A DNA stretch of 64,000 nt, from the NCBI GenBank assembly GCA_016192145.1, contig JACPUT010000005.1, forward strand, positions 1 to 64,000. Direction: 5' to 3'. This DNA comes from Acidobacteriota bacterium. GTDB taxonomy: Bacteria; Acidobacteriota; Holophagae; Holophagales; Holophagaceae. The notes under the pieces are model-generated. The model was not told the origin of the DNA. It ran no database searches and worked only from the letters and a program-made list of their open reading frames with translations. Positions 1-64,000 of this stretch are shown piece by piece (within the stretch, counting starts at the first letter, position 1; each line of letters opens with the position of its first letter). Made by a program: the position numbers and the translations under genes.

Positions 1-205
1 TATGATTCGAGCTGTCGGAAACTCTTTAGATCATTGGTATCGGGCTAGTAGCATGAATGCCATCATCTCACCCACACGCCCTAACCACTCAATGCACTCG
101 GACGCAGCCGCTACGCGGCCGCGCCGGTGATTTCGAACGTTTGGCGATTGAATTTAGGGCACAGATGGACTTTTCCCCGTTTCTCCAACCAGCTGAGAGC
201 GTCAG
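1..205. other. window-edge non-coding stretch
   Basis: No convincing gene, RNA or repeat is visible here. The stretch is less GC-rich than the flanking genes and lies downstream of the methyltransferase that ends at 206. I found no terminator hairpin with a T tract. Its left side is cut by the window edge. Confidence 0.4.
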
Positions 206-1144
206 TTAGGGGTTGTCCTTTCGACGCATCCAGAAAGACCCGCTCCCGATCCCGGAGGGATCTTGGGGGAAGATCTCGGCGAGGACTTCAGGTGCCTCTT
301 TCGTGAGGTAGGGGACGGAGGCCAGCACTTCCCAAGCGCTGTTGAACATGAGGAAGGCCTGGAGGAGGTAGGCTTCGGTCCAGAGGACTCGGAAGGCGGG
401 GTTGCTGAAGTAGACCCTCGGGTACTCGTAAGGCAGGGAGATGTCGTGGACGTGGACGATGACGCCTGGGGCGAGCATGGGGAGCACTTCCAGGAAGAGG
501 AAGTTCACATCGCTGCCGATGCGCACGACGTGGCCGGAGTCGATGAAGAGGATGTCGTTGTGGCCGAGCTGGGCGAAGAAGGCGGGATCCAGAACCTCCA
601 CGCGCTGGAGGTGCAGGCAGGTGAGGGCTGGGAAGCCTTCGGGGGCGAGATTGGGGTAGGGATCCACGATCTGGTAGTCGCAGGCCACGCCAGTTTCGGC
701 CTGATTGGCCAGCAGGGCCTGGCCGAAGACGCCAGAGCTCATGCCGGAGCCGATCTCGATCACGCGCCGGGGCTTGAAGTGCCGGATGAAGTAGAGCAGC
801 TGGGAGGCGCACTGGAAGGAGAAGGAATGGTTCCGCCAGTAGAAGCGGTTGGGATCGGGGCCGGGGTGTTCCTCCCAGACGCACTCGGCGGCGTGGGCTT
901 TGGCCATCTCGCGAAGGAGCGATTTCTGGGCCTCCAGCCGCATATCGATGCCCTTCAGGGGGCTCTTCCGATCCCAGACGTTGCGCCGATCCAGATCCGC
1001 CAGATCCGGCACGGGGCTGTAGAAGTGCACGGGCAGGGGCAGCGCGCCGGCCTCGTAGCAGGCGTCGGTGCCCTCCCCCGTCTTGGCCATGTGGGCCACG
1101 AGCGCTGCCACTTCCCGCCATTGCGCGTCGGACGCTTGGAGCAT
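206..1144 (-). CDS. class I SAM-dependent methyltransferase
   Basis: This 312-residue protein has a Rossmann-type methyltransferase core. The glycine-rich SAM loop VIEIGSG lies at residues 128-134, an acidic strand ending in IDSGH at about 201-205, and HVHDI at 231-235, as in the Methyltransf_24 group. About 100 residues precede the core and have no recognisable domain. There is no signal peptide, so it should be cytosolic. The ATG at 1144 is preceded by GAGGG six bases upstream. It lies 69 bp downstream of the large secreted protein on the same strand, so the two may be cotranscribed. The substrate cannot be read from the sequence; members of this group often modify sugars or small metabolites. 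Confidence 0.75.
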   Translation of the reverse strand: MLQASDAQWREVAALVAHMAKTGEGTDACYEAGALPLPVHFYSPVPDLADLDRRNVWDRKSPLKGIDMRLEAQKSLLREMAKAHAAECVWEEHPGPDPNRFYWRNHSFSFQCASQLLYFIRHFKPRRVIEIGSGMSSGVFGQALLANQAETGVACDYQIVDPYPNLAPEGFPALTCLHLQRVEVLDPAFFAQLGHNDILFIDSGHVVRIGSDVNFLFLEVLPMLAPGVIVHVHDISLPYEYPRVYFSNPAFRVLWTEAYLLQAFLMFNSAWEVLASVPYLTKEAPEVLAEIFPQDPSGIGSGSFWMRRKDNP

Positions 1145-1213
1145 GGATTCCCTCGGAGGTGATGGCGGCAGTGTGCGGGGGGAAGCGCCGGAAGTCCACG
1201 ATTCCCGGATCCT

Positions 1214-4207
1214 TCACTCAGCCGCCCGGAGCTCCAGCAGCCAACCGCGCCCGGGCGCCAGGGGGATGGGCTCGTTGGGGCGGAAGGTGCGGCCCTCCTG
1301 GAAGCCCTCGATGGGATGGGCGCGGAGCAGGACCCGCGCCGGATCCAAGCCCAGCGCCTTCCCATCCAGCTGGAGGACGACCTCCACCGATTCCTTCGCC
1401 CAGGAGGCGAGCGCTACCAATGCCCGCCCCGGCTGCAGGTAGGCCGTGGCCTTCACCTGCCCGTGGCCCACCTTCACGGGGCAGGCGGGATCCCACCAAC
1501 CCGACATGCGCGTGCCGGCCATGCCGAAGCGGTCCCACTCCTTCCACAGGGGTCTGGGATCGCTCTTCTCCCAGGGCAGGCGGCTGGTCATGCCGAAGAC
1601 CATGCCGCGCCAGGGGTTGCCGCCGCCCTCCAACATCTCGCCTATGAGGCCGAAGGGGAGGCCGCTCATCTCGATGAGCCACTGGTCGGGATCCGCGTCG
1701 TAGTCGAAGTATTCGCCGAACCAGAGGCGATCCAGGTAGGGGAAGTGCTCCAGGTAGAGGTTGGCGCTGGAGGCGAAGCCGTCGCGGGGGTTGAACTGGT
1801 TGGCGCTGTGGAGGTCCAGCAGGCCGTGCCGGCCGCCCTGATCGAGCACGCGGCGGAGGCGCTTCATGGTGGTGCGGTCGAAGGCGAGGTCATCCAGGTA
1901 GAGGCCATCCACACCCAGGTTCCGCACGAGGAAGTCGAGGCCCTCCACGTAGTGGTTGTGCCAACGGGACACGCCGCTCGTGACCATGGCCGCATCCTCG
2001 ATCTGGGGCACGTGCCAGGCCCCCAGGTAGGGCGGCTCCAGGTGCTCCTGCAGCCAAGCGCTGCCACCGCCGGGGCCCGGCGAGATCACCTCGTCGCCGA
2101 GGCTGCGCAGGGCGGGCAGTTCCGGCGCCTTGGTGGTGAGTTCGCGCACGGTGTAGTAGAGCTTCACCCGTTGGCCCTGGGCGTGGGCGCCATCCACATA
2201 GGCCTTCAGCGGGCCCGGCGTGAGGAAGGGGTAGTTGATCCAGGGGTTCACGGCGGTGGCGTGGTGGAGGTTCAGCACCGTGGCGCCCGTGGCCTTGGCC
2301 TCTGGCAGGGCGCGGAAGGCGTGAAGGTAGCGCGTGCGCCACTGGGCCTCCGTATCCACGGGGCGGAAGGGCGTGATCATCAGGCGCACGTGAAAGCGCA
2401 GCACCTGCCCCGCCGCGAGGCTGCGCGCACCACCGAAGGCCGTGATGCAGGAGCCATCGAAGGCGACGCCGCCCTTGCCGCCGTTGTGCCAGGCGTCGGG
2501 CAGGCGCAGGGGCTGCTCCAGGTAGAAGTTCGTGTTGAGGGGGCGGCGGTAGGTGTCGTCCTTGAGGGTGAGCTGCAGGCCGCCATGCGGGGCGCCCACC
2601 CAGAGGGCATCCTGGTTGAGGTCGCGGTTCCACCGCCAGGTGAAGGGCTGCGGCGCGCGGCCGCCCCGGTGGCCCAGGCCCATCAGATGCGTGGCGAAGG
2701 TGGGCTGCAGGGCCAACCGCAGGCGGAGGTCCGCCACCTCCGTGGGGCGCAGGGCCTTCACCTGGAGGCGGGCCTCCAGGGTGCCATCGAATTCCAGGCG
2801 GCCCCGGAGCGTGAGGCCGAGGTCGCCGGCGCGTCCGCGCGCGCTCCACGAGGCCGCGCCCTCGGTGATCCGGCCGAAGCGCAGGGGCTCCCAGCGGAGG
2901 GGAAGCACGCCGCCCTTCCCCACCACCTCGAAGGCCATGGGCGCGGACAGGAGGTCTGCCGCAGGCGCATCCGCGGCCATCAGCGAAGGGGCGAAGCGGG
3001 TGCGGATGCGCGCGGGCCAGCCGGAATCCGCCAGCTCCACCTCGCGGCCCAGCAGCGTGAGGAGACGGCCCCTGCGCTGGAGCGCGGTGTAGGGCGCCAC
3101 GAGGGCATCGCCCTGGGCGAGGCGGCTGTCCAGCCAGCGCAGGCGGGAGAGGCGCCAGGGCTCGGCATCGCCGTGATCGGCGAGAGGTAAGCCGGCGATA
3201 TCCAGGCGTACGGTGACGCGCTGGGTGCCATCCGCCGCGTCCCGCAGCAGCACGGTGCCCACGTAGGGGCCGGGGTTCAGCTCCACGGCCAGATCCACCC
3301 CGATCCAGAGGGCCTGGAGGCGTCCCTGGTCCACGTGCAGGGTCTTCGTGAAGGGGCGGCCCTCCACTTCCACCCCCCCGAGGTTGAAACAGCGCAGGGC
3401 GGCCGCGGGGACCTTCACCCCGGCGGGGCCCACCAGCTCGCTGAAGGTGAGCTTGAGATCCACGATGGGGCGACGCGCCGCCCAGAGGCCGATCTGGAAG
3501 ACGTAGAACTCGCCCGGTCGGGCTTCGCCGTGGAAGGCGGGCCGCAAGACGTGGGCCCAGGGCTCGGGGAGCACCCGCGTCTGCCGCAGGGGCGTTGCGC
3601 GATCCGCCGTGAAGGCGAGGAAGGGCTCCCGGCGGCGGGCGAGGAGGGCTTCGCGCTCCGCGGCGGTGGCCCCCCGATCCAGGGCGTTGAAGGCATCCTC
3701 GGGGCGGCGCGCCTCGTACCCGATCACCTGGGCCTCGGGCAGGGACTGGGCCGGGCCGGGATCCCCGGCCCTGAGGCCCGTGCGGGCGAGCCACTCCGGC
3801 GAAGGCCCGGCCTCCCGGGGCAGGTACTGGGCCTTGGGGTAGTTGGCGCTGCCCGCCAGGGTGTGGGCCAGGGGATAGAGGTGGTAGGTTCCCGCCCCAG
3901 GCGCTTCGAAAGCGAGGTCGGCGGCCTCCGCATCCACCTTCAGCCGGAGGATCGGCACCTCGGCGCCGGTTTCCGTGAGCAGCCTCAGGCCCTTGGCCGC
4001 CGGATCCGCATCCATCCGCCGCCAGGGAACGCGGACGCGGAGGAGCCCAGCCCCTCCGGCCCGGATCGCCCAGCGGTGGTTGCCCAGGGACGCCGCCCAG
4101 GCCCCCTGCACCCGGACGCCCTCCACGGGCTGGGCGGGAAGCAGCAGGGCGGAGAGCCAGAGGGCGAGGAGCAGTCGCATGGGGCACCGGGGGGAGGCCC
4201 CCATCAT
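1214..4207 (-). CDS. large secreted glycoside-hydrolase-like protein (DUF6067-like)
   Basis: About 997 residues. A hydrophobic stretch (LLLALWLSALLLPAQ) within the first 30 residues looks like a signal peptide, so it is probably exported. The first half is beta-rich. The C-terminal third looks like a TIM-barrel glycosidase: LKAYVDGAHAQGQRVKLYYT, then GVDGLYLDDLAFDR near residue 770, a typical acidic strand end in glycosyl hydrolases, then WFGEYFDYDADPDQW. I place it with the DUF6067/glycoside-hydrolase-domain proteins, with moderate certainty; the substrate is unknown. The ATG at 4207 or 4204 has GAAGAAGG upstream; a GTG at 4222 in the same frame is less likely. A terminator separates it from the thioredoxin gene behind it. 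Confidence 0.6.
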   Translation of the reverse strand: MMGASPRCPMRLLLALWLSALLLPAQPVEGVRVQGAWAASLGNHRWAIRAGGAGLLRVRVPWRRMDADPAAKGLRLLTETGAEVPILRLKVDAEAADLAFEAPGAGTYHLYPLAHTLAGSANYPKAQYLPREAGPSPEWLARTGLRAGDPGPAQSLPEAQVIGYEARRPEDAFNALDRGATAAEREALLARRREPFLAFTADRATPLRQTRVLPEPWAHVLRPAFHGEARPGEFYVFQIGLWAARRPIVDLKLTFSELVGPAGVKVPAAALRCFNLGGVEVEGRPFTKTLHVDQGRLQALWIGVDLAVELNPGPYVGTVLLRDAADGTQRVTVRLDIAGLPLADHGDAEPWRLSRLRWLDSRLAQGDALVAPYTALQRRGRLLTLLGREVELADSGWPARIRTRFAPSLMAADAPAADLLSAPMAFEVVGKGGVLPLRWEPLRFGRITEGAASWSARGRAGDLGLTLRGRLEFDGTLEARLQVKALRPTEVADLRLRLALQPTFATHLMGLGHRGGRAPQPFTWRWNRDLNQDALWVGAPHGGLQLTLKDDTYRRPLNTNFYLEQPLRLPDAWHNGGKGGVAFDGSCITAFGGARSLAAGQVLRFHVRLMITPFRPVDTEAQWRTRYLHAFRALPEAKATGATVLNLHHATAVNPWINYPFLTPGPLKAYVDGAHAQGQRVKLYYTVRELTTKAPELPALRSLGDEVISPGPGGGSAWLQEHLEPPYLGAWHVPQIEDAAMVTSGVSRWHNHYVEGLDFLVRNLGVDGLYLDDLAFDRTTMKRLRRVLDQGGRHGLLDLHSANQFNPRDGFASSANLYLEHFPYLDRLWFGEYFDYDADPDQWLIEMSGLPFGLIGEMLEGGGNPWRGMVFGMTSRLPWEKSDPRPLWKEWDRFGMAGTRMSGWWDPACPVKVGHGQVKATAYLQPGRALVALASWAKESVEVVLQLDGKALGLDPARVLLRAHPIEGFQEGRTFRPNEPIPLAPGRGWLLELRAAE

Positions 4208-4223
4208 CGCGCCTTCTTCCACG

Positions 4224-4246
4224 AAAAAGGGCCCCGAAGGGCCCTC
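4224..4246 (-). terminator. rho-independent terminator after the thioredoxin gene
   Basis: Read on the minus strand, AGGGCCC and GGGCCCT arms around a short TTCGG-like loop are followed by a run of five T. It lies 18 bp past the stop of the thioredoxin gene and just before the secreted glycosidase-like gene, so the two are probably separate transcription units. Confidence 0.8.
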
Positions 4247-4264
4247 TTCGAGGCTGTGCTGCGC

Positions 4265-4669
4265 CTACTTGCCAGTCACCCACTGGGCGAACTCGGCGGG
4301 CGTCTCGAAGGCGCCCACCTGGCGGCGGATCTCCCGGCCTTCGGCATCGATGAGGATCAGGGTGGGGAAGCCCTGCAGTCGGTATTTCTCGGCGAGGGCG
4401 CGGCCCTCGGGGAGGTCCTTCATATCCCGAGTCTGGACCAGGGCATCGAAGGGGATTACGCCCGTGAGGGCGGCCTGCCCCTCGGCACTGGGGAAGATCT
4501 TCTTCTTCAGGTACTGGCAGGGGCCGCACCACTCGGCCCAGAGATCCATGAGGATCAGCTTCTTCTCGGCCTTGGCGCGCGTCTGGGCGGCTTTGAGGGT
4601 GTGTTCCCACTTCACGGGGGCCCCGGCGATCAGGGGGGCGGCGGCCAGGAACAGGGCGATGGCTTTCAT
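4265..4669 (-). CDS. periplasmic thioredoxin-fold protein
   Basis: This 134-residue protein has an N-terminal signal peptide (hydrophobic residues 3-16) and a thioredoxin fold with the redox motif WCGPC (Cys48 and Cys51). The cis-Pro region is GFPTLILID. The length and the KKLILMDLWAEWCGPC context match the thioredoxin_7/DsbD-gamma-like group. It should act as a disulfide reductase or exchange partner outside the cytoplasm. The ATG at 4669 is preceded by GGAGG. It is divergent from the small secreted protein at 4822. No DsbD partner is nearby, so its electron donor is unknown. Confidence 0.85.
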   Translation of the reverse strand: MKAIALFLAAAPLIAGAPVKWEHTLKAAQTRAKAEKKLILMDLWAEWCGPCQYLKKKIFPSAEGQAALTGVIPFDALVQTRDMKDLPEGRALAEKYRLQGFPTLILIDAEGREIRRQVGAFETPAEFAQWVTGK

Positions 4670-4821
4670 GAATCCTCCACGGGGTGGGATGCCCCCGTCC
4701 CTGAAACTATGACAGGTGGATTTTCGGCCTCGGCCTAATCCGGGGGGTCAAGGCCCCGTAGGCATGGGTGAACCGGTTGAACTCCCCCTCACCCCAGCGC
4801 CCCTTCCTCACGGAGACCCCC

Positions 4822-5184
4822 ATGCGCGCGTTCCTCGCCCCCCTCGTCCTCGCCGCCTCCATCGTCATGCCCCTCGCCGCCCAGCAGGCCCACTTCATCA
4901 AGGTGGACATCGTCTCCAAGGACGGCATGCACCACCATCACGGCGCCAAGGGCGCCAAAGGCACGAAGAACGGCCCCACCACCATCAAGATGCGCCTCCC
5001 CGTGAGCCTGGCCACCAGCGCCCTCCAGTGCGCCCAGGACAGCGAGATCAAGGTCAACGGCGAGAACAAGAAGGGCATCAAGACCGACGAGCTCGTGAAG
5101 ATGCTCCAAACCGCCAAGCCCGGCGATCTGCTCCTCGAGATCGACACCAACGACGGCGATCACGTCCGCATCACCATCGAGTAG
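4822..5184 (+). CDS. small secreted protein of unknown function
   Basis: This 120-residue protein begins with a clear signal peptide ending near AAQQA (residue 21). The mature part has a His cluster (MHHHHGAKGAKG, residues 36-47), a lysine-rich middle and an acidic C-terminus. A single Cys is seen. I recognise no family. The His tract could bind metal, which is only a suggestion. ATG 4822 is chosen because GGAG lies six bases upstream; an in-frame upstream ATG at 4768 would disrupt the signal peptide. A very long hairpin begins six bases past the stop. Confidence 0.7.
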   Translation: MRAFLAPLVLAASIVMPLAAQQAHFIKVDIVSKDGMHHHHGAKGAKGTKNGPTTIKMRLPVSLATSALQCAQDSEIKVNGENKKGIKTDELVKMLQTAKPGDLLLEIDTNDGDHVRITIE

Positions 5185-5189
5185 GACTT

Positions 5190-5239
5190 CCCTGAAAATC
5201 AAAAGGGGCGCCTAGGGGCGCCCCTTTTGATTTTCAGGG
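5190..5239. terminator. 23-bp perfect hairpin, likely terminator
   Basis: A perfect 23-bp inverted repeat (arms 5190-5212 and 5217-5239, loop TAGG) begins six bases after the stop at 5184 and ends one base before the promoter-like hexamer of the next gene. The arms include CAAAAGGGGCGCC, so either strand presents a GC stem followed by T residues. It is much longer than an ordinary terminator but fits that role. Confidence 0.75.
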
Positions 5240-5240
5240 A

Positions 5241-5246
5241 TAGGCT
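5241..5246 (+). promoter_or_regulatory. leaderless-type -10 hexamer
   Basis: TAGGCT lies exactly six bases before the ATG at 5253, which has no Shine-Dalgarno. The same hexamer at the same distance is seen before other SD-less genes in the window (14385, 19308, 50274). No good -35 box is visible. Confidence 0.45.
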
Positions 5247-5252
5247 GAACGG

Positions 5253-5651
5253 ATGGAAACCTCCTCCGAGATCCGCGTCCGCTACGCCGAGACCGACCAG
5301 ATGGGCATCGTCCACCACGCCAACTACGTGGTGTGGATGGAGGTGGGCCGCAGCGACTGGATGCGGGCGCGGGGCAAGGGCTATGCGGAGATCGAGGCGG
5401 CGGGCTACCGCCTCGTGGTGAATGGCGTGCAGGTGCGCTACCGGGCCCCGGCGCGCTACGACGAGCTGGTGCGGGTGCGCACCCGCCTCAAGGAGGCCGG
5501 CCGCCGCAAGGTGGTGTTCGGCTACGTGGTGGAGCGGGACGGCCAGAAGCTCGCCGAGGGTGAGAGCGTGCACCTCGTGACCGACGACCAGGGGCGGGCC
5601 GCGGTGCTGCCCGAGGCCCTGCTCAGCCTGATCCGAGGTGAAGGGCCGTGA
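5253..5651 (+). CDS. YbgC/FadM-type acyl-CoA thioesterase
   Basis: This 132-residue hotdog-fold protein carries the family signature RYAETDQMGIVHHANYVVWM, with the catalytic Asp at residue 13, followed by the long hotdog helix. It should hydrolyse short or aromatic acyl-CoA thioesters in the cytosol; the exact substrate is not readable. The length is normal for 4-hydroxybenzoyl-CoA-thioesterase-like enzymes. No Tol-Pal genes, the usual ybgC neighbours, are present. Its last 29 bases overlap the 3' end of the convergent GAF gene. Translation probably starts from a leaderless mRNA. Confidence 0.88.
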   Translation: METSSEIRVRYAETDQMGIVHHANYVVWMEVGRSDWMRARGKGYAEIEAAGYRLVVNGVQVRYRAPARYDELVRVRTRLKEAGRRKVVFGYVVERDGQKLAEGESVHLVTDDQGRAAVLPEALLSLIRGEGP

Positions 5652-6237
5652 TTCCCGCCACCGCCTCCATCATCAACCGCCGATGCGGAGGGAAGGCCTC
5701 CGAGTGGAAGCTCTGGAAGGCCATCACGCCGGCGATCCGCCCTTCGGGTCCATCCAAGGGGATGCCGAACCAGGTCTGGTTCATGAGCCCCGTGGTGAGC
5801 TCCGCTTCGGTGAGCACCATGCCCTCGGCCATGCAGGCTTCCTTGGAATCCAGGTAGAGCGGGCTCCCCAGGGCCACCACCCTTCCCGTGAGGCCGGGGC
5901 GCTCGTTCAGGGCCCGGCTCGCCCGCTCCCGGGGACGCCCGGCCTCGAAGAAGTAGGGGAAGTGGAGCAGCCCCGAATCCCAATCCGTCCGGGCCAGGTA
6001 CATCGAGGAGAGCTCGAAGGGGCGCAGGCAGTGAGTCTTCAGCAGCTCCCCCGCCTCCACCCAGGGGATGCCGATGCGCAGGCCCGCGAGGATCCGGGCG
6101 ATGAAGGCCCGCTCCTCCATCAACTGCGCCTGGAGTTCACCCAGGGAGAGGCGCTTGGCCTGGAGATCCTCCATGCGCCCCAGGGCCGCCCGGATCGCGG
6201 CTTCCGTCTGTTCGGGGTTGGTCCGGCGCCAGATCAC
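5623..6237 (-). CDS. GAF-domain protein, second of a tandem pair
   Basis: This 204-residue protein consists of a short N-terminal helix and one GAF-like domain (about residues 55-200; PLYLDSKEA, TWFGIPLDGPEGRIAGVMAF). It is clearly paralogous to the gene just upstream: both keep DW..L..FP.F.E.GR.R, an AE..TGL...W segment and FGIPL/FGVPL. It starts with GTG at 6237 overlapping the TGA of the upstream gene (GTGA), so the pair is translationally coupled. There is no output domain, which suggests a ligand-binding partner that acts through another protein. The ligand is unknown. Confidence 0.7.
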   Translation of the reverse strand: MIWRRTNPEQTEAAIRAALGRMEDLQAKRLSLGELQAQLMEERAFIARILAGLRIGIPWVEAGELLKTHCLRPFELSSMYLARTDWDSGLLHFPYFFEAGRPRERASRALNERPGLTGRVVALGSPLYLDSKEACMAEGMVLTEAELTTGLMNQTWFGIPLDGPEGRIAGVMAFQSFHSEAFPPHRRLMMEAVAGITALHLGSG

Positions 6238-6869
6238 GCGGCCCCCGCGGTGAGGGAAAGCAGCCGGGCCATGCGTTCCAGGAGCTCCCGGCGCCGGGGG
6301 CTGAAGCCATCCTCGGGGAACACTTGGAAGGCCACGAGGCCGAAGGGACGGCCCCCATCCCAATCCGGGCGAGCCAGCGGGACCCCGAACCAGGACTGGG
6401 GGATCAGCCCCGTGGCGGCTTCCGCGCGGCTGAGGATGGCCCCCAGGGCGATGCCCTCCGGATCCAGGGCCCGGACGTAGAGGGGCTCCCGTTTTTCGAT
6501 GGCAAGCCCCGTGATGCCTTTGTTTTTGGAATAGGTCTCCAGGGGGTGCCTGCGTAGCCTTCCCCCTTCCAGGAAGATGGGGTATTCCATCAGGTCCCGC
6601 TCCCAGTCCACCTGGGCGATGAAGAAGGTGGCGATCCCCAGGGGCTCCTGGATGAGCCGCAGGAGGGCCGCGCCAGCCGCCTGCAGACCCGCGCCCGGCT
6701 TCAACACCCGGGCCGCCTCGAAGAGGAGCCGGTTTTCCAGCTCGATCTCGGCCAGGGTCGCCTCGGCTTCCTTCAGGGTGGCCAGCAGATCGGCCTCCTG
6801 ATCAACCAAGGCGACCAGGCGCGGATCCTCGACCCTTCCCCTCAAGCCCAGCCGCTCCAGGAAGCTCAC
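6234..6869 (-). CDS. GAF-domain protein, first of a tandem pair
   Basis: This 211-residue protein has an N-terminal coiled-coil-like helix (residues 20-55, LVDQEADLLATLKEAEATLA) and then one GAF-like domain (IATFFIAQVDWERDLMEYP ... SWFGVPLARPDW). It has no kinase, cyclase or HD output domain. The start is a GTG at 6869 with only a weak SD. It overlaps the next gene by 4 bp; duplication followed by divergence is the simplest origin. It is divergent from cysS. Function is unknown beyond probable small-molecule sensing. Confidence 0.7.
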   Translation of the reverse strand: MSFLERLGLRGRVEDPRLVALVDQEADLLATLKEAEATLAEIELENRLLFEAARVLKPGAGLQAAGAALLRLIQEPLGIATFFIAQVDWERDLMEYPIFLEGGRLRRHPLETYSKNKGITGLAIEKREPLYVRALDPEGIALGAILSRAEAATGLIPQSWFGVPLARPDWDGGRPFGLVAFQVFPEDGFSPRRRELLERMARLLSLTAGAA

Positions 6870-6938
6870 GCCATCACCCGGGCGCCCATCACAGGCTCCC
6901 CCCTTGGGGATTTGGCTGGAGGATGCTTGGATAGAGCC

Positions 6939-8390
6939 ATGGCGTCGCGTCGGATCCTTTCACTGTTCAACACCCTGACCCGAAGGGTGGAGCCGGTGCA
7001 CCCCCTGGAGCAAGGGGTCATCCGCATCTACAACTGCGGCCCGACCGTCTACAACTTCGCCCACATCGGAAATCTCCGGACCTTTCTCTTCCAGGACCTG
7101 CTTCGCCGCACCTTCGAGGCCAGCGGGTATGACGTGAAGTTCTGCATGAACATCACCGATGTGGAGGACAAGATCATCCGGGATTCCCAGGCCGGACTCC
7201 CCGCCGACGCCTCCAACGCCGAGCGCCTGGTGGCCATGAAGGCCCTCACGGACAGGTACACCGCCTACTTCCTCGAAGATCTGGCCCGGATCGGCATCCA
7301 GCCCGCCACTTACATGCCCCGCGCCACGGATTACATCGGCGGCATGATCGCCATGGTGGAGCAGCTCATCGCCAAGGGCCACGCCTACGCCCGCGAGGGC
7401 AGCGTTTACTACCGCATCGGCTCCCTGCCCCACTACGGCGACCTGGCCCACCTCGATCGCGAGGGCATGCAGGTGGGGGTGAGCGTGGACGTGGATGAGT
7501 ACGAAAAGGATTCGGCCCAGGACTTCGTCCTCTGGAAGGCCGCGAAACCCGGCGAGCCCTACTGGGAGAGCCCTTGGGGCCCGGGCCGGCCCGGCTGGCA
7601 CATCGAGTGCTCCGTCATGGGCATCGACGTCCTGGGCGAGCGCATGGACATCCACACGGGCGGCGTGGATCTCATCTTCCCCCACCACACCAATGAGATC
7701 GCCCAGTCGGAGGGCTGCCTGGGCCACACCTGGGTGAACCACTGGTGCCACGGCGAGTTCCTGATGGTCGAAGGGCAGAAGATGTCCAAGAGCCTGGGGA
7801 ACTTCTTCACCCTGCGGGATCTCATCGACAAGGGGATCGATCCCCTCTCCTTCCGCTACGCCATCCAGAGCAACCACTACCGCAAGGTGCTGAACTTCAG
7901 CTTCGATGGCCTCAAGGCCGCCGACGCTTCCCTGGCCCGCATCCGCGCCTTCCGCCGCCGCATGACCGGAACGGGCGAGGTGGCCGGGCGCGGGGATTGG
8001 AAGGAGGCCGTGGATCCCATGGCGCGCCTGCAGATGGCCCGGGAGCGGTTCTGGGAGGCCATGGCCGATGACCTCAACACGCCGGAAGCCCTGGCCTCGC
8101 TCTTCACCCTGGTCACGGACCTGAACGCCCAGGATGACCGCGTGGCCCTCACGGTGGAGGAGCGCCAGGCCGTGTCGGCCTTCCTGGACGAGACGAATGC
8201 CATCTTCGGGGGCTGGGCCGCCGAGGAGGAGACCCTCCCCGCCGAAATCGAAGCCCTGCTCGCCCAGCGCCAGGAGGCCCGGGCAACGAAGCAATGGGCG
8301 GAAAGTGACCGGCTCCGCGATGTCCTCAAATCACTAGGGTTCCTCGTGGAGGATCGGAAGGACGGCACCATGTCCGCCCGCCGGGCCTGA
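6939..8390 (+). CDS. cysS: cysteinyl-tRNA synthetase
   Basis: This class I aminoacyl-tRNA synthetase of 483 residues charges tRNA-Cys. The Zn-binding and HIGH region CGPTVYNFAHIGN lies at residues 33-45, and KMSKS at about 281. The Zn ligands Cys (IECSVMG) and His (FPHHTNEIAQSE) are present, as is the DALR-like helical C-terminus. The length equals the family norm. ATG 6939 gives the usual short N-terminus before LFNTLTR; an in-frame TTG at 6927 sits closer to a GGAGG and cannot be excluded. Confidence 0.97.
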   Translation: MASRRILSLFNTLTRRVEPVHPLEQGVIRIYNCGPTVYNFAHIGNLRTFLFQDLLRRTFEASGYDVKFCMNITDVEDKIIRDSQAGLPADASNAERLVAMKALTDRYTAYFLEDLARIGIQPATYMPRATDYIGGMIAMVEQLIAKGHAYAREGSVYYRIGSLPHYGDLAHLDREGMQVGVSVDVDEYEKDSAQDFVLWKAAKPGEPYWESPWGPGRPGWHIECSVMGIDVLGERMDIHTGGVDLIFPHHTNEIAQSEGCLGHTWVNHWCHGEFLMVEGQKMSKSLGNFFTLRDLIDKGIDPLSFRYAIQSNHYRKVLNFSFDGLKAADASLARIRAFRRRMTGTGEVAGRGDWKEAVDPMARLQMARERFWEAMADDLNTPEALASLFTLVTDLNAQDDRVALTVEERQAVSAFLDETNAIFGGWAAEEETLPAEIEALLAQRQEARATKQWAESDRLRDVLKSLGFLVEDRKDGTMSARRA

Positions 8391-8442
8391 AGCCAATCTG
8401 GAATAAGCCTAGGACCCGATCTGACCGATAGTGGGGAACGCC

Positions 8443-10401
8443 ATGAGCGCCCTTCCCCTCCCTCCCCGGCCGGAGATCCCCCAGGTGGATCCGGCCCTGT
8501 TGCAGGCCGCCTTCCAGGCCCTGCCCTCCGGCATGACCCTGGTGGACCTGGAGGGCCACTACATCCAGGCGAGCCCCGCCTTCTGCAAGATGCTCGGCTA
8601 CTCGGAGGAGGAGCTCCGCGGACTCTCCATCCAGGAGCTCACCCACCCCGATGACTGGGCCCGCCAGATTCGGTTCCTCATCGAACTGAAGGCCGGCAGC
8701 CGTCCCAGCTACCAGATGGAGAAGCGCTTCATCCGGAAGGATGGCGAGGAGATCTGGGCCTGGCTCCACGCCGCCCTCCTCCGGAACGAGGCGGGCGAGC
8801 CCATTTGCCTGGCTGCCTACATCCAGGACATCTCCGATCGCATCGCCGCCGAGAAGGCCCTCTCCCGCAGCCTCGACCGGCTCGCGGGGATCCTCACCAC
8901 CATGGAGGATGGCGTGGTGGAGATCGACCGGGAGGGCAACTTCATCTATGCCAACGAGGCCGCGGAGCGGATCCTGCGGCTCCCGGTGGAGACGATCACC
9001 ACCCGCAGCACGAACAGCAACCTCTGGTCCCTCCTGGACTGGGATGGACAGCCCATGGCCCCGGAGGACTCGCCCCTCTCCCGCGCCCTCGCCACCCGGC
9101 AGGTGGTCCGGGGCACCCGCTTCGGCCTCCGGCTCGAGGATGGCGTTCAGGTCTGGCTCATCGCCAACGCCGCCCCCCTCTTCGATGGCGAAGATCAGGT
9201 GCGGGGCGCCCTCGTGACCTTCCTCGATGTCACCGAGACCCGGCGCGGCGAGCAGGCCCTGCAGCAGTCCCAGCGGCTGGAGAGCCTGGGGCTGCTCGCC
9301 GGCAGCATCGCGCATGACTACAACAACCTCCTGGGGGCCCTCATCGTGAGCCTCGAGATGGCCCGCACGGAGACGACGCCCGGTACGGAGCAGTGCCGCC
9401 AGCTGGAGCGGGCCGAGGGCCTCGCCCAGCGCAGCGCCGATCTCACCCGCCAGCTGCTCGCGTACGCCGGGCGCGGGCAGGGCAAGAAGGAACACCTCGA
9501 CCTCAACGGGCTGGTGCGGGACATGGGCGACCTTCTCAAGGTCTCCATCGCCAAGCGCGCCCTCCTGGATCTCGACCTCGCGAGCGGGGACATGGGCCTC
9601 TGGGGCGACAAGGCCCAGCTCCAGCAGGTGCTCCTGAACCTCCTCACCAACGCCGCGGATGCCATGAAGGAGCGCCCCGGGAGCATCCGCATCACCACGG
9701 CCCGGTTCACCTATCCCCAGGGGCAGGTTCCATTGCCCATCGCCCGGAAGGGCCTCGGCCCCGGGGACTACCTGATGCTGGAAGTGAAGGATGAAGGCTG
9801 CGGCATGGACGCGGTCACCCTCCGCCGCATCTTCGAGCCCTTCTTCACCACCAAAGTCGAGGGGCGGGGCCTGGGCCTCTCCGCGATGCTGGGCATCGTG
9901 CGGAGCCACCAGGGGGTCGTGACCGTGGAGAGCACGCCGGAGGTCGGCACCTCTTTCCAGCTCTTCTTTCCGGCCTTCTCCGCCCATGGCAAAACGCACG
10001 AGCCCGCCCGCGCCCTGGAGCCCTTCCAAGGCCGCGGGCTCGTGATGGTCGTGGACGACGAGGCCGCGATCCGGGTGGTGGCCTCCGAGATCCTCACCAC
10101 CCTCGGGTTTGAGGTCATCACGGCGGAGGATGGCCTGGAGGCCCTCCGCCTCTTCCAGACCCGCGGCCCCGAGCTGGTGCTCGTGCTGCTGGACCTCACC
10201 ATGCCCCACCTGGATGGCTTCCAGACCCTCCAGCAGATGCGGGCCCTCCGCCCGGATATCCGGGTGCTCCTCAGCAGCGGCTTCGCGGATCCCGACCTGG
10301 ACATCCGGCTCAGCCCCGGCAGCGTGGCCGGCTTCCTGCCCAAGCCCTACCGCGTGCAGGACCTCATCCACGCCGTGAAGGACGCCCTCGACGGAGAATA
10401 A
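8443..10401 (+). CDS. hybrid PAS histidine kinase with C-terminal receiver
   Basis: 652 residues. Two PAS domains (about 20-130 and 145-270) precede an unusual HisKA box, LLAGSIAHDYNNLLGAL, with the phospho-His near residue 290. Then come an HATPase with DEGCGMD and GRGLGLSAMLG, and a receiver domain (about 525-645) with VVDDE, the phospho-Asp in LLDLTMP near 584 and the Lys in LPKPY. HDYNN is typical of hybrid NtrB-like kinases. There is no transmembrane segment, so signals are probably sensed in the cytosol. No separate response regulator is adjacent. Start ATG 8443 has GGGGA upstream. Confidence 0.92.
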   Translation: MSALPLPPRPEIPQVDPALLQAAFQALPSGMTLVDLEGHYIQASPAFCKMLGYSEEELRGLSIQELTHPDDWARQIRFLIELKAGSRPSYQMEKRFIRKDGEEIWAWLHAALLRNEAGEPICLAAYIQDISDRIAAEKALSRSLDRLAGILTTMEDGVVEIDREGNFIYANEAAERILRLPVETITTRSTNSNLWSLLDWDGQPMAPEDSPLSRALATRQVVRGTRFGLRLEDGVQVWLIANAAPLFDGEDQVRGALVTFLDVTETRRGEQALQQSQRLESLGLLAGSIAHDYNNLLGALIVSLEMARTETTPGTEQCRQLERAEGLAQRSADLTRQLLAYAGRGQGKKEHLDLNGLVRDMGDLLKVSIAKRALLDLDLASGDMGLWGDKAQLQQVLLNLLTNAADAMKERPGSIRITTARFTYPQGQVPLPIARKGLGPGDYLMLEVKDEGCGMDAVTLRRIFEPFFTTKVEGRGLGLSAMLGIVRSHQGVVTVESTPEVGTSFQLFFPAFSAHGKTHEPARALEPFQGRGLVMVVDDEAAIRVVASEILTTLGFEVITAEDGLEALRLFQTRGPELVLVLLDLTMPHLDGFQTLQQMRALRPDIRVLLSSGFADPDLDIRLSPGSVAGFLPKPYRVQDLIHAVKDALDGE

Positions 10402-10404
10402 ACT

Positions 10405-11388
10405 TCAGGGAACCGGAATCGCCTCGAGCACCTGCTCCAAGGTGAGTTCCCGCATGCACTGGCGCCGCTGGCAGGCCCGCTCGCGGCAGGGCGAGCAGGC
10501 GATGGCCGTGCGGAGCACCCGGCCCGTGCCCGGGGGCAGGCCCGCGACCACCGGATCCGAGGGACCGAAGAGGGCCGTCACGGGCACGCCCGCCAGTACC
10601 GCGAGGTGCAGCAGCCCCGTGTCGGGCGTGACCACGTGATCCGCCTGGCGCACGGCCGCCGCCAGCTGCCACCAGCCCATGGGCGGCAGGGCGGGCACGC
10701 CGCTCTCGGCGGGCAGCCACTCCCGGAGATCGGCCTCATCAGGGCCCAGGCTCCAGCGCAACTGCCACTTGCCCCGCAGCTCCTTGGCCAGGGCCACCCA
10801 CTCCCGCAGGGGCCAGCGCTTGATGCGCCCCGGCCTCGAAGTGCCCGGCACGAGCACCATCCGCGGCCGGCCATCGGTCCCCCAGGCGGGGCCGCACTCG
10901 GGCAGCGACGCGTCCTTCAGGATGGGCCGGAAGGTGCCGAGCCCCCGCACCCCCCGGCTGCGGCCAAAGGCCTCCGCCAGATCCAGGGCCTGGCGGTAGC
11001 GGCTCTGGTGCTTCCAATCCATCCGATGCGTCTGGAGGTGGTGGGCCAGCTCCTTGGTGACGCCATCGCCCCAGCGCTCTCCGATCCCCGCCCGAGCGGG
11101 GATCAGCGCGGACTTCAGGATGCCGTGGAAGTCCAGGCTCGCGTCCGCCCCCTTCACCTGCGCGGCGATGCGACCCAGCTCACCCCAGGCCCGCAGCGGG
11201 TTGGAGAGGGCCTTGCGCCGCACCAGCACCGGTTCGAACCCCGGGAAGGGGGCCAGCAGGGAGGCGTGCCGATCCTCGACCACGGCCTGGATCAGCGCCT
11301 CCGGGAAGGCCTCGCGAAGATTCATCCAGGCCGGCAATACCCGCAGGATGTCGCCAATGGCGGAAAGACGGAGGAGGGCCAGGTGCAT
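10405..11388 (-). CDS. GT9 heptosyltransferase (WaaC/WaaF-like)
   Basis: This 327-residue glycosyltransferase family 9 protein transfers ADP-heptose-type sugars to the LPS core at the inner face of the membrane. Visible features are the N-terminal LLRLSAIGDILRVLPA, the mid-protein VLVPGTSRPGRIKRWP and the C-terminal nucleotide-sugar motif VVTPDTGLLHLAVLAGVPV ... LFGPSDP. The length is typical. Which heptose position it serves is not readable. It ends 3 bp from the convergent histidine kinase. Its start faces the acyltransferase across a spacer almost filled by a repeat hairpin; TAACCT lies 8 bases before the ATG and no SD is seen. Confidence 0.88.
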   Translation of the reverse strand: MHLALLRLSAIGDILRVLPAWMNLREAFPEALIQAVVEDRHASLLAPFPGFEPVLVRRKALSNPLRAWGELGRIAAQVKGADASLDFHGILKSALIPARAGIGERWGDGVTKELAHHLQTHRMDWKHQSRYRQALDLAEAFGRSRGVRGLGTFRPILKDASLPECGPAWGTDGRPRMVLVPGTSRPGRIKRWPLREWVALAKELRGKWQLRWSLGPDEADLREWLPAESGVPALPPMGWWQLAAAVRQADHVVTPDTGLLHLAVLAGVPVTALFGPSDPVVAGLPPGTGRVLRTAIACSPCRERACQRRQCMRELTLEQVLEAIPVP

Positions 11389-11396
11389 GGGGCTTC

Positions 11397-11402
11397 AGGT
11401 TA
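11397..11402 (-). promoter_or_regulatory. possible leaderless -10 hexamer
   Basis: On the minus strand TAACCT lies eight bases before the ATG of the heptosyltransferase, which lacks an SD. The spacing is two bases longer than in the other cases, so this is a weak call. Any -35 region would fall inside the repeat hairpin. Confidence 0.3.
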
Positions 11403-11405
11403 TCA

Positions 11406-11543
11406 GGCTGGAGACTGGAGGCTGGAGACTGGAGACTGGAGGCTGGGAAGCGCGGCGGCCCTGCGGGCCGCAACCTTTGAGGGTGGCCGGCGCCTTCGGC
11501 GCCGCGCCTTTTCCACCTCCAGTCTCCAGCCTCCAGCCTCTCC
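11406..11543. repeat. tandem-repeat-armed hairpin element A
   Basis: The left arm holds six contiguous 7-nt units (CTGGAGR, positions 11408-11449). The right arm holds four complementary units (YCTCCAG-like, 11516-11543). Between them are two perfect GC hairpins: GCGGCC/GGCCGC at 11455-11471 and GGCGCC/GGCGCC at 11489-11503. Units differ only at the final A/G apart from the end units. The element fills nearly all of the 176-bp spacer between two divergent genes, and it has the same plan as the element at 48431. Confidence 0.85.
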
Positions 11544-11552
11544 TCCCTGCGC

Positions 11553-11558
11553 GATACT
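11553..11558 (+). promoter_or_regulatory. leaderless-type -10 hexamer
   Basis: GATACT lies exactly six bases before the ATG at 11565, which has no SD. It sits just outside the right arm of element A. Confidence 0.35.
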
Positions 11559-11564
11559 GGTGCC

Positions 11565-12395
11565 ATGTCCCACCCCAAGACGCCCTTCGCCGAGGATCAG
11601 AGCAAGAACCCGCCCGCCAAGGGCTTTTTCGAAGTGCTGCTGCGCCGCTTCGCCCGGGGCAGCTACGTGCTGGCCGTGCTGCTGCTCTACCTCGTGGCCT
11701 CCACGGCCCTGGGCGTGGCCCTGGCGCCGGCCCTCTGGGTGTGGGGCAAGACGGCGGCCTTCGGCGCCGGCTGGCCGGGCGCGTGGCCCTGGATCTGGGT
11801 GGGCTTCAGCTCCGCCTGCTGTTTCTTCATTTTCGGGCTCGCCCTCATGTCCGTGGTGCCCGTCTACAACGCCCTCCTCCCCACGCGCTTCGGCCGCTTC
11901 AAGGGCGGCTATTACACGCTGGCCGCAGTGCCCTGGTTCATCCACAACGGCCTCTTCTACCTCGTGCGCTTCACCTTCCTTCCCTTCGCCACCCTCACGC
12001 CCTTCGGAATCTGGTTTCTCAAGGCCATGGGCATGAAGATCGGCCGCCATGCCTTCATCAACACGGAGCTCATCAGCGACCCCCGCCTCATCGAGGTGGG
12101 GGATGACGCCGCCCTGGGGGGGAGCGTACGCATCTTCGCCCACTACGGCGGCGGGGGAAACCTCGTCATCGCCCCCGTGAGAATCGGGAACCGGGCCACC
12201 CTGGGCGCCGGGGCCTGCGTCATGGGGGATGTGGAAGTTGGGGAGGGGGCCGTGGTCCTGCCCCACTCCGTGCTGTTGCCCGGTTCTCGGGTCCCCGCCG
12301 GGGAGACCTGGGGCGGGGTCCCCGCCCGCCGCATCACCCGGGAGGAGATGGATGAGATCAAACTGCATATCAAAGGATTGATGGATATCGGATAA
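11565..12395 (+). CDS. membrane-linked left-handed beta-helix acyltransferase
   Basis: 276 residues. Two N-terminal transmembrane segments (about 33-60 and 80-105) and a further hydrophobic stretch near 128-150 precede a hexapeptide-repeat domain (about 155-250: ALGGSVRIF, VRIGNRATLGAGACVMG, VEVGEGAVVLPHSVLLPGS), which ends in a WGGVPARRI cap. This looks like the transferase half of non-ribosomal peptide synthetase-like or capsule/LPS O-acyltransferases. It probably acetylates a sugar or lipid at the membrane. Divergence from the LPS heptosyltransferase supports an envelope role, but the acceptor is unknown. Confidence 0.72.
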   Translation: MSHPKTPFAEDQSKNPPAKGFFEVLLRRFARGSYVLAVLLLYLVASTALGVALAPALWVWGKTAAFGAGWPGAWPWIWVGFSSACCFFIFGLALMSVVPVYNALLPTRFGRFKGGYYTLAAVPWFIHNGLFYLVRFTFLPFATLTPFGIWFLKAMGMKIGRHAFINTELISDPRLIEVGDDAALGGSVRIFAHYGGGGNLVIAPVRIGNRATLGAGACVMGDVEVGEGAVVLPHSVLLPGSRVPAGETWGGVPARRITREEMDEIKLHIKGLMDIG

Positions 12396-12497
12396 CGAAC
12401 TTCGCCCGGGCCTACCCCAGGTTTAGGGGGCCAAACGGCATACAAGCCGCCCCAACCCAACTAAGATCATTGAACCCCCACCTTTTCCAGGAACGCC

Positions 12498-13436
12498 ATG
12501 AATCGATCCACCATCCTCGCCATCCTGCTCCTGCCCTTCCTGGGGGCTCCCCTCGCCAGCCAGGAGGCCGCACCAGCCGCGCAGGCCCCCGACGCCTCGA
12601 ACATCCCCCTCGCCCAGCGCCTCAATACGGTGCGGCCCGAGGTGGATCGCCTGCTGGATGCGCTGCAGCCCAAGGAAGCCCTGGCCAAGGCGGAGGCCCT
12701 TCTTCCGGCCGCCAAACCCACCTGGGACAATACGGACGGCAACGCCCAATACCGCAGCTACACCACCTTCCCCGACTACGCCTCGGCCTATTACCTCGCC
12801 TCCCGGGCCGCGACCGCCGCCGGCGAATGGGAGAAGGGCCTCGACTACCTCCGCAAGGCCCAGGCCGTCCTGCAGGACAACGCCGCCCAGGCCCAGATCG
12901 CCTTCCCCAAGATCTCCGAGGCCTACCTCGCCCAGGCCCAACGCGGCCGGGACATGCTGAAGGACAACGAAGCCTTCATCAAGGAACTCCGGGCCAAGGC
13001 CAACCCCGACGCCGGCGATCTGCAGCAGTTGGGTCTCGTGGCCGCCGAGGAGAAGGGCATCGCCAATAACGAGAAGTGGGCGAAGATCTTCCTCTCCTAC
13101 ATCGACGTAGCCAAGAAGGATGCCACCCGCTACGACGATTCGGTGAAGGCCCAGGAGGACCGGATCAAGGCCGAGGAAACCAACATCGCCAGCTACAAGG
13201 CCGGCAAGGGCGACAAGGCCAAGTGGGTGGACGCCATCGTCTCAAACCCCTCCTACCTCACCACCGGCTTCCCTGATAAGCGCACCCGCTTCGAGTTCCT
13301 CTGCCGCCTGGCCCTGCTGGACCCCACCAACGCGAAGGTCACCACCGCCATCGACGTGGAGCTGGGCAAGGTGCCGCCCCCGCCCGTGAAGGCCACCAAA
13401 CCCGCCAAGCCAATCAAGGGCAAGAAGAACAAATAG
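12498..13436 (+). CDS. secreted helical (TPR-like) protein of unknown function
   Basis: This 312-residue protein has a signal peptide (hydrophobic residues 6-18, cleavage near LASQEA) and is otherwise helical. A TPR-like stretch lies at about residues 90-150 (YYLASRAATAAGEWEKGLDYLRKAQ) and a Lys/Pro-rich basic tail at the C-terminus (PPPPVKATKPAKPIKGKK). I recognise no family. ATG 12498 has AGGAA upstream, and TAAGAT near 12461 could be its -10 box. A strong hairpin follows the stop, so it is probably monocistronic. Confidence 0.7.
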   Translation: MNRSTILAILLLPFLGAPLASQEAAPAAQAPDASNIPLAQRLNTVRPEVDRLLDALQPKEALAKAEALLPAAKPTWDNTDGNAQYRSYTTFPDYASAYYLASRAATAAGEWEKGLDYLRKAQAVLQDNAAQAQIAFPKISEAYLAQAQRGRDMLKDNEAFIKELRAKANPDAGDLQQLGLVAAEEKGIANNEKWAKIFLSYIDVAKKDATRYDDSVKAQEDRIKAEETNIASYKAGKGDKAKWVDAIVSNPSYLTTGFPDKRTRFEFLCRLALLDPTNAKVTTAIDVELGKVPPPPVKATKPAKPIKGKKNK

Positions 13437-13453
13437 CACTCCGCCCTTCGCCG

Positions 13454-13496
13454 ATCCCCCGGGGCCGTTCGCCGATGCGAGGCAGCCCCGGGGGAT
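13454..13496 (+). terminator. stem-loop terminator
   Basis: A perfect 11-bp GC-rich stem (ATCCCCCGGGG at 13454-13464 and its complement at 13486-13496, 21-nt loop) begins 18 bp past the stop of the secreted helical protein. Only two T follow, so termination is likely but not textbook. Confidence 0.6.
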
Positions 13497-13528
13497 TTGC
13501 CTGCTCAGACTTGGGACAGAGGTTCGCC

Positions 13529-14257
13529 ATGCCCCCATCCACCCCTGAGACCGGATTCCTAGAGGTAGCCCTGAGCCCCCGGGCCTACGGGGCCCTGGCC
13601 TATCAGATCGCGGGTCTGCCCCTGGGCATCGCGACCTTCACCTGGGTCGCCACGGGCCTATCCCTTTCGTTCGGCCTCTCCTTCATCGGCGTCGGCCTGA
13701 TCCTAGGAATGGCCTACCTGCTCGCCAGCCGCGCCATGGCCGTGGGCCAGGGCCGGCTGGCCGCCTACATCTCCGCCGAGGAGGGACCCGCCGCCCTGCC
13801 CCTGCCCACCGCGGCGGGATTCTGGGCTCGCCTGGGCGCCCTCCTGAAGGATCCCGCCAGCTGGACCGCCCAGGTCTACCTGCTGCTCCGCATGCCGCTG
13901 GGGATCCTGGGATTCACCCTCCTCATCACCCTGCTGAGCCTCTCCCTCTCCGCCCTCTTCCTGGGGCTCTTCCCTTGGTACCACCTCGAATCCGCCGGGA
14001 ACGGCCTCGTCCACCTCCAGAGCCGGCACGGCTCCATGACCTGCGACCTGGGCATGGACGCCCTGGTGCAGGCCTTCATCCGCCATCCCGGACCTGCACG
14101 CCTCACCGCCGCCGCCGTGGGCTTCCTCGGCTTCCTGGCCACGCTCCATATCTCGCTGGGCCTGACGCGGTTGGAGGCCGCGCTGGCGCGACTGCTGCTG
14201 CGGGGCCGGAATTCCAAGAAAAAAGGCAGGCCAGTGATGAACAGTGATGAACAGTGA
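13529..14257 (+). CDS. sensor-domain-type integral membrane protein
   Basis: 242 residues. The arrangement of paired transmembrane helices (about 25-75, then 120-160 and 190-220), with LPLGIATFTWVATGLSLSFG and a second RMPLGILGFTLLITLLSLSL, matches the putative sensor domain normally found at the N-terminus of actinobacterial histidine kinases. Here no kinase follows, so it is a free-standing copy. ATG 13529 has AGAGG six bases upstream. The last ten residues (PVMNSDEQ and neighbours) are encoded by the left arm of a repeat hairpin, so insertion or growth of that element has probably rewritten the C-terminus. Confidence 0.65.
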   Translation: MPPSTPETGFLEVALSPRAYGALAYQIAGLPLGIATFTWVATGLSLSFGLSFIGVGLILGMAYLLASRAMAVGQGRLAAYISAEEGPAALPLPTAAGFWARLGALLKDPASWTAQVYLLLRMPLGILGFTLLITLLSLSLSALFLGLFPWYHLESAGNGLVHLQSRHGSMTCDLGMDALVQAFIRHPGPARLTAAAVGFLGFLATLHISLGLTRLEAALARLLLRGRNSKKKGRPVMNSDEQ

Positions 14258-14312
14258 TGGCGACTTGATATGCCCATCACCGTTCATCACTGTTCATCAC
14301 CGGCCTGCTTTT
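14221..14312. repeat. tandem-repeat-armed hairpin element C
   Basis: A 40-nt left arm (14221-14260) and a 39-nt right arm (14274-14312) pair over nearly their whole length, with one extra G and two A/G differences. Each arm contains an 11-nt unit (CAGTGATGAAC-like), present about 2.5 times. The arms are bounded by AAAA outside on the left and TTTT on the right. The 13-nt loop is CGACTTGATATGC. The left arm lies inside the 3' end of the preceding gene and includes its stop codon. Confidence 0.88.
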
Positions 14313-14372
14313 GATTTTCCCCGACCGAGTGTTGGTTCCCCCGCCGAGCCGACACCCCTCTCCGGCCCCTGT

Positions 14373-14378
14373 TAGCCT
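14373..14378 (+). promoter_or_regulatory. leaderless-type -10 hexamer
   Basis: TAGCCT lies exactly six bases before the ATG at 14385, which has no SD. CCGACA, 18 bases further upstream, could be a weak -35 box. Confidence 0.45.
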
Positions 14379-14384
14379 GAAACC

Positions 14385-16778
14385 ATGGTCCGAGGCTCGA
14401 ACAAGCAACGTCACTCCATCCGTGCCCCCCGGCAAACGCCGGACCGCCGCCCCGGGGAAAAGCCCAAGGGCGCGCCCCCGAAACCCCGCGAGGTGCCTTG
14501 GCGGCCCTTCGAGACCTTTGAAGCCACCTTCTCCGGAATGGTGGAAGGCACGGGCGGCTTCCTCCGCCCCGTGGGCATGACCCGGGCCGACAACCTCGAT
14601 CTCCGCGTGGACTGGCGGGACCAGAACGGGGCCATCCACAACGACCGCGTCATGGCCGAGCTCACGGGCCAGGATTTCCAGGGCCGCCTGCGGGGCCGCG
14701 TCATCAAGGTGCTGGGCCGGGGCGAACTGCCCATCCCCTGCACCCTGCAGCAGCAGGCCTTCGGTTGGCGCGCCGTGCCCCTGGAGCCCCGCATCCAGCA
14801 ACTGGTGGTGGTGCCGCCCACGGACCTCGCCGGCGAGGGCGACCTCGTGAGCGTGCTCTTGGACAAGGACCCCACCACCCAGCAACTGAAGGGCAAGGTC
14901 CTCGCCAAGCTGGGCCGCCCCACGGATCTCCGCATCGAGAACAAGCTCACCGCCGCCCTCTTCAACCTGCGCACGGAATTCCCGGACGCCGTGATGCAGG
15001 AGCTGGCCCCCTTCCCCACCTCCATCCCCGAGGAGTGGGCCAAGGGCCGGGAGGATCTGCGCAAGATCCTCACCTGCACCATCGATCCCCCCACGGCCAG
15101 GGACTTCGACGATGCCATCAGCTTGGAATCGCTGCCCGACAGCGAAGGCGGCGGCTGGATCCTCGGGGTCCACATCGCCGACGTGAGCCACTACGTGCAG
15201 GAGAATGGTCCCCTCGATCTCGAAGCCAAGCTGCGCGGCACCAGCGTCTACTTCCCCGATGAATGCATCCCCATGATCCCCGAGCGCCTCAGCGGCGACC
15301 TCTGCTCCCTGCGGGAGAAGGTGGATCGCCTCACCATGACCGCGTGGATGACGCTTTCGCCCTCCATGGAAGTCATCGAGACCCGCTTCAGCGAGAGCGT
15401 GATCCACAGCCGCAAGCGCCTCACGTACGACGATGTGAAACACGCCTGCCTGGACGGCGACCGGAAGAAGCAGGCGGAGCTGGGCCCTGAGCTCATGGAG
15501 ATGCTGAGTGAGGCCCTCGCGGTCTCCCGCAGCCTCACGGCCAAGCGCCTGGAGCGCGGGGCCATGAACCTGGACACCATCGAGATCAAGTTCGAGTTCG
15601 GCGAGGATGGCCGCGTCACCGACGCCCAGCCCTACGAGCGCCACGACGCCCACAAGATGATCGAGGAGTTCATGCTCCTCGCCAATGAGGCCGTGGCGAG
15701 CTTCTTCACCCGCAAGAAGCTGCCGACGATGTACCGCATCCACGACAACCCCGATCCCCTGAAGCTGGAGATCTTCGCGGAAACGGCGCGCGCCTTCGGC
15801 CTGCTCACCGGGAAGGACAAGCCCACCCCTGAGGTGCTCAACGCCATGCTCCTGAAGGTGAAGGACACGGCCATGGAGGCCCTCATCAACACGCTGCTCC
15901 TCCGCAGCTTGAAGAAGGCGGAGTACAGCGCGGAGAACATCGGCCACTCGGGCCTGGCGCTGGATGACTACCTCCACTTCACGAGCCCCATCCGCCGCTA
16001 CCCCGACCTCATCGTCCACCGCCTCCTGCGTCGGGTGCTGCGGGGCGAGAAGCTCGCCGCCGATCTCCAGGGCCAGCTCGCCAACCTGGCCAAGCAGTGC
16101 AGCGACGCCGAGCAGAAGGCCACCGAGGCCGAGCGCGAGAACGACAAGTGGAAGGCCTGCCTGCTTATGAAGGACAAGATCGGCAAGCGCTACAGGGGCC
16201 GCATCGCCGGGCTCAGCCCCAAGGCCATGTTCGTCCAGCTGGAGCACCCCTGGGTGGAGGCCGGCGTGCCCCTGGGCGCCCTGGGCAGCGACTTCGTCAT
16301 GGATGAGCACCGCACCACCCTCACGGGCAAGCGCGGCCAGGTGGTCCTCCACATCGGCGACGTGGTGCAGGCCGAGATCACCGCCGTGGACGAGGAGCTG
16401 CGCCGCGTCAGCGCCTGGGTCGTGGAAGTGCAGGCCCGGGATGGCGTCGGCAAGCCCTTCCAGTTCATCCCCACCCTCAGCGCCCCCGCCCGCCTCACCG
16501 AGGATGATCTGGAGAAGCCCAAGAGCCGCTTCGAAGGCCGCAGCGCCGGCGAGCGCGGCCGCCGGGATGAAAAGCCCCGGGGCCGCGCCCCCAAGAAGGC
16601 GAGGGAGGCCGCAGCAGGTGGCGAAAGCCGCAAGCCCAAGCACACGTTCAAGGGATCGAGCATCGGCGCTGCGCGTGAGGCCAGCCCCAGGCCCCCCAAA
16701 GGCACCGTGAGATCCGGCGGCAAGGGCCCCCGCAAGGGCGGCGGCGGCACGATCAAAGCCGGGAAGAAGCGGGGCTGA
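14385..16778 (+). CDS. rnr: ribonuclease R
   Basis: This 797-residue 3'-to-5' exoribonuclease degrades structured RNA. After a basic N-terminus and an OB region it has the RNB catalytic domain. The metal-binding Asp cluster IDPPTARDFDDA lies at about residues 232-243, followed by GVHIADVSHYV, SVYFPDECIPMIPE and the C-terminal RNB motif TSPIRRYPDLIVHR. An S1 domain follows (about 595-690, DKIGKRYRGRIAGLSPKAMF), then a 100-residue Lys/Arg/Gly/Pro-rich tail, as in other RNase R proteins. Translation appears leaderless. It ends 3 bp from a convergent phosphatase gene. Confidence 0.93.
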   Translation: MVRGSNKQRHSIRAPRQTPDRRPGEKPKGAPPKPREVPWRPFETFEATFSGMVEGTGGFLRPVGMTRADNLDLRVDWRDQNGAIHNDRVMAELTGQDFQGRLRGRVIKVLGRGELPIPCTLQQQAFGWRAVPLEPRIQQLVVVPPTDLAGEGDLVSVLLDKDPTTQQLKGKVLAKLGRPTDLRIENKLTAALFNLRTEFPDAVMQELAPFPTSIPEEWAKGREDLRKILTCTIDPPTARDFDDAISLESLPDSEGGGWILGVHIADVSHYVQENGPLDLEAKLRGTSVYFPDECIPMIPERLSGDLCSLREKVDRLTMTAWMTLSPSMEVIETRFSESVIHSRKRLTYDDVKHACLDGDRKKQAELGPELMEMLSEALAVSRSLTAKRLERGAMNLDTIEIKFEFGEDGRVTDAQPYERHDAHKMIEEFMLLANEAVASFFTRKKLPTMYRIHDNPDPLKLEIFAETARAFGLLTGKDKPTPEVLNAMLLKVKDTAMEALINTLLLRSLKKAEYSAENIGHSGLALDDYLHFTSPIRRYPDLIVHRLLRRVLRGEKLAADLQGQLANLAKQCSDAEQKATEAERENDKWKACLLMKDKIGKRYRGRIAGLSPKAMFVQLEHPWVEAGVPLGALGSDFVMDEHRTTLTGKRGQVVLHIGDVVQAEITAVDEELRRVSAWVVEVQARDGVGKPFQFIPTLSAPARLTEDDLEKPKSRFEGRSAGERGRRDEKPRGRAPKKAREAAAGGESRKPKHTFKGSSIGAAREASPRPPKGTVRSGGKGPRKGGGGTIKAGKKRG

Positions 16779-16781
16779 GCC

Positions 16782-17342
16782 TCAGGGTTTCGGAATGGTG
16801 GGTGTAGGCACCACCGGCGCCTGCACCCGCTCCTCGAAGGTCACCCGCCCCGAGGCCTCGATCCGGATGACCCAGATGCGGTCGTAGGTCTTGGAGGTCC
16901 ACTGAGGCAGCTCCCCCTTCACGCCGAGGGCCCGTGCCAGGGGTTCGTGGGGTCCGTGGTGCCAGCCGAGGACGACGGTCCTTCCCTTGAATTCCCTCAG
17001 GAGCTCCGAGGCCAGTTCATCCACCCGCTCATTGTCCCGGACCAGGGGAATCAGCTTCACCTGCGCGGCGAGGGGCGCCAGGGTCTCGGCGGTGCGCCGG
17101 CGCTGGGAGACGATCAGCGCATCGGGTTTGAAGGCCGCGAGCTGGGGCACGAGGGCCCTGGCCCGGGCCCGGCCCGCCGCGGAGATGGGGGAATCGGGAT
17201 CGGCATCATCGGCCTTCTCCGCATGGCGGATGATGACGATGGTGGTCCCCCCTTCCAGGGGGCGCTCCGCCGGCGGGGCCTGCCCCTTCAGCGGGAGGAT
17301 CGCGATCAAGGTCAGTCCGAGGATGAGTGGGCGCATGTCCAT
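16782..17342 (-). CDS. secreted histidine phosphatase (SixA/phosphoglycerate-mutase-like)
   Basis: About 186 residues. An N-terminal signal peptide (LILGLTLIAILPLKGQA) precedes a histidine phosphatase fold with the catalytic IIRHAEKAD motif, in which the His forms the phosphoenzyme. SQRRRTAETLAPLA supplies the second conserved Arg and GWHHGPHEPLA the second His. Export suggests a periplasmic phosphatase rather than the cytosolic SixA that dephosphorylates ArcB. The substrate is unknown. Several starts (GTG 17345, ATG 17342, ATG 17336) are possible, with no strong SD. It lies 26 bp downstream of the transpeptidase/Mur ligase on the same strand, probably in the same operon. Confidence 0.82.
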   Translation of the reverse strand: MDMRPLILGLTLIAILPLKGQAPPAERPLEGGTTIVIIRHAEKADDADPDSPISAAGRARARALVPQLAAFKPDALIVSQRRRTAETLAPLAAQVKLIPLVRDNERVDELASELLREFKGRTVVLGWHHGPHEPLARALGVKGELPQWTSKTYDRIWVIRIEASGRVTFEERVQAPVVPTPTIPKP

Positions 17343-17367
17343 CACGCTCGCAGCAGGTCCGTAAAGG

Positions 17368-19308
17368 TCAAGGGGCAGCTATGGAGACGAGCCCTGCCAG
17401 GAGCTGCTCCGCGAGCGCGGGCAGCGAGGGATCCCGGGCCCCCATGAGCAGCACCAGATCCCCGGTCCGGGCCTCGGCGGCGATGCGGGCGGGCAGGTCC
17501 CCCCGCTCGGCGGCCTGCGCGGCCACCCCATCGGCCTGCAGTTCCGCCACCACCTCCGCCGAAGTCACGGTGCGGTTCACGGTGCCCCCGGAGTAGAACA
17601 CCGGCAAGAACCAGAGGCGATCGCCGGGCCTCAGGGTGGCCTTCAGCACCTGCACCAGCTCCTCCCGCATGAAGGCCAGCGGCCCGAAGCCGTGGGGCTG
17701 GAAGATGGCGAGCACCCGGCCTGCCTGGCTCTGGGCGGCCCGGAGGGCGGCTTCGATCTTGGCGGGGTTGTGGGCGTAGTCGTCCACCACCCGCACGCCG
17801 CGGGCCTCGCCCACAGTCTGGAAACGGCGGCCCACCCCCTGGAAGGCGGCGAGGGGGGCCACGAGGTCGGCGAGGGGAACCCCCAGCAGGCGGCAGGCCC
17901 CCAGGGCCGCGAGGGCATCTTCCACGTTGTGGCGCCCCGGCAGGGGTAGTTCGAAGGCCACGCCCCCCACGGTGAAGTGCGAGCGGCCCGGCTCCAGGCG
18001 CAGGTGCTCGGCGCGCAGGGTGGCGGCAGGGCCGAAGCCCGTGACCGTGCGGCCCTCCCGGTAGGCGGCCAGGTTCTCCGCCTCGCCCAGCACGGACCCT
18101 TCGCGGCACTGGGCGAGGAAGGTGCGGTAGAAGCCCTCCACCACGTCCAGCTCCTTGTGGTCCCGCTGGAGGTTCAGCACCACCCCCACGGCGGGTTCAT
18201 AGCGCACGAGGCTGCCATCGCTTTCGTCGGCTTCGATGACGAGCAGGTCCGACGCCCCCACGTGGGCGTTGCCCCAGCTTCCCTCCGATTGAAGGAGGCG
18301 CAAATCGCCGCCGGTGATGACGGAGGGATCCCGGCCCGCGCCCCGCAGCAGCTCGAAGACCATGGCGGTGGTGGTGCTCTTGCCGCTGGTGCCGCTCACC
18401 GCCACCGTGCGGTGGGCCGCCACCAGGTGGGCGAGCAGCTCCGAGCGGTGCAGCACGGGCACGCCCGCGGCCCGGGCAGCGAGCACATCGGGCACGGTGT
18501 CCTCCACGGCCGTGGAGCACACTACGGCGGCGCAATCCCCCGCCACGGCCGAGCCATCCTGGGGCAGGATGCGGATGCCACAGGCCTCCAGCAGGGCCCG
18601 AGCCTCGGGTCGTTCCCCCCGGTCGAAGCTGCGATCGCTGCCGCTCACGGGGCTGCCCTTCAGCGCGCAGAACTGCGCCAAGGCGCTCATGCCGCTGCCC
18701 GCCACGCCGGCGAAGTGGAGGCGGCCCAGCCCCAGGCCGGCCTCGGCCCCTTCCACCGCGATGAGCACGGCATCGCCTTCCCGCAGGAGCTCCGCCAGGT
18801 CGATCACGGCGGCGTTGCCAAGCCGCACGCAGCCATGGGAGACCGCCGTGCCGAGCCGCGCTTCCTGGTTCGTGCCGTGAAGGTAGATGGTCCGCTCGCG
18901 GCTATCGCAGCCGGGCCCCTGGTTCACGCCGGGCTCCAGGCCCTCCAGGGTGAGCACGCGGGTGAGGATGAGGTCCTCGTCCAAGGCCTCGCCCTTCCAC
19001 ACCTCGCCCGTGGCCTCCCGGCTGCGGAAGATGGCGCCCGGCTCCGAACCGAGTCCGATTCGGGCGTGGATGCGATGCCAGCCCGGCGGGGTGCGGAAGG
19101 AGCCCTCCGTGCCCCCGATCCCGTTCAGTGCCGTGGAGACCGAGGTCTCGAAGGCCAACTCACCCTCCACCAGCAGGGCCAGCCGCTGGCGGGCCACATC
19201 CACCACCACCAGACGGCGAGGTACGGAGCTGAAGGGGCTTCCGGGACGGGAGAGGGCGGCGTAGGCGAGGCTCCGGGTGCGGGCCGCGAGCACGGGATCA
19301 CAAGTCAT
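17368..19308 (-). CDS. fused L,D-transpeptidase (YkuD) and Mur ligase
   Basis: 646 residues in one uninterrupted frame. Residues about 32-188 form a YkuD domain: LVVVDVARQRLALLVEG, RTPPGWHRI, the catalytic His in LHGTNQEA (143-150) and the nucleophile in SHGCVRL (157-163). Residues about 197-640 form a MurC/Mpl-like ligase: LHFAGVAGSGMSALAQ, the P-loop GTSGKSTTT (306-314), VIEADESDGS (357-366) and LPGRHNVEDALAALG. MurC normally reads GTHGKTTT, so the P-loop is slightly atypical. L,D-transpeptidases usually act outside the cytoplasm and Mur ligases inside, and no signal peptide is seen. Whether this is a recycling ligase or the main MurC cannot be decided here. TAGGCT lies six bases before the ATG. 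Confidence 0.88.
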   Translation of the reverse strand: MTCDPVLAARTRSLAYAALSRPGSPFSSVPRRLVVVDVARQRLALLVEGELAFETSVSTALNGIGGTEGSFRTPPGWHRIHARIGLGSEPGAIFRSREATGEVWKGEALDEDLILTRVLTLEGLEPGVNQGPGCDSRERTIYLHGTNQEARLGTAVSHGCVRLGNAAVIDLAELLREGDAVLIAVEGAEAGLGLGRLHFAGVAGSGMSALAQFCALKGSPVSGSDRSFDRGERPEARALLEACGIRILPQDGSAVAGDCAAVVCSTAVEDTVPDVLAARAAGVPVLHRSELLAHLVAAHRTVAVSGTSGKSTTTAMVFELLRGAGRDPSVITGGDLRLLQSEGSWGNAHVGASDLLVIEADESDGSLVRYEPAVGVVLNLQRDHKELDVVEGFYRTFLAQCREGSVLGEAENLAAYREGRTVTGFGPAATLRAEHLRLEPGRSHFTVGGVAFELPLPGRHNVEDALAALGACRLLGVPLADLVAPLAAFQGVGRRFQTVGEARGVRVVDDYAHNPAKIEAALRAAQSQAGRVLAIFQPHGFGPLAFMREELVQVLKATLRPGDRLWFLPVFYSGGTVNRTVTSAEVVAELQADGVAAQAAERGDLPARIAAEARTGDLVLLMGARDPSLPALAEQLLAGLVSIAAP

Positions 19309-19314
19309 GCCCTT

Positions 19315-19320
19315 AGCCTA
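19315..19320 (-). promoter_or_regulatory. leaderless-type -10 hexamer
   Basis: On the minus strand TAGGCT lies exactly six bases before the ATG of the transpeptidase/Mur ligase fusion, which has no SD. No -35 box is visible. Confidence 0.45.
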
Positions 19321-19363
19321 CCGGGCTTGGGGGAGGGCGGCCCTTCATGGTGAACTGGAGGGG

Positions 19364-19873
19364 ATGGCCGTCCCTTCCCAACCTGTGCGCTGCCTCGGCG
19401 TGGATCCCGGATCCCTGGCCTGCGGCTGGGCGGTGGTGGAGCGCTTCGGTTCCCGCATGTCCCTCGTGGAGGCGGGCGTGATCCGCTCGGCGCGCGGCTT
19501 GGAGTTCGAGAAGCGCATCCACGGCATCCACCTGCGGCTGGCCGAGGCCATCGTGGCCCACCAGCCCCACTTCATGGCCGTGGAGTCCCCCTTCGTGGAG
19601 AAGAACGCCCAAAGCGCCCTGAAGCTGGGCCAGATCCGCGGCGGCATCCTGCTCACGGCGGCCCTGCACGGCCTCGAGGTCGGCGATTACAACCCCATGC
19701 AGGTGAAGAAGGCCGTGAGCGGCTTCGGTTGGGCCGACAAGACCCAGGTATCGAAGATGGTCATGACCCTGCTGAACCTCAAGGTGGCCCTGGCTTCCGA
19801 CGCCGCCGACGCCGCCGCCGTGGCCATCGGGCACTTGCTGGCCTCCAGACGCCCTGAGGTCCCAGCGCGATGA
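19364..19873 (+). CDS. ruvC: Holliday junction resolvase RuvC
   Basis: This 169-residue endonuclease cleaves Holliday junctions with RuvAB. The acidic catalytic residues are visible: Asp14 in LGVDPGSLACG, Glu in AVESPFVEKNAQSALKLGQ, and the two Asp in SDAADAAAVAIGH. The basic GQIRGG segment is conserved. The length is normal. ATG 19364 follows GGAGGGG directly. RuvA and RuvB are not adjacent. Its stop overlaps the start of the DUF1275 gene (ATGA), so the two are translationally coupled. Confidence 0.95.
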   Translation: MAVPSQPVRCLGVDPGSLACGWAVVERFGSRMSLVEAGVIRSARGLEFEKRIHGIHLRLAEAIVAHQPHFMAVESPFVEKNAQSALKLGQIRGGILLTAALHGLEVGDYNPMQVKKAVSGFGWADKTQVSKMVMTLLNLKVALASDAADAAAVAIGHLLASRRPEVPAR

Positions 19874-20772
19874 GGCGCCTTCCTGGTTACATCGCCTACC
19901 TCACCCGGCGCTACGTGGCCCGGTTCCTCAAGCGCAGCGTGGATCCCATCACCTACTACGAGGTGTTGGACCACACCTTGGAGCAATTGCCCACACGATG
20001 GAACGACTGGACCAAGGAAGGTGCGCAACGCACGGCCCAGATGAACCGCCAGCTGGCCTGGTCCATGGCCTTCGTGGCCGGGGCCGTGAACGCGGGCGGA
20101 TTTCTCGCGCTGAGCCACTACACGAGCCACATGACGGGCGTGGTCTCCACCATGGCCGACATGCTCGCCGTGAAGGACATGGAGGCATTCTTCGTGGCCT
20201 TCGGCATGTTGCTCTGCTTCACCGCCGGCGCCTACCTCTGCACCACCCTCATTTCCTTCGGCAAGCGCAAGCACATCCAGGCACGCTACGCATACTCACT
20301 TGGCGTGGAGGCCATGCTCCTGCTCGTCTTCGGCTACTTCGGCTCGATACTTCAGGACGACCTCGCGTGGAACGTGCCCATCACCGTGGCCCTGCTTTGC
20401 TTCATCATGGGCATGCACAACGCGGTGACGACGAACATCAGCGGCGCCGCCGTGCGCAGCACGCACCTCACGGGCACCGTGACGGACATCGGCATCGAAC
20501 TGAGCAAACTCACCTACCGCAACTCCAAGCGAGTGAAGGACGCGGCCCCCATCCTCGCCGATCGGGGGAAGCTCAAGCTGATGGTCCTGCTGCTCGTGAG
20601 CTTCTTCGTGGGCGGCGTCATCGGCGGCATCGGCTTCAAGCACATCGGCTTCAAGGTGACCGTGCCCCTCGCGATCTTCCTCGTGGTGCTGGCGCTGCGG
20701 CCGCTGTGGATGGGCATCCGCATCCTGTTCCGGCACCTGCGGCGGGACCTCGAGCGGACGCACCGGGAATAG
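19870..20772 (+). CDS. DUF1275 (YoaK-like) membrane protein
   Basis: This 300-residue protein has a 60-residue charged N-terminus and then about six transmembrane helices. The DUF1275 signature is clear: AFVAGAVNAGGFLALSHYTS, HMTGVVSTMAD, and GMHNAVTTNISGAAVRSTHL followed by TGTVTDIGIELS. The family's function is unknown; a transporter-like role is often assumed. The N-terminal extension is longer than usual. The ATG overlaps the ruvC stop. A hairpin 13 bp past the stop probably ends the ruvC transcript. Confidence 0.85.
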   Translation: MRRLPGYIAYLTRRYVARFLKRSVDPITYYEVLDHTLEQLPTRWNDWTKEGAQRTAQMNRQLAWSMAFVAGAVNAGGFLALSHYTSHMTGVVSTMADMLAVKDMEAFFVAFGMLLCFTAGAYLCTTLISFGKRKHIQARYAYSLGVEAMLLLVFGYFGSILQDDLAWNVPITVALLCFIMGMHNAVTTNISGAAVRSTHLTGTVTDIGIELSKLTYRNSKRVKDAAPILADRGKLKLMVLLLVSFFVGGVIGGIGFKHIGFKVTVPLAIFLVVLALRPLWMGIRILFRHLRRDLERTHRE

Positions 20773-20784
20773 TGCGGACACAGG

Positions 20785-20808
20785 AAGGGCGCCACGATGG
20801 GCGCCCTT
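20785..20808 (+). terminator. stem-loop after the ruvC unit
   Basis: AAGGGCGCC (20785-20793) pairs perfectly with GGCGCCCTT across a six-base loop. There is no long T tract. It is placed as a terminator for the ruvC/DUF1275 transcript. Confidence 0.5.
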
Positions 20809-20951
20809 GGTGTCTCCGGTCCAACTATCTTGGCCGGGAAGGGGCAGGCGTAAACGGTCGCCCCGTTGAGTGAGAAGATGCACTCCTCACATTTCGAAGT
20901 TAAGTCCCCGCGACCTGCCCACAAGGGGCAATTTGTGCGAAGCGGGGCGGA

Positions 20952-22952
20952 TCACGAAAGCAGCGAGACCAGGGCTTCCCGGGTGGTGACGGGGGCGGCG
21001 CAGGCATGCGCCTTGCAGACGTAGGCTGTGGCCTTCCCATCCACGGTGACGCGTCCCGCATTCAGGGGAAGGGCAGGATCGGCCCCCACCATGCTGAGGG
21101 CCCGATGGGGAAGGAATCGCTGATGAATTTCCGAGAGGAGCGCGGCGGCATCTTCGGCATCCATCCGACCGGCGATCACCACTTCCAAGGGTTCGCGGTG
21201 GGCCTGATCCAACGCGGCCATCAAGGCGAGGAAGGCCCGGGGAGCCCGTTGCATGAAGGGGCCGAAAGCCTTGAACACCCCCAGGGCCGAGGCGCGCAAT
21301 TCCTCGCGTTCCAGGTGCTGGGCAAGGCGGAGCAGGGCCAGGGCCGCCAGCGTGTTGCCCGTGGGAATCGCGTTGTCGTAGGCGGGCTTCAAGCGGAAGA
21401 GCAGATCCGCCTGCCCCTCCTCCGAGCTGAAGAAGCCCCCTTCCACTGGATCCTCGAAGCGGCCGCGGAAACGGTCGGCCAGGGCCTCGGCGAAGCGCAG
21501 CCACTTCGCGTCGAAGACCGCTTCGAAGAGATCCACCATGCCCAGGGCCACGGCCGCCTCGTCCTCCAGGAAGCCCGGAGTGTGGCGCTGTCCCCCGCGC
21601 CACACGCGGAAGAGCGTGGTGCCATCCCACAGTTCGCGGTGGAGGAATTCGCCCAGGGCCACGGCGGCCTCGCGGTAGCGCTCGTCGCCGAGCACCTGGT
21701 AGCCGCGGGCGAAGGCGGATAGGGCGAGGCCGTTCCAGGCGGCCAACACTTTGTCATCCTTGCCCGGCCGCACGCGCCGATCCCGCGCCAGGCGCAGGTC
21801 CGCGCGGAGATCCTTCAACCGGGCCTCGTCGAAGGCGCGCTTGGGGTCGCGGCTGTAGCGGTGGAGCACTGAAGCGCCGTGCTCGAAGTTGCCCTCCGCC
21901 GTGATGCCGAAGGCCGCGCAGAAATCCGCCGCATCGCCACGGAGGACCTCCTCGACCTGGGCCGGGGTGAAGACGTAGAAGCGGCCCTCCTCGCCTTCGC
22001 TATCGGCGTCCTCGGCGGAGTGGAAGCCGCCACGGGGATCCCGCATGTCGCGCAGGAGGTAGTCCAGGGTCTCCCGGGCGATCTCCGCGTAGCGGGCCTC
22101 GCCGTACTTCTGGTACGCGGCCAGGTAGCAGCCCACCAGCTGGGCGTTGTCGTAGAGCATCTTCTCGAAGTGGGGCACGAGCCAACGGCCATCCACGCTG
22201 TAGCGGGCGAAGCCACCGCCCAGGTGGTCGTACATGCCACCTTCCCACATGGCGTCCAGCGTGCGGCGGGCCATGGCCTGATCCGTCTCCGTGCCCCGGC
22301 GCAGGATGAGCTCGATGGCCATCTGCTGGGGGAATTTCGGGGCGGGGCCGAAGCCGCCCCAGCGGGGATCGTAGCCCTCGCGCAGCTGTTGCAGGGCCCG
22401 CTCGAAGAGGGCCTCCCCGGGCACTCCCGTGCCCGCCTGCAGGGCCGCCTGGCGCTTCAATTCCACCGTGAGCTCTTCGGCCTGGGCGGCGACGTCGGCG
22501 CGCTGATCCTTCCAGAGCAGGGCGATGCGCTCGAGCAGCGGGATGAAGCCGGGCATGCCGCCCCGGCTCTGAGGTGGGAAGTAGGTGCCGCCATAGAAGG
22601 GTTTCAGATCCGGCGTGAGCCATACGCTCATGGGCCAGCCACCGCGTCCCGTGAGGGTCTGCACGGCGTCCATGTAAAGGTCGTCGAGGTCGGGGCGCTC
22701 CTCGCGATCCACCTTGATGGGGATGAAGTGGGCGTTGAGGACCTCCGCCACCTCCGGGGTCTCGAAGCTCTCCCGCTCCATGACGTGGCACCAGTGGCAG
22801 GCGCTGTAGCCGATGGACAGGAAGATGGGCTTGTCCTCGGCCCTGGCCCGGGCCAAGGCCTCGTCGCCCCAAGGGTACCAATCCACGGGGTTGTGGGCGT
22901 GCTGGAGCAGGTAGGGGCTGAGGCTTCCGGCGAGGCGATTCGGCTTGGACAT
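20952..22952 (-). CDS. DUF255 thioredoxin-domain protein (YyaL/SPATA20-like)
   Basis: 666 residues. The N-terminal thioredoxin-like DUF255 domain begins [21 protein letters not shown] and has the CHWC motif (Cys52 and Cys55) in [17 protein letters not shown], then [10 protein letters not shown] and [12 protein letters not shown]. The remainder is an alpha/alpha six-hairpin toroid like glycan epimerases ([22 protein letters not shown]). The family is widespread but its biochemical role is not established. There is no signal peptide. ATG 22952 is chosen because the family signature starts within six residues; a longer frame reaches 23003. Confidence 0.9.
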
Positions 22953-23014
22953 CCTGAATTCCCATTCAATAATTTCGAAACCACCGAACCCAACGAAGGC
23001 CACCCTAACACGCC

Positions 23015-24712
23015 ATGCAGTTCGCGCCAGGGCTCGTCCTCAACGAGCGATACGAGGTCCGCGCCCCCCTTCCGGAGGCCCAGGGACGGAACGCCTATCG
23101 AGCCCTGGACCTGCGCCTGGGCCGGGATGCCCGCATCCAGGCTTTCGAGCTGCCCGCCGCCGGCGACCTCCCGGCCCTGGATCGCCGCACGCACGCCCTC
23201 GCCGGCCTGCAACATCCCCGCATCCGCAGCTTCCAGGACGTGGGGATGTTGCGCCGGGAAGGCTATGTCGTCACGCCCTGGCTCTCGGGGTTCACCCTGG
23301 CGGAACTGGCCCCCATGCCGGCGATCCGCCTACGGGGCTGGGCCGAGGAAGCCCTGGCCGGCCTGGAGGCCGCCCACGCCCAGGGCATCGTCCACGGAGC
23401 GCTGGACCCGACCAGTCTGGTGGAAGTTCCCGGGCTCGGCGTGCTCATCCAGGACTTCGCCCTGCCCTTCCCCGCCTCCCACGATCCCGCCGAGGATCTG
23501 CGGGGCCTGGGCCGGGTGCTGGCCCGTTCCATGGCCGATGAGCCCGACAAGGACCTGCGTGAATTCCTCGAGGCCCTGGCCCAGGGGCGGGTGCCCGCGG
23601 ACCGGGCCCCTCGCGCCCAGCCCCCTCGCCAATTGAAATGGCAAAGCCTCGCCTTCGCCGGCTCCGCATGCCTGCTGCTGGGCCTCGGGGGCTGGGCCAC
23701 GTCGCGGCTGATCCACCGTCCTGCCCCGGCGATCCGAGGTACCGATCATGGGAGCGAAGCCCGCCGCTTCTACCTGGAAGGCCGCCATCATTGGAACCGG
23801 CGCAGCAAGGAAAACCTGCTGAAAGCGGAGGCCGCCCTGCGCCGGGCCCTCGCCTTGGATCCCACCTACGTCGACGCCTACCTCGCCCTGGCGGAATGCC
23901 AGGCGCTCTCAGCGGTTTTCGGCAACGGAAGCGCCCAGGAAACCGCGGAGCGGACGCGGGCCACCCTGCGCGACCTCGCCCGGATCGACCCCTCGAATCG
24001 GGAAAGCACGGTGATCGAGGCCTACCTCCTCTTCCGCTATGAGCACCGCTGGAGGGAGGCCGAGGCCCTGTTCCGCAAGGGCCTCGAACCTGGCAGCCCC
24101 TCCGCTTCGGATCCCACGAGCCTCCACTGGTTCGGCTTCTTCCTCAGCTGCCTGGGTCGGCACGAAGAGGCCCTTGTCTGGCTCGAGCGGGCCGTGGCCC
24201 TGGAGCCGCTCAACCTGCAGATCCGCACCAACCTGGCCGTGGCCTTGGCCTGGGCGGGCCGACGGCAGGAGGCCCTCACCGTGTTCCAGGCGATCAAGGA
24301 TCTGGATCCCACCTTCACTTCCGCCACGGATCGCATCCGAACCCTCCATGAGAGCTGGGGGGACCTGGAGGCCGCCCTCCGGGTGTTCGACACCCAGGCC
24401 CAGGGGGATGCGACCCTGGCCGGGAGCGCCCGGGCCCTGCGGGCGGCCTATCGGCACGGGGGCGCCAAGGCCTATTGGGAGCTTCGCCTGCTGGAGTACC
24501 AAGGGGCGGAGCATCGGGCGAGGTGGGATCCCTATTTCGAGGCCTACCCCCACGCGGCCCTGGGCCAGCTCGACGAGGCCTTCGGCGCCTTGGACAAGGC
24601 CCTGGCCGGCCATAGCCCCTACCTCGTGTGGGCCTACCAGGATCCGGGCCTGGCCCCGCTGCGCTCCGATCCCCGGTACCGGGAGCTCCTGCGGCGGCTG
24701 AACCTGCCCTGA
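23015..24712 (+). CDS. pseudokinase-TPR membrane protein
   Basis: 565 residues. Residues 10-200 follow a Ser/Thr kinase fold ([40 protein letters not shown]), but the catalytic parts are gone. The HRD motif reads HGA (127-129), DFG reads DFA (147-149), there is no Gly-rich loop and no VAIK lysine. A transmembrane helix (about 211-230) leads to a large TPR region (from about residue 255, [23 protein letters not shown]). It should therefore be a scaffold or regulator rather than an enzyme. It is divergent from the DUF255 gene and 58 bp ahead of ffh. A catalytically intact kinase-TPR protein occurs at 52286. Confidence 0.78.
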
Positions 24713-24770
24713 GCGGGGCGGCCCCGGCCAGGTAGAATGGAGGATTGGCCCGTTCCGGCCCAGGATCCCC

Positions 24771-26156
24771 ATGTTCGATTCACTCTCCGACAAACTCTCC
24801 AAGGCCATGAAGACCCTCCGGGGTCATTCCAAGTTGACGGAGGCCAACATCGAGGCCGCCCTGCGCGAAGTGCGCATGGCCCTGCTCGAGGCCGACGTCC
24901 ACGTGCAGGTGGCACGCACCTTCCTCTCCCGCGTCAAGGAAAAGGCCCTCGGCAAGGACGTGCTCGATGGCCTGAACCCCGCCCAGGCCTTCATCGACAT
25001 CGTGCACCAGGAGCTCACCGCCATCATGGGCGGCCAGGTGGACGAGCACCCCCTGAACTACGCCTCCAAGGGCCCCACCGTCGTGATGATGGTGGGCCTC
25101 CAGGGCGCCGGCAAGACCACCACCAGCGGCAAACTGGCCAAGTTCCTCAAGAAGGCCGGCCGCAGCCCCCTGCTCGTGCCCGCCGACGTCTACCGCCCCG
25201 CCGCCATCGAGCAGCTGCACATCGTCGCGAAGGACGCGGGCGTCCCCTCCTTCCGCACGGAGGAGAAGGATCCCGTCGCCATCTGCAAGGCCGCGCTGAA
25301 GGAAGCCGAGCTCAAGGGCTGGGACACGGTGATCCTCGATACCGCCGGCCGCCTGCACCTCGACGAGCAGCTCATGGAGGAGCTCTCCAAGATCAAGGCT
25401 ACCTGCGAGCCCAGCGAGATCCTCTTCGTGGCCGATGCCATGACGGGCCAGGATGCCGTGCGCTCGGCCTCCGCCTTCCACGAAAAGCTCGCCATCACCG
25501 GCGTGGTGCTCACCAAGGCCGATGGCGACACCCGCGGCGGCGCCGCCTTCAGCATCAAGGAAGTGACCGGCCAGCCCGTGAAGTTCGTGGGCGAGGGCGA
25601 GAAGCTGGATGACTTCCAGCGCTTCCACCCCGACCGCATGGCCCAGCGCATCCTCGGCATGGGCGACGTGCTCTCCCTCATCGAGCACGCGAAGGATCGC
25701 ATCGACGAGAAGGACGCCGAGCAGATCGCTCAGCGCCTGGCCAAGAACCAGTTCACGCTCGAGGACATGCGCAAGCAGTTCCAGCAGGTGAAGAAGCTGG
25801 GCTCCATGCAGAAGATCATCGGCATGATGCCCGGCATGGGCCAGATGAAGGAGCAGCTCGCCTCCGTGGCCTCCGACAAGCGCGTCACCCACATGGAGGC
25901 CATCCTCAACTCCATGACCCCCAAGGAGCGGGCCAACCCCAACCTCCTGGACGGCAAGCGCCGCCGCCGCATCGCCCTGGGCGCGGGCCGCCCCGTCCAC
26001 GAGGTCAACCAGCTCCTGAAGCAGTACCTCGAGATGAAGAAGATGATGTCCCAGATGAACGATCCCAAGTTCATGCAGAAGATGCAGCGCATGGCCGGCG
26101 GCAAGGGAATGCCGGGCATGGGCGGCGGGCTGGGTGGGTTCAAGATGCCGTTCTAG
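24771..26156 (+). CDS. ffh: signal recognition particle protein Ffh
   Basis: This 461-residue SRP54 GTPase binds signal peptides and 4.5S RNA. It has the N-terminal four-helix bundle, the P-loop GLQGAGKTTTSGKLA near residue 107, DTAGRLHLDE, TKADGDTRGGAA and GEGEKLDDF. The C-terminal M domain is very Met-rich (MQKIIGMMPGMGQMKEQ, KMMSQMNDPKFMQKMQRM). ATG 24771 has AGGA upstream, and TAGAAT at 24733 may be the -10 box. It heads the usual ffh-rpsP order. Its TAG stop shares its last base with the left arm of repeat element B. I saw no 4.5S RNA gene nearby. Confidence 0.97.
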   Translation: MFDSLSDKLSKAMKTLRGHSKLTEANIEAALREVRMALLEADVHVQVARTFLSRVKEKALGKDVLDGLNPAQAFIDIVHQELTAIMGGQVDEHPLNYASKGPTVVMMVGLQGAGKTTTSGKLAKFLKKAGRSPLLVPADVYRPAAIEQLHIVAKDAGVPSFRTEEKDPVAICKAALKEAELKGWDTVILDTAGRLHLDEQLMEELSKIKATCEPSEILFVADAMTGQDAVRSASAFHEKLAITGVVLTKADGDTRGGAAFSIKEVTGQPVKFVGEGEKLDDFQRFHPDRMAQRILGMGDVLSLIEHAKDRIDEKDAEQIAQRLAKNQFTLEDMRKQFQQVKKLGSMQKIIGMMPGMGQMKEQLASVASDKRVTHMEAILNSMTPKERANPNLLDGKRRRRIALGAGRPVHEVNQLLKQYLEMKKMMSQMNDPKFMQKMQRMAGGKGMPGMGGGLGGFKMPF

Positions 26157-26261
26157 GCTTTGGGCTCTGGGCTTTGGGCTCTGGCTGGCGCCGACCCAGA
26201 CCATCTGTACGGCCTGGGTGTGTCGAACTCAGCCAGAGCCAAAAGCCCAAAGCCCAGAGCC
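26156..26261. repeat. tandem-repeat-armed hairpin element B
   Basis: The left arm (26156-26188) holds four 7-nt units GGCTYTG in strict T/C alternation. The right arm (26230-26261) is its near complement, with two C/T changes and one transversion. The 41-nt loop contains a small ACCCAG/CTGGGT stem. The element begins on the last base of the ffh stop codon and ends 20 bp before a promoter-like sequence for rpsP, so it could act as the ffh terminator. Confidence 0.87.
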
Positions 26262-26280
26262 TTCCCCCGCCATTTTCCCT

Positions 26281-26308
26281 TTGATTTCGCTTTCCGCCGC
26301 GCTACACT
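26281..26308 (+). promoter_or_regulatory. sigma70-like promoter for the rpsP operon
   Basis: TTGATT (26281-26286) and TACACT (26303-26308) with a 16-bp spacer fit a housekeeping promoter. Transcription would start near 26315, just ahead of the AGGAG ribosome-binding site of rpsP. Confidence 0.45.
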
Positions 26309-26327
26309 ACCTCGTTCAGGAGTGACC

Positions 26328-26570
26328 ATGCTGTCCATCCGTCTTGCTCGTAATGGCGCCAAGAAGCGCCCCTTCTACCACATCGTTGTGTCTGAGAACG
26401 ACCGCATCCCCACCGGCCGCGCCCTGGAGATCCTCGGTTTCGTGAACCCCATCGCCACCGCCGGCGAGACGATTCGCATCAACAAGGAAAAGGCCCAGGA
26501 GTGGATCAACAAGGGCGCCCAGCCCTCCAAGACCGTCCTCGACCTCTTCAAGAAGCACGCGATCCTGTAG
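26328..26570 (+). CDS. rpsP: 30S ribosomal protein S16
   Basis: This 80-residue ribosomal protein has the typical MLSIRLARNGAKKRPFYHIV start and GFVNPIA and LDLFKKHAIL segments. ATG 26328 follows AGGAGTGACC, a good SD. Its own promoter-like sequence lies downstream of repeat element B. It leads the rpsP-khpA-rimM run, with a terminator-like hairpin directly after it that probably sets S16 above its downstream partners. Confidence 0.97.
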   Translation: MLSIRLARNGAKKRPFYHIVVSENDRIPTGRALEILGFVNPIATAGETIRINKEKAQEWINKGAQPSKTVLDLFKKHAIL

Positions 26571-26584
26571 TGATCTTTTGATCG

Positions 26585-26617
26585 GAAGAAGGCCGGGCCT
26601 TGGGTCCGGCCTTCTTC
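26585..26617 (+). terminator. attenuating stem-loop between rpsP and khpA
   Basis: A perfect 12-bp stem (GAAGAAGGCCGG at 26585-26596, complement at 26606-26617) with a 9-nt loop lies 14 bp past the rpsP stop and 28 bp before khpA. The short T content and the operon position suggest partial termination or RNA processing. Confidence 0.65.
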
Positions 26618-26645
26618 GTGGCATAAAGAGAAGCCGGAGCCTCCC

Positions 26646-26936
26646 ATGACCAAGCCCACCCTGGATCTCGAAGCCTTCCTCACGGACGTGATCACGCCCA
26701 TGCTCGATGAGCCCGAAGCCTTCAAGGTGGAGGTGAAGACCGAGGGCAAGAAGGCGGAGGCCCTCCTCCACGCCGCCCCCGGCGACATCGGCCGGATCAT
26801 CGGCAAGAGCGGGCGCATGATCAGCTCCCTCCGCACCCTCGTGCAGGCCGCCGGCGAGAAGCACCGCCTGGCCATCAGCCTCGAGATCCACGAAGAGGAC
26901 AAGAAGCCCCGCGCCCCCCGCCAGGTCGAAGCCTGA
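26646..26936 (+). CDS. khpA: KH-domain RNA-binding protein KhpA
   Basis: This 96-residue protein has a single KH domain with the RNA-binding loop GRIIGKSGR (residues about 49-57) and a following basic/acidic tail. It is the YlqC/KhpA family, normally found between rpsP and rimM, and is thought to act with KhpB on RNA and cell elongation control in Gram-positives; the role in this lineage is not known. Its TGA overlaps the rimM ATG by one base. Confidence 0.93.
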   Translation: MTKPTLDLEAFLTDVITPMLDEPEAFKVEVKTEGKKAEALLHAAPGDIGRIIGKSGRMISSLRTLVQAAGEKHRLAISLEIHEEDKKPRAPRQVEA

Positions 26937-27490
26937 TGATCCTCATGGGCCACCTCGCCCGGCTGCAGGGCCTCAAGGGGGAGTTCCTCCTCCACGCCCT
27001 CACCGATGCTCCCGAGAGCCTCGCCAAGGCCCAGGGCCTGGTGTTGGCGCCACCCCACCAGGACCTCGAGCACAGCGAGCCCCAGGCCCCCGCCCGGCCC
27101 ATCGCGGTGCGCTCCTTCCGAATGCACGGAGATCGCCCCTGCCTGGCCTTCGAGGGCATCCCCGATCGCACCGCCGCCGAACCCTTCAAGGGGTGGGCCC
27201 TCTGGGGCCATGAGAATCGGGCCCGGCTCTCCGCAGGCGAGAGCTTCCGCCACGACTGGCACGGTTGCGACGTCTTCCACCACGGGGCCAAGGTGGGCGA
27301 GGTGCTCCGCCTGGAGCCCAGCCCCGCGGGCTACGACATGGTGGTGATCCGGGATACCCGGCCCGGTCGCCGGGGCACCCACGATGTCCCCTACATCAAG
27401 GCCTGGTGGGCCACGGATTTCCCGAACCACCGGGTCGACCTCGTGGAGGGCCCCGAGGGCATCCTGGAGCTGGACCGCCTGGACGACTGA
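26936..27490 (+). CDS. rimM: ribosome maturation factor RimM
   Basis: This 184-residue protein has the N-terminal RimM beta-barrel start (GHLARLQGLKGEFLLHALTD) and the C-terminal PRC-barrel (VGEVLRLEPSPAGYDMVVI ... DVPYIKAWW). It binds S19 and helps mature the 30S head. The start overlaps the khpA stop, so translation is coupled; an internal ATG at 26945 is possible. In most genomes trmD and rplS follow; here the next gene is a TonB receptor, so the operon is split. Confidence 0.9.
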   Translation: MILMGHLARLQGLKGEFLLHALTDAPESLAKAQGLVLAPPHQDLEHSEPQAPARPIAVRSFRMHGDRPCLAFEGIPDRTAAEPFKGWALWGHENRARLSAGESFRHDWHGCDVFHHGAKVGEVLRLEPSPAGYDMVVIRDTRPGRRGTHDVPYIKAWWATDFPNHRVDLVEGPEGILELDRLDD

Positions 27491-27567
27491 GTCACCCGGA
27501 ATCAACTCCCTGGGTTGGAAAGCCGATGGGTAGAATGGGCAATGGTTTCCCACTTCTAAACCCAGGC

Positions 27568-29592
27568 ATGCATCCATCCTTCCCCTCCCTCCTCCTCCTC
27601 ACGCTCATCGCTGGGCAGGCGCCCCTGGCGCGAGCCCAGGCTCCCACGGACGCCTTTCCGACCCTGGAGGAGCTGGCCAAGGTCCGGGTGATCGCGGCAT
27701 CCAAGAACTTGGAATCCACGCTGGATTCCCCCTCCTCGATCACCGTGTTCACCCGGGCCGAGATCCGTCGCATGGGGCTCAACTCCCTCTCGGACCTCCT
27801 GAACCTCGTCCCCGGCATGCAGGCCCTCTTCGAGCCCACGGAAGGCCGGGACAACCTGCTCCAGGGCCGGGGGACGCCTGAATCCTACGGACAATCCTTC
27901 CTCCTCCTCCTGGATGGCCAGCGCCTGAACGAGCACTACACGGGCGGGTACACGCTGGCGAACCGGTTCATCGTGCTGGAGAACCTGGAGCGCGTGGAGA
28001 TCGTCCGGGGCCCTGGGTCGGCCCTGTACGGATCCAACGCCTTCAGCGGCGTCATCAACCTGGTCACCGCGCGCCACCTGAACGACCTCACCTTGGAGGC
28101 CGGCACCTTCTCCGCGGGCCGGGCCGGAGTCAACCTCAGCGGCGGCAGCGGGTCCTTCGCCTACTCGGCCTTCCTCCAGGCCACCCGGGATCGGGGCTAC
28201 CTGTATGAGGGCGCCTTCGACCGCTACCACCTGCAGACCAGCACCCGGGATCCGCGCCAAGGCCTGGATGCCCTGGCGAACCTCGAATGGGGGCAGGCCT
28301 TCCTCCAGCTCCGCCACACCCGGCACCACCTGGAGGACTTCTACACCTTCAGGCGCCTGGATGACGGGCTCAACTCGGACCGCAATTCCCAGAGCCACCT
28401 CCGGGTGGGCACCCGACTCGAGCTCTCCCCGCGACTCACCGGCACCCTGGCCCTCTCCACCACCCGCACGACCTGGACTTACGAAGGCCGCCTCGCCCTG
28501 CAAGGAAGCCAGCCGGCCGAGCTGCTCCATGGCTCAAGGTTGGTCCACGATTCCATGGAGGCCACGGCCGACTTCGCCTACGCGCTGGGGGAGGTCCACC
28601 GCCTCAACTTCGGCGCGAGCCATGAGCAGGCCTGGATCCCCACCGCGTCGATCCTCAGCAACTACAATCCCATTTCCGGCAACTACGTCGGCCCCTACAC
28701 GGAGTTCACCGGAGAGGATTACCGGTTCGTGGAGAACCGCAGGCGGTCGCTCCACGGGGTCTACCTCCAGCACCAGGCCCGGTGGAGCGAACGGTGGAGC
28801 AGCACCCTGGGCCTTCGCCACGACAAGTACAACGACGTCGGCTCCAGCACGAACCCCCGCGCGGCCCTCATCTACTCCGCGACCCCCACCGATCGGGTGA
28901 AGCTGATGTTCGGCACCGCCTTCCGGGCACCGGGCCTGGGAGATCTCTACGATCGCGATGCGGGCGTCACCCTCGGCAACTCAAAGCTGGGGCCCATCCG
29001 CGTCAACACCGTCGAGCTCTCCTTCCAACACCAGGGGAGCGGCTGGCAGGGCGGGCTCACCCTCTTCGATAACCGCGCGACCAACCTCCTCTCCAGCGTC
29101 TCCCTCCCCAACGGGGATACGCAGGTGGAGAACGTCGGCAGCAACCACAACCAGGGGTTCGAAATGGAGGGGGCGAAGGAGCTGGGGGAGGACTGGCTCA
29201 TCCGCGCCAACTTCACCCAGATCACCCACAACGAGACCCTGGATCTGCCCGATCCCACGGCCTTCGTGGCCGAGCGCTACGGCGCCAAGCGCTTCGGCTC
29301 CATCGTGCTGAACCGCAACTTCGGCGACTGGAACCTCAACGTGAATGGCGTCTGGAGGGATGAGATCCCCATCCTCCCCCAGGACCATCCCATCTGGCTC
29401 GTGAACCTCGCGGTCACCTACCAGTGGCGGGCCGACCTGCGCTGGCAGCTCAGCGCCCTCAATGCCCTGGACACGAGCTACGCGACCACGGCCCGCGGCT
29501 CCGGCCTGGGCCTGGGCCCCGATGGCAAGGCCGTGCGGGAAGTCCCCCAGCGGGGGCGCCAGCTCAAGCTGAGCCTCACCTGGCGCTTCTGA
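27568..29592 (+). CDS. TonB-dependent outer-membrane receptor (siderophore/cobalamin type)
   Basis: 674 residues. A signal peptide (residues 1-24) precedes a TonB-box-like region and plug domain (SSITVFTRAEIRRMGLNSLS, DLLNLVPGMQ, LERVEIVRGPGSALYGSNA). A 22-strand barrel follows, ending in the typical aromatic C-terminus (LSLTWRF). It imports a bulky ligand across the outer membrane using TonB. The convergent esterase (29620-30813) hints at an iron-siderophore or ester-containing ligand, which is inference. ATG 27568 has only a weak CAGG SD. An 8-bp stem (27509-27516 with 27559-27566) could cover that site, and TAGAAT at 27531 may be the -10 box. Confidence 0.88.
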   Translation: MHPSFPSLLLLTLIAGQAPLARAQAPTDAFPTLEELAKVRVIAASKNLESTLDSPSSITVFTRAEIRRMGLNSLSDLLNLVPGMQALFEPTEGRDNLLQGRGTPESYGQSFLLLLDGQRLNEHYTGGYTLANRFIVLENLERVEIVRGPGSALYGSNAFSGVINLVTARHLNDLTLEAGTFSAGRAGVNLSGGSGSFAYSAFLQATRDRGYLYEGAFDRYHLQTSTRDPRQGLDALANLEWGQAFLQLRHTRHHLEDFYTFRRLDDGLNSDRNSQSHLRVGTRLELSPRLTGTLALSTTRTTWTYEGRLALQGSQPAELLHGSRLVHDSMEATADFAYALGEVHRLNFGASHEQAWIPTASILSNYNPISGNYVGPYTEFTGEDYRFVENRRRSLHGVYLQHQARWSERWSSTLGLRHDKYNDVGSSTNPRAALIYSATPTDRVKLMFGTAFRAPGLGDLYDRDAGVTLGNSKLGPIRVNTVELSFQHQGSGWQGGLTLFDNRATNLLSSVSLPNGDTQVENVGSNHNQGFEMEGAKELGEDWLIRANFTQITHNETLDLPDPTAFVAERYGAKRFGSIVLNRNFGDWNLNVNGVWRDEIPILPQDHPIWLVNLAVTYQWRADLRWQLSALNALDTSYATTARGSGLGLGPDGKAVREVPQRGRQLKLSLTWRF

Positions 29593-29619
29593 GCTGACCG
29601 CAGCCCACCCCGGCGCCGG

Positions 29620-30813
29620 TCAGGGGCGGGCCAGCGCCTTCCGCACCCGCTCGGCGTGGGCCGTGTAGGCCGGCAGCAGGGGATCCAGGGAGGCCGCGCC
29701 CAGGGCGCAGGCGTCCTCATAGCAGGCCAGGGCCTCCTTCAACTTCCCGGCCCGTTCCAGGCCCTCCCCGAGGCTATCCCGGGCGTTGATCGAGGCCGGG
29801 TACAGCTCCAGGTTGTAGCGGAAGACCTGGATCGCCTCCGCGGCATCGCCGGCCTCCAGCAGCTGGTATCCCGCCTGGTTCACCCAGGGCTCCTGAGGGG
29901 CCACGGTGAACCCGAGCCGGGCCGAGAGCTTGGCGTAGTGCGACCGGAAGGCCCCCGCCTCCGGCCGGGGCGCGTCGCGATCCACCGGCAGGCGCCAGGC
30001 CTCGAAGATCGCCCGCAGGCCCCGGTATTCGGAATCGAAGACCACCGTGCCATGGTCCTCGTCGGGGTAGTCCTGGCTGAGGCCCTGGAACCCCTCGGGA
30101 CCGCCCCGCTTCAACAGCTTCCTGAGCTGCGGGAAGCGGGCGGGTGACGGGTAGAAGCCCCGGAGTTCCTCATTGCCCATGGTGGCGAAGAGGGTGCACC
30201 GCAGCGGCTCCTTCATCCGCAACCGCTCTTCCAGCTTGCGCACGGGGTAGCCCTCATCCCAGTGCAGCGCGGGGCTGATGGCGATGCAGGCCTGGAAGAG
30301 GTGGGGCCGGGTGGCCACCGCATGGAGCGCCAGCGTGCCGCCCAGGGAATGCCCCGCCAGGATCCGGAAGGGCAAGGTGCGGTAGGTGGCCTCCACCCGC
30401 GGGATCAACGCATGCTCCACGAAATCCAGGAAGGCGTCGCCACCGCCCGAACGGGGGATCTCCGTCTTCCTCCCGCCGGGCCCGATCGCGAAGCCCTTGG
30501 TCGGCGTCAGGTCCCGGGTGCGGTGCGTGTTCGAGATGCCCACGAGGATCACCTCCGGGGCGAGGCCGTTCCGGGCGAGAAAATCCAGGGTTCCTCTCAG
30601 CTGCAGGAAGTGCTGGTCGCCATCGGTGACGTAGAGCACCGGCAAGGCCTGCTGGGTTCGCCCATAAGCCGCGGGCACGGAGATGAGGATGTCCCGGTCC
30701 TCCTGAAGATTCTCGGCCCGGAGGCGGATCCGCTCGCCCACGATGATGGGCTCGCCCCCCAGGAGCGGCAGGAAGATGAGTAGGAACAGCATCCTTGGGA
30801 TCAGTCGGGCCAT
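29620..30813 (-). CDS. secreted alpha/beta-hydrolase esterase with TPR-like tail
   Basis: 397 residues. A signal peptide (MLFLLIFLPLLGGE) precedes an esterase-D-type hydrolase domain with LPVLYVTDGDQHF, the nucleophile elbow AGHSLGGTLAL, SPALHWDE and a late acidic/His region (PDEDHGTVV). A C-terminal stretch of about 100 residues (QLLEAGDAAEAIQVFRYNLE, DSLGEGLERAGKLKEA) is TPR-like. Fes/IroE-like siderophore esterases share this core. ATG 30813 is chosen because GGAGG lies seven bases upstream. It faces the TonB receptor tail to tail, 27 bp apart. Confidence 0.8.
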   Translation of the reverse strand: MARLIPRMLFLLIFLPLLGGEPIIVGERIRLRAENLQEDRDILISVPAAYGRTQQALPVLYVTDGDQHFLQLRGTLDFLARNGLAPEVILVGISNTHRTRDLTPTKGFAIGPGGRKTEIPRSGGGDAFLDFVEHALIPRVEATYRTLPFRILAGHSLGGTLALHAVATRPHLFQACIAISPALHWDEGYPVRKLEERLRMKEPLRCTLFATMGNEELRGFYPSPARFPQLRKLLKRGGPEGFQGLSQDYPDEDHGTVVFDSEYRGLRAIFEAWRLPVDRDAPRPEAGAFRSHYAKLSARLGFTVAPQEPWVNQAGYQLLEAGDAAEAIQVFRYNLELYPASINARDSLGEGLERAGKLKEALACYEDACALGAASLDPLLPAYTAHAERVRKALARP

Positions 30814-31065
30814 GGACATGCCTCCGAAGCCCCACCATAGGCCCCCTCCCACCCACCTAAGGCCGGGTCGGGGCGGGCACGCTTCAGACGGGGGCGATTT
30901 GATTTCGCCTCAGGTGGCCCCGGCCTCCGGAGCCCAGGGCCCACGGGATGGACGTGTGACCCCCCTCACGCCTTCACCCCCGGGTCTTGAATGCGGAGGC
31001 AGGCGGGAACAAGCTCGGGGGAGCTTTTCGAGATCGGTGCATCCGGAAAGCCCCTGGAGCCGAAG

Positions 31066-34000
31066 ATGACCGCGAAATGGGTGACCCTCGATGGCAACGA
31101 AGCCGCTGCATCCGTAGCGCACCAGCTGAGCGAGGTCATCGCGATCTACCCGATCACGCCCAGCTCCACCATGGGGGAGTTCGCGGATGAGTGGTCCGCC
31201 GCGGGCGAGCCCAACATCTGGGGCCAGGTGCCCCGGGTGGCGGAGATGCAGAGCGAGGGCGGCGCCGCCGGCGCCGTGCACGGCGCGCTGATGGCGGGGT
31301 CGCTCACCACGACCTTCACGGCCTCGCAGGGCCTCCTGCTCATGATCCCCAACATGTACAAGATCGCGGGGGAGCTCACGCCCTTCGTGCTGCACGTGGC
31401 GGCCCGCACCCTGGCCACCCACGCGCTCTCCATCTTCGGCGACCACAGCGACGTCATGAGCGCCCGCCAGACGGGGTTCGCCATGCTCTGCAGCGCCTCC
31501 GTGCAGGAAGCCCAGGACATGGCCCTCATCGCGCACTCCACCACGCTGAAGGCCCGCGTGCCCTTCATGCACTTCTTCGATGGCTTCCGCACCAGCCACG
31601 AAGTCGCCAAGATCCGGGCCCTGGAAGAAGACGATCTCCGCGCCCTCATCCCCGACGACCTCATCGCCGAGCACCGCGCCCGGGCCCTGAGCCCCGACCG
31701 CCCGGTGATCCGCGGCACCGCCGCCAATCCCGATTCCTTCTTCCAGGCCCGCGAGGCCTGCAACCCCTTCCACGACGCCGTGCCCGAGTTGGTGCAGCAG
31801 ACCATGGAGGCCTTCGCCGAGCGCACGGGCCGCGCCTACCGCCTCTTCGACTACGTGGGCCACCCCGAGGCCGAGCGCGTGGTGATCATCATGGGCAGCG
31901 GCACGGAGACCGCAGAGGAGTACGTCAACTGGGCCGTGGCCCGGGGCGAGAAGGTGGGCTTCGTGAAGGTGCGCCTCTACCGCCCCTTCTCCATGGCCCA
32001 CTTCGTGGCCGCCCTGCCCCCCACCGTGAAATCCATCGCCGTCATGGATCGCACCAAGGAACCCGGCGCCCCCGCCGAGCCCATGTTCCTGGACGTGGCC
32101 GCCGCCCTGCGCGAGGCCCGCGAGGAGGGTTGGAGCCCCTTCCCGCAAGAGCCCCGCCTCATCGGCGGCCGCTACGGCCTTTCCAGCAAGGAGTTCACCC
32201 CCGGCATGGTTAAGGCCGTCTACGACGAGCTGGCCAAGGACAAGCCCAAGCGCCGCTTCACCGTGGGCATCGTGGACGATGTCACCCACCTCAGCCTCGA
32301 CGTGGACGAGGCCTTCGACCTCGAGCCCACCGACGTGGCCCGCTGCCTCTTCTTCGGCCTCGGCAGCGATGGCACCGTGGGCGCCAACAAGAACAGCATC
32401 AAGATCATCGCCGAGGAGACGGAAAACCACGGCCAGGGCTACTTCGTGTACGACTCGAAGAAGAGCGGCGCCATCACCGTGAGCCACCTGCGCTTCGGCC
32501 CCCGCCCCATCCGCAGCCCCCACCTCATCCGCAAGGCCACCTTCGTGGCCTGCCACCAGCCCCAGTTCGTGGACAAGTTCGATCTGCTGGGCCCCGCCGT
32601 GGAGGGCGCCACCTTCCTGCTGAACACCCCGGAGGAGGGCGCCAAGGCCTTCGACGCCCTGCCCCTGGAACTCCAGGAGGAGATGATCCGCAAACGGATC
32701 CGCTTCTTCACCATCGACGCCTACAAGGTGGCGAAGGAGAGTGGCATGGGTGGCCGCATCAACACCGTGATGCAGACGGCCTTCTTCGCCATCAGCGGCG
32801 TGCTGCCCAAGGATGAGGCCATCGCCGCCATCAAGCACGCCATCGAGAAGACCTATGGCAAGAAGGGCGACGTGCTCGTGCGCCGCAACTTCGAGGCCGT
32901 GGACGCCTCCCTCGCCCACCTCCATGAGATCCCCCTACCCAAGGCGCCCACCACCACCCGCCGCAAGCCGCCCGTGGTCTCCGAGAACGCCCCCGAGTTC
33001 GTCCAGCGCGTCACCGCCGTGATGCTCGCGGGCGAGGGCGACAAGCTGCCCGTCAGCGCCTTCCCGCCCGATGGCACCTGGCCCACGGGCACCGCCCGTT
33101 GGGAGAAGCGCAACATCGCCACGGAGATCCCGGATTGGGACAGCTCCATCTGCATCCAGTGCAACAAGTGCGTGCTCATGTGCCCCCACGCCGCCATCCG
33201 CGCCAAGGTCTTCGAGCCCGCGGAATTGCACGGCCATCCCGAGGGCTTCAAATTCACGGACTACAAGGGCGCCGAACACAAGGGCAAGAAGTACGTCATC
33301 CAGGTGGCCCCCGAGGATTGCACCGGCTGCACCCTCTGCGTGCAGGTGTGCCCCGCCAAGGACAAGAGCAACCCCAGCCACAAGGCCATCGATATGGTGG
33401 CCCAGCACCCGATCCTCGAACGCGACAAGGCCAACTTCCACTTCTTCCTGGGGTTGAAGGAACAGGATCGGGAAATCATGAAGCTCGACGTGAAGGGCAC
33501 CCAGCTCCTGGAACCCCTCATGGAGTTCAGCGGCGCCTGCTCCGGCTGCGGCGAGACGCCCTACCTCAAGCTGCTCACCCAGCTCTACGGCGATCGCCTC
33601 CTCATCGCCAACGCCACGGGCTGCTCCAGCATCTACGGCGGCAACCTTCCCACCACCCCCTACACCACCAACAAGGAGGGCCGCGGCCCCGCCTGGGCCA
33701 ACAGCCTCTTCGAGGACAACGCCGAATTCGGCTACGGCATGCGCCTCTCCGCCGATCAGCAGCAGGGCCTCGCCCTGGGCCAGCTGCGCCTCCTCTCGGG
33801 CGGCCTGCCCGGTGAGCTGGTGGATGGGCTGATCGCGGGCGCCACCGCCCACGATGAGGCCACCATCAAGGTGCAGCGTGAACGCATCCGCGCGCTGCAG
33901 CGGCACCTCGAGGGCCGCACCGACGCCCCCGCCATCCGCCTGCGCGGCCTCGCCGAACATCTCGTGCGCCGCAGCGTGTGGATCATCGGCGGCGACGGCT

Positions 34001-34647
34001 GGGCCTACGACATCGGCTACGGCGGCCTGGACCATGTCATCGCCACCGGGGAGGACGTGAACATCCTCGTGCTCGACACGGAGGTCTACTCCAACACCGG
34101 CGGCCAGGCCTCCAAGTCCACCCCCATGGGCGCCGCGGCCAAGTTCGCCTCCGGCGGCAAGAAGACGCCGAAGAAGGATCTGGCCCTCCTCGCCCTCAGC
34201 TACGGCCACGTCTACGTCGCCAAGGTCGCCATCGGCGCCAAGGACGCCCAGACGGTGAAGGCCTTCCAGGAAGCCGAGAGCTGGCACGGCCCGAGCCTCA
34301 TCCTCGCCTACAGCCCCTGCATCGCCCATGGCTACGATCTGGCCCAGGGCGCCGAGCAGACCAAGCTCGCCGTGGAGAGCGGTTACTGGCCCCTCTACCG
34401 CAACGACCCGAGGCGTCTCGCCGAGGGCCAAGCGCCGCTCCAGCTCGACAGCGCCGCCCCCAAGGGCGAATTGAGCCGCTTCCTCCGCAACGAAACCCGG
34501 TTCAGGATGGTGGAACAAGCCCACCCCGAAGCCTTCGCCAACATGCTGGCCCAGAGCCAGCTGGACCTCGCCCGCCGCTACGCGGCCCTGAGTGCCCTCG
34601 CCCAGATGGATGCCAGCGCGGGTCCCACGCCTTCCACGAAAGCCTGA
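31066..34647 (+). CDS. nifJ: pyruvate:ferredoxin (flavodoxin) oxidoreductase
   Basis: This 1193-residue single-chain enzyme oxidises pyruvate to acetyl-CoA and CO2 and reduces ferredoxin. The N-terminal pyrimidine-binding domain has [16 protein letters not shown]. The mid-protein ferredoxin domain carries two 4Fe-4S motifs: [14 protein letters not shown] near residue 700 and [14 protein letters not shown] near 752. The C-terminal TPP-binding domain has [30 protein letters not shown] and [18 protein letters not shown]. The length equals the family norm. ATG 31066 is preceded by GGAG. The downstream DHOD-like gene starts 9 bp later. Confidence 0.96.
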
Positions 34648-34655
34648 GGCACACC

Positions 34656-35663
34656 ATGGATCTCTCGCTCAGCTACCTAGGCTTCCACCTTCCCCACCCC
34701 CTGATCGTGGGCGCGTCCCCCCTGGTGGACAGCCTCGACACCGTCCGCCGCCTCGAGGATGCAGGCGCCGCGGCCCTCGTGATGCACTCCCTCTTCGAGG
34801 AGCAGATCACCCGGGAGCAGTTCGGCACGCTCATGGACATGGAGCTGCACTCCAACGCCCACGCGGAGGCCGCCAGCTACCTGCCGGAGCCCTCCTACTT
34901 CACCCTCGGCCCCCAGACCTACCTGGAGCAGATCCGCAAGATCAAGGCCTGCGTCTCCATCCCCGTCATCGCCAGCCTCAACGGCACCACGCCCACGGGC
35001 TGGGTGCACTACGGCAGCCTCATGCAGGAGGCGGGCGCGGATGCGCTGGAGCTCAACACCTACGAGATCGCCACGGATCCCACGCAGTCGGCCTCCCTCC
35101 TGGAGAACCAGCTGGTGGAGCTGGTGAAGAAGGTCCGCGCCACGGTGACGATCCCCATCGCCGTGAAGCTGAGCCCCACCTTCACCAGCCTGCCCAACCT
35201 CGCCCGGCGCCTCCACGAGGCCGGCGCCGATGGCCTCGTGCTTTTCAACCGCTTCCTCCAGCCGGATTTCGATCTGGAGAGCCTCCAACTCGTCCCCCGG
35301 CTCTTCCTCTCGGATCCCCGCGAGCTGCTGCCCCGGCTCCACGCCCTGGCCCTGCTCCATGGGCCCTTCCCCGGCAGCCTTTCGTGCAGCGGCGGCGTGC
35401 ACGAGGTCGAGGACGCCCTCAAGGCCGTCATGGCCGGCGCCCACTCCGTGCAGCTGGTCTCCTCCCTCCTCATCAAGGGACCCGGCCACCTCAAGACCCT
35501 GCGCCTGGGCATGGCCGAGTGGCTCGAAGCCCGCGAGTACGAAAGCCTCCACCAGGCCCATGGCAGCATGAGCCTCGCCAAGGTCCCCAACCCCGGCGCC
35601 TACGAGCGCGCCAGCTACATGCGCGTCCTCCAGGGTTGGCGCCCGGAGATGCTGCCGCACTGA
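34656..35663 (+). CDS. dihydroorotate dehydrogenase-like flavoprotein
   Basis: This 335-residue TIM-barrel protein of the DHOD-like type has [61 protein letters not shown] and the phosphate-binding [20 protein letters not shown] typical of FMN binding. It is commonly the immediate neighbour of PFOR rather than part of pyrimidine synthesis genes, and its reaction in that setting is not established. It starts 9 bp past the PFOR stop with GAGG upstream, so cotranscription is likely. Confidence 0.88.
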
Positions 35664-35697
35664 GGCCTTCCCGGAGCCCCTTGCTCGGCGCACGCCT

Positions 35698-38301
35698 TCA
35701 AGCCTGGGGCGGGCGCCGCAGGGTGAATTCGAAGGTGGTTCCCCGACCCACCTGGCTCTTGAAGCTGATCGAGCCTCCCATCTTCTCCACGATGGACTTG
35801 GTGATGCTGAGCCCCAGGCCCGTTCCCCCCTTCTGGCGGGTGTCCGAGGAATCGGCCTGCGAGAACTTCTGGAAGATGCGGTCGTAGAACTCGGGGGGGA
35901 TCCCCGAGCCATGGTCGGTGACGGAGATTCGGAAGCGGGTATCTTCCACCTCGGCGCCGATCTCGACCTGGCTCCCCTTGGGTGAGAACTTCGCGGCGTT
36001 GGAGAGCAGGTTCGACATGACCTGTAGGAACCGCCCCCGGTCGACGATCACCTCGGCCCCGGGGGGGATCTCTCCCAGGCGGAACTGGATCCCGTGGACC
36101 TCGGCATAGCCCTGGTTATCCGTGATGGATTGCTCCAGAAGGGCGGCCAGGGCCACCCGCTCGTGCTGGAAGGTGATCGCCCCGGATTCGATCTTCTCGC
36201 TGTCCAGCAGATCGTTGATCAGGTTGGAAAGCCGCTCGCTGTTCCGACAGGCGATCTCCACCAGGCTCCGGGCCTCATCCGACAGAGCCCCCAGCGCCCC
36301 GCTGGAGACGAGCCCCAGGGAGCCGCGAATCGAGGTGAGCGGGGTCCGGAGTTCGTGGCTCACGGTGGAGACGAACTCGCTCTTGAGCCGATCCAGCGCG
36401 GCTCGCTCCGTCACATCCCGGAAGCTCCAGACCCGCCCCACCGTCTCACCCCCCACCAGATGGGGCCGGGAGAACCGCTCCAGCAGCCGCCCATCCGCCA
36501 GGTGGATCAGATCGAAACTGGATTCGTCCGGGTGGTCGTACAGATCCTGGACCTTGGCGAGAAAGGCGACGGGATCCTTCAGCTGGCTCAGGACGTATCC
36601 GAGGATCCGCTTGTCATCCCGCAGATCCAGGATGGCCTTGGGAATGCGCCAGATCTCCACGAACTGCACGTTGAAGAGGGAAATGGAGCGATCCTTGGCC
36701 ACCACGAGGATGCCGTCCGTGGTCGAATCGAGGGTCGTCGTCAGGAGGGCCACGGCGGAGTTGAGGGCCTCCTCGGCCCGCTTCTGCTCCGTCAGGTCGT
36801 GCCATACCACCAGCAGGGTGGGCTTGCCCTGCAGGGTGACGGGATTGAGGGTCACCTCCACGGGGAACCGGGTGCCATCCAGTTTCTGATGGATCCATTC
36901 GAAGCGGTGGTAGCCCTGCTCCCGGGCGATCCGATCCATCCGGACGCTCTTCTCCAGGGAGCGCTCCCCATCGGGCTGGAATTCCGGGGAGAGCACGGCC
37001 GGGTGCAGGTTCAGCAGCTGGGATTTGCTTTGCGCCCCAAGCAGGGTGATGGCCGCCTGGTTGCAATCGATGATGCCCGTGGCATCGAACAGGAGGTGCG
37101 CGTCCGTGGACTGCTGGAAGAGCACACGGAACTTCTCCTCGCTGGCGCGGAGCTTCTCCTCCTTCAGGCGCTGTTCGGTGATGTCCGTGACGAAGCCGTG
37201 CCAGAGGGTGCTGCCATCCGCCATCCGCTGGGGCCGGGCCACCCCCAGGCGCCATCGGAGGCCCTGCCGGGGCAGCACCACCCGATACTCGGCCACCCAG
37301 GGCTCCAGCGATTGCGCCGAAGCGGCGATGGAGGCATCGACCCGTTCGAGGTCCTCCGGGTGCAGGACCTTCAACACCGGGGAGGCATCCTCCCGGACCT
37401 CTTCGGGCGACACTTCATAGATGTCCCGGATCGCCTCGCTGGCGAAGGGAAAGCAGGAGTGCCCATCCGGAAAGAGCTGGAATTGGTAGACCACCCCCGG
37501 GATCTGTTGAGAGAGGTTGAAGAGCATTTCCCAGGAGGAGCGGAGCTGCTCGGAGAGCCGAAGGGTCTCCGAGACATCCACCCGGATCGACAGGAAGCGG
37601 GTGGGCCGGCCCTCCCTGTCCTTCAGGGGGACCATGGTGCTGCTCACCCAGTAGAGGGAGCCATCCTTGGCCCGGTTCCGCACGGTCCCATGCCAGACCT
37701 TCCCCTGCCGCAAGGACTCCCACAGCCCTTGGAAGAATGCCTTGGAGTGATATCCGCTGTTGAGGATGCGGTGGTCCTGCCCCAGGAGCTCCTCGCGGGA
37801 GTATTTCGAGATCTGGCAGAAGTGGTCGTTGGCGTAGAGGATCCGGCCCTCCAGATCCGTGATGCTCACGATGGCATGCTCATCCAAGGCGACGCGCAGC
37901 TCTTCCAGCTCCCGCGTCGAAGCATCCAGGCGTTCCTCGGCCTCCTTTTGCGCCTGGAATTCCCTCCCCACCGCGTAGATGTGGCTGGTCTCGCTGATGG
38001 AGGTCGCGCTCCAGGAAATCCAGCGGTGCCCCCCTCGCTTGACCCGATACCGGTTTTCAAACTGGACGACGTCGACGCCTTCCGCCAGCCCCTTCGCCGC
38101 CTCGACGCTGGGAGCCCGATCCTCGGGGTGGATGAAGTCGAAGATCGAACTCCCGAGCATTTCTTCCGGACTGAATCCCAGCATCCGTTCCCAGGCGGGA
38201 TTCACCGTCAGGATCTTCCCCTCCTGGTCGATGATCAGGAGGAGATCCAGGGAGAGCCTGAAGAACCGCTCGAATTCGGCAGGGGGGGTCGGAATGGGCA
38301 T
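35698..38301 (-). CDS. multi-PAS sensor histidine kinase
   Basis: 867 residues without a transmembrane helix. About five PAS domains are visible in order ([41 protein letters not shown]; a segment around [50 protein letters not shown]). Then come HisKA ([20 protein letters not shown], His near residue 648) and HATPase with [20 protein letters not shown] and [11 protein letters not shown]. It should autophosphorylate in response to cytosolic cues. No cognate regulator is adjacent. ATG 38301 follows GGGGGGA, a better SD than at 38316. Confidence 0.92.
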
Positions 38302-38350
38302 CGGTTTTCCCCCCATTCTTCGACCGCGGCGGAAGGCCGGTTAACTTCGG

Positions 38351-38375
38351 CCGGGCCCTCCGATGGGGGGCCCGG
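38351..38375 (-). terminator. stem-loop between sppA and the multi-PAS kinase
   Basis: CCGGGCCC (38351-38358) pairs with GGGCCCGG (38368-38375) over a 9-nt loop, 22 bp past the sppA stop. A T tract is absent, so it is a moderate terminator call. Confidence 0.5.
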
Positions 38376-38396
38376 CGAGAACAGGGGTTCCAGGGG

Positions 38397-40172
38397 CTAC
38401 TTCAGCCCGAGCTCGAAGGGCATCCGGGCATAGGCGCCCCGGGGATCGTTGAGGCCTTCGAGGACCTCGACCTGCCGCAGCATCTCGGCCTTGAGCTGAT
38501 CCACGGGGCCGGACTTCACCACCCGCTTGGGCTTGCCCTGGGTGAGGCCCTTGACCAAGGCCTTGAGGAAGCCGTCGGGCTCGCGGTCGGGGCCCTTCAC
38601 CGAGTAATCCGTGAGGTTCGCGAGCTTGGCCGCCACCTTCACGGCGTCCTGCAGGCCCCCCAGCTCATCCACGAGGCCCAGCTTCAGGGCGGTCTGGCCG
38701 GACCACACGCGGCCCTGGGCGATCTCCTTCACCGCATCGCGCTTGAGCTTGCGACCCTCGGCCACCTTGTCCAGGAAGCTGTCGTAGATACCATCCACCA
38801 CGGCCTGGATGCGCGCCAGCTCCTCGGTGCTCTTGGGGCGGGCGAGGCTCTGGGGGTTGGAGAGCTTGGCCGTCTGCACGCTATCCCAGGTGATGCCGTG
38901 CTCTGCGGCCAGCTTCTGCACGTTGGGCAGGAGGCCGAAGACGCCGATGGAGCCGGTGATGGTGGAGGGCTCCGCCAGCACGCGACTGCCGTAGGCGCTG
39001 ATCCAGTAGCCGCCGGAGGCGGCGAGGTGGCTCATGGAGATGACGACGGGCTTCTTGGCCTTGGTGAGGATGACCTCGCGCTGGATCACCTCGCTGGCCT
39101 GGGCGCTGCCGCCGGGGCTGTTCACGCGGAGGACGACGGCCTTGACGGTGTCATCCATGCGGAGGCGGCGCAGCTCGCGGGCCACGCGATCGCCGCCCAC
39201 CTGCTGGGAGCCGCCCTCGCCATCCACGATCTCGCCTTCGGCGTGGACCACGGCGATGCGATCCCCGCTGGTCTTCGCCGTGAAGGCCGCGGCGTGATAA
39301 GCCTCCAGCTCGATCTGGGGGAAGTCCTTGTCCTTGGCCTGCTTGCCCGCGAGTTCCTTCAGGTGGTCGAGCAGCTCGTCCATGGTGGCGAGGCGATCCA
39401 CGAGCTTGGAGGCCTTGGCCTCCTCGCCCACGAGCATGCCCTTCTCGTCGGCGATGGACTGCAGCGCGGCGGTGTCGAGCTTGCGGCTCTCGCCGACCGA
39501 CCCCTTCCACTCGCTCCAGAGGTCATTGAGGAGGGTCTGGATCTGCTCGCGGTTCTCCGCGCTCATGCGGTCGAGGATGTAGGGCTCCACCGCGCTCTTG
39601 AACTTGCCCACGCGGGTGACCTGCACCTCGATGCCGTACTTCTTGAAGGCCCCGCCGTAGAACATGGGCTCGGCGGCGAAGCCGTTGGCCTGCACGATGC
39701 CGAAGGGGTGCAGCAGCAGCTGGTTGGCGGCGCTGGCGAGGTAGTAGTCGCCGCGGCCGTAGTTGAGATTCCAGGCCACGAGGGGCTTCTTCGCGGCGAA
39801 CTTCACCAGGGCCTGGCGCAGTTCCCGCAGCTGGGCGGGGCCGCCGCCCTGGAGGTTGCCGGTGAGGTAGATGGCGGCCACGCGCTCATCCCCCGCTGCC
39901 GTTTCCAATCCCTCCAGCAGGGTGGAGAGGGCGAAGCGCCGGCTACCGGCCCCGTTGAGCGCGGCCCCCAGGGCCTCGCCGGGATTGGGATCCGTCACCT
40001 GCTCCACCAAGCTGCCATCGAGGTTCATCACCACCACGGTCTTGGTGGCGACCGTGGGCTTGTTGGACGAGCCGGCGGCCATGACGACCACCATGAGGAG
40101 GGCGAACCCGATCCCCGAGAAGAGGATGAGGGCGAAGAAGGAAGCGAAGAGGTTCTTGAAGAAGTCGCGCAT
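38397..40172 (-). CDS. sppA: signal peptide peptidase SppA, 67K type
   Basis: 591 residues with two ClpP-like halves and one N-terminal transmembrane anchor (about 10-33). The general base Lys192 lies in GKFKSAVEPYILDRMS. The nucleophile is Ser386 in HLAASGGYWISAYG, preceded by VNSPGGSAQASEVI. The Lys-to-Ser spacing of about 194 matches the long E. coli-type enzyme. It cleaves remnant signal peptides in the membrane. GAGGG lies just before the ATG. It starts 12 bp after the FMN reductase stop, so the two are likely one operon. Confidence 0.94.
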   Translation of the reverse strand: MRDFFKNLFASFFALILFSGIGFALLMVVVMAAGSSNKPTVATKTVVVMNLDGSLVEQVTDPNPGEALGAALNGAGSRRFALSTLLEGLETAAGDERVAAIYLTGNLQGGGPAQLRELRQALVKFAAKKPLVAWNLNYGRGDYYLASAANQLLLHPFGIVQANGFAAEPMFYGGAFKKYGIEVQVTRVGKFKSAVEPYILDRMSAENREQIQTLLNDLWSEWKGSVGESRKLDTAALQSIADEKGMLVGEEAKASKLVDRLATMDELLDHLKELAGKQAKDKDFPQIELEAYHAAAFTAKTSGDRIAVVHAEGEIVDGEGGSQQVGGDRVARELRRLRMDDTVKAVVLRVNSPGGSAQASEVIQREVILTKAKKPVVISMSHLAASGGYWISAYGSRVLAEPSTITGSIGVFGLLPNVQKLAAEHGITWDSVQTAKLSNPQSLARPKSTEELARIQAVVDGIYDSFLDKVAEGRKLKRDAVKEIAQGRVWSGQTALKLGLVDELGGLQDAVKVAAKLANLTDYSVKGPDREPDGFLKALVKGLTQGKPKRVVKSGPVDQLKAEMLRQVEVLEGLNDPRGAYARMPFELGLK

Positions 40173-40184
40173 GATCCCTCGGGG

Positions 40185-40733
40185 TTAGACGTTGTGAGCC
40201 AAGCGGCCACAGAACGCGATGTAATCGGCGATGACGGAAGGGACGAAGGCGGCGGTGCGCTCGTCCTTGGGTGTGCCGTCCTCACCCAGGTTCTGGTCGG
40301 CGTGGGGAATGGGCAAGGCCTGGGGCACCGCCAGGGCCCCCATGTTTGCCAGGGTGGCCCGCCAGCTCAGCATGCCCCGGCTGCCTCCGAAGGCTCCGGG
40401 GGAGGCCGCGCAGAGCAGCACGGGCAGATCCTTCCAAGGGCTGGGGCTCAGGGTGCTGAGCCAATCGACGGCGTTCTTCAGGTGGCCCGGGATCCCGGCG
40501 TTGTACTCCGGGGAGACGATGACGAGGCCCTGGGCCCCGCGCAGGGCCTCGGCCAACCGCAGCGCACCTTCCGGAGGGGTCAGATCGTCCTCATAGAGGG
40601 GCCAGCGGAGCGCATCTCCGTAAAAGGCCTGGGTCTGGTGCCCCCGGGCTTGGATCTCACGATCCAAATGCCTGAGGAGCCGGGTGTTGAGAGAGGCGGG
40701 GCGAAGGCTTCCCCCCAAAAGCACGAGGTTCAT
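40185..40733 (-). CDS. NADPH-dependent FMN reductase
   Basis: This 182-residue flavodoxin-fold protein starts NLVLLGGSLRPASLNTRLL, has the flavin-binding VSPEYNAGIPGHLKNAVDW and ends with a short C-terminal helix. The family reduces FMN or quinones and azo compounds with NADPH. ATG 40733 is chosen over the longer frame because GGAG lies five bases upstream and the fold begins at residue 2. CATAAT about 23 bases upstream could be a -10 box. Confidence 0.9.
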   Translation of the reverse strand: MNLVLLGGSLRPASLNTRLLRHLDREIQARGHQTQAFYGDALRWPLYEDDLTPPEGALRLAEALRGAQGLVIVSPEYNAGIPGHLKNAVDWLSTLSPSPWKDLPVLLCAASPGAFGGSRGMLSWRATLANMGALAVPQALPIPHADQNLGEDGTPKDERTAAFVPSVIADYIAFCGRLAHNV

Positions 40734-40836
40734 CGATGACTCCAGAACCCTGATTATGCCCGGAGGCGATACCCGACTCCCGCAGTAAACTATTAGGAAG
40801 GTTTGCGGCTTCAAGTCGTCTTAGGAGGATCCCCCC

Positions 40837-41259
40837 ATGAGCAACTACCCCGAATACATGGTCGCCCCCATGCGGGATGAGCTGGTCCAAGCCGGCTTTG
40901 AACAGCTCATGACCGCCGCGGCCGTGGATCAGGCCCTGCAGCGCCCCGGCACCACCCTGCTGCTCGTGAACAGCGTGTGCGGCTGCGCCGCCGCCGGCGC
41001 CCGCCCCGGCGTCACCGCCGCCCTGGCCTCGGGCCTCAAGTTCGACCACCTCGTCACCGTCTTCGCCGGGATGGAAAAGGAAGCCACCCAGCAGGCCCGG
41101 GAGTACTTCGAGGGCGCCATGCCCAGCTCCCCCCAGGCCGCCATCCTCAAGGACGGCCAGCTCGTCCACCTCCTGCAGCGCACCGACTTCCTGGGCCACG
41201 AGCCCGAAGCCATCGCCCAGACGCTGAAGGCGGCGGCGGCGAAGTTGGCTGCGGTCTAG
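40837..41259 (+). CDS. bacilliredoxin, BrxA/BrxB (YphP/YqiW) family
   Basis: This 140-residue thioredoxin-fold protein has the CGC redox motif (Cys48 and Cys50) in LVNSVCGCAAAGARPG, which defines the BrxA/BrxB family. In Firmicutes these proteins remove bacillithiol from oxidised proteins. A good SD (AGGAGG) precedes the ATG at 40837. No bacillithiol-synthesis genes are in the window, so the thiol partner here is not known. Repeat element E begins five bases after the stop. Confidence 0.92.
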   Translation: MSNYPEYMVAPMRDELVQAGFEQLMTAAAVDQALQRPGTTLLLVNSVCGCAAAGARPGVTAALASGLKFDHLVTVFAGMEKEATQQAREYFEGAMPSSPQAAILKDGQLVHLLQRTDFLGHEPEAIAQTLKAAAAKLAAV

Positions 41260-41264
41260 CTTCA

Positions 41265-41383
41265 AAAAGCTGTACGCGGAGAACGCGGAGGTACGCTGAG
41301 AAACGCGGAGAAATGGGGAAGGTGCTTACCGTCCCTTCCTCCGCGTCCTCCGCGTACCTCCGCCTCCTCCGCGTTCCTCTTTT
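41265..41383. repeat. tandem-repeat-armed hairpin element E
   Basis: The left arm (41265-41322) starts with AAAAG and carries units of the form ACGCGGAGA, ACGCGGAGGT, ACGCTGAGA and ACGCGGAGA. The right arm (41334-41383) is colinear with its complement and ends in CTCTTTT. The loop is about 11 nt (TGCTTACCGTC). The element fills nearly all of the 139-bp spacer: it starts five bases after the bacilliredoxin stop and ends 15 bases before the next ATG, just ahead of the SD. Confidence 0.86.
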
Positions 41384-41398
41384 CCCCTCGGAGTCCCT

Positions 41399-42757
41399 AT
41401 GCCCCGCGCCGCAGCCCTGACGCTGGCCCTGCCCTTGGCTGCCCAGGCGCCACTCCCGGCCCCCGCCCTGCAGGCGATCACCGTGGGGGAGGTGTCCACG
41501 TTGGCCCTGCCCATGCGCGTGGAGCTGGCCGCCTTCCTGCCGCAGATCGAGGCCCTGGCGCCGCGCACGCCGCCCGTGGTGGAGCAGTGGGCGGAGATCC
41601 CCGGGAAGCCCCGCACCTACTTCCGCTGCAACCTCTACCGCGAGCCCCTGGGCTTCCGCTTCAGCAACCAGCGCGTGGCCGTGACCACGGTGGTGAACTT
41701 CGGCATGGACGTGGGCGTGCGCACCGTGGGCGAGCACTACACCACCGTGGGCTCCTGCGGCCGCGCCCCCGAAGCGCCCCGCCGCGCCATGATCGAGGTG
41801 GATACCCAGTGGGCCCTGCGCCCTGACTGGCGCCTGGAGCTGCGGGATCCCATCGCCACCGCCACCGCCCTCAACACCTGCCAGGTCACCTTCCTCGGCA
41901 TCGATATCACCGACGACGTCACCCAGGGCATGCAGGGCCAGGTGAAGACCGCCGTGGCGCAGCTGGATGACCTCGTGCGCAAGACCGACCTCCTGCGCCA
42001 GCGCGCCCAAGAGGCCTGGGCCATGGCCTCCCAGCCATTCGAACTGCGCAAGGATGCCTGGCTCGTGCTGCGCCCCGAGAAGCTGCGCATGGGCCCCATC
42101 CGCACCGAAGGGCAGACGCTGCTGGTGACGCCCGAACTGCAGGCCCGGCCCCTCATCATCCTCGGCCCCAAGCCCACAACCGAAGCCCGCGCCCTGCCCG
42201 ATCTGGACGTGGCTAGCGAGATCCTCCCCGGCTTCCACGTGCGCGCCGAAGCCGAGCTGGATTACGCCTCCGCCACGATGCAGCTCACCGAGGCCATGGC
42301 CGGCAAGACCTTCGAGACCGAACGCGGCCCCCTCACCATCCACACCGCCGCCATCACCGGCGCCGATGGCAAGGCCATCCTCGAGCTGGACGTGAAGGGC
42401 CCCGTCACCGGCATCATCACCCTCCAGGGCCGCCCCGTCATCACCGAGGAAGGCCTCGTGAAGCTCGAGGACCTCGACTTCACCCTCGCCAGCACCGGCT
42501 GGCTCACCAAGACCGCCGCCTGGCTCTTCAAATCCAAGATCCGCCGCCTGATCCAGGAACAAAGCACCGTCCTCATCGGCCAGCAGTTCAAAGACCTCAT
42601 GGCGTTGGCGCATCAGCAGCTCAATCGGACCTTGGCGCCGGGGCTGGAGATGAAGGGGCAGCTGAAGGAGGTGCGGTTGCAGAGCATCCTTGCCGCGCCG
42701 ACCGCGTTCCGGGTGGTGGCGTGGATCGAAGGAGAGGCGGAGGTCCTGGCGAGGTAA
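41399..42757 (+). CDS. DUF4403 family protein
   Basis: 452 residues with a short signal-peptide-like N-terminus (AALTLALPLAAQAP). The body matches the DUF4403 pattern: two repeated long beta-rich halves with GKPRTYFRCNLYREPLGF, ITDDVTQGMQGQVKTAVAQLD and LLVTPELQARPLII. It resembles the BPI/lipid-transfer-like DUF4403 proteins of Bacteroidetes and Acidobacteria; the function is not established. ATG 41399 has GGAG seven bases upstream, immediately after the right arm of repeat element E. It is probably a separate transcript from bacilliredoxin unless the hairpin is read through. Confidence 0.78.
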   Translation: MPRAAALTLALPLAAQAPLPAPALQAITVGEVSTLALPMRVELAAFLPQIEALAPRTPPVVEQWAEIPGKPRTYFRCNLYREPLGFRFSNQRVAVTTVVNFGMDVGVRTVGEHYTTVGSCGRAPEAPRRAMIEVDTQWALRPDWRLELRDPIATATALNTCQVTFLGIDITDDVTQGMQGQVKTAVAQLDDLVRKTDLLRQRAQEAWAMASQPFELRKDAWLVLRPEKLRMGPIRTEGQTLLVTPELQARPLIILGPKPTTEARALPDLDVASEILPGFHVRAEAELDYASATMQLTEAMAGKTFETERGPLTIHTAAITGADGKAILELDVKGPVTGIITLQGRPVITEEGLVKLEDLDFTLASTGWLTKTAAWLFKSKIRRLIQEQSTVLIGQQFKDLMALAHQQLNRTLAPGLEMKGQLKEVRLQSILAAPTAFRVVAWIEGEAEVLAR

Positions 42758-42794
42758 GCGCCCGACATCGCCCCACCTATCCCTAAAGAACAGA

Positions 42795-42820
42795 AAAGGG
42801 CCCCCTCACGGGGGCCCTTT
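42795..42820. terminator. bidirectional rho-independent terminator
   Basis: AAAGGGCCCCC (42795-42805) and GGGGGCCCTTT (42810-42820) form an 11-bp stem with a TCAC loop. It lies between the convergent DUF4403 and Oar-like receptor genes and has T-rich ends on both strands, so it can serve both. Confidence 0.88.
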
Positions 42821-42836
42821 CAGTCCTGCAAGTGAG

Positions 42837-45800
42837 TTAGAAGGTGACCTTCACACTCACGGTGTAGCTGCGGGGGGCCAGCCAAGTAAAGGCCTCGCCC
42901 TTTTGGAAGCCGCGACGGCTGCCATTCAGGTTGCCGACCGTGAGGCCGTTGCCCTCAACGATGTCAAGTTCCGTCTGGCGGTTGAACACGTTGAAGATGT
43001 CGAGGAACACCTCACCCTTTACAAGGCCGAACTTGCGACCGTACTGGATGCGAGCATCCACCTGCTTGGTGGAAGGGGTCCGGTTCTTGCCGGCCTGCTC
43101 GCTGAAGGCATTCGCCAGCGAGGGGAGGGCCTGGAGAACGCGGGTGCCGACCTGCTGGCCATCGCTGTAGTGGTAGCCGCTGTTCATGGTGCCGGTGGCG
43201 CCAATCTGGAAACCGTTGTTCCAGCGATAGTAGGCGTAGATCTTGTGCATCCAATCGATGGAGCCATCGAGACGGCCATTGCCGTAAGCGAGACGGGGAT
43301 CGTACTGGGCCAGATCGCCCTGGTAGTCGGCGTTGCCGCTGCTCTGGGTGTTACCCGTGGCGCGAACGTTGGTGAAGGAGTAGAAGCCTCCCCAGTTGTC
43401 CTTGAACTTACGGGTGACGGTCACGTCAAAGGTGTTGAACACACGGTGACCACCGGGCAGGTTGGCCAGCACGAAGTTCAGGCTGGAGCCGATGCGGGCG
43501 ACGTTTTGGGCACCAGTGTAGCCGCCACCCGCGAAGTACTCGGGATCGATGACGAGGCTGCGGAACTTGTCCACGATGGCCTTGCCCTGGGTGGAGAGGC
43601 TGGCGTAAGGCACAGCACCAACGCCCGTGCGGTTGCCGAGGCCGAAGAGGCCACGGGCTTCGTCTTCAAGGTTGTCCGCACTGGTGTAGAGGGTGGGATC
43701 CCAATCCTCGACGATGTCGTAGTCGCGGCGGTAAGTGTAGACGCCTTCCACGCTCCAAGAATTACCGAAGTCCTTGGCCAACCCGATGCGCAGTTCATCC
43801 GTCTTGGGGAGCTTGAAGGTGTCGGCGAAGACGGCATCCACGACCTTGGAACCACCGCGGACGTTCTCAGTCACCCAGGTACCACTGCCAGGGGTCGCAT
43901 TCGGTTGGATGTAGATGTCCTCATTGCGGACGGAGCTGGAGAGGCTGCCCGTGAAACGGACCATGTCCAGCTTGATGGGATCGATGTAGCGGCCCCAGTA
44001 GGCGTAGGCCTTGGTGCGGCCATCGCCATCCACGTCGTAGGAGGCGCCAACGCGGGGAGCGAAGGCCCAATCCGTCTTGAACAGGGACTGGCCGTTATCG
44101 GCCTTGTACTCGTACTTGTCCATGCGGAAGCCGGGGCTGAAGGTCAAGCGACCGATCTGCCACTGATCCTGGAGGTAGAAGCCCTGCTGTTCCATCTTGG
44201 GGGAGGAAGAGGCCTTGCTATCCATGATGAAGCGGTAGCCGAGGTAGCCGAGCGCCAGGTTGCCAGCATCGTAGGGGGTGTTGAAGTTGACGGGGCTGAG
44301 TTCCGAATCTTCCACGGTCCCACTGACGTCTGTATCCAGAGCGGTCTTCAACGCGGCGTAGGCGGCGTTGTTGTTGATGGAGGAACGCACCTTGCTGCGG
44401 GCGCCCTTGACCTGGCCGCCGTAGTTCAGGGTCACGGCGCCATAGGTGGTGGCGGCGTTGAAGTTTTCATACTGCACCCCACCGCTGATAAAGAGGGTCT
44501 GGGTGAGCTCGTCCGTCCCCATCTGGATACCCGTCTTAAGGGTGTGGCTACCAGCCAGATCGAAGAAGAAGGTGCCATCCGCGCGGCTGAGGTTGCGCTT
44601 ATAGTCCCGCGCGTTGCCGGCGCTGCTGTTGCCGAAGGCGGAATCATTCACCAGGGGGGTGCCGCTCGCGGTGGGGAAGATCACGTCGACCTGGGGGCCG
44701 AGGGCCGTGGAGAGGGCCCGCGAGGTGTCGGATTCCTTGTGCTGGATGGTTTTGAGGTCCAGGACGAAGGAAGGAGTTACCCAGGTGTAGGCGAGGGTGT
44801 AACGATCACCACCGCGCTCGGTCTTGAAGAGGCGGCGGGTGGGGGTGTTGAGGGTGGTACCGCTGTCGAAGTTGCTAGGGTTCTTGTTGAAGCTGGCCGA
44901 CACCTGATGGGATTCCGCGATCTGCCAGGTCAACTTGGCAAAGGTGCGGGACTCATCGTTGAAGGTGGACTGACGCGTTTCACCCGGGAAGGCCGCAGCG
45001 CTGGGCTGCACGGTCACATCGAGGGTGTCCTTGACCTTCTGGTAGCTGGCCACGAACCACAGCTTGTCCTGAAGGATGGGGCCCGAAACGAAGGCCGTGG
45101 TGTCGTTCACCGTGTGTTGAGGATTCTGAGTTGTGAACTGGGAAGGCGAGGAAGACCAGCTGGGATCGGTCTTCGTGTAAACAATGCCACCCTTGAATTC
45201 GTTACCACCCGGAATGGTGGTGACGTTGGAGAACAGACCGGCACGCGCGGAGTACTCGGCCGTGATGGCGCCGGTCTTCACGTCCTGGTTCTGCACCAAC
45301 TCCTGAGGGATGGTGGTGCGGTAGGTGCCGGCCTCAGGGCTGGTGACGTCGATGCCATCCACCATGTAGGTGTTGTTTCGGGCACCGTTCTGGCCGAAGT
45401 TGTCGCGGTTGTTGCCGGCCGCCAGGGCAGGGTTGCCGCCGATGCTCACGACGCCGGGGGCCAGGCTCAGGGTGGCCAGCTGGTTGCGCTGGACGGGGAG
45501 CTGGGTGAGCTCTTCCTGGGTGATCTGGGTTCCGGCCGTGACCGTGGTGACGTCGACGGTGGGCAGGGAGCTGACCACTTCGACAACGGCGCCGCCCACG
45601 GGAACCAGCTTGAGGTTCACTGCGGCAGTCTGATCGATGAGGACGTCAACGGCGGCGATGGATTGGGTCTGGAAGCCGTTGGCGCTGACCACCACCTTGA
45701 AGGCGCTGGGGTTCAGGCGAACGAAGCGGACCTTGCCGGCGACATCGGTCATCAGGGTGCGAGCACCACCGATCTGGGAGGGGCTGGAGATGACGACCGT

Positions 45801-45935
45801 GGCGCCCACGATGGGCTTGCCGGTGACATCCAGCACGGTCACCGCAAGGTTACCGTCGCCGGCGGCGTGGGCGACGAAGCCGGTGGCCACGATCAACGCC
45901 GTGGTCCGGCCCAGTCGATGGAGGAGGTTGTTCAT
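42837..45935 (-). CDS. Oar-like TonB-dependent receptor with carboxypeptidase-regulatory N-terminus
   Basis: 1032 residues. A signal peptide (LIVATGFVAHAAG) precedes a carboxypeptidase-regulatory-like beta-sandwich (residues about 27-110, LAVTVLDVTGKPIVGATVVI). Then come a plug domain (ITQEELTQLPVQRN ... TYMVDGIDVT) and a large barrel ending in SVKVTF. This architecture is typical of Acidobacteria and Myxococcus Oar proteins. Its ligand is unknown. ATG 45935 has AAGGAG seven bases upstream. It has a terminator at its 3' end and a 344-bp AT-richer leader upstream, and it uses fewer GC-ending codons than its neighbours by eye. Confidence 0.9.
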   Translation of the reverse strand: MNNLLHRLGRTTALIVATGFVAHAAGDGNLAVTVLDVTGKPIVGATVVISSPSQIGGARTLMTDVAGKVRFVRLNPSAFKVVVSANGFQTQSIAAVDVLIDQTAAVNLKLVPVGGAVVEVVSSLPTVDVTTVTAGTQITQEELTQLPVQRNQLATLSLAPGVVSIGGNPALAAGNNRDNFGQNGARNNTYMVDGIDVTSPEAGTYRTTIPQELVQNQDVKTGAITAEYSARAGLFSNVTTIPGGNEFKGGIVYTKTDPSWSSSPSQFTTQNPQHTVNDTTAFVSGPILQDKLWFVASYQKVKDTLDVTVQPSAAAFPGETRQSTFNDESRTFAKLTWQIAESHQVSASFNKNPSNFDSGTTLNTPTRRLFKTERGGDRYTLAYTWVTPSFVLDLKTIQHKESDTSRALSTALGPQVDVIFPTASGTPLVNDSAFGNSSAGNARDYKRNLSRADGTFFFDLAGSHTLKTGIQMGTDELTQTLFISGGVQYENFNAATTYGAVTLNYGGQVKGARSKVRSSINNNAAYAALKTALDTDVSGTVEDSELSPVNFNTPYDAGNLALGYLGYRFIMDSKASSSPKMEQQGFYLQDQWQIGRLTFSPGFRMDKYEYKADNGQSLFKTDWAFAPRVGASYDVDGDGRTKAYAYWGRYIDPIKLDMVRFTGSLSSSVRNEDIYIQPNATPGSGTWVTENVRGGSKVVDAVFADTFKLPKTDELRIGLAKDFGNSWSVEGVYTYRRDYDIVEDWDPTLYTSADNLEDEARGLFGLGNRTGVGAVPYASLSTQGKAIVDKFRSLVIDPEYFAGGGYTGAQNVARIGSSLNFVLANLPGGHRVFNTFDVTVTRKFKDNWGGFYSFTNVRATGNTQSSGNADYQGDLAQYDPRLAYGNGRLDGSIDWMHKIYAYYRWNNGFQIGATGTMNSGYHYSDGQQVGTRVLQALPSLANAFSEQAGKNRTPSTKQVDARIQYGRKFGLVKGEVFLDIFNVFNRQTELDIVEGNGLTVGNLNGSRRGFQKGEAFTWLAPRSYTVSVKVTF

Positions 45936-46279
45936 GAAAAACTCCTTAAGCGCCTGTGGCGCAAAATGCCGTGGCTTGCGAGCCAGGAACCTGGAGCGCG
46001 ATCACGACATGAAGAGAAAGGGCTGAAGCGAGTGTGATTCTTCCGCCACTCCGAGGGCATTGCAAGCCCTAAGTCGAGTTTTGTGTCCGTAGGGAAACGA
46101 TTCAAGTTCCTAAAAATAGAGAGACTAAGCCCCTTCTGCACTCTCCCCGTAGTGGGGTCCGCGCATCGATATAGCCGACATCTATATAAAATATTTTTTC
46201 GAGCTCGCCCATGATTTCGAGCTGCCAGCTCACTTTGGCTGGGAAAACACCGCGCTAATCGCCTTTTTTATATTTCCAA
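45936..46279. other. non-coding spacer upstream of the Oar-like receptor
   Basis: About 344 bp without a gene. It is markedly richer in A and T than the rest of the window, with a run near 46180-46199 that reads ATATTTTATATAGATG on the minus strand. It probably contains the receptor promoter, but I could not fix -35 and -10 boxes. A 5-bp GCGCC/GGCGC hairpin (45950-45962) lies just before the receptor SD. At the other end, CGCCTTTT and AAAAGGCG (46260-46289) flank the stop of the E1 gene and may help end that transcript. Confidence 0.5.
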
Positions 46280-48352
46280 CTAAAAGGCGAGGACCTTCCG
46301 GGCTGCGGCCAGCACCTTATCCGTGTTGGGCAGGGTGGCGCGTTCAAGGATGCGGTTGAAGCCCACGGGGGTGAACTCGGAGCCCACGCGCTCCACGGGG
46401 GCGTCCAGCCAGGCGAAGGCCTTGGCGGCGACGATGGCTGCCAACTCGCCGCCGAAGCCGCCGAAGACCTTGTCTTCGTGGGCGATGAGGCAGCGGTGGG
46501 TCTTCTTGACGCTGGCGAGGATGGTCTCTTCGTCCAGGGGGCTGAGGCTGCGGAGGTCGACGACTTCCACGCTCTTGCCCTCGGCTTCCAGCTTGGCGGC
46601 GGCTTCCAGGGCGAAGTGCACGGGGGTGCCAAAGGCCAGGATGGTGAGGTCGCTGCCGGTGCGGCGCACGCGGGCCCTGCCGAAGGGCACGGCGAACTCG
46701 GCGGGCACGTGGCTCTTGGCCATGGCGGCGTTGTAGAGGAACTTGGGCTCCAGGTAGAGCGTCGTCCCGCGCGAGCGCATGGCGGTGCGCAGGAGGCCCG
46801 CGGCGTCGTCGGCGAAGGCCGGGGCCACCACGCGGATGCCGGGCAACGTGGTGAGCCAACCTTCCACGTTCTGCGAGTGGTAGAGGCCGCCGCCGATGTA
46901 ACCGCCGGAGGCGATGCGGATGGTGATGTTGGGCGAGAACTTGCCATTGCTGCGCCAGTAATCGTGGCTCGTCTCCACGATCTGCTCGGCGGCGGGCCAG
47001 ATGTAGTCGGCGAACTCGGCGCCCTCCACGACGATGCGGAGCTTGTCATCGAAGCGGCTCATGCCGTTGGCGGTACCGACGATGTAGTCCTCGGCGATGG
47101 GGGCGTTGAACACCCGCTCAGGGCCGAACTCGGGCTGCATGCCCTTGGTGACGTTGAAGATCCCGCCCTTCTCCTTGTTGGCCATGTCCTGGCCCCAGAT
47201 GAAGGTGTCGGGGTTCGCGCGGAATTCCTCCTTGAGGGTGGTGTTCAGGGCCGCCAGCAGGGTGATGGCGTCACCCTTTTCCTCGTGGAGGCCGTCGGGG
47301 AATTTCGAGCTCTTCCAAGCCTCGGGGATCACGAAGTCGTAGATGCTCTCGGGAGCGGGATTCGGCGCGGCCATGGCCGCATCGTGGGCGGCGAGGTAGC
47401 GCTGCTGGTTCTCGTGCTCCAGGGATTGGAGCTCGTCCTCCTTGAGGCCGCGCTCCAGGCAGAACGCGCGGAAGCGGGGCAGCGGGTCCGCGGCCTTGGC
47501 GGCGGCCAGCTCGTCCTCGTCCCGGTACCACTCGTGGCGGTCGGAGTTGGAGTGGGAGCCGATGCGCACGCAGGTGGCGTACACCATGGCGGGGCCCCGG
47601 CCGCTGCCCGCGTGGGCGATGGCTTCGGACATGGCGGCGCGGCTGGCGAGGATATCCAGGCCGTCGCACTTGATGATCTTGAGGTTGGGCAGCCCGGCGA
47701 AGTTATCGCAGAGGAAGAAATTGGCGGCCTGATCCTTCTTGGGCACGGAGATGCCGTAGCCGTTGTCCTGCACGACGAAGACGACGGGGAGCTTCTCCTT
47801 GTCGGCGCCCACGATGGCCTCGTAGCAGTAGCCTTCGGAGAGGCTGCTCTCGCCCTGGCTGCAGTACACGATGGCGTCGCTCTTGTAGTACTTCACGGCG
47901 CGGCCCAGGCCCGAGGCGTGCTGGGTGTGGTTGCCCGTAAGGCTCGACACGTTCTGAATGCCGATCTCGGGCTTCCCGAAGTGATTGCTCATGTGGCGAC
48001 CGGCGCTGCTGGGATCCGTGGCCTTGGAGATGCCGTTGAGGATGATCTCCTCGGGGCTGAGGCCGCCGGCGAGGCAGGTCATGAGGTCGCGGTAGTAGGG
48101 GAAGAGGTAGTCCTTCCCGGGGCGGAAGGCGAGGCCCAGGGCCAGCTGGATGCCCTCGTGGCCCGCGCAGGGGGCGTGGTAGGACCAGCCGATGGCCTGC
48201 TTGAGGTAGTTGGGGGCCTTGTCGTCCAGCAGGCGGCCCATATGCATGAGGCCGTACCACTTCAGAAGATCCTCGTGGGAGACCTCCGCTTCGGGACCGG
48301 ACCCCGCATTAAGGGCTTGCAAGGCGGCCTTCACCAGGGTCGGGGTATCCAC
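46280..48352 (-). CDS. fused E1 alpha/beta 2-oxo-acid dehydrogenase
   Basis: 690 residues. The N-terminal half (about 1-345) is an E1-alpha domain with GNHTQHASGLGRAVKY, the TPP region YCSQGESSLSEG and VVQDNGYGISVP. The C-terminal half is E1-beta with AEDYIVGTANGMS, VEGAEFADYIWPAAEQIVE and SLSPLDEETILASV. Such single-chain E1 proteins belong to the branched-chain oxo-acid or pyruvate dehydrogenase complexes and need E2 and E3 partners, which are not in this window. GES takes the place of the usual GDG in the TPP motif. GTG 48352 follows GGAGG eight bases upstream. Substrate choice is not readable. Confidence 0.88.
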   Translation of the reverse strand: MDTPTLVKAALQALNAGSGPEAEVSHEDLLKWYGLMHMGRLLDDKAPNYLKQAIGWSYHAPCAGHEGIQLALGLAFRPGKDYLFPYYRDLMTCLAGGLSPEEIILNGISKATDPSSAGRHMSNHFGKPEIGIQNVSSLTGNHTQHASGLGRAVKYYKSDAIVYCSQGESSLSEGYCYEAIVGADKEKLPVVFVVQDNGYGISVPKKDQAANFFLCDNFAGLPNLKIIKCDGLDILASRAAMSEAIAHAGSGRGPAMVYATCVRIGSHSNSDRHEWYRDEDELAAAKAADPLPRFRAFCLERGLKEDELQSLEHENQQRYLAAHDAAMAAPNPAPESIYDFVIPEAWKSSKFPDGLHEEKGDAITLLAALNTTLKEEFRANPDTFIWGQDMANKEKGGIFNVTKGMQPEFGPERVFNAPIAEDYIVGTANGMSRFDDKLRIVVEGAEFADYIWPAAEQIVETSHDYWRSNGKFSPNITIRIASGGYIGGGLYHSQNVEGWLTTLPGIRVVAPAFADDAAGLLRTAMRSRGTTLYLEPKFLYNAAMAKSHVPAEFAVPFGRARVRRTGSDLTILAFGTPVHFALEAAAKLEAEGKSVEVVDLRSLSPLDEETILASVKKTHRCLIAHEDKVFGGFGGELAAIVAAKAFAWLDAPVERVGSEFTPVGFNRILERATLPNTDKVLAAARKVLAF

Positions 48353-48430
48353 GGATCATCCTCCACAGCACCCCGTACCTGGGGTCAGACGAACATCCAT
48401 CATCCCATGAGGCCGCGGCTGGGGCCAGGG

Positions 48431-48580
48431 TTGGAGAGAGGCTGGAGGCCGGAGACTTGAGACCGGAGGCTGGAAAAGGCTCGGGGGCGCCTTGCGCCCG
48501 CGACTGAAATCAAGGGCGGGGCGGAGCCCCGCCGCGAATTCCCACCTCCGGGCCTTCAGTCTCCAGCCTCCAGCCTTCCT
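48431..48580. repeat. tandem-repeat-armed hairpin element D
   Basis: The left arm (48431-48477) has five contiguous 7-nt units of the form CTGGAGG, CCGGAGA, CTTGAGA, CCGGAGG and CTGGAAA. The right arm (48542-48580) is colinear with its complement. The loop contains two GC hairpins (GGGCG/CGCCC and GCGGGGC/GCCCCGC) separated by GACTGAAATCAAGG, the same plan as element A. It ends inside the stop codon of the GAF/GGDEF-like gene. Confidence 0.85.
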
Positions 48581-49586
48581 ACCCCCGCCAGGCGACGGCC
48601 TTCGGCAGGGCCTGGGCTTCGGTCTGGGCCAGCTCCAGGCGGGCGCGGACGCTGGCGAGCTGAAGGTCATCCTGCTCCGGCTCCCAGAGCGTCGCGGCCA
48701 TGGGCAGGTTGCCCAGTTTCTGCCGCAGGCGGTGGATGAGGATCTGGGCTCCGCCCTTGGGGGTGCGCGGCAGCAGGAGCAGGCACCGGCCCTGGCCCTC
48801 GCAGATCAGCAGATCTTCGCCTCGGAGGCTTTCCGCCACGGCACGCAGGAGGCGCAGTTCCTTGGGAGGTTGAGTCCAGCGCACCACGGCCATGGGCTCC
48901 GCCCGGCGCCGCGCCAGGTAGAGGTTGGCCTTGAGCCAGATCTCCAGGTAGCGGCGGTTGGGCAGCCCGGTGGCGCCATCCTGTAGGGCGCTGTCCTCCA
49001 CCACGGCCTCGGTGAGGGCCAGGGCCTCCTGGAGGCGATGGAGATCCACCTTGAGGGCCTCCACTTCCAGGGCCTTGCCCAGTAGGCCCGACACGGCGTG
49101 AAGGAGGGCCACCTCGGGCCGGGTGAAGGTGCGGGCGTGATCCGAGAGGGCCAGCAACGCCCCGCCGGGCACGCCCCCCTCCCACACGCTGACGGCCGCC
49201 AGGGCGCCCAGCCCCTGCATATCCGGATGCCCGGCCCAACGCTCATCGCCCCGGGCATCCCGGATCACCAGGGTGCGGCCGGGGTAATCCATGGCCCAGC
49301 GGGCGGGGGCTCCTGGTGTGCGCCGGTTCGCATCCGGGAACTGCCAGGCGGCGACCCACTCCTCCCCCACGGGGCGGGCCAGGAGCACCGTATCGACCCG
49401 CAGGTGCTTTTGCAGGTGCTCCAGGCTGTGGGAGAAGAGGGCCGGCGCGGCTTCCGTGGCCCGCCGGAGCAGTTGGTCGTAGGCGCGCAGATGCCCCTCG
49501 AGCGAGGCCTGGGATCGGGCCCGCACCACGACGCGCCGGGGCAGCCGCAGCGATCTTGAGTGCGCAGGGCGCGGAATCGTGTGCAA
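48579..49586 (-). CDS. GAF protein with degenerate GGDEF-like domain
   Basis: 335 residues. A GAF-like domain (about 45-175, FSHSLEHLQKHLRVDTVLLA ... GALLALSDHARTFTRPEVALLHAVSG) is followed by a GGDEF-like fold whose start is textbook (LQDGATGLPNRRYLEIWL). Where the catalytic GGDEF turn belongs the protein reads ICEGQGRCLLLLP, so it probably makes no cyclic di-GMP. It may bind GTP or a partner. The start is uncertain: the frame opens at a TTG (49586) with poor SD, and GTG codons at 49529 and 49526 are alternatives. Its TAG stop forms the edge of repeat element D. Confidence 0.68.
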   Translation of the reverse strand: MHTIPRPAHSRSLRLPRRVVVRARSQASLEGHLRAYDQLLRRATEAAPALFSHSLEHLQKHLRVDTVLLARPVGEEWVAAWQFPDANRRTPGAPARWAMDYPGRTLVIRDARGDERWAGHPDMQGLGALAAVSVWEGGVPGGALLALSDHARTFTRPEVALLHAVSGLLGKALEVEALKVDLHRLQEALALTEAVVEDSALQDGATGLPNRRYLEIWLKANLYLARRRAEPMAVVRWTQPPKELRLLRAVAESLRGEDLLICEGQGRCLLLLPRTPKGGAQILIHRLRQKLGNLPMAATLWEPEQDDLQLASVRARLELAQTEAQALPKAVAWRG

Positions 49587-49632
49587 GGAACCCCCGTACC
49601 CGGTTCTTCGGGAAGGAGGGCTCGGGACTTCA

Positions 49633-49650
49633 ACCGGGGCAATCCCCGGT
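49633..49650 (-). terminator. short stem-loop after nfu
   Basis: ACCGGGG and CCCCGGT (49633-49639 and 49644-49650) form a perfect 7-bp stem with a four-base loop starting at the last base of the nfu stop codon. Only two T follow on the minus strand. Confidence 0.5.
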
Positions 49651-50195
49651 CAGTAGGAGATCACCTGGATGTTGGGGTCCACTTCATCCTGGATCAGCCC
49701 CTCGATGAAGCGGAGGGTGCCGCCGGAGGCGCTGGGGCAGCTGCCGCAGGCGCCGTGGTAGCTGATTTGGAGGGTGTGGCCGTCGAAGGAGATGATCTCC
49801 AGGCCCCCGCCGTCGCCCGCGAGGCCCGGCTTGATGCGGGTCTCCAGCAGGTCGTGGATCTTGGCGAGCTTCTCGTCGGCGGCGGCGTCGGGGCCCTTGG
49901 CCACGTGATCGCCGGCCGCTTCTTCCTCCACCTTCAGGTCCTCGACGACCTCGCAGATGGGGTCGATGAGGCTGCTCCACTCGGCGCCGCCCACCTTGTT
50001 CACGGTGACGAAGCGATCCATGTAAAACACGGAGGTCACGTTGCCCAGGGCGAAGATGCCGCTGGCCAGGGGATCCCCCACGGCGGCGGCCATGTCCTTG
50101 AAGCTGCGGGTCCCCGACTTCAGGATCGCGGGCGTCACGATGAACTTCAGCGCGTCCGGATTGGGGGTGGGTTCGATGTTGATGACCTTCGGCAT
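49650..50195 (-). CDS. Nfu-type Fe-S cluster carrier protein
   Basis: 181 residues. The N-terminal Nfu_N domain reads KVINIEPTPNPDALKFIV and the C-terminal NifU-like domain carries HGACGSCPSASGGTLRFIEG, where the two Cys of CGSCP bridge a 4Fe-4S cluster between subunits. It delivers clusters to apo-enzymes, of which PFOR at 31066 is a local candidate. ATG 50195 is preferred over 50201 because AGGG lies six bases before it. It is divergent from the Dph6-like gene. Confidence 0.93.
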   Translation of the reverse strand: MPKVINIEPTPNPDALKFIVTPAILKSGTRSFKDMAAAVGDPLASGIFALGNVTSVFYMDRFVTVNKVGGAEWSSLIDPICEVVEDLKVEEEAAGDHVAKGPDAAADEKLAKIHDLLETRIKPGLAGDGGGLEIISFDGHTLQISYHGACGSCPSASGGTLRFIEGLIQDEVDPNIQVISY

Positions 50196-50261
50196 GGGCA
50201 TCCCTTCCGAGGGAATAGTTTACTCCATTGGTCAGGATTAAAAAGCCCCATCCTGCCCGGA

Positions 50262-50267
50262 TAGGCT
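50262..50267 (+). promoter_or_regulatory. leaderless-type -10 hexamer
   Basis: TAGGCT lies exactly six bases before the ATG at 50274, which has no SD. TTAAAA with an 18-bp spacer upstream may be a weak -35 box. Confidence 0.45.
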
Positions 50268-50273
50268 CGAACC

Positions 50274-50972
50274 ATGGTCCCTCCGAAGATTTTGCTCTCC
50301 TGGTCCTCCGGCAAAGACGCCGCCTGGGCCCTGCATGTCCTCCGCCAGGCCGGGACGCCCCCCGCGGGCCTGCTCACCACCGTCAATGACGCCTTTGGTC
50401 GCGTGGCCATGCACGCCGTGCGGGAGGAGCTGCTGGAGGCTCAGGCCGAGGCGGCGGGCCTGCCCTTGGTGAAAGTCCGCATCCCCTACCCCTGCCCGAA
50501 TGAGGCCTACGAGGCCGCCATGGCCGGGGCGTGCGCGGCCGCCCTGGCGGAGGGCTTCACCCACGTGGCCTTCGGGGACCTCTTCCTCGAGGATGTGCGC
50601 GACTACCGCCTCCAGAAGCTCGCGGGCACGGGCCTTCACCCGCTCTTCCCCCTCTGGGGCAAACCTACGGCGGCGCTGGCCCGGGAGATGATCGCCGCCG
50701 GGTTGCAAGCGCGGCTCACCTGCGTCGATCCCCGCGTCCTCGCCGGCGCCTTCGTCGGCCGCGCCTTCGACGCCACCCTCCTGGCGGACCTCCCCGCCAA
50801 CGTCGATCCCTGCGGCGAGCGCGGCGAGTTCCACTCCTTCTGCCACGCGGGCCCCATGTTCTCGTCCCCCATCCCCATCGAGGCCGGCGAGGTGGTGACG
50901 CGGGATGGGTTCACCTTTGCGGACCTGAGGTTGGATCGAGGTAGCATGAACGAAACCCAGGACGCCCCATGA
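50274..50972 (+). CDS. Dph6-related ATP pyrophosphatase
   Basis: This 232-residue adenine-nucleotide alpha-hydrolase fold protein has the PP-loop LLSWSSGKDAAWAL (residues about 6-19) and the C-terminal CGERGEFHSFCHAGPMF typical of the MJ0570/diphthine-ammonia-ligase-like family. In archaea and eukaryotes Dph6 amidates diphthine on EF-2. Bacteria lack diphthamide, so here the amidation or thiolation target is unknown. Its TGA overlaps the MoxR ATG (ATGA). A leaderless promoter motif precedes it. Confidence 0.88.
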   Translation: MVPPKILLSWSSGKDAAWALHVLRQAGTPPAGLLTTVNDAFGRVAMHAVREELLEAQAEAAGLPLVKVRIPYPCPNEAYEAAMAGACAAALAEGFTHVAFGDLFLEDVRDYRLQKLAGTGLHPLFPLWGKPTAALAREMIAAGLQARLTCVDPRVLAGAFVGRAFDATLLADLPANVDPCGERGEFHSFCHAGPMFSSPIPIEAGEVVTRDGFTFADLRLDRGSMNETQDAP

Positions 50973-51922
50973 GCCCCGTCTCCTCCCAACCGCTGGAAGC
51001 CCTGTTGGCCGAATGCCGCAAGGTGATCGTGGGCCAGCCTACCCTCCTGAACCGGCTGCTCGTCGCCATGCTCTGCCGGGGGCACGTGCTGCTGGAGGGC
51101 CTGCCCGGCCTCGCGAAGACGCGCACCATCAAGACCCTGGCCCAGGCCACGGGCATGAGCTTCAAGCGCATCCAATTCACGCCCGACCTGCTGCCCAGCG
51201 ACGTGGTGGGGACGCTGATCTTCGATCCCAAGGCCCTCACCTTCACGCCCAAGAAGGGCCCCATCTTCGCCAACCTCGTGCTGGCCGACGAGATCAATCG
51301 CGCCCCCTCCAAGGTGCAGGCTGCGCTCCTCGAAGCCATGGAGGAACGCCAGGTCACGCTGGGCGACGAAAGCTTCAGGCTGCCCAACCCCTTCCTCGTG
51401 CTGGCCACGCAGAACCCCCTGGAACAGGAGGGCACCTTCCCCCTGCCCGAAGCCCAGATGGACCGCTTCCTCTTCAAGCTCCACGTGGACTACCCCAAGG
51501 AGACCGAGGAGGTCGAGGTGCTCCGCCGGGCCAACGCCCGGGATGAGATCGTGAATCCCGTGCTGGAGGGCGCCGCCCTGGAAGCCGCCAGCCGCAGCCT
51601 CGATCAGATCCGCCTGGACGACGCCATCCGCGCCTTCATCGTGAAGCTCGTGCAGGCCACGCGCCCCGGCCACGGCAAGGCATGGAAGGGTAAGGAACTC
51701 GTCCGCTGCGGCGCCAGCCCTCGCGCCAGCCTCGCGCTCCAGAGCAGTTCCAAGGCCTTCGCCCTCCTCGCAGGCCGGGACCACGTGCTGCCCCAGGACA
51801 TCGTCGAGCTGGCCCCCGATATCCTGCGCCACCGCCTCCTCCTGACCTATGAAGCCGAGGCCGACGGCGTGCGCACCGATGAAGTGGTGAAACAGCTCAT
51901 CCAGGCCGTGCCAAGACCCTGA
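50969..51922 (+). CDS. MoxR-family AAA+ ATPase
   Basis: This 317-residue AAA+ ATPase has the variant Walker A GLPGLAKTRTIK (residues about 44-55), Walker B LVLADEINRAPSKVQAALLE, sensor-1 ATQNPLEQEGTFPLPEAQMD and an Arg finger in ASPRASLAL. MoxR proteins act as chaperones for metalloenzymes or membrane complexes and usually sit beside DUF58 and von Willebrand A proteins; none is here. It is coupled to the Dph6-like gene by a 4-bp overlap. Confidence 0.93.
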   Translation: MSPVSSQPLEALLAECRKVIVGQPTLLNRLLVAMLCRGHVLLEGLPGLAKTRTIKTLAQATGMSFKRIQFTPDLLPSDVVGTLIFDPKALTFTPKKGPIFANLVLADEINRAPSKVQAALLEAMEERQVTLGDESFRLPNPFLVLATQNPLEQEGTFPLPEAQMDRFLFKLHVDYPKETEEVEVLRRANARDEIVNPVLEGAALEAASRSLDQIRLDDAIRAFIVKLVQATRPGHGKAWKGKELVRCGASPRASLALQSSSKAFALLAGRDHVLPQDIVELAPDILRHRLLLTYEAEADGVRTDEVVKQLIQAVPRP

Positions 51923-51992
51923 AACCTACCTTGCACCCCCTCCAGGCGAAGCGTAGGGTGGAGCTCGAGCCCACCACCCACGAGGAGCGCCC

Positions 51993-52283
51993 GTGCCCAA
52001 AAATCGCCCTGCCATCGAATCCATCACCGTCAAGCTCTTGGACGGCCGCTCCCTGGTGATCCAGGGAGAGGAATTGGCGGATCCCCAAGGGGGCTGCCTG
52101 TTCTGGAACAACTTCGGAGTCCTCGAAGTCCTCAAGGACTATTACCAGGATGTGAAGCAGGAACCGGGGAAAGCCAACAAGACCCAGGAACTCTGGGAGG
52201 GTACGGCGGTGGAGACCCTCGCGAAACCGGAGTTGCCCGCGGTGATGACCAAGCCTGTTTGCTCTCCGACGGAGTGGCCCTAA
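51993..52283 (+). CDS. small conserved-looking protein of unknown function
   Basis: This 96-residue soluble protein starts with GTG at 51993, six bases after GAGGAG. Features are VKLLDGRSLVIQGEELADP and GGCLFWNNFGVLEVLKDYYQ; it has two Cys and no signal peptide. I recognise no family. It ends 2 bp from the convergent kinase-TPR gene. The good SD and unbiased composition support a real gene. Confidence 0.6.
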   Translation: MPKNRPAIESITVKLLDGRSLVIQGEELADPQGGCLFWNNFGVLEVLKDYYQDVKQEPGKANKTQELWEGTAVETLAKPELPAVMTKPVCSPTEWP

Positions 52284-52285
52284 AC

Positions 52286-55177
52286 CTACTCCAATTTGGC
52301 CAAGCTCCCGCGGAGCGTTATGAGTTCCGCCCTCCCCGGTTGCCTCCGCGCGAGCTCGGCCACCAGGGCCCTGGCCTCCCGCGCGTCGTGGATGGCTGGC
52401 CGCCCGCCACGCTTCCCCCAGCGGGCCCGGATGATGGACAGCCGGGCCCGGACGAGATCCAGCAGCCAAGAATCCAGCTTGCCCCGGCGCGCCAGTCCCA
52501 AGGCCGCTTCCCCTGCCTCCAACCTCGACTTCGGATCCCGTCCCGCCATGAGCTCCGCCTCCGCGGCCAGGGCCTCCACCATGGCGATCCCCAGGCGATA
52601 GTCGGGATCGGAAGGCGAAAGTTCGGCGCAGCGGGCATAGGCCGCCCTGGCGGCGGCAAGCCGGGGGGGCGAGGCGGTCCCGCTGCGGGCCTCCATTTCC
52701 GCCCACACCAGGTTGGCGTTGGCCTTCCCATACTCCCATTTGATCGCCAGGGGCTCCAGGCGCTGCGCCTCGGCCAAGAGGACCAGCGCCTCCTCCAGCA
52801 TCGCCACCGGGGACTCGCCCCTGAGGGCTGCGCCGTTGGCCCGTTCGACAAGGAGGGCCCCAAGGGTACCGGGATAGCTGCCGACTTCCGGGTACCGGGC
52901 CCGCAGGCCATCGGCCACCAGCCGCGCTTCCCGGAAGGTGGGCAAGTCGTCCAGCCCCTTGGCCTGGAGGTGCTCGAGCAGGGTCAAGTAGGCCTGGAGC
53001 AGTTGGATGTTGACGAGGGTGGAAGTGGGATCCAGTCGATGTGCGCGCTGGAGTAACCCCACCGCCTCCCGGAGGGGGGCTTCGGAGTCCACCCCTCGGT
53101 CGGCGGCGTAGCGGACCTCGATCAACAGGAGGTAGGCCCTCACGGCCAGGAGCTGGGGATCCGCCTCCCCCGACGGGCCAGTGTGGCCGAGGAGCACCTT
53201 GGCCTTCTGGATCCAGGGCTGGCTTGAGGCGACGCGCCAGGCATCCCGGCGCGCGGCCTGGGCGTAGCCCAGGGCCTGGCGCAGGCGGGGCATCCCGCGG
53301 TGGGGTTCCACCTGGAACCACTGTCCGCAGGCCCGTTCCAATTCCCCCAGGAGGGGGAGGAGGTCCCCCCCCTCCCGGGAAGCGGAAGTGAGCGACTCGA
53401 GGATGCCTTGAGTATCCAGATCCAGGAGGGAGGGATCGCTCGGGGCGATCACCAGGGCCTCCCGCACCTCCTTCCGCGCGGCATCAAGGAAGTTCCTCGC
53501 GGCCTCCCGGGAGGCCGCCTCCCGGGCAAGATTCAGGTTGGCTTGGGCTTCCAGGCCCTTGGCCTCATAGAACCAGGGCGTTTCGGCTTGGGCCGCCTGC
53601 GCCATGGCGAGCGCATCCAGGGGACGGCCATCGAAAAGGGCCAAGAGACCCACTTGGTAGGCTGGTGAGTCGAGGGCGATCCCTTGAGCGGCCCGCAAGT
53701 GGGCTAGGGCGGGGTCCCGAAGGCTGACGCTCAGTTCCTTGAGCGCCGCTTCCCGAGCGGCAGGATCGGGGATCCGATGCGCCTCCCCCTGGGCCTTCAG
53801 GTAGAGCACGCCAAGGGCCCGCCCCAGGGCGTTGGAGGCCTCGGGCCCCCTGAACCCGGCATCCCAGGCGCGCTCCAGCTCAGTCCGCGCCCGCTCCACT
53901 TCCCCCAGCGCGAGCCAGCTCCGCCCCAGGGCGTAGGCCCCCGGCCCATGGGCAAGCCCTCCCGCGGCATGGATCCTGGCCCTCAGTGCCTCCATCCGGC
54001 GCTTCACGGCCGCGCGCTCCCGTTCGAGGTCATGAGGAGGGGCGAGCCGCCCATACCGCATCAGCGCTTCGATGCGTTCCGCCTCCTGGCCGAAGGCCTG
54101 GGCGAATTCGGCCGTCCGGGCAGCCCTGATCCGCTCCCGGATGCCCCACCCTGCGAAGACGAAGGCCATCCCGAACCCCGCGATGGTCACCGCGACCAGC
54201 AGGGGATTTTTCCGGACCCACCGGATCGCCCGCTCCCTCCTTGAGATGCGACGGGCCAGGATGGGATCCCCGCGGAGGACCCTGCGCAGCTCATCCCCCA
54301 GCGCCCGGGCCGTGTCGTATCGGCGCGAGGGCGATTTCTCAAGGCAGCGCATCACCACCGTGTCCAGATCCACGGGAACCTGGGAACGAACGCGGAGGGT
54401 GGGGGGATCCGATCCCAGGCTGGCGGCGAGCGCCTCCAATCCCTTGAGATCCGCAAAGGGCACTTCGCCGGAGAAGAGTTCGTAGAGACAGATCCCCAGC
54501 GAGTAAACGTCGCTGCGGCGATCCAGTTCGCCCTCGGCGCCCCGGGCCTGCTCCGGCGACATGTAGTGCACGGTTCCCATCACCATGCCCGTCACCGTGA
54601 TCCCCCGGGTGGTCCCCGCCCGGGCCAGGCCGAAATCCAGGACGAAGGCCCGCAGGCCTTCTTCGGTGCGCTCCACCATGAGGTTGGAGGGTTTGAGATC
54701 CCGGTGGACGAGCCCCTCCTGGTGCGCCGCGTGCACGCCCTCGCACACCTGGATCATCACCGTGAGCTTCTCGTCGAAACTCAGATCGGGCGCCATCATG
54801 GAGAGGGTTTTCCCCTGGATGAGCTGCATGGCGATGAAGGCCTGGCCGCACCACTCTCCCGCCTCGTACACCCGGCAGACGTGGGGATGCTCGACGCGCG
54901 CCTGGAGCGTGGCCTCCTGAAGGAACCGGGCGAGCAATTCGGGGTCCTCGCGCCTCAGGAGCTTGAGGGCCACCGGGCGTCGGAGCGTGTCGTCCTGGGC
55001 GCGGAAGATGCGCCCCATGCCGCCTTCCGCGAGGAAGCGCAGATCCCTGAAATGCCCCCAGGCCTCCAGATGCTCGGCATGGTAGATCGAGGAATCCGAA
55101 CGCCCGGGCCCGCTCGCCGATGGGTGTCTCGGTAAGGGGAAGCCCCGCGTGGGTAGATCATCGCCCGGGTGGTTCAT
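52286..55177 (-). CDS. Ser/Thr protein kinase with TPR tail
   Basis: 963 residues. A complete Hanks-type kinase domain (about 45-310) has the Gly loop LAEGGMGRIFRA, VALKLLR with Lys72, HRDLKPSN (158-165), DFGLA (181-185) and the APE-equivalent MSPEQA. One transmembrane helix (about 325-345, LLVAVTIAGFGMAFVFAGWG) leads to an extracytoplasmic or peripheral region of about 600 residues made of TPR-like repeats. This is the PASTA-free, TPR-type kinase common in Acidobacteria. ATG 55177 has GGAGGG just upstream. Substrates are unknown. It shares its plan with the pseudokinase at 23015. Confidence 0.92.
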   Translation of the reverse strand: MNHPGDDLPTRGFPLPRHPSASGPGRSDSSIYHAEHLEAWGHFRDLRFLAEGGMGRIFRAQDDTLRRPVALKLLRREDPELLARFLQEATLQARVEHPHVCRVYEAGEWCGQAFIAMQLIQGKTLSMMAPDLSFDEKLTVMIQVCEGVHAAHQEGLVHRDLKPSNLMVERTEEGLRAFVLDFGLARAGTTRGITVTGMVMGTVHYMSPEQARGAEGELDRRSDVYSLGICLYELFSGEVPFADLKGLEALAASLGSDPPTLRVRSQVPVDLDTVVMRCLEKSPSRRYDTARALGDELRRVLRGDPILARRISRRERAIRWVRKNPLLVAVTIAGFGMAFVFAGWGIRERIRAARTAEFAQAFGQEAERIEALMRYGRLAPPHDLERERAAVKRRMEALRARIHAAGGLAHGPGAYALGRSWLALGEVERARTELERAWDAGFRGPEASNALGRALGVLYLKAQGEAHRIPDPAAREAALKELSVSLRDPALAHLRAAQGIALDSPAYQVGLLALFDGRPLDALAMAQAAQAETPWFYEAKGLEAQANLNLAREAASREAARNFLDAARKEVREALVIAPSDPSLLDLDTQGILESLTSASREGGDLLPLLGELERACGQWFQVEPHRGMPRLRQALGYAQAARRDAWRVASSQPWIQKAKVLLGHTGPSGEADPQLLAVRAYLLLIEVRYAADRGVDSEAPLREAVGLLQRAHRLDPTSTLVNIQLLQAYLTLLEHLQAKGLDDLPTFREARLVADGLRARYPEVGSYPGTLGALLVERANGAALRGESPVAMLEEALVLLAEAQRLEPLAIKWEYGKANANLVWAEMEARSGTASPPRLAAARAAYARCAELSPSDPDYRLGIAMVEALAAEAELMAGRDPKSRLEAGEAALGLARRGKLDSWLLDLVRARLSIIRARWGKRGGRPAIHDAREARALVAELARRQPGRAELITLRGSLAKLE

Positions 55178-55318
55178 CGACCCTCCAGGTCGACCCGCCG
55201 GGGATCGAAGGCGTGGCTCCCCTGGCCATGGGCCGAGCCCTTGAGCCGCGCGGTGGGGAGGATGCTTGGATCGGGGTGCATGGACGCCCTATTGTGCAGG
55301 AATTCAATGATTTGATCG

Positions 55319-55348
55319 TTGACCGGAATCCCAGCCGAGGGCCACACT
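55319..55348 (+). promoter_or_regulatory. possible sigma70-like promoter
   Basis: TTGACC (55319-55324) and CACACT (55343-55348) with an 18-bp spacer fit a weak housekeeping promoter. Transcription would begin near 55355, just before the AAAGGAGGT of the short leader ORF and upstream of the ABC permease. Confidence 0.35.
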
Positions 55349-55373
55349 TGGTTTTCAGGGAAAGGAGGTTGCG

Positions 55374-55424
55374 ATGAGTAGTGGGTTGACGATCGCCGAA
55401 CCTCCCTCGAAGCCCGCCGTCTGA
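55374..55424 (+). CDS. short leader ORF, 16 residues
   Basis: ATG at 55374 follows the near-perfect ribosome-binding site AAAGGAGGT with five-base spacing. The ORF encodes MSSGLTIAEPPSKPAV and stops at 55424, 99 bp before the ABC permease. It is the strongest SD I saw in the window, on a frame too short for a normal protein. It could be a leader peptide controlling the transporter or the remnant of a lost gene. Expression is not proven. Confidence 0.4.
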   Translation: MSSGLTIAEPPSKPAV

Positions 55425-55523
55425 GGAATAGCCCCTCCGGTCCCTCCCTTCCGGATCCAGGCCCTCAGCGCGGCGACCCCGCCACGATGCCGGCCCCCGC
55501 GGGCCCGTCATTGGGAATCCCCT

Positions 55524-57269
55524 GTGATCATCCAATTCCTCGATACCGTGTGGGGACAGGCCTCCAACCTGCTCACCGCCCCCGTGAAGTGGCGGCGGTG
55601 GGTCGACCTGCTCGTCCTCGCCGCCCTCGCCGGCCTCGTGCTGGGCCTGCTCTTCGCGGCCAAGCAGTGGACGGGCGTCCAGCGCCCCGTGGTGGAGATC
55701 AGCCTCTCCCCATGGGCCCTGCCCAAGTACCTCTTCCTGAGCCTCATCCGGGCGGGCGTCGCCTTCGCCCTCAGCCTCACCTTCACGCTGGTGGTTGCCT
55801 ACTGGGCCGCCAAGGATCCCCTGGCCGAGCGCATCCTCGTGCCCATCCTGGACATCCTGCAGAGCATCCCCCTCCTGAGCTTCATGCCCCTCGTGCTGCT
55901 GGCCATGCTCACCCTCTTCCCCCGCAGCAACGTGGGGCTGGAGCTGTCCGCCGTGCTGCTCATCGTCACCTGCCAGGCCTGGAACATGGCCTTCAGCTTC
56001 TACCAGAGCCTGAAGACGCTGCCCCCGGAGCTGAACGCCATCGCCGCCGTGAACGGCTTCAGCTGGTGGCAGAAGCTCCGCTGGATCGAGCTGCCCTACG
56101 CCACGCCTGGCCTCGTGTGGAACTCCATGGTGAGCGTGGCGAACAGCTGGTTCTTCCTCGTGTCCGCCGAGGCCTTCGCCTCCCCCACGGTGAACTTTCA
56201 GCTACCGGGCATGGGCTCCTACATGAACGTGGCCACCAACACGGGCAACACGAAGGGGCAGGTGCTGGCCATCTTCACCATGTTGGCCGTGGTCATCCTG
56301 CTGGACCAGGTGATCTGGAAACCCCTCGTGGCCTGGTCCCAGCGCTTCCAGGTGGACGAGACCGCCGAGGTGGAGGCCCCGGATAGCTGGCTCCTGCGCC
56401 TGCTGCGCCGCTCCCGCCTCTGGCGCTGGCTGGAGACCCGCCGGGCCCAGCGGCATGCGAGGCCCCGGCTCCGGAACCTCTACGTGCGCCGCGCCGAAGC
56501 CCAGTTCCAGCACCCCGGCCGCAAGGGCCGGTGGATCGCCATGGGCGCCCTCCTGGGCATCCTCCTGGCCCTGGCGCTCGGCGCCTTGAGCCTGGTGCGC
56601 CTGCTGGCCAACGTGCACGCCGCGCAATGGGTGCACCTCCTGAAGAGCGGCGCCGCCTCCACGGGCCGCGTGCTGCTCTCCACCATCCTCGCCACCCTCT
56701 GGACGGTGCCCGTGGGGCTCTGGATCGGCCTCCACCCCCTATGGGCCAAGCGGCTCCGCAGCGTCGTGCAAGTGGCCGCGAGCTTCCCCTGGAGCATGCT
56801 CTTCCTCGCGATCATCCTCGCCCTGCGCAAAGTGGGGGTGGGCCTCGGGGTCAGCTGCGTCCTACTGATGATGGTCGCCACCCAGTGGTACCTGCTCTTC
56901 AACATCATCGCCGGCGCCCAGGCCGTTCCCCAGGAGCTGAGCGAGGCCATGAAGAGCTATGGCCTCACCGTGTGGCAGCGCTGCAGGGCCCTCTACTTCC
57001 CCGCCATTTTCCCCTTCCTCATCACGGGCTGGGTGACCGCCACGGGGGGCGCCTGGAACGCCAGCATCGTCACCGAGTGGGTGGAGGCCAAGCCCGAGGC
57101 CCTCTCCACCTTCGGCCTGGGTGCCGAGGTGGTGCATGCCGCCGGCCAGGACATGGCCCTCCTCGCCGCCGCCAGCCTCCTCATGGCCGCCATCGTGGTC
57201 GCCTTCAACCGCCTCGTCTGGGGCCCGCTCTACAAGCTGGCCGAGACGCGGTACACGCTGAATCGATGA
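55524..57269 (+). CDS. double-length ABC transporter permease (NitT/TauT type)
   Basis: 581 residues made of two permease modules in one chain. Module one spans about residues 30-270 and has the inner-membrane EAA-like loop LKTLPPELNAIAAVNGFSWW. Module two spans about 345-575, with the matching loop AQAVPQELSEAMKSYGLTVWQ. About twelve transmembrane helices are expected. The fused chain would replace the usual homodimer of NitT/TauT-type importers. A substrate-binding protein is absent nearby, so the substrate is unknown. The start is GTG 55524 with a weak GGGA. The ATPase follows after 52 bp. Confidence 0.87.
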   Translation: MIIQFLDTVWGQASNLLTAPVKWRRWVDLLVLAALAGLVLGLLFAAKQWTGVQRPVVEISLSPWALPKYLFLSLIRAGVAFALSLTFTLVVAYWAAKDPLAERILVPILDILQSIPLLSFMPLVLLAMLTLFPRSNVGLELSAVLLIVTCQAWNMAFSFYQSLKTLPPELNAIAAVNGFSWWQKLRWIELPYATPGLVWNSMVSVANSWFFLVSAEAFASPTVNFQLPGMGSYMNVATNTGNTKGQVLAIFTMLAVVILLDQVIWKPLVAWSQRFQVDETAEVEAPDSWLLRLLRRSRLWRWLETRRAQRHARPRLRNLYVRRAEAQFQHPGRKGRWIAMGALLGILLALALGALSLVRLLANVHAAQWVHLLKSGAASTGRVLLSTILATLWTVPVGLWIGLHPLWAKRLRSVVQVAASFPWSMLFLAIILALRKVGVGLGVSCVLLMMVATQWYLLFNIIAGAQAVPQELSEAMKSYGLTVWQRCRALYFPAIFPFLITGWVTATGGAWNASIVTEWVEAKPEALSTFGLGAEVVHAAGQDMALLAAASLLMAAIVVAFNRLVWGPLYKLAETRYTLNR

Positions 57270-57284
57270 AAAAGGAAGCAGATC

Positions 57285-57308
57285 CACCGCCAAGTCGCCT
57301 TGGCGGTG
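57285..57308 (+). promoter_or_regulatory. intercistronic hairpin before the ABC ATPase
   Basis: CACCGCCAAG and CTTGGCGGTG (57285-57294 and 57299-57308) form a perfect 10-bp stem with a TCGC loop. The direct repeat TGAAAAAGGAA lies on both sides (57267-57277 and 57307-57317), and the second copy is the SD of the ATPase gene. It may tune expression of the ATPase relative to the permease. Confidence 0.55.
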
Positions 57309-57321
57309 AAAAAGGAATCCT

Positions 57322-58608
57322 ATGAATTCATCCCAGCCCCTCCTCGAACTTCGCTCCGTGCAAGTCCAGTTCCCCCGCCCCGGCCACAGCCCCCAGCGGG
57401 TGTTGGAGGACGTGCGGCTGGACGTGCGGAACGAGGAGATCCTCTGCATCATCGGCCCCGGCGGTTCGGGCAAGTCCACGTTGTTGCGGGTGATGGCGGG
57501 GCTGCAGGCCCCCACCCACGGCGAGGTGCGCCAGCGGGGCGAGGAACTGGTCGGGCTCAACCCGAACATCGCCATGGTCTTCCAGAATTTCGCCCTCATC
57601 CCCTGGATGACCGTGGAGGAAAACGTCCGGGTGGTGCTCCGGGCCCGGGGCATCGGCGAGCCGGAGGTGCGCCGCCGCGCCGCCGGCGCCATCCAGAAGG
57701 TGGGCCTCGAGGGCTTCGAGGAGGCCTTTCCCCGGGAGCTGGCCCGCGGATCCAAGCAGCGCGTGGGCCTGGCCCGCGCGCTGGCCGTCGAACCCGAGAT
57801 CCTCCTCATGGATGAGCCCTTCAGCCAGGTGGACGCCCTCACGGCCGAAGCGCTGCGGGCGGAAATCCACGACATCTGGAAGGACGTGGAGACCAACCCC
57901 TCCGCCATCGTGATGGTGAGCCACAGCATCCGCGAGGCCCTCGTCATGGCCGACCGCGTGGCCATCATGAGCGGCAACCCGGGCACCATCCGCACCGTGA
58001 TGGAAGTGCCCCTGCCCCGCCCCCGGGATGCCAAGTCCCCGGCCTTCCTGCGGCTCGTCGACCAGCTCCACGACCTCATCACCAGCGCCGAGCTGCCCGA
58101 CGTCCAGGTCACCACCCTGAGCCCCGACGCCGCCGCCGACGAGGTGGAGCCCCTGCCCCACTGCCAGAGCGGCCACGTGCTCGGCCTCCTGGAATTCCTG
58201 GATGGCCAGGGCGGCAAGAGCGACCTCTTCAACGTGGCCAGCCACACCCAGGTGAGCTTCGAGCGCGTGCTCCCCATCGTGAAGTCCGCCGAGATGCTCG
58301 ACTTCGTGGACACTCCGAAGCGCATGGTCATCCTCACGCCCTTGGGCCAGCGTTTCGTCAACGCCGGCATGGACGAACGCAAGGACATCTGGAAGGCCCA
58401 GCTCCTGGAGCTCAAGCTCTTCCGCGTCGTGCGGGACATGGTGGAACATGCGGACGGCGAGCTCGCCAAGGAAGACCTCGTCCACGAACTCGTCACGCGC
58501 CTCCCCAAGGAGGATCCCGAGCACACCTTCGAGACCCTCGTGGCCTGGGCCCGCTTCGGCGAGCTCTTCGCCTACCGCGAGGATCAGGAGACGCTGGCGT
58601 TCGAATAG
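57322..58608 (+). CDS. NitT/TauT-type ABC ATPase with AAA-associated C-terminal domain
   Basis: 428 residues. The nucleotide-binding domain (about 5-250) has Walker A IIGPGGSGKST, the Q-loop MVFQNFALIPW, Walker B ILLMDEPFSQVD and the switch His in VMVSHSIREAL. The signature motif reads LARGSKQR instead of LSGGMRQR, so two usual residues are changed. The C-terminal 150 residues are an AAA-associated domain (GQRFVNAGMDERKDIWKAQLLELKLF split by short gaps), as in some nitrate/taurine-like systems, possibly regulatory. AAGGAA lies six bases before the ATG. It pairs with the fused permease directly upstream. Confidence 0.87.
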   Translation: MNSSQPLLELRSVQVQFPRPGHSPQRVLEDVRLDVRNEEILCIIGPGGSGKSTLLRVMAGLQAPTHGEVRQRGEELVGLNPNIAMVFQNFALIPWMTVEENVRVVLRARGIGEPEVRRRAAGAIQKVGLEGFEEAFPRELARGSKQRVGLARALAVEPEILLMDEPFSQVDALTAEALRAEIHDIWKDVETNPSAIVMVSHSIREALVMADRVAIMSGNPGTIRTVMEVPLPRPRDAKSPAFLRLVDQLHDLITSAELPDVQVTTLSPDAAADEVEPLPHCQSGHVLGLLEFLDGQGGKSDLFNVASHTQVSFERVLPIVKSAEMLDFVDTPKRMVILTPLGQRFVNAGMDERKDIWKAQLLELKLFRVVRDMVEHADGELAKEDLVHELVTRLPKEDPEHTFETLVAWARFGELFAYREDQETLAFE

Positions 58609-58627
58609 GTTCCGCCCTGGAAGCGAG

Positions 58628-59509
58628 TCAGGTCACCACCCGCTTGGGGCTGGCCGCCACCATGATGATGCCGAGGACGATGCCCAGGCCGCCCAAGAGG
58701 CCCAGGGGCTTCAGGGGCTCGTGCAGCAGGCCCCAGGCGAGGAAGATGGTCGCCACCTGCTGCCCCTGCAGCCCGATGGCCCCCAGGGCCGCGTCCACGT
58801 GGCCCAGCCCCCAGGTGTTCAGCCACCATGCGAGGACCTGCACCACGAGCCCGAGCCCGATGAGGCTCCACCAGGCGCCGGACGTGTAGCCCGTGAAGGG
58901 GTGGCCCTGGATGAGCGCGGCCCCACCGAAGCAGACCAGGCAGGAGAGGCCCATCCAGAACAAGGTCTGGGTGGCCTCCAGGCGCTGCCGCGCACGCCCC
59001 ATGGCCAGGGTGAAGGCGGCGTAACAGACGCTGGCGGCCACGGCGATGGCCTCTCCCTGGCCGTCCCCCATGCGGGCGCCCTTGGCGAGCGCGAGCACCA
59101 AAGCGCCTCCCAGGCCCACGGCCTGCCCGGCCCAACCCAGCCAGGAATAGCGGAGCCGCAGGAAGGCGAAGGAGAAGAGGGCGACCCAGATGGGGCTGAG
59201 CCCTCCCACGAGCAGCGTGGCGTTGGCCGCGCCCGTGTGGTGCATGGCCAGGTGCCACAGCCACAGGTCGGCGAAGAAGAGGCCCCCCGCGATCAGGGCC
59301 CAGCGGCGGCCCGCTGCCTCTCCGAGCAAGTCCCCCGTGCGATGGGCCAGCAGGAAGGTGCCGGGCAGCGCGAAGAGCATCCGGTAGAAGCCCGTGGTGA
59401 TGGGCGTCGCTCCCCCCGCCGCGGACCACTTCACGAAGATGGCCGCGAAGCCCAAGATGGAGGCTCCCAGGAGGACGGCGCCGAGGCCCTTTGAATCACC
59501 TTTGGACAT
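58628..59509 (-). CDS. DMT-superfamily (EamA) transporter
   Basis: This 293-residue membrane protein has ten predicted helices in two EamA repeats (GAVLLGASILGFAAIFVKWS and WWSLIGLGLVVQVLAWWLNT). The second repeat shows GQQVATIFLAWGLLHEPL, typical of drug/metabolite exporters. The substrate is unknown. ATG 59509 is chosen over the longer frame because the family begins close to this Met; the SD is weak (GGTGG). It converges on the ABC ATPase gene. Confidence 0.88.
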   Translation of the reverse strand: MSKGDSKGLGAVLLGASILGFAAIFVKWSAAGGATPITTGFYRMLFALPGTFLLAHRTGDLLGEAAGRRWALIAGGLFFADLWLWHLAMHHTGAANATLLVGGLSPIWVALFSFAFLRLRYSWLGWAGQAVGLGGALVLALAKGARMGDGQGEAIAVAASVCYAAFTLAMGRARQRLEATQTLFWMGLSCLVCFGGAALIQGHPFTGYTSGAWWSLIGLGLVVQVLAWWLNTWGLGHVDAALGAIGLQGQQVATIFLAWGLLHEPLKPLGLLGGLGIVLGIIMVAASPKRVVT

Positions 59510-59588
59510 GGTTCCACCCTGAGGGAAGGGTGCCCCCATTTCAAGGTGGGCCCGGCATTCTGACGGTTTGGCAAACAAGCGGGCAGAG

Positions 59589-59963
59589 CTACGCCTGCTC
59601 CAGCAACATCTTCACCAGATAGCCCACGGCGTTGGCATCCACGGGCTTGGGCAGGAAACCCTGGACACCCAGTTTTTCGAGCTGCTGCACCTGGGCCTCG
59701 TCCCGGTGGGCGCTGAGCACCACGATCTTGAGATCCTTCAGATCCGCTTCCTGACGGATCTTGCGGATCACGGCCAGGCCGGGGCAGGCGGGCATGAGCA
59801 GGTCCACCAGCAGCAGATCCGGCATTTCCACGCGAAGGGCGTCGATGACTTGAGGGAGGCTCTCGGGCTCCAGCTCCGTGACTTCGATCCCCTTGGCGCG
59901 CAGGGCCCCCGCCGCATAGGTGCGGGCGAGGCGGCTATCGTCCAGGATGGTCACTCGTGCCAT
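59589..59963 (-). CDS. stand-alone receiver-domain response regulator
   Basis: 124 residues, one CheY-like receiver and nothing else. Asp8 and Asp9 (LDDSR), the phospho-Asp54 in LLLVDLLMP, Ser85 in VLSAHRDEA and the Lys in LPKPVD near 106 are all present. It must pass its signal by protein contact. No kinase is adjacent; the histidine kinases at 8443 and 35698 are possible partners but unlinked. Confidence 0.9.
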   Translation of the reverse strand: MARVTILDDSRLARTYAAGALRAKGIEVTELEPESLPQVIDALRVEMPDLLLVDLLMPACPGLAVIRKIRQEADLKDLKIVVLSAHRDEAQVQQLEKLGVQGFLPKPVDANAVGYLVKMLLEQA

Positions 59964-60029
59964 GGGAACCCTATCGGAGGCTGCTGGGCCGGGAATGAGA
60001 ATCGAGCGGCCCTGGCTTCGAACTCCGGA

Positions 60030-61172
60030 TCAATTGGCCCAGCGGCTGACCTGATCCCAGATGTCGTCGTCCTTCGTCTGGCCATTCAGCAGGATCGCGA
60101 ACACCCGCCATTGGCCATCCGGCATCTGGATGTAGCCGCAGAGGCTGCGCACGAGGTCGAGGTATCCGCTCTTCACCCGCACCCGCCGGGCGAGGTTTTC
60201 GTCCTTGTGGCGCAGCTTGAACGGTTCCCCGCCCACGATCTTCAAGCTCGCGACGAACTCGGGGCCCACTTCGAAATCGAACCAGGCGCCCCGCAGCACG
60301 ATGCCCAAGGTCCGTGCGCTCAGCCGGTTGTCCTTGCTCAGGCCGCTGCCATCCGTGAGCAGCACCTGGCCGGGCCCGAGGCCGAACACCTTGGCATAGA
60401 AGTCGTGGATGCGGGCGATGCCCCGGGGCCAGGAGCCTTCGCCGAACTTCTTCGTGAGGGTCTCCACCATGAAGTTGTTGCTGAACTTGTTGATGTCCCC
60501 CACGAGCATCCGCAGGGGGGGGCTGCGGAAGGTCAGCAGCCTTTCGGGGACGTCGGTGAGGCCCCCCTTCCCGACCACGGAGATGCCCGCGTCCATGAGG
60601 ACGGTGGTGATCTCGTCGATGGCCACCCGATCCGTGTCCGACACGATGCGGCCCGAGGCGTTCCGCCCGAAGTTCACGGCGAGGGCCGAGATGGCCGGGG
60701 TCGCGTCGGCGGTCGTGTTCTCCCAACCATTGCCCCACCGTTGCCCATCGAAGGCACCCTGATCCAACTTGATCTCACCCAGCACCCTCTTCACCCCCAG
60801 GGCCCGCAGCTCCCGCGCCAGGGAATAGAGCCGCTCGGTGACGAGGTAGGGATCGCCACCCCCCTTGAAGATGAGATCACCGACCACCTCCCCACCCACC
60901 AGCTGCCCCCAGACCTCGGTCTCCAACTGGAGGTCCGGCTTCCAGGTCTTCAGCATCGCGTAGGTGCTCACCACCTTGGTGGTGCTCGCGGGGATGAGCA
61001 TCAGGTGCTCCTGGTGGCGATTCACGGCCCTCCCGGTCTCCAATTCCCAGCACCCGGCGGAGACCTTCACCCCGCGCTTTTCGAGGCCTCGGGCCCACTC
61101 CATGAAATCATCGGCCCGCAACGCGCCCGTGGCGGCCAGGACAAGGGCGAGTACCACGCGAATCACGTCCAC
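60030..61172 (-). CDS. dacB: D-alanyl-D-alanine carboxypeptidase/endopeptidase (PBP4, family S13)
   Basis: 380 residues. A signal peptide (VVLALVLAATGALRA) precedes the S13 penicillin-binding domain with the SxxK motif PASTTK (Ser63, Lys66), the SxN-type SNN in NKFSNNFMVE and the KTG-equivalent KSG in RVKSGYLDLV. It trims peptidoglycan cross-links or pentapeptides in the periplasm. It is shorter than E. coli PBP4 (477) and seems to lack part of the insert domain. GTG 61172 follows GAGG. It lies 9 bp after the pseudopilin stop, so both are likely cotranscribed. Confidence 0.9.
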   Translation of the reverse strand: MDVIRVVLALVLAATGALRADDFMEWARGLEKRGVKVSAGCWELETGRAVNRHQEHLMLIPASTTKVVSTYAMLKTWKPDLQLETEVWGQLVGGEVVGDLIFKGGGDPYLVTERLYSLARELRALGVKRVLGEIKLDQGAFDGQRWGNGWENTTADATPAISALAVNFGRNASGRIVSDTDRVAIDEITTVLMDAGISVVGKGGLTDVPERLLTFRSPPLRMLVGDINKFSNNFMVETLTKKFGEGSWPRGIARIHDFYAKVFGLGPGQVLLTDGSGLSKDNRLSARTLGIVLRGAWFDFEVGPEFVASLKIVGGEPFKLRHKDENLARRVRVKSGYLDLVRSLCGYIQMPDGQWRVFAILLNGQTKDDDIWDQVSRWAN

Positions 61173-61181
61173 CTCATGCCT

Positions 61182-61748
61182 TTACTCGCCCTTCTTGGGA
61201 TCTTTGGATCCCGCCCCCGCATCGGTGCCCGTGGGCGTCGGCGTCCCCACCCCCCGAGCGGGCGCGCCGCCGGCGCCGAGCACGTTCTCATCGGCCACGA
61301 AGCGCCAGTCGCTGACGAGGGACTTGTTGCGGTAGAGGTGGAAGCCATCCAGATCGCTGCGGCTCCGCACCCCGATGATGGGCAGCCCCTTCGTCTCGCC
61401 GCTGGCGCCGGGCTGCACCTGGGTGATGAAGTCCCACTCGCCGCTGGCGGTCATGGGGTCCTTGTATTTCTGCCGGAGAAGCAGGGGCCGCACCTTCAGC
61501 AGCTCATCCAGGTCCTGGGGGTACTTCCCGAATCTCGCGTTGTAGGCCTTCAGGGCCCGGGCGATGGCCTCGCCCCGGAAGATCAGCTCCGCCTCATTCT
61601 CCCGCTGGACCTCGGCCTTCAGGGTGGGGCGGGCCATGGTGAGCATGATTCCCATGACGACGATCATCGCCAGGAGCAGCGCCATGGTGAACCCGCGCTG
61701 GGATCGGGCGAATCGGCTGGGGGCTTTCGGCGGGGCGCCGGAGTGCAT
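61182..61748 (-). CDS. type II secretion/type IV pilus pseudopilin-like protein
   Basis: 188 residues. An N-terminal leader with a prepilin-peptidase site (QRGFTMALLLAMIVVMGIML, cleavage after Gly19) is followed by a helix and a small globular domain (AYNARFGKYPQDLDELLKV, typical of pseudopilins). The fifth mature residue is Leu, where most pilins have Glu. The Gly/Thr/Pro-rich tail ends in KDPKKGE. ATG 61748 has AGAGG upstream. No other secretion genes are in the window. It lies between an HD-GYP gene and the PBP4 gene. Confidence 0.82.
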   Translation of the reverse strand: MHSGAPPKAPSRFARSQRGFTMALLLAMIVVMGIMLTMARPTLKAEVQRENEAELIFRGEAIARALKAYNARFGKYPQDLDELLKVRPLLLRQKYKDPMTASGEWDFITQVQPGASGETKGLPIIGVRSRSDLDGFHLYRNKSLVSDWRFVADENVLGAGGAPARGVGTPTPTGTDAGAGSKDPKKGE

Positions 61749-61790
61749 GGGTGGACCTCTGGAAAAGGGTAACCGACCGCCCGGGGCGGA

Positions 61791-63563
61791 TCAGACCCTT
61801 CCCTCCCTGCGTGTCATGAGTTCACAAAAGGCTTCCACCACCGTGGGATCGAACTGGCTGCCGCTTTCCTTCCTGAGCTCGTCCAGGGCGTTGCGGAAGC
61901 CGATGGGAGTACGGTAGCTCTTGCCGCTCGTCATCACCTCGTAGGCCTCGATGACGTGGATGATGCGGCTGCCCATGGGGATGGCGCTCTCCCGCAGCTT
62001 ATCGGGATAGCCATGGCCGTCCCAGCGCTCGTGGTGGTGCCGGATCACTCGCACCACGTCGAAGGGGAAGCGCAGATCCTTGAGGAAGATGGCGGCCAGA
62101 TCCGGGTGCTGGCGAAGCTTCATCTTCTCCTCGGGAGTGAGCTGGGCCTTTTGCACGAGACCCGGATCCATCAGGAGCATGCCCACGTCGTGGAGGATGG
62201 CCGCGATGGAGACGGCCTCCACGTCCTCCGAAGCCAGATCCAGCTTGAGGGCCACCTCCCGGGCCAGCCGGGCCGTGGCCACGCTGTGGCTGCGGAGGTC
62301 CGGCAAGCGGCTTTCGGAGCTCTTGAGGATGCGGTGGCTCACGCTGAGGAAGGCCTGGTGATAGCGTTCGTGAAGCCGGGCCTCCTCCAGCTGCATGCCC
62401 AGGATGCGGCCCATGCGCTGGATGATCTCCATCTCCGGCATGGAGAAGGGCTGATCCTCCTGCCGGAACACCATGAGCAGATCGTGGCCCGCGCTGGTCT
62501 CGTTCATGAGCAGGGGCAGGTAGGTGGCGAAGGCGCCATCCAGCAGCGTTCCCTCGGGGATCTCGGCCTTGGCGACCACGCGCAGATCCTGCTCCCTCAC
62601 GGTGGTGAGGTGGTAGGTCGCGTGGGCCATCACCTGCTGCTGAAGCGCCTCGCTGATCGGCAGGGGCGAGAAGCAGAGCAGCGGGCGGATCTCCTCGGGA
62701 TCCTCCATCCAGAGCACCACGGCGGCCACGGGCACGATCTGGCTGATGAGGCTCGCCATTTCCCAGAAGTAGGCCCGCAGTTCGGGGCTCATCATGCCGC
62801 GCTTGCGATGCTGGACCGGGGTGGGCCGGTTCGGCGCCATGATGCCCGATAGGGTTCGTTCGGCGGCCTCCCAGGGGAGGGCGCTGAAGCCCACCTGGGT
62901 GTTTTCGTACCCGAAGAGCTTTTCGCCCACCGCCTGCCCCTGGGGGCCCACCTTGATGGAGGGGGTGTGGATCACGTCAGGCATGCCCGGGTAGGCCTCG
63001 GTGGTGGGGACCCATTTGGGCGCGTGCTCCGCGGGCGGCGGCGTCTGATTGATGAGTTCAGCCGCAGTGGGAAGGGGTTTGGCCTCCTTGGGCTTGGCGG
63101 GGCCGTAGACCCCGAACTCTTTCACGAGATCCACCAGCTCATGGCAGATGCGCAGCGTGGGAGCCTCGGCGCGTTCCAGATCGAAAGCATCCCCCCGGGT
63201 GGGATCCCGCTGGAGCAGCACGCCGATCTGGTCCCCCATCATGTAAACGGGGGTAATGAGGCAGCGGGGACGGTCCCCCAGGCCGAAGGTCGTCAATTCC
63301 AACGCATCGGCACTGTCGTTCACGGCGAAGCTGCGCTTCTCGCGAGCCACGCGCACCAGCAGGGGGTGCTGTTCCGGGAGTTCCTCCGGCGGCCGGGTGC
63401 CCCGGGGCCAGCCGTAGTGGCAGACCTCTTGGAACCCCATGGAGCCGGGTTTCCGCAGGTAGAGCACGCCCTTCGTGCTGCCGACTTCCTCCAGGCACCG
63501 ATAGATGGCCTGGGCGCAACGGGTGGCGAGGGCCTCGCCAAACAGGATGGGGGGTGGTGGCAT
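61791..63563 (-). CDS. GAF/HD-GYP cyclic di-GMP phosphodiesterase-type protein
   Basis: 590 residues. An N-terminal GAF-like domain (about 10-150), a low-complexity linker (about 155-205), a second GAF-like region (about 265-400) and a C-terminal HD-GYP domain are seen. The last has HDVGML and HHHERWDGHGYPD, matching the metal-binding HD and the GYP signature; a further conserved region is RIIHVIEAYEVMTSGKSYR. HD-GYP enzymes hydrolyse cyclic di-GMP. ATG 63563 has no strong SD. The pseudopilin lies downstream on the same strand 42 bp away, fitting a motility or pilus-linked role as inference. Confidence 0.9.
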   Translation of the reverse strand: MPPPPILFGEALATRCAQAIYRCLEEVGSTKGVLYLRKPGSMGFQEVCHYGWPRGTRPPEELPEQHPLLVRVAREKRSFAVNDSADALELTTFGLGDRPRCLITPVYMMGDQIGVLLQRDPTRGDAFDLERAEAPTLRICHELVDLVKEFGVYGPAKPKEAKPLPTAAELINQTPPPAEHAPKWVPTTEAYPGMPDVIHTPSIKVGPQGQAVGEKLFGYENTQVGFSALPWEAAERTLSGIMAPNRPTPVQHRKRGMMSPELRAYFWEMASLISQIVPVAAVVLWMEDPEEIRPLLCFSPLPISEALQQQVMAHATYHLTTVREQDLRVVAKAEIPEGTLLDGAFATYLPLLMNETSAGHDLLMVFRQEDQPFSMPEMEIIQRMGRILGMQLEEARLHERYHQAFLSVSHRILKSSESRLPDLRSHSVATARLAREVALKLDLASEDVEAVSIAAILHDVGMLLMDPGLVQKAQLTPEEKMKLRQHPDLAAIFLKDLRFPFDVVRVIRHHHERWDGHGYPDKLRESAIPMGSRIIHVIEAYEVMTSGKSYRTPIGFRNALDELRKESGSQFDPTVVEAFCELMTRREGRV

Positions 63564-63662
63564 GGTTGGTCAGCCTGGAAGGCCCAATGCTAGCCCAATC
63601 GCCCCAGGGATGTCACGCGAGGTTCATCGGGAATTTCCGATCTCACCTTAGCGCCATGGCCT

Positions 63663-64000
63663 TCAGGCCCACTTCCGTGGGGATTGCAGACTATCCACTC
63701 CCAGTTCCCGATCCAGCCAAAGGGTGAGCCCGGCCAGCTGGCGGCCATGGCCGCACTCGAAGGCCCGTCCCGCGAAGCCCCGCAGCCCCTTGACGGTGAG
63801 GGGCCAGTGGATCGTGGCCGAGATGCTCACGATGGCCTCCTCCCAGGCCTCGAAGCCATCCCGGATCTCGCGACCATCCAAGGGTGACACGAGCGGGAAG
63901 GCCGGATCCTGGGGAAGCACCTGTTCCAACCGATCCTTCACGTAGGGCAGCAGGGGCGCCATGAGGCCGCAGTGAAGGGGATGACGCACCGGCAGCAGGT
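63663..64000 (-). CDS. fabD: malonyl-CoA:ACP transacylase (FabD-like), C-terminal part
   Basis: The frame runs off the window end, so the N-terminus with the active-site Ser is not seen. The visible 112 residues begin LPVRHPLHCGLMAPLL, which matches the FabD region around the catalytic His (usually PFHxxLM), and continue with VLPQDPAFPLVSPLDGREI and HWPLTVKGLRGFAG to the typical C-terminus. In fatty acid synthesis FabD moves malonyl from CoA to ACP. Other fab genes may lie beyond the window. Confidence 0.82.
   Translation of the reverse strand, partial: LLPVRHPLHCGLMAPLLPYVKDRLEQVLPQDPAFPLVSPLDGREIRDGFEAWEEAIVSISATIHWPLTVKGLRGFAGRAFECGHGRQLAGLTLWLDRELGVDSLQSPRKWA

Follow-up and report, generated by a model that had tools for sequence, protein, structure and literature searches.

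Mpl is a demonstrated tripeptide:UDP-MurNAc ligase (PMC8649774, PMC3060825). In the recycling pathway of A. baumannii it acts downstream of ElsL, a YkuD protein of Acinetobacter that has been shown to work as an L,D-carboxypeptidase in the cytosol; loss of Mpl suppresses the combined loss of ElsL and LdtAb (PMC8649774). Without a carboxypeptidase, Mpl loads tetrapeptide onto UDP-MurNAc, generating non-crosslinkable precursors, as known from E. coli and Acinetobacter (PMC13046382; PMC8649774). Bacteria that have neither an LdcA nor an Mpl homolog, Caulobacter among them, are often taken not to recycle their peptides (PMC13046382, PMC11980594). The survey of ElsL homologs retained only proteins of 105-200 aa (PMC8649774), so any fusion proteins were left out of it.

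Here we describe a gene encoding a YkuD domain joined to a Mur ligase, located in a 64,000-nucleotide stretch of Holophagaceae DNA (the window). From its sequence, the product is probably a cytosolic bifunctional peptidoglycan-recycling enzyme, LdcA/ElsL and Mpl in one, that would trim the tetrapeptide to the tripeptide and ligate it to UDP-MurNAc. No published YkuD/Mpl/Mur ligase fusion was found in an open-access literature search of partial coverage; the fusion architecture and its ligase clade thus appear to be undescribed, and both chemistries are already known.

Architecture of the fusion and its YkuD half

A fusion of an L,D-transpeptidase-type domain with a Mur ligase had been proposed for this gene, and the analysis bears it out: the 646-aa open reading frame is intact, and the YkuD domain as well as the three Mur domains (Mur_ligase, 197-299; Mur_ligase_M, 304-471; Mur_ligase_C, 494-625) each score above the Pfam gathering cut-off. 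A linker of ~11 residues separates the two halves, and every motif named in the original prediction is present (Table 1). With three Mur domains, a P-loop, and an EADE(S/Y)D metal site, the protein belongs to the Mur ligase superfamily. An AlphaFold model of the fusion, made with 32 fusion sequences, has a mean pLDDT of 87 and a pTM of 0.84; the identity of the window protein to the 31 other aligned fusions is 54-68%. A simple Kyte-Doolittle hydropathy scan showed no signal peptide, as anticipated, and no transmembrane stretch (the highest 19-residue mean was 1.70 for the whole protein and 1.06 within its first 60 residues), and the protein is predicted to be cytosolic. The neighboring genes in the window encode a histidine phosphatase and RuvC, with no visible link to recycling. 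Elsewhere in the window, ahead of the ORF at 11565 (region 11054-12106), we noticed by eye apparent short tandem repeats, (GACTGGAGACTG)n, which read GDWRLETGDWRLE in ORF translations.

Table 1 Features of the YkuD-Mur ligase fusion gene (window positions).
Feature	Position	Strand	Observations
Whole fusion gene, 646 aa	17368..19308	(-)	Single open frame, ATG start; Pfam YkuD + Mur_ligase + Mur_ligase_M + Mur_ligase_C
YkuD domain, ElsL type, aa 32-183	18760..19215	(-)	PF03734 E 6.5e-18; ElsL model NF040925 119.6 bits
Catalytic His144 (predicted), within HGT 144-146	18877..18879	(-)	Conserved in 64/64 fused/operonic YkuD domains
SHGCVR motif, aa 157-162, predicted nucleophile Cys160	18823..18840	(-)	Cys160 and Arg162 in 64/64 fused/operonic YkuD domains
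Interdomain linker, aa 185-195	18724..18756	(-)	Between Pfam domains; fastest-evolving part
MurC/Mpl-like ligase, aa 197-626	17431..18720	(-)	TIGR01082 285.9 bits (cut-off 335.1); TIGR01081 113.7 bits; third clade in tree
P-loop GTSGKS, aa 306-311	18376..18393	(-)	Ser at MurC/Mpl His position: 41/41 clade, 0/18 MurC, 0/4 Mpl
EADESD metal-binding motif (predicted), aa 359-364	18217..18234	(-)	Invariant across clade
DDYAHNP, aa 509-515	17764..17784	(-)	MurC H349 position: Asn 41/41 clade, His 18/18 MurC and 4/4 Mpl
QPHGFGP, aa 537-543	17680..17700	(-)	MurC L-Ala Arg pair -> Gly, Pro 41/41 clade; Arg/Arg 18/18 MurC; aligned to HiMurC
MGARDP, aa 622-627, clade-specific Arg-Asp	17428..17445	(-)	Arg 41/41 clade; Gly in all MurC and Mpl rows

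The best YkuD-type match of the N-terminal domain is the ElsL model NF040925, a narrow model of the exception type that is matched by all 32 fusions. Because its curated cut-off of 270 bits is missed by the window domain (119.6 bits) and is reached in none of 25 clade genomes, we name the domain ElsL-like and not ElsL. A search of 72,556 plasmid records (E < 1e-5) returned five matches, namely four Acinetobacter records (ElsL) and one Caballeronia protein, and the domain shares 39% identity with A. baumannii ElsL over 155 aa (E 2e-29). By sequence, ElsL is the closest characterized relative of this domain; its conversion of tetrapeptide to tripeptide in vitro depends on the equivalent cysteine, Cys138 (PMC8649774). 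The original prediction held that YkuD and Mur ligase reactions normally occur on opposite sides of the membrane, which is not supported, given the cytosolic ElsL. ElsL is likewise a precedent for the processing of soluble muropeptides by a YkuD domain in the cytosol, an activity that therefore would not be the new chemistry that had been suggested for soluble precursors (PMC8649774). We rejected a periplasmic 3-3 cross-linking enzyme, since the fusion has no signal peptide and the plasmid relatives are ElsL-like only. Besides the fusion, the genome has a single YkuD gene (G000:C7:560110-560580; L100:5111-5581), whose 157-aa product carries a TEGCIAV motif and no signal peptide; the genome thus yielded no L,D-transpeptidase predicted to be periplasmic. 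In six Methyloceanibacter-type fusions (L052, L053, L055, L056, L058, and L059) the SHGC motif reads SCGC or SQGC, with Cys, His144, and Arg invariant.

The ligase clade and its acceptor pocket

We placed the ligase half in a maximum likelihood tree of 64 ligases, built with a quick method using SH-aLRT support and no bootstraps, and containing long branches in Mpl and some MurC rows. Whether fused, operonic, or stand-alone, the members group in a single clade (SH-aLRT 100), separately from Mpl (support 100) and from MurC (support 99). The MurC group takes in 17 of 18 chromosomal rows; the remaining MurC row, a long one from Verrucomicrobia, is unplaced. The ligase is thus in a third clade beside MurC and Mpl. 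Within this third clade, all 19 fused rows of the tree form a single clade (SH-aLRT 99) that spans three phyla, suggesting one fusion event with later horizontal transfer. In Holophagaceae, median dN/dS is 0.17 for the YkuD half and 0.16 for the ligase half; the corresponding Methyloceanibacter values are 0.21 and 0.13, and the linker evolves faster than both domains by the same comparison. Both halves are under similar purifying selection and neither looks decayed.

The murC model TIGR01082, although below its cut-off (Table 1), is the best-scoring NCBIfam ligase model, whereas the score with the mpl model TIGR01081 lies below a cut-off of 388.7 bits. A Foldseek search with the ligase gave MurC as the closest structures, including the substrate-bound 1p3d (TM 0.88 by target length), and a TM of 0.68 for Mpl 3hn7. 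The Mpl hallmark (S/T)AFFDKRSK is absent from the ligase, in which GSLVRY comes straight after EADESD. The missing hallmark and the higher score as MurC than as Mpl count against an Mpl-like role.

The residues around the acceptor differ from those of MurC. In HiMurC, L-Ala is contacted by Tyr346, His348, His376, Arg377, and Arg380 (Das et al., PMC3060825). Across the clade, Arg377 is replaced by Gly and Arg380 by Pro (41/41), Tyr346 is Tyr or Phe, and both His348 and His376 are kept. The clade carries its own signature, consisting of GTSGKS, DD(Y/F)(A/G)HN, QPHG(F/Y)xP, and GARD, and the Arg of GARD sits in the loop that holds the Mpl-specific Ser-Asn-Gly (loop from PMC3060825). The departure of GTSGKS from the MurC P-loop, already remarked on in the original prediction, proved to be diagnostic of the clade (Table 1). 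The loss of the arginines together with these signature motifs indicates an acceptor pocket that is remodeled, neither MurC-like nor Mpl-like, and we infer that the clade ligase takes a tripeptide as acceptor.

Distribution and recycling gene content

A search of the genome collection retrieved ~45 further homologous fusions, in Holophagaceae, Eisenbacteria, and Hyphomicrobiaceae/Methyloceanibacter, so that the architecture search proposed at the outset did find other YkuD-Mur fusions. We sampled 199 genomes across the Acidobacteriota, 18 of them from the family to which the window belongs; the fusion is present in 17 of these, some of them single-contig assemblies, and the genome of the one exception is 1.2 Mb. 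Seven loci from other lineages hold a YkuD gene followed downstream by a distinct ligase gene. The two genes overlap by at most a few codons in six of these loci and are ~660 bases apart in the seventh (L069). The same pair therefore exists both as an operon and as a fusion. As read by eye, five of the six overlapping junctions have a purine-rich, SD-like tract within the last YkuD codons, before the TTG start of the ligase. In L068, L073, L074, L076, and L077, the YkuD stop and ligase start overlap inside a conserved GTTGTC(A/G)TCGTCT with an SD-like tract upstream, a junction sequence which suggests translational coupling from the TTG start.

Clade ligases without YkuD also occur in Elusimicrobiota, Planctomycetota, and Verrucomicrobiota. 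We dropped L065, L061, and L064 as two-gene arrangements because these MAG copies are split, apparently frameshifted fusions. Four more Acidobacteriota matches from another family (E ~1e-86, close to the threshold) were also dropped as stand-alone relatives: the one translated is an ordinary MurC, with QPHRFTRT and apparent ftsQ and ftsA genes beside it (by eye), and the other three score alike.

The second, canonical murC whose presence was to be checked lies in the same genome (G000:C13; 552.8 bits on TIGR01082), and canonical MurC is found in 18 of 20 other clade genomes. The clade paralogue is thus not needed as MurC, and we rejected the fusion as the cell's sole MurC. In two related MAGs, G012 and G013 (the genomes of L068 and L073), the murC model matched the clade ligase only, with no MurC, MurD, MurE, or MurF match; this gap reflects either incomplete bins or a real loss.

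The window's genome encodes AmpG above cut-off and one GH3 NagZ-like protein; profile searches found no S66 LdcA and no Mpl above cut-off. There was also no Amidase_2 (AmpD) match in it despite AmpG and the NagZ-like gene, which counts against a recycling role; another amidase may release the peptide. Among the 20 other clade genomes, 17 have no LdcA and 9 have AmpG above cut-off, all of the latter being fusion-bearing Holophagaceae or Hyphomicrobiales/Alphaproteobacteria; restricted to the sampled fusion-bearing Holophagaceae and Hyphomicrobiales genomes, AmpG reaches the cut-off in 9 of 10. Each of the 15 genomes that carry the pair as a fusion or an operon has a single strong ElsL-type match, located at the ligase locus. 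None of the ten genomes with a stand-alone clade ligase has a strong ElsL-type match, which again counts against recycling, and LdcA is present in two of the five of them that were checked for it.

Proposed function and comparison with known enzymes

Taken together, the ElsL likeness, the linkage at the locus, the lost L-Ala arginines, the third clade, the presence of AmpG, and the absence of LdcA and Mpl favor the recycling reading. The ElsL-type YkuD domain, acting as an L,D-carboxypeptidase, would remove D-Ala4 from the recovered tetrapeptide, either free or on anhydroMurNAc, or possibly from a mis-ligated UDP-MurNAc-tetrapeptide, and the ligase half would then join the tripeptide to UDP-MurNAc, a single polypeptide taking the place of LdcA/ElsL and Mpl. 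Given that Mpl misloads the tetrapeptide where a carboxypeptidase is lacking, tethering one to the ligase would lessen that error, and with trimming coupled to ligation, tetrapeptides, from which non-crosslinkable precursors arise, would stay out of the pool. We observed the architecture, conservation, tree position, residue changes, and co-occurrence; both substrates, the order of the steps, and any channeling are presumed. The original prediction of a recycling enzyme that joins a peptide to UDP-MurNAc is retained as a reading with presumed substrates, although not as new chemistry, Mpl being the precedent (PMC8649774, PMC3060825). The SCGC and SQGC motifs of the six Methyloceanibacter-type sequences count against it. 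A more tentative proposal is a self-proofreading synthetase, i.e. a third class of UDP-MurNAc:peptide ligase that ignores peptide length, with the tethered carboxypeptidase trimming before or after ligation, transfer from site to site, and release of UDP-MurNAc-tripeptide only.

The same lost arginines would fit any altered acceptor, e.g. in an enzyme for precursor editing or remodeling, in which the ligase charges UDP-MurNAc with Gly, L-Ser, a dipeptide, or the like, and the YkuD domain trims soluble precursors at their fourth residue or exchanges that residue, giving an alternative stem peptide. YkuD enzymes are able to exchange D-amino acids, and a PgeF/YfiH gene (PF02578; L074:7833-8552) follows an operonic clade ligase at a distance of 5 nt. 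Members of the PgeF/YfiH family edit UDP-MurNAc precursors at the first residue (PMC8844914). Such a function seems unlikely, as the YkuD domain is closest to a carboxypeptidase, ElsL, the PgeF neighbor was found once, and the presence of AmpG with the absence of LdcA fits recycling better. Still less probable is a second MurC (UDP-MurNAc:L-Ala ligase) fused by chance to a recycling carboxypeptidase: murC is the best NCBIfam model and the top structural matches are MurC, but the score falls under the equivalog cut-off, both L-Ala-contacting arginines are gone in 41 of 41 sequences, the clade is separate, and a canonical MurC accompanies it in the window's genome and in 18 of 20 others.

It is very improbable that either domain has degenerated into a structural passenger, as the SCGC and SQGC variants in some Hyphomicrobiaceae YkuD domains could suggest, since both active sites, taken as complete in the original prediction, are conserved, with the YkuD Cys, catalytic His, and Arg in 64 of 64 domains and the ligase GTSGK and EADESD invariant, and dN/dS is about equal in both halves. 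An assembly or sequencing artefact joining two genes has a negligible likelihood and is excluded: a few MAG copies (L061, L064, and L065) are split, apparently by frameshifts, yet the full-length fusion occurs in independent genomes, some single-contig, comprising 17 of the 18 sampled family members and two further phyla.

This clade suggests that a third class of ligase exists and that one protein can stand in for both LdcA and Mpl, in which case inventories based on LdcA and Mpl may miss real recyclers in several phyla. Automated annotation would probably call such fusions MurC or L,D-transpeptidase, which recognition of the clade corrects. If confirmed, the recycling function would represent a natural means of ensuring that the peptide is trimmed before it is ligated; E. 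coli and Acinetobacter are harmed when that step fails.

The YkuD half resembles ElsL in its HGT and SHGC(V/I)R motifs and in having no signal peptide; ElsL, however, is a stand-alone protein of 167 aa, whereas the domain described here is joined to a ligase. Its predicted reaction is that of LdcA (S66), a serine peptidase of an unrelated family (PMC8649774). The ligase half is closest to MurC by sequence (TIGR01082, 285.9 bits) and by fold (1p3d, TM 0.88), but it has no equivalents of Arg377, Arg380, and His349, its P-loop is GTSGKS versus GTHGKT in MurC, and it coexists with a true MurC. With Mpl (3hn7; PMC3060825) it shares the three-domain Mur organization, UDP-MurNAc and ATP as predicted ligands, a changed C-terminal acceptor pocket, and a predicted tripeptide acceptor; it differs in forming a separate clade, with QPHG-GP and GARDP where Mpl has EPRSNT and SNGG.
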